A stretch of DNA of 29,861 nt from a bacterium. GTDB taxonomy: Bacteria > UBP15 > UBA6099 > JAJRTR01. The notes beneath the pieces are model-generated. The model searched no databases and was not told the DNA's origin. It saw nothing but the letters and a program-made list of their open reading frames with translations. Position numbers and translations under genes: made by a program. Location: positions 1 through 29,861 of the forward strand of contig JAJRTR010000106.1 of assembly GCA_024278215.1 (NCBI GenBank), in the 5' to 3' direction. Positions 1 to 29,861 of the stretch are shown piece after piece (positions within the stretch are counted from its first letter, which is position 1; the number at the start of each line of letters is the position of its first letter).

Positions 1-1
1 G

Positions 2-922
2 GAAATGGGCATCGTCGTGCCTCCCATCCGCATCAGGGACAATATACAACTCAAACCAAACGACTATTCGATAAAGATCAAAGGCACGGAAGTCGCGTCC
101 GGCGCTCTGATGGTCGATCATTTCCTCGCCATGAATCCAGGCAACGTTACACAGGATGTCGAAGGAGTAGACACCACGGAACCAGCGTTCGGGCTGCCTG
201 CCAAGTGGATACGTGAAGCAAACAAAGAACAGGCCGAAATACTGGGTTACACTGTTGTCGATCCGGCCTCGGTCGTCGCCACGCACCTGACGGAAATAAT
301 AAAAAATCATGCCCACGAACTGCTCGGTCGACAGGAAGTCCAGAGCCTGCTCGATGTCGTGAAAGAAAGAAACTCCGTCATCGTCGAGGAACTGATACCC
401 AACAAACTGGAACTGGGCGAAGTGCAGAAAGTCCTCCAGAACCTTCTTCAGGAGCGTGTCAGCATCAGGGACATGGTAACAATTCTCGAAACACTCGCAG
501 ACTTTGCGTCAATGACCAAAGACGTGAACGTATTGACGGAATATGCGCGCGCCGGGCTATCGCGGCAGATATGCAGACAACACCAGATGCCGGATGGCAC
601 ACTGCCCGTAATCACCATCGATCCGCAGATCGAAGACATGATCCTCGAGTCCGTGCAGGAAACCGGCACAACGTCGTTTCCGGTCATGGCACCCGACGTC
701 ATGGAAAGTATTTCCAGCAATCTCAGTACTTTGATCGAAAAAGCAGTATCCCTCAATTACCAACCCATGGTGCTGTGTTCGCCCAGGGTGAGAATGTACG
801 TGCGCCGCCTGTTCGAACGCATCTTTCCCTCGCTCACAGTACTGTCTCACAGTGAAATCACCCAGGAGACCAAAGTAAGGTCCGTCGGCATGGTCGGTAT
901 CGATCAGGAAGTCAAGATATAA
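2..922 (+). CDS. flhA: Flagellar export gate protein FlhA, C-terminal part (cut by window edge)
   Basis: This is the cytoplasmic half of FlhA, the inner-membrane gate of the flagellar type III secretion system, which docks chaperone-substrate complexes. The reading frame is open to the left edge, so the membrane half (usually about 330 residues with eight helices) lies outside the window. About 306 residues are visible. The segment opens with the conserved PPIRIRDN stretch just after the linker, followed by the FGLPAKWI motif, then DPASVVATHL and the helical part with VQKVLQNLL, all typical of FlhA. The ATG at position 5 is an internal Met, because the full family runs much further upstream. 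It is the first gene of a flagellar run that continues with flhF and flhG, an order common in many phyla. A repeat element separates it from flhF. The family assignment is firm. Confidence 0.96.
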   Translation, partial: EMGIVVPPIRIRDNIQLKPNDYSIKIKGTEVASGALMVDHFLAMNPGNVTQDVEGVDTTEPAFGLPAKWIREANKEQAEILGYTVVDPASVVATHLTEIIKNHAHELLGRQEVQSLLDVVKERNSVIVEELIPNKLELGEVQKVLQNLLQERVSIRDMVTILETLADFASMTKDVNVLTEYARAGLSRQICRQHQMPDGTLPVITIDPQIEDMILESVQETGTTSFPVMAPDVMESISSNLSTLIEKAVSLNYQPMVLCSPRVRMYVRRLFERIFPSLTVLSHSEITQETKVRSVGMVGIDQEVKI

Positions 923-1035
923 TGCGCGGATGAAAACGCACGGCTTCATGCAGTCCGCATCCATCCGCCGCACTGATAATTGTATGGAACCCGGAAGTGA
1001 TCACAGGTTCCCGTGAGAATGAAAAAAAAGGCGCT

Positions 1036-1215
1036 ATCTCGCATATATTTTCACAGATGCGGGTGAAAAATCGGAAGAACGCCCATAATACAAGGTGTGG
1101 CAAGTGAGTGGTGAGGGAGCATACTGAAGGTATGTGACCGGTCCCGAATCGCCGCCGCAACGAAATAGAATGTGCGTTCACGCGATTTTCCGGATTTCTT
1201 TGTGAAAAATCCGGG
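1036..1215 (+). repeat. Dispersed repeat family A, full copy 1 (about 180 bp, hairpin at each end)
   Basis: This noncoding element lies between flhA and flhF. Its left end forms a hairpin (CGCAT 1040-1044 with ATGCG 1057-1061). Its right end forms an 8-bp perfect hairpin (CCGGATTT 1190-1197 with AAATCCGG 1207-1214). The same sequence recurs in reverse complement at 12280-12453, roughly 80 percent identical by eye. Shortened copies sit at 25260-25286 and 27731-27782. The core holds the shared stretch CGAATCGCCGCCGCAACG. The two end loops are complementary (TTCACAGA and TTTGTGAA, one G-U). The copy ends about 35 bases before the flhF start. No transposase is present in the window, so it would have to be a non-autonomous element or a structured intergenic repeat. 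Confidence 0.85.
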
Positions 1216-1249
1216 CTTTATCCGAAACAGGAGAAGAACGGCATTGACG

Positions 1250-2455
1250 ATGAAGGTAAAAAGATTCGAAGCGTCGACAATGCGCGAGGCGATAATGAAA
1301 GTCAAGCGAGAGCTTGGCTCCGACGCTGTAATCCTGCACACCAGGAAATATGACCGACCGGAGTTTTTCGGACTGCGACGCCGCAACTTCGTCGAGATAA
1401 TTGCAGGCACGGACATAGACAAATCCGGCAACACAGCCGCTAAATCGAACGGCAACACAAAAAGCCCCGTGGCAAGAAAATCTCAGTTGCGGCCGATACC
1501 ACCGACGCCCGCACCAGTTCGCCGGGAGCCCGCCGAAGTCGAAAACCTGAAAAAAGAACTCTCGGAGATGAAAACCTCTCTTAACGCTCTCATGCAAAAG
1601 CGGCAGCAGGAAGCGGCAAACATCAGAGTATCACCGTATCCGCGTGTTTTCGGAGACATATACCTCAAGTTAATAGAAAACGAAGTCGACGAAGCAGTGG
1701 CGCAGGACATCATAAGATCGCTCGACGGCGCCCTCAGCGAAGAGCAGAAAGAAAACGAAGAATCAGTATACGCAGCGCTGGGCAAACAGCTTCGGAGGCT
1801 GATCAAGGTCTCGGGCAGCATCAACCTGACATCAACAGGCCATCCGAAGACAGTCGCGTTCGTGGGCCCCACCGGGGTCGGAAAAACAACTACAGTCGCA
1901 AAACTCGCCACCATTTTCTCCCTGTCGCAAAGAAAAAAAGTCGGCATCATCACATCCGATACAATGAGAATCGCAGCTGTCGAACAGATAAAAGTATACA
2001 GCGACATCATCGGAGTTCCCGTCCAGGTCGTATACAATGCCGAAGATATGAAACATGCCCTGGCCTATTTCTCGGACCATGACCTTGTGCTCATAGACAC
2101 CGCCGGACACAGCCACTGGGACACGGAACGAATAAACGAAATCAGGGACATACTCGCCGTTTGCTATCCCCTGGAACTGCACCTCGTATTAAACGCGGCG
2201 ATAAGGTACAGGGATATGCTGGACATATCGCGGCAGTTCAGGGCTCTGGCCTATAACCATCTTATCTTTACAAAGCTGGACGAAACATCATGCTTCGGCA
2301 GCCTGATAAATATGATAACCAGATGCAACGTCGGCGTTTCGTACCTGTGTTACGGACAGAATGTACCGGGTGAAATACAGGTGGCCACAGTGGAATCACT
2401 GCTTGGCCTGACAATCGGGAAACCGATCTCGAAGGTAATCCGGAAAAATAATTAG
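1250..2455 (+). CDS. flhF: Flagellar biosynthesis SRP-type GTPase FlhF
   Basis: FlhF is the third SRP-family GTPase beside Ffh and FtsY. It marks the site of flagellar assembly at the membrane, usually a cell pole, and is switched off by FlhG. About 401 residues. The N-terminal B domain begins MKVKRFEASTMREAI and is followed by a low-complexity linker with a coiled-coil patch (residues about 95-125). The NG domain follows. G1 is GPTGVGKTTTVAKLA (about residue 205), next come SDTMRIAAVEQ and DTAGHSHWD, and G4 is TKLDE. The usual DTAGR of the family reads DTAGH here. I chose ATG 1250 because family proteins start with this MKVKRF-like strand. TTG 1244 is an alternative and sits at a better distance (10 bases) from GGAG at 1230. 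Nine bases separate its stop from flhG, so the pair is surely co-transcribed. Confidence 0.95.
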   Translation: MKVKRFEASTMREAIMKVKRELGSDAVILHTRKYDRPEFFGLRRRNFVEIIAGTDIDKSGNTAAKSNGNTKSPVARKSQLRPIPPTPAPVRREPAEVENLKKELSEMKTSLNALMQKRQQEAANIRVSPYPRVFGDIYLKLIENEVDEAVAQDIIRSLDGALSEEQKENEESVYAALGKQLRRLIKVSGSINLTSTGHPKTVAFVGPTGVGKTTTVAKLATIFSLSQRKKVGIITSDTMRIAAVEQIKVYSDIIGVPVQVVYNAEDMKHALAYFSDHDLVLIDTAGHSHWDTERINEIRDILAVCYPLELHLVLNAAIRYRDMLDISRQFRALAYNHLIFTKLDETSCFGSLINMITRCNVGVSYLCYGQNVPGEIQVATVESLLGLTIGKPISKVIRKNN

Positions 2456-2463
2456 GAAGCGAT

Positions 2464-3357
2464 ATGGCGGATCAGGCACAGAAAATACGCGAAATGAAAA
2501 AAGGGAATGTAAGATACCTTTCCGATCTGAAATCCGACACATCCGAAAATGAACGGAAGGTAATAACATTCACAAGCGGTAAAGGCGGCGTCGGGAAAAC
2601 CAACATCGCCGTCAACCTCGGCATATCGCTTATGAAGTTTGGACACCGGGTGCTTCTGGTGGATGCCGACCTGGGACTGGCAAATGTCGATCTCCTGCTC
2701 GGGCTCACACCCCGCAACAATCTTTCACATGTTCTGGCAGGAAAAAAGTCACTCGAAGATGTCGTAATAACCGGCCCGTCCGGTATTAAAATCGTGCCGT
2801 GCAGTTCAGGCGGTAAAAGAAATATCAGAATCACATCCGACGACCGCCGTGAGATAGTTTCAGCCATCAACAGCAATCGAGAACTCGGGGACACCGTCTT
2901 TATTGACACCGGCGGCGGAATAACAGATAATATAATAGATTTTCTGCTCCTTGCCGACGAAGTTTTTCTGGTGACAACGCCGGAACCGACTTCGATAATG
3001 GATTCTTATGGTATGATTAAAATCCTTGCACAGGAGAAAGAAAAATCTCTGGTAAGACTTATAGTGAATATGGCTGGTGACAGCTCGGACGCCGAGCATG
3101 TCCTGTCCACAATGAAACTTATAACAAAACAGTTTTTCAATGTGGAACTTGATTACCTCGGCTGGGTCAGCTACGACCAGAATGTATTCAGGGCCGTGAG
3201 GGCTCAACAGCCGTTTGTGCTCTATAATCCTTCTTGCAGGGCCGCAAGAGATGTCGACAGGATCGCTATGAAACTGGCAAACTATGAAGTGGGTATAAGA
3301 GCGGAAAGCGGCATAAAGCGATGGTTGAAAAAAATCGGTTCTATTTTTACAGGTTAA
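2464..3357 (+). CDS. flhG: MinD-like ATPase FlhG (FleN/YlxH), flagellar number regulator
   Basis: FlhG is a MinD/ParA-type ATPase that limits flagellar number by stimulating FlhF GTP hydrolysis. 297 residues, the normal length. The N-terminus carries the FlhF-activating DQAQKIR motif (family DQAxxLR) at residues 3-9. A deviant Walker A loop SGKGGVGKT follows near residue 38, then VDADLGLANVDLLLG and DTGGGITDN (the switch region where MinD proteins have DTPAG-like residues). The end IKRWLKKIGSIF is amphipathic and basic, as expected for a membrane-targeting helix of MinD relatives, though I infer this from composition. AGGAA lies seven bases before ATG 2464. Directly follows flhF, as in most genomes that have both. 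Confidence 0.95.
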   Translation: MADQAQKIREMKKGNVRYLSDLKSDTSENERKVITFTSGKGGVGKTNIAVNLGISLMKFGHRVLLVDADLGLANVDLLLGLTPRNNLSHVLAGKKSLEDVVITGPSGIKIVPCSSGGKRNIRITSDDRREIVSAINSNRELGDTVFIDTGGGITDNIIDFLLLADEVFLVTTPEPTSIMDSYGMIKILAQEKEKSLVRLIVNMAGDSSDAEHVLSTMKLITKQFFNVELDYLGWVSYDQNVFRAVRAQQPFVLYNPSCRAARDVDRIAMKLANYEVGIRAESGIKRWLKKIGSIFTG

Positions 3358-3396
3358 GTCGGCTCGCATACAAAAAGAAAGGATATACCGCCACTT

Positions 3397-3720
3397 TTGA
3401 AAATCATATTTGAAAACCTTATAGTTTCAGTTAGGATCATGACCGGTGCGGTGGCGTTCCTGCTGTTCATCGTAGCGGCGGCGCTCATGGAAGCCGATCC
3501 TGCCGTGATTCTGTTCGGCGGCATTTTCGTCTACTTCTGGTTCTATCTGCTCGGCGCAGCTGTAGCCAATATGATGAAGCAGATAAACCGGGAAGTCACT
3601 CTCGAACCGATAGACGAGGAAGCCGAAGCAAAGGAAAAAGAGAATGGGAAAAACCCCAACGAACATCTTGGGCAACTGTTGGACTCTTACCAGGGCTCTG
3701 AAGTGCCTTACTACAAATAA
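3397..3720 (+). CDS. Small two-helix membrane protein in the flagellar locus, function unknown
   Basis: About 107 residues, and I do not recognise the family. Two hydrophobic stretches (about residues 15-33 and 37-60, rich in Phe, Val, Ile and Tyr) form a likely hairpin in the membrane. They are followed by a charged, Glu/Lys-rich cytoplasmic tail ending in VPYYK. The start is uncertain: TTG 3397 gives the full protein, with AAAGGA 13 bases upstream. ATG 3439 would start inside the first helix and is less likely. The gene lies 40 bases after flhG and 48 before the UBA-like gene, in the same direction, so it is probably in the same transcript. Coding is supported by the hydrophobic pattern and by the charged end. 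A role in flagellar placement or export is only a guess from position. Confidence 0.7.
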   Translation: MKIIFENLIVSVRIMTGAVAFLLFIVAAALMEADPAVILFGGIFVYFWFYLLGAAVANMMKQINREVTLEPIDEEAEAKEKENGKNPNEHLGQLLDSYQGSEVPYYK

Positions 3721-3767
3721 TTCGGGGAATAAGCAAACGAGTACAAGCAAGCAAAAGGGGAGCTTTC

Positions 3768-4883
3768 ATGGACGCCAATGTTAAAATGATTATGGATTCG
3801 ACAGGATGCACGGAAACAGAAGCCCAGTCTGTACTTGAGGATGCAGGCGGCGACATCAAGAAAGCACTGAAAATGCTGGATGCCGTATCCAAGGAAATCA
3901 TGGTTTTCCAGATCAGGTTCCAGTCGGCCGACAAAGGGCAGGGAACCGGTTTCGTGACTATCATGGTCGATACTTCTTCCGACAATGTGCCTTACGCCGA
4001 CATCGCTTTTCCGCTCTCTCCCGAACAGGAAAGAGTGCTCGATGTCAACATGCCGCCGACAGTATTTGCGTCGACAGTCAAAAACATTCGCGGCCAACTC
4101 AGCGAACGGCACAAAGGCGCCTGCAAAAGCAACGCTTCACAACTTAAATCGAAAATGTCGTCCAACCTCATTCAGAAACTTCTTAACCTGCACAAAAAGA
4201 GACAGATAAGTGATATAAACGAGCGGTTCTCGAAGATCATCAGCGGCATCGTGGGGCAACCCGTGATTGTAAGTTCACGCGCAAATATGCACTCTCTTTC
4301 TTCGCTCTCATCAATTCTCGGCGATGCACTCAAGAACGGCGAAAAGAAGACCGGCGCCGCAGGCAAAGCATCCGGCGCGTCGGCTTCCTATGGCGGCCCT
4401 GTCAATCCTTCAGACTTGCCCAGCGCTTCCCCGCAGGAGAAACTTCCGCATGTCGTTCTTATCTGCGAACCGGAGATCGACCCCTTCAACGGCAAACCCG
4501 CAAGGGAGTTGGTCGACGGTGAAGAACTGATCGTAAAAATAAAGGACGGCCGGCCCGCAGCCCGCTACTATGCGGAACTGCTCGGCGGCTACGCCAACGA
4601 CGAAATCATTCCCCTGTGTGTGCCCATCGTCAGGATCAACGAGACTACCGAAACTTTTATTGACGCCTACGTCGAATTCGGACCCGGAATATACGGGGAG
4701 TTTTTTATACCGCCGGATGTAAAAGTGCGCCGGAAAGACGAAAATGTGGAACTCTACGATCCTTTCCAGGACGAAGAATCGCTCTTTTCGGACAATCGCA
4801 TGGGACGAAGGATTCTTATGCAACTGGGTGTCCTGATCGTTTCCGTCGTAATTCTTATTATCGCGTTTTTTTCCCTTGCATAA
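3768..4883 (+). CDS. Tail-anchored protein with N-terminal UBA-like domain, flagellar locus, function unknown
   Basis: 371 residues, no family recognised over the full length. Residues about 5-40 (MIMDSTGCTETEAQSVLEDA, then GGDIKKALKML) read like a UBA-type three-helix bundle of the kind seen in EF-Ts, NAC and DUF4342 proteins. In those it binds hydrophobic peptide segments. Two mixed alpha/beta segments follow (about 45-195 and 225-330), split by a Gly/Ala/Ser-rich linker (about 190-215). The last 25 residues, after RMGRRI, are a single hydrophobic helix ending in the C-terminus, so the body should face the cytoplasm with a tail anchor. GGGG at 3757-3760 (AAAAGGGGAGC) precedes the ATG at a good distance. 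Lies between flhG and fliA, same strand. The UBA call is by pattern only. Confidence 0.8.
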   Translation: MDANVKMIMDSTGCTETEAQSVLEDAGGDIKKALKMLDAVSKEIMVFQIRFQSADKGQGTGFVTIMVDTSSDNVPYADIAFPLSPEQERVLDVNMPPTVFASTVKNIRGQLSERHKGACKSNASQLKSKMSSNLIQKLLNLHKKRQISDINERFSKIISGIVGQPVIVSSRANMHSLSSLSSILGDALKNGEKKTGAAGKASGASASYGGPVNPSDLPSASPQEKLPHVVLICEPEIDPFNGKPARELVDGEELIVKIKDGRPAARYYAELLGGYANDEIIPLCVPIVRINETTETFIDAYVEFGPGIYGEFFIPPDVKVRRKDENVELYDPFQDEESLFSDNRMGRRILMQLGVLIVSVVILIIAFFSLA

Positions 4884-4914
4884 ACAGGGGCAGGCTTCAA
4901 ACGGATAACCACAA

Positions 4915-5709
4915 ATGGCAGGCAAGGCAGCGGAAGCTCTAAAATATGAAAACGACTGGCAGCTCTTCAAGGAGTCGGGTAGTGAAGAAGCAAGAGGCAG
5001 GCTTGCCGAAAATTATCTGCCGCTCGTCAGATATATTATCGACCGCGTGGCATACAGACTCCCGGAATTCATAGACAGAGAAGACCTCATCAGTGAAGGC
5101 ATACTCGGGCTCATCGACGCGCTGGACAAGTTCGACCCTTCACGCATGAATAAATTCGAGACCTATGCGGTAGTCCGGATTCGCGGCTCTGTCCTGGATT
5201 CTCTAAGGCACATGGACTGGGTGCCGCGATCACTCAGGCAGAAAAGTAAAGAGATCGAAAACTCGATTGTCGAACTCGAGCGCAAGCTGGGGCGAAGCGC
5301 AACCGAAAATGAAGTGGCCGAGTTTATGGGAATCTCGGTCGCGGAACTGAACGAAACGCTCATGGAAGTTTCCGGCTCGGTGATTTTCTCTTTCGAAGAA
5401 CTCCTGCAGATGTCCGACGACGACAAACCACTGCCTTTCATGGCGAGAATAAAAAACCAGCAGACACTCGACCCTTCCGAATCCATTATGAAAAGAGAAA
5501 TCAGGAGGATACTTATAAAAGCGATCGAGACTCTACCCGAAAATGAAAAAAAAGTCATCGGACTGTATTACACAGAAGGCATGACGATGAAAAACATCGG
5601 CGAGATACTGGATGTCACGGAATCCAGAGTATGCCAGATACACACAAAGGCCCTGCTCAGGCTCAGGGCTTCGATAATCGAAACAGACGACAACATATAC
5701 GAAGATTGA
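4915..5709 (+). CDS. fliA: RNA polymerase sigma factor for flagellar operon, FliA/WhiG type (sigma-28)
   Basis: This sigma factor directs RNA polymerase to late flagellar and chemotaxis promoters. 264 residues, normal for the group. Region 2 shows YLPLVRYIIDRV, then DREDLISEGILGLIDALDKFDP, and the -10 recognition part FETYAVVRIRGSVLDSLRHM with DWVPRSLRQ behind it, a hallmark of the FliA/WhiG branch. Region 3 carries LGRSATENEVAEFMGIS. Region 4 has LPENEKKVIGLYYTEGMTMK and the helix-turn-helix LDVTESRVCQIHTKALLRLR. No flgM-like anti-sigma gene is visible nearby. The ribosome site is weak (GGA ten bases upstream). Thirty-one bases follow the UBA-like gene, so the two are likely co-transcribed. 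Confidence 0.95.
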   Translation: MAGKAAEALKYENDWQLFKESGSEEARGRLAENYLPLVRYIIDRVAYRLPEFIDREDLISEGILGLIDALDKFDPSRMNKFETYAVVRIRGSVLDSLRHMDWVPRSLRQKSKEIENSIVELERKLGRSATENEVAEFMGISVAELNETLMEVSGSVIFSFEELLQMSDDDKPLPFMARIKNQQTLDPSESIMKREIRRILIKAIETLPENEKKVIGLYYTEGMTMKNIGEILDVTESRVCQIHTKALLRLRASIIETDDNIYED

Positions 5710-5966
5710 ATCAGCAAAAGCGTAGCTGAAAAGAAACATGCGAAGCGCGAACAAAAAAAATAAGGCTTTGAATTAACTCTATTGCTTTTTTATGATAAAA
5801 TAACTGATATATTTAATACAGATAATGCTGAAGCTGAAATTGACACATAAAACCTGAAAGCAGAAGCATATACTGCGATCAGATGTGATATATGTTAACA
5901 GGAGCGATTCGACCTGTTGCCGGGGTTTCGCAGGCCGGGAAAATTTTATAGAAAAAGAGCAATAAA
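5710..5966 (+). other. AT-rich gap with structured leader before fapA
   Basis: 257 bases without a credible gene. The first part is AT-rich. The last 70 bases before fapA can fold: AACAGG 5897-5902 pairs with CCTGTT 5913-5918. The same CCTG (5913-5916) can instead pair with CAGG 5931-5934. CCGG 5920-5923 can pair with CCGG 5935-5938. A TTGACA box at 5840-5845 is followed by TATACT at 5869-5874, but the 23-base spacer is too long for a standard promoter. I found no match to the c-di-GMP riboswitch consensus I know. Confidence 0.4.
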
Positions 5967-7574
5967 ATGAGCGATTCAGCAATCAACCTTCAGTTTTCTT
6001 CCGACGGCCGCGAAGTGGTCGCCAAACTCGACCCTGAAAAAGCAAAAGGGTTTCCGATAGTTGCCGAGCAGATAATGATGGAACTCGAAGGAATCGGCGC
6101 GGAAGAGTTTGATATAGACTATGCCGCTATAGATCGAATTATCCAGACACAGGGATCGGGCGGAAAAGCATTCACAATAGCCCGCAAAATTGATGGGTGG
6201 GTCGATGTCAGCATCGGCAGCGACCAGATGGATGCCTCGGTGACATTGATACCCCCGAAGGGCGGCAAAGACATCGACGTCAGTGATGTCATGAGCGCGC
6301 TGAATCTTGCCGGCGTCAGATACGGCATCAAGGAAGATGTCGTCGAGAATATTGTGGCCCAGCAATGGTACAATGAAAAAGTTACCGTCGCTGAAGGAAA
6401 AGAAGCCGAGGACGGAAAAGACGGCAATATCGAATTCCTTTTCGACCCCGAAGAAGGAAAGCCGAAACCGACGATTGCAGAAGACGGAACTGTAGATTAT
6501 TATGAACTCAATGTAATCCAGAACGTCGGGCGGAATGAACCGCTCGCACGCAAAACACCACCCACACCGGGCGAACCCGGCATGAATGTACTCGGCGATG
6601 AAATTCCCGCGAAACCCGGCAAGGATGTCCCTTTCCCCATCGGAAAGAACGTTACATTCTCCAAAGAAGACCCGAACGTAATCGTATCGCAGATAGCCGG
6701 TCAGCCAAAACTCATGTCCGGCAAGATCCATGTTTTGCCTGTCTTCGAAGTCAAGGGCGATGTTGACTTCTCGACAGGAAATATAAACTTTGTCGGTGAC
6801 GTGATTGTCCGCGGTGGAGTGCTCGAAGGTTTTGTCATCAAAGCGGAAGGCGGGATAACAATCTTCGGACCTGTCAGCGGCTGCATTATGGAAGCGGGTG
6901 GCACGGTCTTCCTCAACAAAGGTATGCACGGGCAGGACAAAGGTATAATCACAGCCGGAGAAGATGTCGTCGCAAAATTTCTCGAGCACACGACGATAAA
7001 AGCCGGCGGAACCATAAAAGCGACAGACGGTGTCATTCAGTGTAACGCAACAGCAAAAAAGAGTATAATCGTCGAAGGCAAAAAGGGCCTTATTATCGGG
7101 GGGCGTGTGAGCGCGGGCGAAGAGGTCAGGGCAAAGACAATCGGCAACTACCTCGCTACCCCCACGGAAGTCGAAGCAGGCGGCAGTCCCAAAGTCAGGG
7201 ACGAACTCAGGCAGATCGAATCACAGAAAAAACAACTGAAGCTTAACCTCGACCGTACGGAAAAAGGTGTCAAATCACTAAAGCTTCTCCAGGAAAAACA
7301 GGGCTCGCTGCCGACCGGAAAAAAAGACCTCCTTCTGCAATTGACAAGAGCCCAGTACCATCTTATGGGGCAACTAAAAAAACTTGAAACGCGCGAAGAA
7401 GAACTCGAAGAAATACTGTCTTCTTCATTCAAAGGCAAAGTTACCGTCTCCGAAGGTATATATCCCGGCACCAAGCTGATAATCAAGCAGGCGGTGCTTC
7501 ACATCAGGGACCACATAAACTCGACAACTTTCTATGAACAGGAAGGTGAAATACAGATCGGCGTTTACGGATAA
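5967..7574 (+). CDS. fapA: FapA family protein (DUF342), flagellar assembly-associated
   Basis: Member of the FapA/DUF342 family, large cytoplasmic beta-helix proteins often found in flagellar loci. FapA in Vibrio has been tied to flagellar function and glucose-dependent polar placement, but its biochemistry is unclear. 535 residues, near the usual size. The N-terminal third is an alpha/beta domain, with the family motif GEPGMNVLG near residue 207. The middle third (about 240-405) is a beta-helix with repeating short strands, for example VRGGVLEGFVIKAEGGITIF and AGGTIKATDGVIQCNA. A coiled coil follows (about 415-490, RQIESQKKQLKLNLD and later LKKLETREEELEEIL). A short beta end closes the protein. 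Sits after fliA in the flagellar block but behind a 257-base gap, so it may have its own promoter. Confidence 0.9.
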   Translation: MSDSAINLQFSSDGREVVAKLDPEKAKGFPIVAEQIMMELEGIGAEEFDIDYAAIDRIIQTQGSGGKAFTIARKIDGWVDVSIGSDQMDASVTLIPPKGGKDIDVSDVMSALNLAGVRYGIKEDVVENIVAQQWYNEKVTVAEGKEAEDGKDGNIEFLFDPEEGKPKPTIAEDGTVDYYELNVIQNVGRNEPLARKTPPTPGEPGMNVLGDEIPAKPGKDVPFPIGKNVTFSKEDPNVIVSQIAGQPKLMSGKIHVLPVFEVKGDVDFSTGNINFVGDVIVRGGVLEGFVIKAEGGITIFGPVSGCIMEAGGTVFLNKGMHGQDKGIITAGEDVVAKFLEHTTIKAGGTIKATDGVIQCNATAKKSIIVEGKKGLIIGGRVSAGEEVRAKTIGNYLATPTEVEAGGSPKVRDELRQIESQKKQLKLNLDRTEKGVKSLKLLQEKQGSLPTGKKDLLLQLTRAQYHLMGQLKKLETREEELEEILSSSFKGKVTVSEGIYPGTKLIIKQAVLHIRDHINSTTFYEQEGEIQIGVYG

Positions 7575-7673
7575 TTGTCAATATCAGCGGATGTTTATCA
7601 CCCGTGCAAAATATTGTTTATAATATTATAATGTATGTAGTTGTCGCTTATACAATGAAGGGGTTGGATTCAA

Positions 7674-8000
7674 ATGGGGATAAGGTCCGTTGATCTTATG
7701 ATACTCTTCTCCAAAACTGCGGATGTGGAGAAAGCCCAGCAGGTGGACCAGCAGCAGGGTAGGATCAACAATGAAAATGTTACTGCGAATGAAATAAAAC
7801 GCAAAGATGTCGAAGAGACCCGGGTCCAGCAATCGCCGGAACAGGCCGGCTCCGGAGCTATCAAAGAAGAACCCGAACGGAAACGCAAGGGAAAACAGAA
7901 TTCCCGTGAACGCTCGCAGGATGAAGAGGGCGCAGATGGAGAGAACAGTAAAAAGTTCAGTATATCACCTCACATGGGATCAATAGATATAACGATTTGA
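7674..8000 (+). CDS. Small charged protein next to fapA, function unknown
   Basis: 108 residues. Begins MGIRSVDLMILFSKTADVEK and then becomes very hydrophilic (Gln, Glu, Lys, Arg rich) up to a short end FSISPHMGSIDITI. Small proteins with a similar opening (about M-x-I-R/K-P-x-D-x-Q-x-x-x-P-K) are, from memory, frequent beside DUF342 genes in flagellar regions of Firmicutes-like genomes, but no function is known to me. The long middle is probably disordered. AAGGGG lies about eleven bases before the ATG. The 99-base gap upstream is AT-rich and contains two overlapping TATAAT boxes (7619-7624 and 7627-7632) without a good -35 partner. The 229-base gap downstream is AT-rich and contains no gene. 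Coding is likely but not certain. Confidence 0.65.
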   Translation: MGIRSVDLMILFSKTADVEKAQQVDQQQGRINNENVTANEIKRKDVEETRVQQSPEQAGSGAIKEEPERKRKGKQNSRERSQDEEGADGENSKKFSISPHMGSIDITI

Positions 8001-8229
8001 ACAGATGATTTCCCAATAGGATACGAGGACTTGAAAACAATCATAATTACTGAAAAACTTCATTTTTTTTCAATAACAGGCAAAAATCTGCTGTTTTCGT
8101 GTATATATATTAATAAAGATTTGATAGGATATTGCTAAATCTATGATATTTTGATACGCTATAATTTCGAAATAACTGATTCCGTTGAGTTTAATAAGAT
8201 TCGATACATAAGAATCCGGGAGGCTGGTA

Positions 8230-9270
8230 ATGAAACTTAGCACAGAGTTGAAAGATCTTCCCATCGTAAGCATTGCAGAGGGTGAAGAGGTCGGTATAGT
8301 AAAGGATTTTATCATCGACCCAGATAATAAATCGGTAGTCGCGCTGGTCATAGAAGACAGCACTGTCTACTATGAAGGGGTCAAGGTGATTTCCTTTTCA
8401 CTGATACACAGCATCGGCGATTTTGCAATCACCACCGAGAACTCTTCCTCCGTCGTCGTCCTGAGCAATATGCCGGAACTGATAGACTTTATAAAAAGAG
8501 AACTCACCATTATCAAGGCAAAAGTGATAACCAGGAGCGGACGCCTCATCGGTTATGTGAAAGAATACAGTATCGACTCGCGCACCGGTGAAATTGTCGG
8601 TCTCGAGTTGTCGAGCGACTCGGATATCGCAACTCCCGAAAAAAATGTCATACCTGCCAATGCTGTCATTACGCTTGGCAAGGATGTCATTATCGTAAAC
8701 GACGATGTGGAAACCCAACTCGCGTCAAGTCACGCCGAACTGGTCGGCCTGGTGCCCCCCGTCCCGAAACGCGCTCCCGCTCCCAGACCCGCGCCCGCAC
8801 CCGTGCCGGAACCCGCGCCGGAACCCGCGCCGGAACCCGCGCCGGAACCGGTCATCGAGCAAGAACCGGAACCCGTGGTCTTCGATGAAGAAGCTGAGCC
8901 TGATGTTGCCGTAGAAACTATCGACGACATAGACGACGAGGCTGAGGTGGATATCGAGGAACTCCTTGATCTCGACTCTGATGCCGAAGTCTCGGGACTC
9001 GTCGACGAACCTGTCGAAGAAGATACCACTGCTCCCGAATTCGAAGAAGAGCCTGTCGCCGATGACGATTCGAAAGAAAGCCTAAGCGAAATCTTCGAAC
9101 GCAGACAGATCAAATATATGATCGGCAAAAAAGTCAGCCGGGAGATACAGAGCGACGATGGTATCACCATCGCCGAACAGGGCGAAACAATCACCGACGA
9201 AATCATCGATAAAGCTAAAGAAGCAGGAAAGTTTCTCGAACTCTCAATGAACATTGAGATCGAAGAATAA
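8230..9270 (+). CDS. PRC-barrel protein with Pro/Glu-rich linker and C-terminal barrel-like domain
   Basis: 346 residues in three parts. Residues about 1-80 and 92-165 each read as a PRC-barrel (photosystem reaction centre H-type fold, also in RimM): the first has GEEVGIVKDFIIDPDNKSVV, the second GRLIGYVKEYSIDSRTGEIV. A linker (about 180-285) is first Pro/Ala/Glu repeats, then strongly acidic. The end (about 290-346) has the pattern IGKKVSREI, DGITIAEQGE, then ITDEIIDKAKEAG, which recalls small barrel-sandwich segments such as those in RNA polymerase beta-prime; this likeness is my reading only. GGGAGG at 8218-8223 lies six bases before ATG. A weak promoter may sit at 8121-8149 (TTGATA, 17 bases, TGATAT). 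Followed by a strong terminator, so it ends the flagellar block. Function unknown; PRC domains usually serve as adaptor or RNA/protein-binding modules. Confidence 0.85.
   Translation: MKLSTELKDLPIVSIAEGEEVGIVKDFIIDPDNKSVVALVIEDSTVYYEGVKVISFSLIHSIGDFAITTENSSSVVVLSNMPELIDFIKRELTIIKAKVITRSGRLIGYVKEYSIDSRTGEIVGLELSSDSDIATPEKNVIPANAVITLGKDVIIVNDDVETQLASSHAELVGLVPPVPKRAPAPRPAPAPVPEPAPEPAPEPAPEPVIEQEPEPVVFDEEAEPDVAVETIDDIDDEAEVDIEELLDLDSDAEVSGLVDEPVEEDTTAPEFEEEPVADDDSKESLSEIFERRQIKYMIGKKVSREIQSDDGITIAEQGETITDEIIDKAKEAGKFLELSMNIEIEE
8809..8844 (+). repeat. Three perfect tandem copies of a 12-bp unit (Pro-Ala-Pro-Glu linker)
   Basis: GAACCCGCGCCG is repeated exactly at 8809, 8821 and 8833, with a degenerate fourth start at 8845. 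It encodes the Glu-Pro-Ala-Pro repeats of the PRC-barrel protein linker. Such in-frame units can change number by slippage and so vary linker length. Confidence 0.9.
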
Positions 9271-9290
9271 ATCATAACACAGAGAATCAA

Positions 9291-9322
9291 AAACCGGGCA
9301 TAATCATCAGCCCGGTTTTTTT
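9291..9322 (+). terminator. Rho-independent terminator after the flagellar block
   Basis: AAACCGGGC (9291-9299) pairs perfectly with GCCCGGTTT (9310-9318) around a ten-base loop. The T run continues to 9322. It lies 20 bases after the PRC-barrel stop. Confidence 0.93.
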
Positions 9323-9400
9323 ATGCCTGTTTATCCAGGTTTATCCAACACTTGCTCACGATATAAACAATCGACATTACCGCGGATACGATATAATATG

Positions 9401-9579
9401 GAGCCAATTGCAACATTATGTTTGAAACGAGCTCGAACGAAATTGTTCGGAAGCAAGGCGGAACTGCAATATCCCGGCAGGCGTACTTGTAGAGTACGTC
9501 GAGGAAGCTTTTATGCCGACAACGTAGCTGTTGACAATTGCAGCCGACCGCAGCCGAATCAGAATTTTGCAATTGGCTA
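9401..9579 (+). mobile_element. MITE-like element family B, full copy 1 (179 bp)
   Basis: Terminal inverted repeats begin GAGCCAATTGCAACATTATG and end CAGAATTTTGCAATTGGCTA. The core contains GAAGCAAGGCGGA, GGCGTACTTGTAGAGTACGT and GCAGCCGACCGCAGCC, all shared with the copy at 21243-21421, which has exactly the same length. The flanking four bases are TATG and TATA, a possible imperfect target duplication. No open frame in it looks real and no transposase is near. It sits between the terminator at 9291-9322 and the oxidoreductase gene. The 94 bases after it, before the next start, hold a short GGGG-CTA-CCCC hairpin and a CATAAT box at 9647, with no convincing -35. Confidence 0.88.
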
Positions 9580-9673
9580 TATAGATCCAACATCTTGAGG
9601 CTTGTTACACGGGATACCATGGGGCTACCCCGGGATCGAATTTCAGCATAATAGTTTTCACTGGAGGAGCGTG

Positions 9674-11386
9674 ATGAAGATACTCAGGATAGACACCGGC
9701 AGGAAGAAAGTTACGGGGGAGCAAGTGCCGGATAAATATATGAGATTCGGTGGTCGAGCGCTGACATCGAGGATAATAAGCGATGAAGTTCCGCCGACAT
9801 GCCACCCGCTGGGGCCGCTGAACAAACTTGTCGTTTCCACAGGTTTGCTTGGCGGCACATCCGCGCCGAACTCGGGACGCATATCAATCGGAACAAAGAG
9901 TCCGCTCACCGATGGAATCAAGGAAAGCAACGTCGGAGGCCGACTGGGTGTGGCGATGGCGCGGGCCGGCATAAGGGCGATAGTTTTGGAAGGTATACCT
10001 GAAGACGATTCCCTTTATGTTGTAGTCGTCGGCCCGGACGGCGCTGTGCTCGACGATGCTTCACAGTGGCGCGGGCTCGGCACTTATGCACTTGCAGACA
10101 GGCTTCGTGAGAAGTACGGTGAAAAGATGTGCGCGCTCTGCATAGGTCCCGCTGGCGAGCAGCGTCTCGCCGCCGCTTCAATTATGGCTACGGATATGGA
10201 CGGCAACCCCTCGCGCGCGGCGGGTCGCGGCGGCACAGGCGCGGTGCTGGGCGCTAAAGGTATCAAGGCTATAGTCATGCTCCCGATGCCTGCCGTAAAA
10301 ACCGAATACCGTGATGCAGGGAAGTTCCGTGAGACAGCATCATTATTCGCGCGGGAACTCGCAGTTGCAAAAAAGGGACTGACGACCTACGGCACGGCAG
10401 CTATGGTCGCCGCGGCCAATGCTGTGGACGGGTTGCCGACACGCAACTACACTTCCGGCGCGTTCGAGAGGGCATCCGAGATGGACGGACAGGCGCTGCA
10501 TGACCGCATCGTCGAGCGCGGCGGAAAAATATCGCGTGGCTGCCACCCCGGTTGTGTTATACGTTGTTCGAATGTTTACAAAGACGAAAACGGTGAATAT
10601 GTTACGGCGAGTCTGGAATATGAGACGATGGTGATGGCCGGCCCGAATCTCGATATCAGCGACCTCGACGCGCTGGCTGCTTATGATCGCGCATGTGACG
10701 ACATGGGACTCGACACCATCGATACCGGTGCGGCGCTCGGCGTTGCGATGGAAATGGGTTTGATTAAATCCGGCGACTCAGAAGCAGTTCTGGACGCTGT
10801 ATATGAAGTGGGGAAGGGCACTCTGCTCGGGCGGTTAACCGGGAGCGGCGTTAGGGTAATGGGAAAGGTGCTGGGAGCGTGGCGTGTGCCGGAAGTGAAG
10901 GGACAGTCCACTGTCGCTTATGACCCGCGCTCGTTCAAGGGAATGGGTTGCGCTTATGCAACGTCGCCCATGGGTGCCGACCACACCAGCGGTCCCGCCA
11001 TACCGGGACGCGGCGGACTCGACCCGGAAAAAAGATTCGAGCTCACCGATGCGGCCGGACAGGTCGAGTTGACAAGAGACCTCCAGATAATGATTGCAGT
11101 CTGCGACAGTCTCGGATATTGTTTTTTCGTCGGACCCGACATAACCAATATGAAAAGATCGGCTGTACTGCTCAACGCGATGTACGGTTGGGACATGAGC
11201 TATGAAGATGTGCTGGACCTGGGCGTTTCCACATTGAACGTGGAAAAAGAATTCAATAATCGAGCCGGGCTCGGCCCCGGCACGGACCGGCTCCCGGATT
11301 TCTTTTATTGCGAAAAACTTCCCGGCAGCGGGCGCAGTTTTGACATATCGCATGAGGAACTGAAGGATATGAATTACAATCTGTAA
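9674..11386 (+). CDS. Aldehyde ferredoxin oxidoreductase family protein (tungsten/molybdenum enzyme)
   Basis: AOR-family enzymes oxidise aldehydes to acids, or run in reverse, with electrons to or from ferredoxin. They use a tungsto- or molybdo-bispyranopterin and one 4Fe-4S cluster. 570 residues, slightly shorter than the typical 600-620. The N-terminal pterin domain shows FGGRALTSRI, the STGLLGGTSAPNSGRI stretch and SNVGGRLGVAMARAGIRAIV. PSRAAGRGGTGAVLGAKGIK follows near residue 178. The cluster cysteines are C290, C294 and C298 (GCHPGCVIRC, spacing CxxxCxxxC) and C483 in DSLGYCFF. Classical members have CxxCxxxC, so this belongs to one of the less studied AOR branches and its substrate cannot be read from sequence. 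GGAGGA lies five bases before ATG 9674. No cofactor-synthesis or ferredoxin gene is adjacent. The next gene starts 14 bases on. Confidence 0.93.
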   Translation: MKILRIDTGRKKVTGEQVPDKYMRFGGRALTSRIISDEVPPTCHPLGPLNKLVVSTGLLGGTSAPNSGRISIGTKSPLTDGIKESNVGGRLGVAMARAGIRAIVLEGIPEDDSLYVVVVGPDGAVLDDASQWRGLGTYALADRLREKYGEKMCALCIGPAGEQRLAAASIMATDMDGNPSRAAGRGGTGAVLGAKGIKAIVMLPMPAVKTEYRDAGKFRETASLFARELAVAKKGLTTYGTAAMVAAANAVDGLPTRNYTSGAFERASEMDGQALHDRIVERGGKISRGCHPGCVIRCSNVYKDENGEYVTASLEYETMVMAGPNLDISDLDALAAYDRACDDMGLDTIDTGAALGVAMEMGLIKSGDSEAVLDAVYEVGKGTLLGRLTGSGVRVMGKVLGAWRVPEVKGQSTVAYDPRSFKGMGCAYATSPMGADHTSGPAIPGRGGLDPEKRFELTDAAGQVELTRDLQIMIAVCDSLGYCFFVGPDITNMKRSAVLLNAMYGWDMSYEDVLDLGVSTLNVEKEFNNRAGLGPGTDRLPDFFYCEKLPGSGRSFDISHEELKDMNYNL

Positions 11387-11400
11387 TCGGGAGCGTGACA

Positions 11401-12234
11401 ATGAAAAGAATAGCGTTCTTTGAAAACCCGGCCGGTGAAAAGTTTCGCTACAGCGAAGTTGTCCCGGACGATGCGAAAGCGGCGATTATCGGTGTACACG
11501 GTTATGCGGAGCATCTGGGGCGTTACGATTATATTGCCGAACATTTCACAGGGCGGGGTTTTTCCTTCCATATAATGGAAAACAGGGGGCATGGTGAGTC
11601 CATCGGAAAACGCGGCCATATTGATAGTTTTGATCTGTTTATAGAAGACCTGCACATATTCCGAAAAGCCGTCGAAAGCCGCATTGCCGGTAAGCCGCTC
11701 TTCATGCTCGGACATTCGAACGGTTCTTTGATAGCGGCGCGATATGTCCTGAAATTTGGTGAAGGTATCCAGGGCCTCGTCCTGTCGGGGATACCCATAA
11801 GGGCGGCGGTCAAGGTGAATCCGATAAAATTAAAGCTGGGTTTTTTCCTTGCCGGATTCATCCCGAGGCTTACACTGCCGAGCGAACTTGATCCGCACGT
11901 AATATGCCGTGACAAAAAAGTTGTAGAAGACTATATCAATGATCCCCTGGTATTCAGGGTGATGAGCGTTGGATTCGCAAAAGAGTTTTTCGTTGCAATG
12001 GCCGATCTGCTGGAGCGCGCGCCCGAGTTCAAACACCCTGTGCTTTTCCTGCACGGCAGTATGGACATGGCCTGCGCACCCGATGCGGCGCGGGAGTTCT
12101 ACGAGAAAATATCATCGAGCGATAAAAAGTTTATTATGTATGATGGGTTGTATCACGAAGTTTTCAACGAAGAAGGAAAAGACGATATACTCGCGACTGC
12201 GTCCGGATGGATCGAGAAAAGGTTGCCGGTGTAA
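11401..12234 (+). CDS. Alpha/beta hydrolase, monoacylglycerol lipase / serine aminopeptidase S33 type
   Basis: 277 residues, a single-domain soluble hydrolase of the Hydrolase_4 group that includes monoacylglycerol lipases and lysophospholipases. Visible features in order: oxyanion strand GVHGYAEHLGRY, ENRGHGESIGKRGHIDSF, nucleophile elbow GHSNGS with Ser106, acid in HGSMDMACAPDAAREFY, and the catalytic His in DGLYHEVFNE. No signal peptide, so it is cytoplasmic. CGGGAG ends seven bases before ATG 11401; the upstream GTG 11395 would leave no room for a ribosome site. It follows the oxidoreductase by 14 bases, so the two form a likely two-gene operon. A link such as an ester hydrolase releasing a substrate for the oxidoreductase is possible but only inferred. 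Confidence 0.92.
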   Translation: MKRIAFFENPAGEKFRYSEVVPDDAKAAIIGVHGYAEHLGRYDYIAEHFTGRGFSFHIMENRGHGESIGKRGHIDSFDLFIEDLHIFRKAVESRIAGKPLFMLGHSNGSLIAARYVLKFGEGIQGLVLSGIPIRAAVKVNPIKLKLGFFLAGFIPRLTLPSELDPHVICRDKKVVEDYINDPLVFRVMSVGFAKEFFVAMADLLERAPEFKHPVLFLHGSMDMACAPDAAREFYEKISSSDKKFIMYDGLYHEVFNEEGKDDILATASGWIEKRLPV

Positions 12235-12279
12235 CAGGTTCCTCTCGCTTGCGATGCCGAAAGTTCCTGAACCCTTGCT

Positions 12280-12453
12280 CCGGATTTATCACAAAGAAAT
12301 CCGGAAAATCGGAAGAAGCCTATTCCACTGCGTTGCGGCGGCGATTCGGGATCGGTCACATACATGACAGTATGCTCCATCACCACTCACTTGCCGCGCC
12401 TTGTATTACAGGCATTCTCCCGATTTTTGGCCCGTATTGGTGAAATATGCGGG
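12280..12453 (-). repeat. Dispersed repeat family A, full copy 2 (reverse orientation)
   Basis: This is the reverse complement of the element at 1036-1215. End hairpins: CCGGATTT 12280-12287 with AAATCCGG 12297-12304, and CCCG 12431-12434 with CGGG 12450-12453. Inner arms also pair: read on the minus strand, AAAATCGGGAGAATGCC matches the complement of GGCTTCTTCCGATTTT. The element fills almost the whole space between two convergent genes and touches the TAA of the minus-strand gene at 12454-12456. In this place it could act as a two-way terminator. Confidence 0.87.
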
Positions 12454-13800
12454 TTACTCCCACTCGAGCACATCGTCGTCGGACAGACTGTCATCTTTGT
12501 CGACGGGGGTGGAGGCTGCGTTGTCGACGACGTAGCTGTGTCCGTGCATGGTGACGGCGGCGGACAGCGAGATGTCGCCGGGCAGGAACTCCGGTTTTGT
12601 CATGTCGCTGCCGGCGATGCGGATATTGCCGGTGAGGAAGATGATGGTGTCGTCTCCGGCAGGGCCCAGCAAGCTGCGGTCAATTGTCAGGTCGAGGTAA
12701 TTGCCGGTTAATTTGTAGCTCCAGCCTTCACTCTCGAATTTCAGGCATGAGAGAAAACGCTCGTCCATTTTTCCAAGATCGGATAAACTTTTCATATCGG
12801 CGACAGGGCAACCGGAGGCTTCGAGGTCGAGGTGCAGCATGTCGACACCATTGAGTTTTTCGATGCCCGGCAGAGGCGGCAGTATCTCGACGAGCGGCGC
12901 GTGATACCATACCCACAATCTCTCGATAAGATCGACGATCTCGCTGCGGTGTTTGTCGAGTTTCGCCATGTCGGGCGCTTTGTCCGGTTTCGCGTTTCGC
13001 AATTCTTTGAGTATTCCACGGCTCAGGATGAGCGAGCGGTTGAAGAGCACAAAGAAATATCCTTTCGCGTCGAGCGGCGACACTGTGCCGATCTCGACCG
13101 GGCTCTCGAATTCCATCCGGAAGTGATAGAAGTCGTCTTCATAGCCGAAGTCCATTTCGAGCAGATTCAAGTAGGACGGGATATCATATTCCGTGTCATC
13201 GTCGGTGTCATCATACATTCGGACAAGGTAGTCGTTGGGATAGGCATCGGCGAAATCTTCGTCGCTCATGTAGTACCAGTCGTCGGACATGGCGACATTG
13301 CCGGGCATCTCGCGGGCGATGTTGCCGACGGTGTCCACGGCTTCAATGTAATAGAGCACCCCGGTGCCCGCCGGTTGGCCGGGGATATACTCCGTCCATG
13401 ATATTTCGTTGTCTTCCTGCGACATTTCGATTTCTTCCCACGAGTCGCCGCCGTCGATTGAATAATAAATGTAAACTGAATCGACAGCTTCGAAGTCCTC
13501 GACGAACTTGAGGTGAGCGACATTCGCTGTTATGAGAACGTTTTCATCGGCGGCTGGGCGAACAGGTTTTTGTGTGACTTTTCGAATGATGGGTGGCAGA
13601 TGCCGGAAGAAATCCTCGATGCCTGTCATGCCGCCCATGCCGCCACTGAATCCCTTTGCCACTGCATTGCCCGGACAGAGCAGGAACACACTGAGGACGA
13701 GAGCGGAAAAAAACATGAAAATACGTGGAAATGATGAAGGGAAAGGTATTGGATTACCGTATCCGCGTGCATGACACTTCGAGTCGATTCGGATTTTCAT
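12454..13800 (-). CDS. Secreted beta-rich protein with N-terminal Ig-like domain, function unknown
   Basis: 448 residues. A Sec signal peptide is present: a long n-region with several Arg, a hydrophobic core (FMFFSALVLSVFLLCPG) and a likely cut after AVA near residue 48. A Gly/Met-rich stretch follows. Residues about 75-165 look like an Ig/FN3-type fold (YIYYSIDGGDSWEEIEM, then YYIEAVDTVGNIA), the kind used in bacterial surface proteins. The rest (about 190-440) is beta-rich with YHFRMEFESPVEIGT and LDLTIDRSLLGP, reminiscent of DOMON/CBM9-type sandwiches; this is a weak likeness. I chose ATG 13800 because AGAGGTG lies upstream, whereas Met29 (13716) has no ribosome site. The leader of this gene has unusual repeats (13802-13881). 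No catalytic motif is visible. Confidence 0.82.
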   Translation of the reverse strand: MKIRIDSKCHARGYGNPIPFPSSFPRIFMFFSALVLSVFLLCPGNAVAKGFSGGMGGMTGIEDFFRHLPPIIRKVTQKPVRPAADENVLITANVAHLKFVEDFEAVDSVYIYYSIDGGDSWEEIEMSQEDNEISWTEYIPGQPAGTGVLYYIEAVDTVGNIAREMPGNVAMSDDWYYMSDEDFADAYPNDYLVRMYDDTDDDTEYDIPSYLNLLEMDFGYEDDFYHFRMEFESPVEIGTVSPLDAKGYFFVLFNRSLILSRGILKELRNAKPDKAPDMAKLDKHRSEIVDLIERLWVWYHAPLVEILPPLPGIEKLNGVDMLHLDLEASGCPVADMKSLSDLGKMDERFLSCLKFESEGWSYKLTGNYLDLTIDRSLLGPAGDDTIIFLTGNIRIAGSDMTKPEFLPGDISLSAAVTMHGHSYVVDNAASTPVDKDDSLSDDDVLEWE

Positions 13801-13801
13801 C

Positions 13802-13881
13802 CTCGCTGCACCTCTTGCTTTCGTATTGCTGTTCTCTATTGAATGATCACCCTCGCTGCACCTTCTGCGAGGTGCAGCGAG
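13802..13881 (-). promoter_or_regulatory. Leader with competing hairpins, possible translational switch
   Basis: Read on the minus strand, arm A (13881-13869) is CTCGCTGCACCTC. Arm B (13863-13852) is AGGTGCAGCGAG. Arm C (13814-13802) is GAGGTGCAGCGAG and overlaps the ribosome site of the secreted-protein gene. A and B form a perfect 12-bp hairpin with a six-base loop. A and C could form 13 bp and would hide the ribosome site. The two pairings exclude each other. The repeats could instead be operator sites for a DNA-binding protein. Confidence 0.55.
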
Positions 13882-14027
13882 TAATACTCTTTATAGTCAT
13901 CATTCACGGTGCCCATTCCGGGGAACGCAGTTACAGAAAACGCTGGTTTTAACATAAAAATCTCAGCGAAAACATCTTACTGTTTACGTCGAGAAAAGAA
14001 CTGAAAATATATTTTAACCTATGAATG

Positions 14028-14056
14028 TTTACAAATCAAAAAATGGTCTCTATAAT
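14028..14056 (+). promoter_or_regulatory. Sigma-70 type promoter for the nusA operon leader
   Basis: TTTACA at 14028-14033, a 17-base spacer and a perfect TATAAT at 14051-14056. The expected start is near 14063. It is the best promoter match I see in the window. It stands about 150 bases before nusA and about 50 before the terminator-like hairpin in the leader. Confidence 0.85.
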
Positions 14057-14101
14057 AAGCATCGATGTGTTCGCGCCGACAGAGTGCGGACTCCACGTGG
14101 G

Positions 14102-14127
14102 AAAAGTGGGCTCGCCCACTTTTTTTT
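14102..14127 (+). terminator. Intrinsic terminator inside the nusA leader (attenuator candidate)
   Basis: AAAAGTGGG (14102-14110) pairs with CCCACTTTT (14115-14123) around the tetraloop CTCG. The T run continues to 14127. An alternative GTGGG at 14097-14101 could pair with the same CCCAC. The promoter is about 45 bases upstream and the nusA start 82 bases downstream, so transcripts must read through it or stop as an RNA of about 65 bases. Confidence 0.88.
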
Positions 14128-14208
14128 GTTAAAGATAAGCTTCCTGAAATGCGTGAGTGCGGTACGGCATGGTGCGCGGGGAGCGCAGGATATAAGGGAG
14201 AGTGTGAC

Positions 14209-15903
14209 GTGCATTCAGAATTTCTACTTGCGATACGCCAGATCGAAAGAGAGCGGGAGATACCGCCCAGTGAAATTCAGGCGATAGTGGAAGATGCGCT
14301 GACTAAAGCATTTCAGCAGGAATCAAAAGGGCTCCAGTCAATTCGCGTAGAGTTTGATACCGATACGGGACGCCTGAACATCTTCCAGATCAGGGAAGCC
14401 GTGCTGGAGGTCGAGAATCCGAGTCTGGAGATTGATCTCGAGGATGCAATAGATATAAACGAGGACGTGGAAGAGGGCGATCTTGTGATGACGCCGATAT
14501 CGCTGAGAACCTTCCGTCGCATCGGCATCCAGGCTGTCAAGCAGCACATCGTTCAGCGTGTCAGGGAGATGGAGCGAAATATTCAGCTCGAGCGGTTTAT
14601 CGATAAGCAGAACACAATTATCACCGGAACCGTCAGCCGCATAACATCCAATGCTGTTTATGTAAATCTTGATCGCATAGACGGTTCGCTTCCCAACACT
14701 GAGCGCATTTCAGGTGAAAGATATTCCATCGGCAAACGGTTGAAAGTCTATATAACTGAAGTCAAGATAGGCGGCAGGGATTCAGAGATAGTGCTGTCGC
14801 GCAGCCACCCGGAATTTGTCAAAGAATTGTTTGCACTCGAGGTGCCGGAAATAGCACAGCATATCGTACTGATTAAAGAAATCGTTCGTGAAGCAGGCTA
14901 CAGAACCAAGATGGCCGTCGAATCCACCCAGGACAAAGTCGACCCTGTAGGCGCATGTGTCGGCTATAAGGGCAGCAGGGTAAAGAATATAGTTAATGAA
15001 CTCAACGGCGAAAAAATAGACATCATCCCCTGGGACGAAGACCCGGCGCAGTTCGTGGCCCATGCGCTTAGCCCGGCGCAGGTTATTTCCGTCGAGATTT
15101 TCGACGACCACAGCGCGGAAGTTATCGTGCCGGACAACCAGCTTTCTCTCGCGATCGGAAAACATGGCCAGAATGCCCGCCTCGCGAACAAGCTCACCGG
15201 CTGGAAGATCGATATACTCAGCGAGCAGGAAAAAGAGAACATCATGCATGAACTCCGCAACGCGGAGATACTCGCATACCCGGTCGGGAATCTTAATATC
15301 GGCCCCCAGCTTGCTAAAACACTCACAGACGCGCAGATCGAGCATGTCTACGACCTGGTCTGCATGACGGAGGAAGAAGCCGAGGCTGTCGAAGGACTTG
15401 ACAAGCTTAGTGTTATCGAGATAAAAGGCAGTTTGAACGAATATGGATTGAGCATGCTCGAACCAGGCGCGGAGCCGCCTGCCAAACCTGCCGCCCTGAT
15501 AGAAAAACAAGAACTCACGGACGAAGACATGGAAGAAACCGAAGAAGATTCTGAAATGGATGCGGACGATGAAATTGCGGACGATGAAATTGAAGGAGTC
15601 GACGATGGAGAAGTACCTGAAGCAGAAAAAGAAGAAGAAATAGAGGACGAGCTCGACACCGATGACGTTGAGGATATTGACGAAGATATAGACAAAGAGG
15701 TTGAAGTTGACGACGACGACGAAGAAGAAGACGAAGATGTAGAAGAGGTAGAAGATAATGGTGACGAAGATAACGACAACGACGAAGAAAAAATAGAAGA
15801 ACCTGTTGATGACGAGGACGACATGAAACCCGAACCTGAAGAGGATGTTGCCGAAGAGGATGTGGACGAGGGCGGCGAAGAAACAGAGGATGAAAAGGAT
15901 TAA
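14209..15903 (+). CDS. nusA: Transcription termination/antitermination factor NusA with long acidic tail
   Basis: NusA binds RNA polymerase and nascent RNA and tunes pausing, termination and antitermination. 564 residues from a GTG start at 14209. This start is chosen because the family opens with a S/EFLLAI-like strand (here HSEFLLAIRQIERER) and AAGGGAG lies upstream. Order: N-terminal polymerase-binding domain (1-130), S1 domain (about 133-200, TGTVSRITSNAVYVNLDRID), KH1 and KH2 (about 230-345, with VGACVGYKGSRVKNI and LAIGKHGQNARLA), and one helix-hairpin-helix type repeat (about 375-425). The last 130 residues are almost pure Asp/Glu with few other residues, far beyond the usual end. rimP is not upstream, and the leader holds its own promoter and a terminator. 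Confidence 0.95.
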   Translation: MHSEFLLAIRQIEREREIPPSEIQAIVEDALTKAFQQESKGLQSIRVEFDTDTGRLNIFQIREAVLEVENPSLEIDLEDAIDINEDVEEGDLVMTPISLRTFRRIGIQAVKQHIVQRVREMERNIQLERFIDKQNTIITGTVSRITSNAVYVNLDRIDGSLPNTERISGERYSIGKRLKVYITEVKIGGRDSEIVLSRSHPEFVKELFALEVPEIAQHIVLIKEIVREAGYRTKMAVESTQDKVDPVGACVGYKGSRVKNIVNELNGEKIDIIPWDEDPAQFVAHALSPAQVISVEIFDDHSAEVIVPDNQLSLAIGKHGQNARLANKLTGWKIDILSEQEKENIMHELRNAEILAYPVGNLNIGPQLAKTLTDAQIEHVYDLVCMTEEEAEAVEGLDKLSVIEIKGSLNEYGLSMLEPGAEPPAKPAALIEKQELTDEDMEETEEDSEMDADDEIADDEIEGVDDGEVPEAEKEEEIEDELDTDDVEDIDEDIDKEVEVDDDDEEEDEDVEEVEDNGDEDNDNDEEKIEEPVDDEDDMKPEPEEDVAEEDVDEGGEETEDEKD

Positions 15904-16066
15904 CTACATTCATGTGGGGTAATCAAGAGATACATAACCATGGCAGACAGAGTGAAGCTGATAAGAATCATACGGGAATTCGGCAAATGATTGGCCGGCA
16001 ATCGGAAGGACGCGAAGGAACAGAGAATTTTCGAGAGATGCAGGCCGGAACAGTAGGAGGCAGCCT
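15904..16066 (+). other. nusA-infB gap, no gene recognised
   Basis: In many bacteria ylxR (rnpM) and ylxQ (L7Ae-like) sit here. The gap is only 163 bases and holds neither. The longest frame from a good ATG (about 15943) has 16 codons, with no strong ribosome site. A frame running from about 15912 into infB overlaps it and does not look real. Confidence 0.6.
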
Positions 16067-18766
16067 ATGGCAAAAAAGAGAAAAAGAGTATACGAATACG
16101 CGAAAGACCTTGGGATTTCCAGCGCTGAGCTTATGCATAAGCTCAAGTTCATGGGAGTCAGGGTTGCTAATACATTTAATGCTGTAGATGAAGAAACCAT
16201 AGACAATATAAAGCGGCAAATGGGGCTACACCTGTTTGATGAAGAACCCGAATTGACACCGGTCGAGATAAGAAAACAGAAGAAAAAACTTGCCGCTCAG
16301 AAGAAAAAGGAACAGAGAAGAAAAGAAGAAGAGAAAAAGAAACAACAGGCATTGAAGCAGGCTGAAGAACAGAAAAAATTACTGATAGAAGCCGAAAAAG
16401 CCAGTAAGTCAAAAGCCGGGCAAGGTCAACAACAACAGGCCAGGTACGGCCCGAAAGTTATTCAAAGAGCGCCTCGAAAACCTGCTCCACGTCCCAATCC
16501 CCCAGGTGCTACGAAACCAAAAGCGGAAGACTCGAGGCAAAGGTCCGCCCCGAAACGGCAGCCCAGACCAGAAGATGGAAAACCGGGACCGAAACCGCTG
16601 CGGAAATACAGGCCCGATGATAGAAAACCGAGACCGGCCGGTGCGACAGGTGGAAAGCGACCTCCGGTGAAAAAGGATGAAAGGGAAAAACTGCCGGATA
16701 AAAAATCATTCCAGGACCAGAAACGAAAGTCCGACTACAAAGGAAAGAAGAAACGAGGCGGCGATACCAAGAAGTCCGAAGATGTAGGCAGGGACAAACG
16801 ACCCGGTAAAAAAGGTAAGGGGGGCGAGAAAGATATTTATGCGAGCCCCAAACGCCGCCTTGAAGCGATAAAGCAGAATCGATTCCAACAGTCGCGTAAG
16901 GGCACGAAAACCACTTTTTTCAAGAAACGCTCGAAAAAAGGCAAGAAGAAAACACCTGAAGAGAAGGCTATCGAGAGAGAAGCCGCCGCCCTTGCGGCCC
17001 GGAAGCATATCACGATTTCCGGCCCCATGACAGTGAAAGAACTCAGCCATGAGATGGGAATAAGATCATCGGATATTATCATGCATCTGATGCAGGATAT
17101 GTCTCTGATGACCACGCTCAACCAGAGCCTCGATCCTACTATCATCGCGCTGGTGGCCGAGCACTTCGAGTGTAACTTCACGATTGAAGAAAATGCACCG
17201 GAAAAACATGGCGATATTGATGTGCCCGCTCCAGAGCCGGCCGATGACCGGCACAGCGAAGAACGCGCTCCGGTTGTCACTGTAATGGGACATGTCGATC
17301 ATGGAAAAACACGGCTTCTCGACACGATCAGGAAGACCAACGTGATCGACACGGAATCCGGCGGCATCACGCAGCATATAGGAGCATACCAGGTCGAGCA
17401 CAACGGCAGGAAGATCACCTTTCTCGACACACCCGGCCATGCGGCGTTTACCAAGCTCAGGGCCAGGGGCGCACAGGTCACGGATCTTGCCGTACTAGTT
17501 GTCGCGGCGGACGACGGCATCATGCCGCAGACGGTTGAAGCCATAGACCACGCGCGAGCAGCGAATGTGCCCATTCTCGTCGCTATAAATAAGATAGATA
17601 AAACGCAGGCCAAACCCGACAGGGTCCGCCAGCAACTCGTCGATCACCAGCTTGTGCCAGAGGATTGGGGCGGAGACACTGTCTGCGTCGAAATCTCAGC
17701 CAAGATGAATACCAACATCGAAGACCTTCTCGAAATGATCTTCCTCGTTACAGATATGCAGGAACTCAAGGCCAACCCGAAGCGACAGGCTGTCGGCACG
17801 ATAATCGAAGCGAAACTGGACAAAGGGAAGGGGCCTGTCGCTACTGTCCTTGTCCAGAATGGAACTCTCAGAATTGGCGATAATGTTGTCGTCGGCGAAG
17901 TATTCGGAAAAGTACGCGCTATGGAGAACGACCGTGCAGAAAGAATAACCGAAGCGCCGCCTTCCACTCCGGTAGAGATTATCGGCCTGAGCAAAGTGCC
18001 CGAGCCCGGCGATCAGCTTATTGTGCTGGAAGATGAAAAGACCTCGAAAGAGATTGCTCTTAAGAGACATGCGAAAAGCCGCGAAGAAAAACTTCACTAC
18101 GAATCGCGCATCACACTCGAAGCCCTTTTCAGCAGGATAAAGGACAACAAAATCAATGAATTCGAGATAGTCCTGAAGGGCGATGTGCAGGGTTCGCTTG
18201 AAGCCCTCAAACAATCTCTCCAGGAGATCACCCACGAAGAAGTTCGTGTGAATGTTATCCGCTCCGGAGTCGGCGACATCAGGGAAACGGACATAATGCT
18301 CGCAGCGGCCTCGAACGCTATTGTCATGGGCTACAGGGTTAATATCATCCCGGACGCCAAGGTGATTGCCCAGAATGAGGGCGTGGAAGTTCGTTTTTAT
18401 GAAGTTATTTATGACCTGACCAATGAAGTGCGCAGCGCCATGGCGGGTATGCTCGCGCCCGTGTATGAAAAGATACTTACGGGCAAAGCCCAGGTCAGAC
18501 AGGTGTTCGAGTCTTCAAAGCATGGTCGCATCGCAGGCTGCTACGTTACAGACGGGGAAATCATCTCCACGGGACTTGCCCGCATTATCAGAAGAGACGA
18601 AGAGATTTTCGATGGAAAACTTTCATCGCTGAAGCGGTTCAAGGACAATGTAAAATCCGTACGCCAGGGAATGGAGTGCGGAATCACGCTCGATGGTTTC
18701 GAAAAGTATGAGGTGGACGACATCATCGAGGTGTTTAAACTCGTGCGAAAAGTGCGCGAGTTGTAA
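16067..18766 (+). CDS. infB: Translation initiation factor IF-2 with long basic N-terminal region
   Basis: IF-2 is the GTPase that places initiator tRNA on the small subunit and promotes subunit joining. 899 residues, in the upper part of the family range. A first IF2_N domain lies at 1-50 ([20 protein letters not shown]). A very basic low-complexity region (about 60-300, Lys/Arg/Pro/Gln rich) follows, then a second IF2_N domain (about 318-370). The G domain has [12 protein letters not shown] near residue 407, DTPGHAAF and NKID. Domains II, III and IV follow, ending [27 protein letters not shown] lies six bases before ATG 16067. The stop is 37 bases before the DUF503 start. Confidence 0.97.
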
Positions 18767-18803
18767 ACCCACGATTTCCGGCTCGCAGGCCGGGTGTGTG
18801 CTT

Positions 18804-19085
18804 ATGGCTGCAGGTATCCTCTCTATCGGGCTGTACCTTCCGGGCAACAGTTCGCTTAAAGAAAAGCGGCAGGTTCTTCAAAGCCTGAAAATGAAACTTG
18901 GGAACAAGTTCAACATCTCTGTTGCGGAAACCGATTATCAGGACTTACGGCAGCGAGCGGAGTTGACTGTGGCGGCTGTGAGTTCGGACATGAATCTCCT
19001 GCGGAATGAATTAAACAGAGTGCTGGAAACGATAGAGTTGCGCGACGGAGTGGAGATAATAGGACATGACATTGAGTTTATATGA
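18804..19085 (+). CDS. DUF503 family protein (YlxP-like)
   Basis: Small conserved protein usually found between infB and rbfA. The B. subtilis relative is YlxP, whose role in translation or ribosome assembly is suspected but not settled. 93 residues, the normal size. Family pattern: IGLYLPGNSSLKEKRQVLQS (residues about 7-26), then KFNISVAETDYQDLRQRAEL with a C-terminal VLETIELRDGVEIIGHDIEF. ATG 18804 is chosen because the family begins directly before this first strand. A GTG six bases upstream (18798) is possible. The ribosome site is poor (GGCCGGG). Coupling from infB is likely. Confidence 0.9.
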   Translation: MAAGILSIGLYLPGNSSLKEKRQVLQSLKMKLGNKFNISVAETDYQDLRQRAELTVAAVSSDMNLLRNELNRVLETIELRDGVEIIGHDIEFI

Positions 19086-19116
19086 ATATTTATGGTTTAT
19101 GTGAGTTGTTGTAATT

Positions 19117-19491
19117 ATGTTGCCTGACAGGATGAAAAGCGTTTCGAGCCTGCTGAAAGAAGTCATCAGCGAGGTGATCATGACCGAAGTCAAAGACCCC
19201 CGTGTCGGCGATTTTGTCACGATAACCGAGGCCAGACCCGCGCGTGACCTGCGCTCGGCCAGAATATACATTTCCGTTCTCGGCGAAAAAGAAGCCGGCC
19301 TCAGCGCTGTGGAAGGGCTCAACAAGGCAAGCGGATTCATCAGACACCGTATCCGTAGTGAAATGTCGATGAAAAGGATTCCCGAACTCAAGTTCTTTCT
19401 CGACGACAGTATCGAAAGAGGTGTGCGCGTGAGCAGCCTGATCAACCGCTTAAGGGAAAAGGACAAAGAAATCGAGGAGATCGAAGAATGA
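19117..19491 (+). CDS. rbfA: 30S ribosome-binding factor RbfA
   Basis: RbfA binds the immature small subunit near 16S rRNA helix 1 and helps late maturation, important in cold. 124 residues, the usual size. Visible: MKSVSSLLKEVISEVIM helix, KDPRVGDFVTITEARPARDL (KDPR-IG-VTIT pattern), RIYISVLGE, then FIRHRIRSEMSMKRIPELKFFLDDS, which ends the KH-type fold. The final residues are Glu/Lys rich. The stop overlaps the next gene by four bases (ATGA 19488-19491), a sign of translational coupling. The start region lacks a strong ribosome site; ATG 19132 is the alternative. Confidence 0.95.
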   Translation: MLPDRMKSVSSLLKEVISEVIMTEVKDPRVGDFVTITEARPARDLRSARIYISVLGEKEAGLSAVEGLNKASGFIRHRIRSEMSMKRIPELKFFLDDSIERGVRVSSLINRLREKDKEIEEIEE

Positions 19492-20507
19492 GAACCGGAC
19501 CTGTCGAACTCGATTTCGATGCACTCGACGAATTATTTGCAAAAGCCGAATCGGTTTCCGTATTCTGCCATATAAATGCCGATGGAGACGCCATCGGCGC
19601 GATGCTTGCGATGGAACTTATCCTGAAAAATCATTATAAGAAAAACGATGTGAAACTTTTTTCGCGTGACGGTGTGCCGGAGTTTATGAAGTTTCTCCCC
19701 GGCGCGGAAAACATATATGATGCGAAAAACGCACCGGTGGCGGCGGATGTTGATGTCGCGCTTCTTGTAGATTGCGGAACGGCAAAACGAATAGGGCGCG
19801 AATTCAGCGGCCACCTCGAAAAGGCGGGAAAGATTGCCGTGGTCGACCATCACGTGACAGACGGCGGATTCGGCGATCTCAACCTGACTGACCCGGACGC
19901 ATCGTCGGCCTGTGAAGTGGTCTACCGCTTTGCCGAAAGTATTGCTGCCGTAATCGACCCGGATACGGCGACTTATCTTTACGCGGGAATTATGTACGAC
20001 ACGGGGCGTTTCATTCATTCGAACACAACGCCAGAAGTCTTTCGGATATGCGCCGAACTCGTGGCGGCGGGCGCGAAACCGGGCGAGATCGCCGAAAATG
20101 TTTTCAACAACAGAGCACTCTCGCACCTCAAGCTGTTGGGATACTCGCTGTCGAATATGGAGATTACCGGTGATGGAAAAATCGCTTATCTGCTTATACC
20201 AAGGACGATTTATGATGAACTCGGTGCGACCGATGAGGATAATGAAGGTATTGTAGAACAGTTGGGCGCATATCGCGAATGCGAAGTGCACACAACCATA
20301 ACGGAAACAGCAGACGGACGCACGCGAGTAAGTATGCGTTCCACGGGCAGGATAAACGTCGGTAGTATATGCGCCGAACTCGGTGGTGGCGGACATGTTT
20401 TCGCGGCAGGAGCCCGCTCCGATGATCCGCTGGAGGAAGTGGCGCGCAGAGTGCTCGAAAAAACCAGGGCCGCACTGGCAGCCCTTGACGGCACCGTCGA
20501 AAAGTGA
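19488..20507 (+). CDS. nrnA: DHH/DHHA1 phosphoesterase, NrnA type (oligoribonuclease / pAp phosphatase)
   Basis: NrnA-type enzymes degrade very short RNAs and nucleotides such as pAp and pGpG, using two metal ions. 339 residues, near the usual 320. The DHH domain has HINADGDAIGAMLA (residues about 28-41), LLVDCGTAKRIG, VVDHHVTDGG near residue 121 and GIMYDTGRFIHSNT near residue 165. The DHHA1 domain ends with the signature AELGGGGHVFAAGAR near residue 299. It sits between rbfA and truB as in many Firmicutes and delta-type genomes. It overlaps both neighbours by four bases (ATGA and GTGA), so all three are coupled. Confidence 0.94.
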   Translation: MRTGPVELDFDALDELFAKAESVSVFCHINADGDAIGAMLAMELILKNHYKKNDVKLFSRDGVPEFMKFLPGAENIYDAKNAPVAADVDVALLVDCGTAKRIGREFSGHLEKAGKIAVVDHHVTDGGFGDLNLTDPDASSACEVVYRFAESIAAVIDPDTATYLYAGIMYDTGRFIHSNTTPEVFRICAELVAAGAKPGEIAENVFNNRALSHLKLLGYSLSNMEITGDGKIAYLLIPRTIYDELGATDEDNEGIVEQLGAYRECEVHTTITETADGRTRVSMRSTGRINVGSICAELGGGGHVFAAGARSDDPLEEVARRVLEKTRAALAALDGTVEK

Positions 20508-21226
20508 GTGCGAGAAACAGGAAAAACAAAGAGGTTGTTTTTGATAAAGACGGCCTGCTGAATGTCTTCAAACCGCCGGGGATGACATCTCACGATGTCG
20601 TCTACGCGCTGAGGCGGCGACTGAAACCGCGTAAGCTCGGACACGGCGGCACGCTCGACCCGGTCGCCTGTGGAGTGCTCGTCTGCCTTGTAAACAGGGG
20701 TACACGGCTTTCGCAGACTGTCTCAAAAACTCCGAAAGTTTACAGGGCGCTTGCTCTGCTGGGAATAAAGACGGATACGGGAGATGTCGAAGGAAAAATC
20801 GAAGAGAAAAGCCCGGTTCGCCTCGAAGGGAAAGTAATCGAAAGCGTGCTTGCCGATTTCACAGGCGACATCGAGCAGGTGCCGCCCATGACATCCGCGA
20901 TAAAAGTTGATGGCAAGCGCCTCTATAAGCTGGCACACAAGGGGATAGAGGTCGAGCGGCCTGCAAGAACGGTACATATCGAAAGACTCGAACTGGTGAG
21001 TTTCATGCCCGATCCGGAGTATCCGCGCGCGCTTCTCGAGATCGAATGTTCCGGCGGCACATACATCAGGACACTTGTCGAGGACATCGGAAACGCTCTG
21101 GGTGTGCCCGCCACGACAGCTTTCCTCGTGAGAACGGCAGTCGGGCAGTTCGATGTGCGGGATGCGGTGAATATCGAGGACATTACACTTGAGACAGCCG
21201 GCGGGCTGCTCGCTCAAATGCAGTAA
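20504..21226 (+). CDS. truB: tRNA pseudouridine-55 synthase TruB
   Basis: TruB converts uridine 55 in the T loop of tRNAs to pseudouridine. 240 residues from GTG 20504, which overlaps the nrnA stop. Catalytic aspartate D52 lies in GHGGTLDPVACGVL. Upstream stands the LLNVFKPPGMTSHDVV motif. Later come QVPPMTSAIKVDGKRLYKLA and CSGGTYIRTLVEDIG, all standard. The length is short, with little room for a C-terminal PUA domain. It is followed by a family B mobile element before ribF. Confidence 0.95.
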   Translation: MSARNRKNKEVVFDKDGLLNVFKPPGMTSHDVVYALRRRLKPRKLGHGGTLDPVACGVLVCLVNRGTRLSQTVSKTPKVYRALALLGIKTDTGDVEGKIEEKSPVRLEGKVIESVLADFTGDIEQVPPMTSAIKVDGKRLYKLAHKGIEVERPARTVHIERLELVSFMPDPEYPRALLEIECSGGTYIRTLVEDIGNALGVPATTAFLVRTAVGQFDVRDAVNIEDITLETAGGLLAQMQ

Positions 21227-21242
21227 ATGTATTATAAATAAT

Positions 21243-21421
21243 GAGCCAATTGCAAAATTATGTTCGAAGCGAGGTCGAACGAAATTATACAGAAGCAAGG
21301 CGGAGGTGCAAAAACCCCGCAGGCGTACTTGTATAGTACGTTGAGGAAGATTTTGCGCCGACAACGCAGCTATGGATAATTGCAGCCGACCGCAGCCGAA
21401 TCAGAATTTTGCAATTGGCTC
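21243..21421 (+). mobile_element. MITE-like element family B, full copy 2 (179 bp) with TAAT duplication
   Basis: The terminal inverted repeats GAGCCAATTGCAAAATTATG and (read from the other end) GAGCCAATTGCAAAATTCTG match at 19 of 20 positions. TAAT flanks both ends (21239-21242 and 21422-21425), as expected for a four-base target duplication. A second, inner inverted pair surrounds the centre (GCAAGGCGGAGGTGCAAAA and TTTTGCGCCGACAACGC), with GTACTTGTATAGTAC in the middle, so the whole element can fold into one long hairpin. It has split truB from ribF inside an operon. The same sequence is at 9401-9579. Confidence 0.92.
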
Positions 21422-21451
21422 TAATGAAGAGGAAAGTTCCGGAGCGGAAAA

Positions 21452-22387
21452 ATGGAGATATATCATTCTCTGGAAGATGTTCCAACCCCTGAAGAGATGA
21501 ATGTCGCCCTGACGATGGGTTCATTCGACGGGGTTCATATCGGACACCAGAAAATTTTAAAGAAAGTGGCGGAGTACAGAGACCCTGGTGTGCAGGTTGC
21601 CGCAGTGGTGACATTCGAGCCACACCCGCTTGAAATTATAAGCCCAGCGGCGGCACCTTGTTTGCTTACCCCGTTGAGAGAAAAGTTGCTGCTGCTGGAA
21701 ACATACAGGTTTTCGTATACCCTGGTGTTGAATTTCGACAAAGAGTTGAGCATGATGTCTCACCAGGATTTCGTCAGGGACGTACTGGTCGGAAGGCTCG
21801 GCGTAAAAAAACTGATTATCGGCCACGATGTCCACTTCGGAGCAGGTGCGGGAGGCAACGGCAAATATCTCGAATCGGCAGGCAGGGAATTGGGCTTCAG
21901 CACGGAAATTGTGGCGCCCGTCAAGAACAGTGGTAAAATCATAAGCAGCACGGCAATAAGAACCACGTTAAAAGAAAAAGGTGACGTGCGGATCGCAAAA
22001 GCCATGCTGGGACGGCCTTACGCTATTACCGGAAAAGTTGTTAAAGGTATCGGACTGGGCAGGAAACTGGGAGTTCCAACTGCCAACATAGCGACTTATC
22101 CGAAAAAACTCATGCCGCTGTACGGTGTCTACGCCGCTTACGCGGAAGTGGGCGACAGGCGCGTCAAAGCAGTCGCCAACATTGGTGTGCGCCCCACGAT
22201 ACCGATGAAAAAACCGGTTTTGTGCATCGAGGCACATCTTCTGGACTTTTCGGAAGATATTTATGACGAGAAAATGACGATCGAATTTGTCAGGTTCCTT
22301 CGCCCCGAAAAGAAGTTCGACAATGTCAAGCTATTACTCGCGCAGATGCAAAAAGATATTGCTATTGCATCTACGGTCTTGAAATAA
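21452..22387 (+). CDS. ribF: Bifunctional riboflavin kinase / FAD synthetase RibF
   Basis: RibF phosphorylates riboflavin to FMN and adenylates FMN to FAD. 311 residues, normal. The FAD synthetase half begins with TMGSFDGVHIGHQKIL (residues about 21-36), then VVTFEPHPLEI and IGHDVHFGAGAGGN, and ISSTAIRTTLKEKGDV closes it. The flavokinase half carries KGIGLGRKLGVPTANIATYP near residue 205, YGVYAA, and NIGVRPTI with the catalytic Glu region IEAHLLDFSEDIYD. GGAG lies about nine bases upstream of ATG 21452. The gene is normally joined closely to truB; here the family B element lies between. Confidence 0.95.
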   Translation: MEIYHSLEDVPTPEEMNVALTMGSFDGVHIGHQKILKKVAEYRDPGVQVAAVVTFEPHPLEIISPAAAPCLLTPLREKLLLLETYRFSYTLVLNFDKELSMMSHQDFVRDVLVGRLGVKKLIIGHDVHFGAGAGGNGKYLESAGRELGFSTEIVAPVKNSGKIISSTAIRTTLKEKGDVRIAKAMLGRPYAITGKVVKGIGLGRKLGVPTANIATYPKKLMPLYGVYAAYAEVGDRRVKAVANIGVRPTIPMKKPVLCIEAHLLDFSEDIYDEKMTIEFVRFLRPEKKFDNVKLLLAQMQKDIAIASTVLK

Positions 22388-22411
22388 TAGAATATAAAAT
22401 TGGCTTAAAGC

Positions 22412-22463
22412 AGGAGGAACCATATATGTGTGGTTTCCGCAAGAATGAAAAGGAGGTGAAACT
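22412..22463 (+). promoter_or_regulatory. rpsO leader with two ribosome sites and a hairpin; possible overlapping upstream frame
   Basis: AGGAGG 22412-22417 stands eight bases before ATG 22426. That ATG opens a 41-codon frame ([14 protein letters not shown]...) which overlaps the rpsO start and ends at 22551. GGAACCA 22416-22422 can pair with TGGTTTCC 22431-22438 with one bulge, covering this first site. A second, perfect site (AAAGGAGGTGA, 22449-22459) serves rpsO itself. S15 is known to control its own mRNA through leader structures in several phyla, so this is a likely control region. Confidence 0.5.
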
Positions 22464-22733
22464 ATGCCGCTGGACCTGGAAAGCAAATCTGAAATCATTG
22501 GAAAATATAAACTCCATGAAACCGATTCAGGCTCGCCTGAAGTTCAGATAGCACTGCTCACCGAGAGGATCAATGTGCTCACCGAGCACCTGAAACAGAA
22601 CAAGAAAGATCACAGCTCGAGACGCGGTCTGCTCAAGATGGTAGGCAGGAGAAGAAAACTTCTCAACTATCTGACACAAGTGGACGCAAGGCGTTACGAC
22701 AGGATCATCAAAGAACTCGGCCTGCGCAAATAA
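22464..22733 (+). CDS. rpsO: Small ribosomal subunit protein S15
   Basis: S15 (uS15) is a primary binder of 16S rRNA that organises the central domain of the small subunit. 89 residues, the standard length. Diagnostic stretches: [19 protein letters not shown] (residues about 18-36), [15 protein letters not shown] and [12 protein letters not shown]. The ribosome site AAAGGAGGTGA is a perfect anti-16S match, five bases before the ATG. rpsO followed by pnp is a widely conserved pair, but here 314 bases separate them. Confidence 0.98.
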
Positions 22734-23047
22734 GCGTTATTTATCATACGGAGCTTTTTTCGTGCAGGTCTCGTGCGGCGTGTTTTGCCCTGTGTGCAAT
22801 ACATGCCGCTGAGTTGCGAATCATTCACCGGGGAGGTGTCTTACAGACAGGTAATCGCAGGAATTGAATTACACGGTCTGTGATTCTGCGATGTAGTGCG
22901 CGTGAGATGAAATCACCGATGAATATAATATATTACAAAAAGAGTTTTTAACGCGGGGGTTTTGCAGGGGTGTCGACACCCCAAACAACTGGACTGTTAA
23001 CAAGTACTTTTTGAATGAAGAGGGCAAATGCCCCGGAGGAGATTTAA
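22734..23047 (+). promoter_or_regulatory. rpsO-pnp gap with folded RNA elements
   Basis: 314 bases with no gene. ATCGCAGGAAT 22854-22864 pairs with ATTCTGCGAT 22883-22892 with one bulged G. An overlapping alternative is ACAGAC 22843-22848 with GTCTGT 22876-22881. A perfect 16-bp palindrome GGGGTGTCGACACCCC lies at 22967-22982, without a T run. GGGCAAATGCCC just before the pnp ribosome site can also fold. TATAAT at 22924-22929 lacks a good -35. In E. coli the pnp leader is a double-stranded RNase III site for autocontrol; a similar role here is inferred. Confidence 0.5.
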
Positions 23048-25249
23048 ATGGATAGTTATAATGCAAGTGTAATGCTCGGAGATAAGGAACTTCAGATAGG
23101 AACCGGGCTCGTCGCTAAACAGGCGCACGGCGCAACGCTCGTACGCTACGGAGACTCGGTCATCCTGGTCACCGCCACGCATTCGCACAGCGAAACGAAC
23201 CGGGATTATTTCCCGCTGATGGTGGATTTCGAAGAAAAAATGTATGCCGCGGGCAAGATTCCCGGCGGCTTCATAAAGAGGGAAGGGCGGTCATCGGATC
23301 ATTCAGTCGTGTCGGCAAGGCTGGTCGACAGGGCCATCAGACCGCTGTTCCCCAAAGATTACAAATACGAAGTGCAGGTTATTTGCCTTGCGCTATCGTC
23401 TGATATGGAAAACCCGCTCGACGTATGTGCCCTCTCCGGCGCTTCGGTCGCGCTCGGCATCTCGGAAATACCGTTCGCCGAACCTGTGGCCGCCGTGCGT
23501 GTCGGTCGGGTCGACGGTGAATTTGTGGTCAACCCTACCTTCCAGCAGATAGAAGACGGCGACCTGGACATGGTAGTCGCCGGGACCGAAGACGCTATCA
23601 TGATGGTCGAAGGCGAATCGAAACTCATCACCGAAAGCGAGTTTCTCGCTGCTCTCGATTTCGCTCGCGGGCAGATCGACAAGATCATTCCGATGCAGAA
23701 AGAAATCATCGAGAATATGGCCAGGCCGAAGATGGAATATGAAAAACATGTTCCGGACGAGGAATTGATCAAACAGGTATATGAATTCGCGGAAGCCAGG
23801 GTTGCAGCCGCTCTCGACGGCATGGAAAAGAAAGCGCGCGAAAAAGAGATGTCGCTGATTACCGATGAAGCAGTCGAGAAGTTCGCCACAGTGGACGGAG
23901 AAGTCGACGCTTCGAAAGCAGGTGATGTGCGTAACGCTGTCGAGGATACGGAAAAACGCATGATGCGCAAAATGATCAAAGAAAAAGGCATACGCGCCGA
24001 TGGAAGGAAACTCGACGAAATACGACCGATATCATGCGAAGTAGGGCTTCTGCCGCGCCCGCACGGTTCGGCGCTCTTCACGCGCGGACAGACACAGGTT
24101 CTCTCTATCGTCACACTCGCCTCGCGCGGCGAATCCCAGCGTATCGATGGTATCAGTCACGACGAAAAAAGACCGTATTATCACCAGTACAACTTTCCGC
24201 CGTTCAGCGTCGGCGAAGTGCGCCCCATGCGCGGACCCTCCCGCAGAGACATTGGACACGGTACACTGGCCGAACGCGCTCTCATTGCCATGCAGCCGAG
24301 TGAAGACGAATTCCCCTACGCAGTGCGCGTGGTATCCGAAGTGCTCGAAAGCAACGGCTCCAGCTCCATGGCAAGCGTATGCGGCAGCTCGCTCTCCCTG
24401 CTCGACGCCGGAGTGCCTATCAAGCATCTCGTCAGCGGCATCGCCATGGGCCTGATAGTCGACGAAGAAGACAACTCGTACAACATCCTCACAGACATAC
24501 AGGGACTCGAGGACCACGATGGCGACATGGATTTTAAAGTCGCCGGCACACGTGAGGGCATCACCGCAGTGCAGATGGACATCAAGGTAAAAGGCATTCC
24601 GAAACAGATAATGCAGGAGGCGATGGAAAAAGCAAAAGCGGCACGTCTCTTCATTCTCGACAAGATGGAAGCCACTATCAGCGAACCCCGCAAGGAACTT
24701 TCTCCCTACGCACCTCGCTTCCTGACCGTTCAGGTCGATATCGAAAAGATCGGCACGGTCATCGGCCCCAGCGGGAAAACAGTGCGCGGCATTGTAGACG
24801 AAACAGGCGCTCAGATCGACATCGAAGACGACGGTCGCATCTTCATCTACGGCAAAGACTCCGAAGCTGTCGAGAAAGCAAAAACCATGATCGAGGCACT
24901 CGTCGAGGAAGTAGTCATCGGGAAGATATATACCGGCGCAGTGAAACGCATAGTAAGCTTCGGCGCTTTCGTCGAGATACTACCCGGCACCGATGGACTC
25001 GTACACATAAGCCAGCTTGCAGAGGGCAGGATCGAGCGTGTCGAAGATGTAGTCAACATCGGCGACGAAGTCAAAGTCAAAGTGCGCGAGGTCGACGACT
25101 TCGGCCGGGTCAACCTGACCATGTTGCTCGACAGCGACACGAAACCACGCCACGACGGACCGCCCCGCGGCGGTAACAGGCGCGACGACAGCAGGCACAG
25201 CGGCAGCCGCAACGACAGGGACCGCAGGAAACCGCCCCCGAGACGCTGA
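23048..25249 (+). CDS. pnp: Polyribonucleotide nucleotidyltransferase (PNPase)
   Basis: PNPase is a trimeric 3'-5' phosphorolytic exoribonuclease that can also add tails to RNA. 733 residues, normal. First RNase PH domain (about 1-225, with FFPLMVDFEEKMYAAGKIPG and SVVSARLVDRAIRPLF). Helical linker (about 235-300). Second RNase PH domain (about 310-545) with FTRGQTQVLSIVTL and the phosphate-site stretch SSSMASVCGSSLSLLDAGVP. KH domain with GPSGKTVRGIVDETGAQIDI (about 565-590). S1 domain (about 625-695, YTGAVKRIVSFGAFVEI). The final 35 residues are an Arg/Gly/Asp/Pro-rich tail that may bind RNA. GGAGGAG lies before ATG 23048. Confidence 0.98.
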   Translation: MDSYNASVMLGDKELQIGTGLVAKQAHGATLVRYGDSVILVTATHSHSETNRDYFPLMVDFEEKMYAAGKIPGGFIKREGRSSDHSVVSARLVDRAIRPLFPKDYKYEVQVICLALSSDMENPLDVCALSGASVALGISEIPFAEPVAAVRVGRVDGEFVVNPTFQQIEDGDLDMVVAGTEDAIMMVEGESKLITESEFLAALDFARGQIDKIIPMQKEIIENMARPKMEYEKHVPDEELIKQVYEFAEARVAAALDGMEKKAREKEMSLITDEAVEKFATVDGEVDASKAGDVRNAVEDTEKRMMRKMIKEKGIRADGRKLDEIRPISCEVGLLPRPHGSALFTRGQTQVLSIVTLASRGESQRIDGISHDEKRPYYHQYNFPPFSVGEVRPMRGPSRRDIGHGTLAERALIAMQPSEDEFPYAVRVVSEVLESNGSSSMASVCGSSLSLLDAGVPIKHLVSGIAMGLIVDEEDNSYNILTDIQGLEDHDGDMDFKVAGTREGITAVQMDIKVKGIPKQIMQEAMEKAKAARLFILDKMEATISEPRKELSPYAPRFLTVQVDIEKIGTVIGPSGKTVRGIVDETGAQIDIEDDGRIFIYGKDSEAVEKAKTMIEALVEEVVIGKIYTGAVKRIVSFGAFVEILPGTDGLVHISQLAEGRIERVEDVVNIGDEVKVKVREVDDFGRVNLTMLLDSDTKPRHDGPPRGGNRRDDSRHSGSRNDRDRRKPPPRR

Positions 25250-25259
25250 CTCTGAATCC

Positions 25260-25286
25260 AACCCGCATATTTTACCAATACGGGCT
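25260..25286 (+). repeat. Repeat family A, left-end hairpin only
   Basis: CCCGCATATTTTACCAATACGGG matches the left end of full copy 2 nearly base for base, but nothing of the core follows. It starts 13 bases after the pnp region ends. CCCG 25262-25265 pairs with CGGG 25281-25284. Confidence 0.7.
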
Positions 25287-25322
25287 AAAGATAGATATAT
25301 GAATGCTTCGCTCTCAGTCAAC

Positions 25323-25356
25323 AAACACCCTCATATCGCCTGGGGGTGTTTTATTT
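25323..25356 (+). terminator. Rho-independent terminator after pnp
   Basis: AAACACCC (25323-25330) pairs with GGGTGTTT (25344-25351) around a 13-base loop. TTTTATTT follows. It probably ends the nusA-pnp operon or reduces read-through into the next genes. Confidence 0.85.
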
Positions 25357-25500
25357 AAAAGATTATTTGTATTCAGGAATCGTTAATTGTCAGGGAAATC
25401 GTATCTTGCAGTCTGTCACAAGTATTTCGCGCGGAACTTATTCCCAACTGGTAATGTAACTGTTCACGGGGGGCTGGACATAATGCGTTAAACACCTGGA

Positions 25501-25526
25501 GGTTCTTCGCTTCGCTCTGAATGACA
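25501..25526 (-). repeat. Short motif resembling a widespread intergenic repeat
   Basis: On the minus strand the text reads GTCATTCAGAGCGAAGCGAA followed by GAACC. From memory, near-identical strings (GTCATTCTGAGCGAAGCGAA...) occur in intergenic DNA of many unrelated uncultured bacteria. It is the only copy I see here. The stretch around it (25357-25553) holds nothing else I can name. Confidence 0.45.
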
Positions 25527-25553
25527 CCCACGGATTTTAAGTTTAGCGGCACT

Positions 25554-25650
25554 ATCAGAAAATCCTGGAATACAAAAACGTCAGTTTTTGCGAAATGCGA
25601 CTTTTTCACAGTTGCAGCGATACAGTCGTTGCATTCCAGGAATTTCAGAT
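25554..25650. repeat. Large branched inverted repeat (97 bp), structured RNA or mobile hairpin
   Basis: The outer arms 25554-25571 and 25633-25650 are complementary at 16 of 18 positions (ATCAGAAAATCCTGGAAT against ATCTGAAATTCCTGGAAT read from the other end). Inside, CAAAAAC 25573-25579 pairs with GTTTTTG 25584-25590 around GTCA. TGCAGCGA 25613-25620 pairs with TCGTTGCA 25626-25633 with one G-U; its last base is shared with the outer arm. The result is a three-way junction. It lies in a 400-base gene-free stretch and ends 117 bases before the next start. No similar copy was seen in the window. Confidence 0.7.
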
Positions 25651-25766
25651 GTTCCATTGCGAACGGTTGCCTGTGAACGGATACCTGGTAATAATGATTG
25701 TTTTCAACAGGCAATGTTGTAAGGCTGCGGTTCTTTAATATAAAGAACGCAATAGGAGGAGCGGAT

Positions 25767-26168
25767 ATGCTTTTTAAAAAAGTAAAGGAAATTGAAGAAG
25801 CATACGAAATGGGAGAGCCCATTTCACAGGAAGACCTCTCCGGTGAGTATTATGTTGTGGTGCCGTGGTTCCCATGGTTATCGCTCGAATTACTGAAGCA
25901 CCGCAAGTCCGTTGGCGAAGACGGCAACGGCGCGAATGTCATCGCAGGCGGATTGCGTTTCGGCGATTTCGAACTTGTCGAGGAAGACGACGCATTGCTC
26001 ATAGACTACGACCAGCCGGGAAACGGTTTTGCGATGCGCGGTGTGGTCGACAGGCTCCGAAAGCTCGATGATGGCCGTATCATCGGAAAATTGTCGTATA
26101 AAGTGCTTGGGAAGGAAGTCTTTCTGATGTACTTCCGGATGGTACCGAAAGACGAATACGAAAAATGA
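25767..26168 (+). CDS. Small soluble protein, possibly lipocalin-like (DUF4334-like), function unknown
   Basis: 133 residues from ATG 25767, chosen because GGAGGAG ends four bases upstream. Longer frames from 25698 have no ribosome site. A short helical start (KKVKEIEEAYEMGEPISQED) leads into a beta-rich body with YYVVVPWFPWLSLELL and a close LLIDYDQPGNGFAMRGVVDR, then DGRIIGKLSYKVLGKEVFLM. The pattern of an N-terminal G-E-Y-Y strand and a late R-x-V-D-x-L-R / I-G-K-L end resembles small barrel proteins such as DUF4334, but I would not rest on this. No signal peptide. It is 13 bases before the peptidase gene and so probably shares its transcript. Confidence 0.8.
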   Translation: MLFKKVKEIEEAYEMGEPISQEDLSGEYYVVVPWFPWLSLELLKHRKSVGEDGNGANVIAGGLRFGDFELVEEDDALLIDYDQPGNGFAMRGVVDRLRKLDDGRIIGKLSYKVLGKEVFLMYFRMVPKDEYEK

Positions 26169-26181
26169 ACTCGAAACATTT

Positions 26182-27516
26182 ATGAACATTGATAAGGAGT
26201 ATAGACAGCATAAATTGATGAATAATAACTTCAGCAGATATACGCTCGAATGTGGAGCCACTGTACTTACCGAACATCTGCCCCATGCCCGCACCGTGTC
26301 GGTCGGTGTCTGGCTCGGCTACGGCTCCAGGCTCGAGGAAAAGAAATACCACGGCGCGGCACACTTCATCGAGCACATGCTCTTCAAGGGCACTCCCGGC
26401 AAAACACCCAGAGACCTCGCCCTCGCGTTCGAATCCGTCGGTGGCTCATTCAACGCATCGGCATCGAAAGAAAACACTAATCTTTATGCCCGTATGCTCT
26501 CCGACCACCTGCCACTCGCCATTAACCTGCTATGTGACATGGCTTCGAAATCGACGTTTCCATCCGAAGAGTTCGACCGCGAAAAACTTGTCGTGCTCGA
26601 AGAAATACTGGCGCATCTGGACGAACCTGAAGAAGTTGCCTACGACATATTTATCGATACAATATACGGCAACAACGGCATAGGACACCCGATACTCGGC
26701 ACGGAAGAAACTGTCAGGAACCTGACACGCGACGGTCTTTACGAACTTTATAGAAAATATTATCGCCCCTCGCATCTTGTTGTCGCAGTCGCCGGAAACA
26801 TCGAGTCCTATAACGTCCCGGCCCTTGTCGCCGATGCGCTGAAAGCCGACGACAGGCCGTCGTGCAACGTGCTTGGGAGCACACACGAAAGCCCCGACTT
26901 CTCCTTCCGCACACGGCTTGTCGCCCGCGACACTCATCAGGTATATTTCTATCTCGGTATGCCGGGTGTGCCGTACAAAAGCAGCGACCGCTACGTCTAC
27001 GCCATCCTCGACATGATCCTCAGCGGTGGCATGAGCAGCAGGCTCTTCCAGGAAGTCCGTGAAAAACGCGGCCTCGTATACGACATCGCAAGCGAAAACA
27101 CAAGCTATAGCGACACGGGCTTTTTCAACATTTACGCCGCCACCAGCCGCAGTAATATCGAGGAGGTGCTCGAAGTCACCACAGACGAACTTTGCAAAGT
27201 GCGCGACGGCGACATTGCAGAACACGAACTTCGACGGGTCAAGCAGCAACTCCGCGCATATATGCTCATGAGCCTCGAAAGCGTCAACAGCCGTATGATG
27301 AAACTCGCCCGCTGCGAACTCTACTACGGAAGGAACCTCTCCGACGAAGAAATACTCGACATGATCACAGGAGTCACACTCGACGACATTGTGCGTATCG
27401 CGCGCTCGATTCTGAATCGTGATAATATGGTATTCTCCGCACTTGGCCCCTTCGACAAAAAAGACGGTGCAAAGCTCGAATCCGTGATCGCAGGAATTTT
27501 GGAAAAATTATTGTAA
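26182..27516 (+). CDS. M16 family zinc metallopeptidase (processing peptidase type)
   Basis: M16B peptidases of this type are single-chain relatives of mitochondrial processing peptidase, found next to pnp in many bacteria; B. subtilis YmxG/MlpA is one example. 444 residues. The inverse zinc motif is HFIEH (H61, E64, H65), with the third ligand expected in the E-rich helix KLVVLEEILAHLDEPEE (about residues 136-152). The second half has the non-catalytic lobe with YFYLGMPGVPYKSSDRY and the RLFQEVREKRGLVYDIAS signature. No signal peptide, so it acts in the cytoplasm. The start is uncertain: ATG 26182 has no ribosome site, and ATG 26218 (Met13) lies 18 bases after AAGGAG. Confidence 0.94.
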   Translation: MNIDKEYRQHKLMNNNFSRYTLECGATVLTEHLPHARTVSVGVWLGYGSRLEEKKYHGAAHFIEHMLFKGTPGKTPRDLALAFESVGGSFNASASKENTNLYARMLSDHLPLAINLLCDMASKSTFPSEEFDREKLVVLEEILAHLDEPEEVAYDIFIDTIYGNNGIGHPILGTEETVRNLTRDGLYELYRKYYRPSHLVVAVAGNIESYNVPALVADALKADDRPSCNVLGSTHESPDFSFRTRLVARDTHQVYFYLGMPGVPYKSSDRYVYAILDMILSGGMSSRLFQEVREKRGLVYDIASENTSYSDTGFFNIYAATSRSNIEEVLEVTTDELCKVRDGDIAEHELRRVKQQLRAYMLMSLESVNSRMMKLARCELYYGRNLSDEEILDMITGVTLDDIVRIARSILNRDNMVFSALGPFDKKDGAKLESVIAGILEKLL

Positions 27517-27583
27517 AAACGCGATTCTGTAGCTATTTTATATAGTGGCGTTCGGGCAGTCACGGACGTGCGAAAAGAAACAT

Positions 27584-27659
27584 CGGAGTGTAGCTCAGCC
27601 AGGTTTAGAGCGCTGCGTTCGGGACGCAGAGGCCGGAAGTTCGAATCTTCTCACTCCGA
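27584..27659 (+). tRNA. tRNA-Pro, anticodon CGG
   Basis: Full cloverleaf: acceptor CGGAGTG with CACTCCG (7 of 7), D stem GCTC/GAGC, anticodon stem CTGCG/CGCAG with loop TTCGGGA (anticodon CGG, reads CCG), T stem GGAAG/CTTCT with loop TTCGAAT. Discriminator A is at 27659. CCA is not encoded (CTC follows). A perfect terminator comes seven bases later. Confidence 0.96.
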
Positions 27660-27665
27660 CTCCAC

Positions 27666-27690
27666 AAAAGCCCCACACCGTGGGGCTTTT
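27666..27690 (+). terminator. Rho-independent terminator of the tRNA-Pro gene
   Basis: AAAAGCCCCAC (27666-27676) pairs perfectly with GTGGGGCTTTT (27680-27690) around the three-base loop ACC. The A/T flanks make it work in both directions. Confidence 0.93.
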
Positions 27691-27730
27691 GCATTTCTCT
27701 GTTTTCCTTTGTACGGGCATCGCATTTTAT

Positions 27731-27782
27731 CCCGCATATTTCACAAATGCGGTTTCCCGGATCTCTTTGTGAGAAATCCGGG
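27731..27782 (+). repeat. Repeat family A, collapsed copy with both end hairpins joined (52 bp)
   Basis: The left-end hairpin (CCGCAT 27732-27737 with ATGCGG 27747-27752) is followed after three bases by the right-end hairpin (CCCGGAT 27756-27762 with ATCCGGG 27776-27782). The 120-base core of the full copies is missing. The two loops are complementary: TCACAAA 27741-27747 against TTTGTGA 27766-27772. Confidence 0.85.
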
Positions 27783-28092
27783 TTATCTGATCTTCACATC
27801 CTTATCCCGTATTGTGCAAGATCGAAAAGAGGGGCGTTTTTGTGGGGACAATGCCTATTGGCGACATTTGCATTTTTTACAGTGCGGGAATTTGAAAAAA
27901 AACTTCCGCTTGTTCATCATAGATTGTTGACAGTACGCAACTCGCCGGTTTTGAGGCGGCTTCCGGTGACCGCGACTGCGCATATATTACGCAATAAATG
28001 TTTGTGCGAACACAGGTTGAAGCGCGGCACGGTGACCTCGCCCTTGTCTACACCTTTTCCGCGACTGTGGCACCTCTTCCGGGCGTTCGCTG
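27783..28092. other. Gap with no recognised gene
   Basis: About 310 bases. No frame here has a ribosome site and a protein-like pattern. Near the right end GCTGC and GCAGC flank a CTCGCTTC loop inside two direct GGCGTTC words. TTGACA at about 27935 lacks a -10 partner. Confidence 0.5.
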
Positions 28093-29403
28093 CTACTCGC
28101 TTCGCAGCATGGCGTTCCGCATTTCACTTTTTACTATTGATGTCCCTTGATCAGTGACAATACGCGCGAAGCAGTCGTACATTTCATCAGGGATGATGCC
28201 TTCGAGTATCAAGGGTATAGTAAGAGTAATCGAGTAAATGCCGTCGCCGGCTTTTGCGTCGCCGCGAAGGCCGTCGTCTTTGAGTTCGAACCAGTAGTCA
28301 ATAGCAGGGAAAACCGCTTCCACTTTCAAGGTGTCGGCAAGTGCGGCGGAAGGCACGGCGGAGAACGAAACCCGACGTTCCTGCCCCTCGCCGCGTGCCA
28401 CCAGATTGAACTCGATCTTATATTTGCCGGGGAATGTATTTTCGACCGGCACTCCGACTTTCTTTCTCCTTTTTTTCGCATGTTTCAGGAATTTCGAGAA
28501 CCACTTGATCGAGTGTTCGAGTACTTTGTCGAATGGAGGTATGTGGCCGGAATCGTACCATATAATTTTTTTCGGCTGCCCGGCTGCGTCGAACAGAGCC
28601 TGTGCCGCGCTGGGCGGAACGACATTGTCGTTTTTACCGTTGAGCATCAGTAGCGGACGCGGCGCAAAATTCGCGATGTGATTCACCGGGTCAACCGCCT
28701 TGAATTTCGCTGCTACTTCGCTGAGAGGAACATCGGAAGTTTCACGCAGGAGAATAAAAGGCAGAAGACTGGAGTCGCGCATAATGATCTCGAAGTTGCC
28801 GCCGCCGACGAGCATGACGGCGGTGACGATTCGCTTGTCGATACTAACAAACGGTGCACCGATCAGCACGCCCATGCTGATGCCGAGATATCCTATTCGG
28901 TCGGAGTCGATCTCGGGCAGAGTTTCGAGGTAGTCGATACCCCGCCGGTTGTCGACTATACTCTGCATCAGCACCTCGCGCATCGTGTAATAGCGTCTGC
29001 CGAGGATGTCCATACCCTTGATCGCGCGTTCGCCGTGATACTGTGCGTCGACAGCAAGTGTTGCGTAACCGCGGCTGGCGAAATAGCCGTAAACCATATC
29101 GAAATCCTGCTTCGAGCCGCCGAGTCCGTGACCGACCATAATGCACGGGAAAGGCTTTTTACCTTTTGCGGGAATTGTCAGCCAGCCCGGCACTCGCTGA
29201 TTGTTCGTACTCGTATATTCAATGTGATATCGCTCATACATCTGGTTTTTAAGCATCGGTTCGCGTGTTGGATTAAGCGGAGTTCCCCTGTCGTATTCGA
29301 ATAGTTGCGATGCTGGTATCATGAGTTCGTCATCGGCAGACAATGCGATAGCCGCAACGGCGACTAACAGTATAGGAAGCATAGTTAACGTTTTTCTGTA
29401 CAT
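28093..29403 (-). CDS. Exported alpha/beta hydrolase (dienelactone hydrolase/acetyl esterase-like) with C-terminal beta domain
   Basis: 436 residues from ATG 29403, chosen because it opens a clean signal peptide (MYRKTLTMLPILLVAVAAIA, cut after ALSA) and has AAGGGA upstream. The longer frame to 29472 would bury the signal. The hydrolase core has MVGHGLGGSKQDFD, VDAQYHGER, nucleophile elbow LGISMGVL with Ser176, acid in LNGKNDNVVPP and His in YDSGHIPPFD. A basic linker (HAKKRRKKVG) leads to a small beta domain with DDGLRGDAKAGDGIYSI, a pattern typical of Ig-like choice-of-anchor X modules, which may hold calcium or act as spacer. Substrate unknown: esters on polymers or small esters. It faces the tRNA gene and stands alone. 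Confidence 0.9.
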   Translation of the reverse strand: MYRKTLTMLPILLVAVAAIALSADDELMIPASQLFEYDRGTPLNPTREPMLKNQMYERYHIEYTSTNNQRVPGWLTIPAKGKKPFPCIMVGHGLGGSKQDFDMVYGYFASRGYATLAVDAQYHGERAIKGMDILGRRYYTMREVLMQSIVDNRRGIDYLETLPEIDSDRIGYLGISMGVLIGAPFVSIDKRIVTAVMLVGGGNFEIIMRDSSLLPFILLRETSDVPLSEVAAKFKAVDPVNHIANFAPRPLLMLNGKNDNVVPPSAAQALFDAAGQPKKIIWYDSGHIPPFDKVLEHSIKWFSKFLKHAKKRRKKVGVPVENTFPGKYKIEFNLVARGEGQERRVSFSAVPSAALADTLKVEAVFPAIDYWFELKDDGLRGDAKAGDGIYSITLTIPLILEGIIPDEMYDCFARIVTDQGTSIVKSEMRNAMLRSE

Positions 29404-29547
29404 TTGTGAGATGGTCCCTTCGCGAATCAACGGAAAGATAATATAAAGCCTTTTGTGCCGAGTTGCGAACATGATTCTGTAATCGGCTCATTTATCGACA
29501 GATTATATCACGATGAAACGATGATTGGAATATCGGATATTGCAGTG

Positions 29548-29596
29548 GAGCCAATTGCGGTCGAACACGGCAGAATCAGAATATTGCAATTGGCTC
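29548..29596 (+). mobile_element. MITE-like element family B, internally deleted copy (49 bp)
   Basis: It keeps both ends (GAGCCAATTGC and GCAATTGGCTC) plus GGTCGAAC from the left part and AGAATCAGAAT from the right part of the full 179-bp copies. The middle 130 bases are gone. Flanking bases AGTG and TGTG agree at three of four positions. Confidence 0.85.
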
Positions 29597-29767
29597 TGTG
29601 GATTATTAAATGGAGTTTTCAATATTGAACAGGACTTCGGGCTGCTGAAAAACCCCGAACTTATCCGTTTCCTGTTGAATCAATCTTTAAGTCAGGCGAT
29701 GAAAAAGAATTCCAGTATTTCTCCCATAATAGTAGTTAACAACATCAAGCTGCCAGTGACAGCCTGA
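29597..29767 (+). pseudogene. Possible 3' remnant of a gene cut by the family B element
   Basis: An open frame runs from the element through to a TGA at 29765-29767 with a protein-like text (FNIEQDFGLLKNPELIRFLL, then MKKNSSISPIIVVNNI). It has no start with a ribosome site after the element, and the upstream half of the frame is element sequence. It may be a broken gene tail, or a chance frame. The next 80 bases are AT-rich and hold no gene. Confidence 0.3.
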
Positions 29768-29849
29768 TCAACAATTTATAAAATGATATCAAGGGTGATG
29801 AGGACAACATCTTCATGATTATTGTGGCTCGACCACGAAAAGGAGAATG

Positions 29850-29861
29850 ATGCCTCACTCC
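29850..29861 (+). CDS. Possible start of a gene cut by the window edge
   Basis: AAAGGAG (29839-29845) stands just before ATG 29847 and ATG 29850, which are in the same frame. Only four to five codons are visible, so nothing can be said about the product. Confidence 0.3.

Follow-up and report, generated by a model that had tools for sequence, protein, structure and literature searches.

At positions 27731-27782 of the window (the whole 29,861-nucleotide stretch of DNA analyzed here), two hairpins stand joined, and their loops read TCACAAA and TTTGTGA. The original prediction took them for the two ends of a transposase-free repeat, referred to here as element A, whose loops might kiss and whose kin might be REP/BIME or IS200/IS605-derived elements. 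The locus raises the questions of whether the loops pair for a function, what kind of element these hairpins terminate, and which transposase would act on such ends.

Forms, ends and target sites of element A

The joined hairpins are present as predicted: folded as DNA, the strand 27731-27782 reaches -14.3 kcal/mol (z -5.6), and none of 200 shuffles folded equally well. They make up a collapsed copy of element A (27727..27786, plus strand), in which TTAT, the left hairpin CCCGCATATTTCACAAATGCGG, a short joint, the right hairpin CCGGATCTCTTTGTGAGAAATCCGGG and TTAT follow one another; this copy is devoid of the core and retains a perfect 4-bp duplication (TTAT). The whole and single-hairpin forms that had been described alongside the collapsed one are also there (1036-1215, inverted at 12280-12453, and near 25262). 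By alignment of the best-scored copies and by folding, the full copy spans 1034..1219 on the plus strand, including its flanks CTAT (1034-1037) and CTTT (1216-1219), with the left end hairpin starting at 1038 and the right one running up to 1215. The full inverted copy occupies 12275..12457 on the minus strand including its degenerate flanks TTGC/TTAC (12279-12453 for the element itself), and the single left-type hairpin CCCGCATATTTTACCAATACGGG lies at 25258..25288 on the plus strand with the flanks CCAA/CTAA (25262-25284 for the hairpin itself). The inverted copy abuts the stop codon of a minus-strand ORF (12454-13800), so where this gene now ends may be a consequence of the insertion.

The ends, duplications and copy numbers of element A can be read directly from the sequences. 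A search of its own genome (4.55 Mb in 207 contigs) with the full copy returned at least 40 copies of an element of about 175-200 bp, which is too short for a transposase gene; the view of a transposase-free repeat with terminal hairpins and many genomic copies thus holds. It had also been remarked that the sequence belongs to no named family, and indeed neither element A nor its core had an Rfam match at the core in the loci scanned. Plasmid and phage copies were not found at blastn sensitivity. Aligned genome copies give a left end CCCGCATATTTCACCAATGCGGG and a right end that reads inward as CCCGGATTTCTCACAAAGAAATCCGG; the end consensus is CCCG[CG]AT[AT]T[TC]TCAC, with insertion at NTAN and a 4-bp duplication. 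The two-end pattern matched 860 genome sites, compared to 91 for the reversed pattern. A 1.13-Mb sample of the own genome, in which contigs already known to hold copies are over-represented and whose densities are therefore not genome averages, contains 37 inverted end pairs with a spacing of 46-227 bp. Identical 4-nt flanks, all of them NTAN, border 15 of the 37 pairs; 2000 shuffles gave 3.4 such pairs on average and never more than 10. Longer-spaced end pairs with matching flanks, between which a transposase gene would lie, were absent from this sample. Taken together, these data identify element A as a MITE that duplicates 4 bp of its target.

The same sample contains three collapsed copies with different junctions. 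Of 43 lone left-type hairpins, no more than 5 have the same flank on both sides (shuffled mean 2.9), and the idea that they are units with a duplication of their own was rejected; deletion products are therefore preferred. A subfamily of element A (L028-L031, L038, and L039) has a 24-nt insertion at the tip (AGCCGGCCAGCCGGCCTCTTGCGC and similar), which swaps the usual tip hairpin for another palindrome.

The loops of element A are more complementary than expected by chance. The longest loop-loop pairing covers seven nucleotides in 15 copies, five in 17, and three or four in the other five (n = 37, from the 1.13-Mb sample), and letter-shuffled loops pair over at least five nucleotides in approximately 10% of cases. 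This complementarity arises because both loops are the same part of the terminal inverted repeat. Covariation between the loop bases is absent: TTTCACCA, the left loop met most often, breaks the pairing with TTTGTGA, the right loop that hardly varies, and the left loop changes between C and A with no answering change in its partner. Only 15 of the 37 copies keep seven pairs and 22 pair over five nucleotides or fewer, and we accordingly abandoned the kissing loop as a functional structure.

An ERIC-type core in two MITE families

Between its end hairpins, element A has an extended, imperfectly paired hairpin whose tip hardly varies, laid out as AAGGCG...GGAGCNTAC-loop-GTAN'GTGAC...CAACGC. Elements in relatives of the same order are about 70% identical to element A over most of their length and have the same tip, GGGAGCATACTnnnnGTATGTGACCG. 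This tip resembled that of ERIC (enterobacterial repetitive intergenic consensus, also termed IRU or RU-1), and genomes were therefore scanned with the pattern GGAGCNTACN{3,8}GTANGTGAC. ERIC and element A have the same core, composed of the AAGGCG shoulder, the GGAGCTTAC-loop-GTAAGTGAC tip, and the CAACGC shoulder, but different outer ends and target duplications, and the host order of element A lies outside Enterobacterales. ERIC is described with TA duplications. Since the ends and NTAN duplications of element A differ from those of ERIC, element A is ERIC-like and not ERIC.

The fold of the core is borne out by covariation in two alignments. Among the aligned elements of the order, 95.8% of the cells are paired, versus 87.2% when shuffled and 28–49% when slid, and there are 122 double-change cells versus 44.5. 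The cross-phylum alignment (30 sequences, ERIC included) has 88% of its cells paired, versus 67% when shuffled and 28–40% when slid, with 168 double-change cells versus 60. The free N-N' pair is Watson-Crick in 162 of the 165 unique cores from other phyla (A-T 33, T-A 31, and G-C 98), and the shoulders AAGGCG and CAACGC, which lie outside the search pattern, are conserved and strand-specific. These strong compensatory changes support one fold common to element A, ERIC, and the cores of other phyla.

A covariance model of 98 positions, R1, was built from other phyla only, leaving out both Enterobacterales and the order of element A. It recovers the core of the full copy at 1078..1176 on the plus strand (59.4 bits, E 2e-15) and that of the inverted copy at 12317..12416 on the minus strand (64.5 bits, E 6e-17), the E-values of this model being rough, and it identifies 115 sites at E ≤ 0.01 in the own genome. 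None of the 34 enterobacterial loci tried escapes R1 (E-values between 9e-17 and 0.007); these loci had been fetched by the core pattern, and what this blind test adds is therefore the full 98-position fold around that pattern.

The window holds a second MITE with this core, family B. One copy lies at 21239..21425 on the plus strand, with the ends GAGCCAATTGCAAAATT, a length of 179 bp (21243-21421), and TAAT at both sides; another is at 9397..9583 on the plus strand (element 9401-9579, flanks TATG/TATA), and a right-end fragment lies at 29552..29603, also on the plus strand. R1 places the core at 21283..21379 (26.9 bits, E 1.1e-5) and at 9441..9537 (21.4 bits, E 4.6e-4), both on the plus strand. 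The tip of the family B core deviates (AGGCGTAC..GTACGTCGA), and its score is lower than that of element A. Family B measures 178–179 bp and has identical 4-nt flanks in 37 of 63 end pairs in the 1.13-Mb sample (shuffled maximum 8); its 4-bp duplication follows no sequence rule beyond A/T-richness. Elements A and B thus have the core in common and differ in their ends and target rule, and the outer sequences around the cores differ again in other genomes. The shared core, its covariation, and the two end types in one genome are direct readings of the sequences, and this modularity of core and ends is the most surprising result of our analysis. The first description of the repeat had missed the ERIC-like interior and the second family of the window that shares it.

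The core pattern is present in all seven genomes of the order and absent from the 379 other genomes of the set that was scanned alongside it. In a scan of species genomes, at least 116 stretches matched; among the matches listed are Enterobacterales (ERIC), Clostridia, Bacteroidales, deltaproteobacteria, Sulfurovum, Desulfovibrio, Spirochaetales, Lentisphaerae, and Coriobacteriales. A single genome has up to 133 pattern copies (a deltaproteobacterium), and other high counts are 56 and 39 (Bacteroidales), 39 (Lysobacterales), and 31 (a record titled Ruminococcus flavefaciens); the reversed control gave 0 in all 20 genomes tested. Several of the named core-bearing genomes come from metagenome assembly, and their record titles may be mistaken. 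The carriers include isolates (Porphyromonas uenonis and Desulfovibrio sp. A2), so the distribution is not only a matter of assembly contamination. R1 was also run on 110 genomes outside the order, almost every one of them from another family: 10 have the core at E ≤ 0.001, several of these with 8–33 copies, and at this threshold the model finds none in the other 100. The core family is therefore broad but patchy. Head-to-tail arrays of cores with a period of approximately 125–185 bp occur in genome G402 (contigs C222, C285, and C372) and at G405:C28:30686-31262. One locus, L050, has the core without IS1380 ends, and plasmid copies of this core-only element were not found at blastn sensitivity. 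A review places ERIC only in Enterobacteriaceae and Vibrionaceae (PMC10969869), and searches of openly licensed full text turned up no description of ERIC relatives in other phyla or of the element A family.

Strand and possible action of the core

Two features of the core are tied to one strand. A G-U wobble sits on the same strand in 30 of 30 aligned cross-phylum cores, although these were picked by a pattern that fixes both wobble bases and the count alone is not independent evidence; the same wobble bases recur in 24 of 24 aligned elements of the order, a set collected for the most part by similarity search or with that same pattern. The aligned sequences also keep tandem G-A mismatches on one strand. 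A site read in double-stranded DNA would have no obvious reason to keep such wobbles and mismatches, and on this ground we lean, by a small degree, toward a core that acts as a folded single strand, either as RNA or as single-stranded DNA.

The fold and the location of the cores bear on which of the two it might be. Two observations favour RNA. The strand with GGAGC folds as RNA to -62 kcal/mol, versus -51 for its complement, and cores in rRNA operons are always on the rRNA strand (five loci: L087, L124, L136, L151, and L152). Three Enterobacterales have the core in the 23S-5S spacer, Sporosarcina has it after 23S, and one Coriobacteriales genome has two cores just before 16S. An identification of the Enterobacter core in L136 as StyR-44 was rejected, because that core is in the 23S-5S spacer and StyR-44 lies before 23S. 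Against RNA, the right-hand gene in other phyla ends towards the core in 60 of 83 cases (p 6e-5, simple ORF calling), which makes the GGAGC strand antisense to that gene; Enterobacterales and the own genome, under the same ORF calling, are free of this bias. The orientation evidence on RNA versus single-stranded DNA action is thus mixed.

The same observations bear on a reading in which the core would have originated as an RNA-processing or pre-rRNA-type element of the host, been captured by MITEs, and act at the RNA level only. The rRNA-operon loci of Enterobacterales, Sporosarcina, and a Coriobacteriales genome, all five of which have the core in sense, and the better RNA fold of the GGAGC strand speak for such an origin, but most copies lie outside rRNA operons and the gene-orientation bias in other phyla is the opposite one, so we regard it as possible and yet rather unlikely.

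We give still less credence to the proposal that the core itself is the mobile unit, a single-strand element of the integron attC or REP kind that inserted into various MITEs and to which the ends are incidental. It would account for a core common to different ends in one genome, for the core without IS1380 ends at L050, and for the strand-asymmetric conserved mismatches; against it, full copies in the own genome bear A or B ends, the duplications sit at those ends, and no enzyme is linked to the core, and we consider it improbable.

Candidate transposase of element A and relation to ERIC

The own genome yielded no intact IS1380 transposase, only a C-terminal remnant with a stop. A relative, genome G006, has a complete IS1380-family transposase gene of 484 aa (PF13701, E 1e-147; NCBIfam IS1380 model, E 4e-114). 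This gene (L258, contig G006:C172) adjoins TTAA followed by CCCGGATATTTCACC, and beyond the other end is CATA followed by GGCGCATTTTTCACC; since the flanks differ (CATA/TTAA), this copy alone is not proof of an intact transposon. Another IS1380 element has the ends CCTGAATATCTCA/CCCGCTTCTCTCACC with TTAG at both sides, and a further one has the ends CCCGTCTTATTCG/CCCGTCCTATTCG with CTAA at both sides. The end motif thus recurs beside the G006 transposase gene and the NTAN duplication at two other IS1380 elements, which assigns element A, by its ends and its target rule, to the IS1380 type. IS1380 insertion sequences (L258 in G006; ISBdi2) and element A share CCCG.AT.TTTCAC or CCCG ends and the 4-bp NTAN duplication; unlike these insertion sequences, element A encodes no transposase and terminates in self-complementary hairpins. 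Given the unequal flanks in G006 and the mere remnant in the own genome, the link to an IS1380 parent rests on end similarity and the target rule. Empty insertion sites were not seen, and mobility is inferred from the duplications and the anatomy; judged by its ends, element A is most likely an IS1380-dependent MITE, which would have moved in trans. The IS1380 end at L258 and a MITE copy at L047 (G006:C22) have an identical left flank of approximately 90 nt, which would come from an assembly repeat or from the presence of two elements at a single site.

The kinship that had been proposed at first, with REP/BIME or IS200/IS605-derived elements, would have a Y1 transposase read the hairpin ends as single strands while their loops kiss. 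Terminal hairpins, strong in element A, are common to it and to REP/BIME-RAYT and IS200/IS605 derivatives, single-hairpin copies exist, and the Y1-type genes that had been suggested were found, six of them, in the genome. However, the element A ends show no visible excess near the four Y1 loci that were inspected (L375, L376, L377, and L378), where they are no more frequent than the genome-wide density predicts (a rough estimate). IS200/IS605 and REP/RAYT elements do not duplicate their target. Element A, in contrast, does so (15 of 37 pairs, above the shuffled maximum of 10), has the DDE-type ends of IS1380, and shows no covariation of its loop letters. An origin from IS200/IS605 or REP/RAYT elements is therefore not supported; the duplications largely refute it, and we hold it very improbable. 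Weakest is the reading of the ERIC likeness as convergence or chance (a short palindrome with GC-rich shoulders), which has in its favour that the exact shared string is short and which is refuted at the level of the tests above by the empty reversed-pattern control in 20 of 20 genomes, the conservation of shoulders absent from the pattern, and the blind recovery by R1 of all 34 enterobacterial loci over 98 positions, so that we find it scarcely credible.

Correia, RUP, and Nezha are short multicopy bacterial MITEs with inverted ends and a target duplication and without a transposase gene, and element A is like them in all these respects. We know of no case among them of a structured cross-phylum core that is common to two end types in one genome.

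Anatomy and sequence comparison make element A, in our judgment, quite probably a two-module MITE, with outer ends of the IS1380 kind and an ERIC-type core. Its outer module consists of imperfect IS1380-kind inverted repeats, each able to fold on itself, which an IS1380-family transposase would cut and join at NTAN with a 4-bp duplication; since the own genome has only a transposase remnant, element A would have moved in trans or be inactive now. Deletion of the interior would give the collapsed copies, and deletion of one end probably the lone hairpins. The inner module is the long imperfect hairpin, with its tip, G-U wobble, tandem G-A mismatches, and shoulders AAGGCG and CAACGC, and the same kind of core is borne by family B, by enterobacterial ERIC, and by repeats of several other phyla. 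As a separate module folded from a single strand, the core may be carried by different MITEs because it helps in their spread or in their tolerance, and we infer both its single-strand action and a benefit to the carrier.

ERIC has served for decades as a fingerprinting target; to our knowledge, no mover of ERIC and no role for its core have been described. New here are element A as a most likely IS1380-dependent MITE with an ERIC-type core and the reading of a superfamily with swappable ends. Within that reading, and with slightly more confidence than doubt, we suggest that a widespread bacterial superfamily exists to which ERIC belongs as its enterobacterial branch, in which a structured, strand-specific core conserved across phyla was adopted separately by unrelated MITEs with different ends and transposases, and in which the core, rather than the ends, would be the conserved functional unit. 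A core that occurs far beyond enterobacteria, and with at least two end types in a single genome, splits the question of what moves the element (its ends, IS1380-like here) from that of the purpose of the core, and the cross-phylum cores supply many independent natural versions in which both the mover and the role of the core can be tested.
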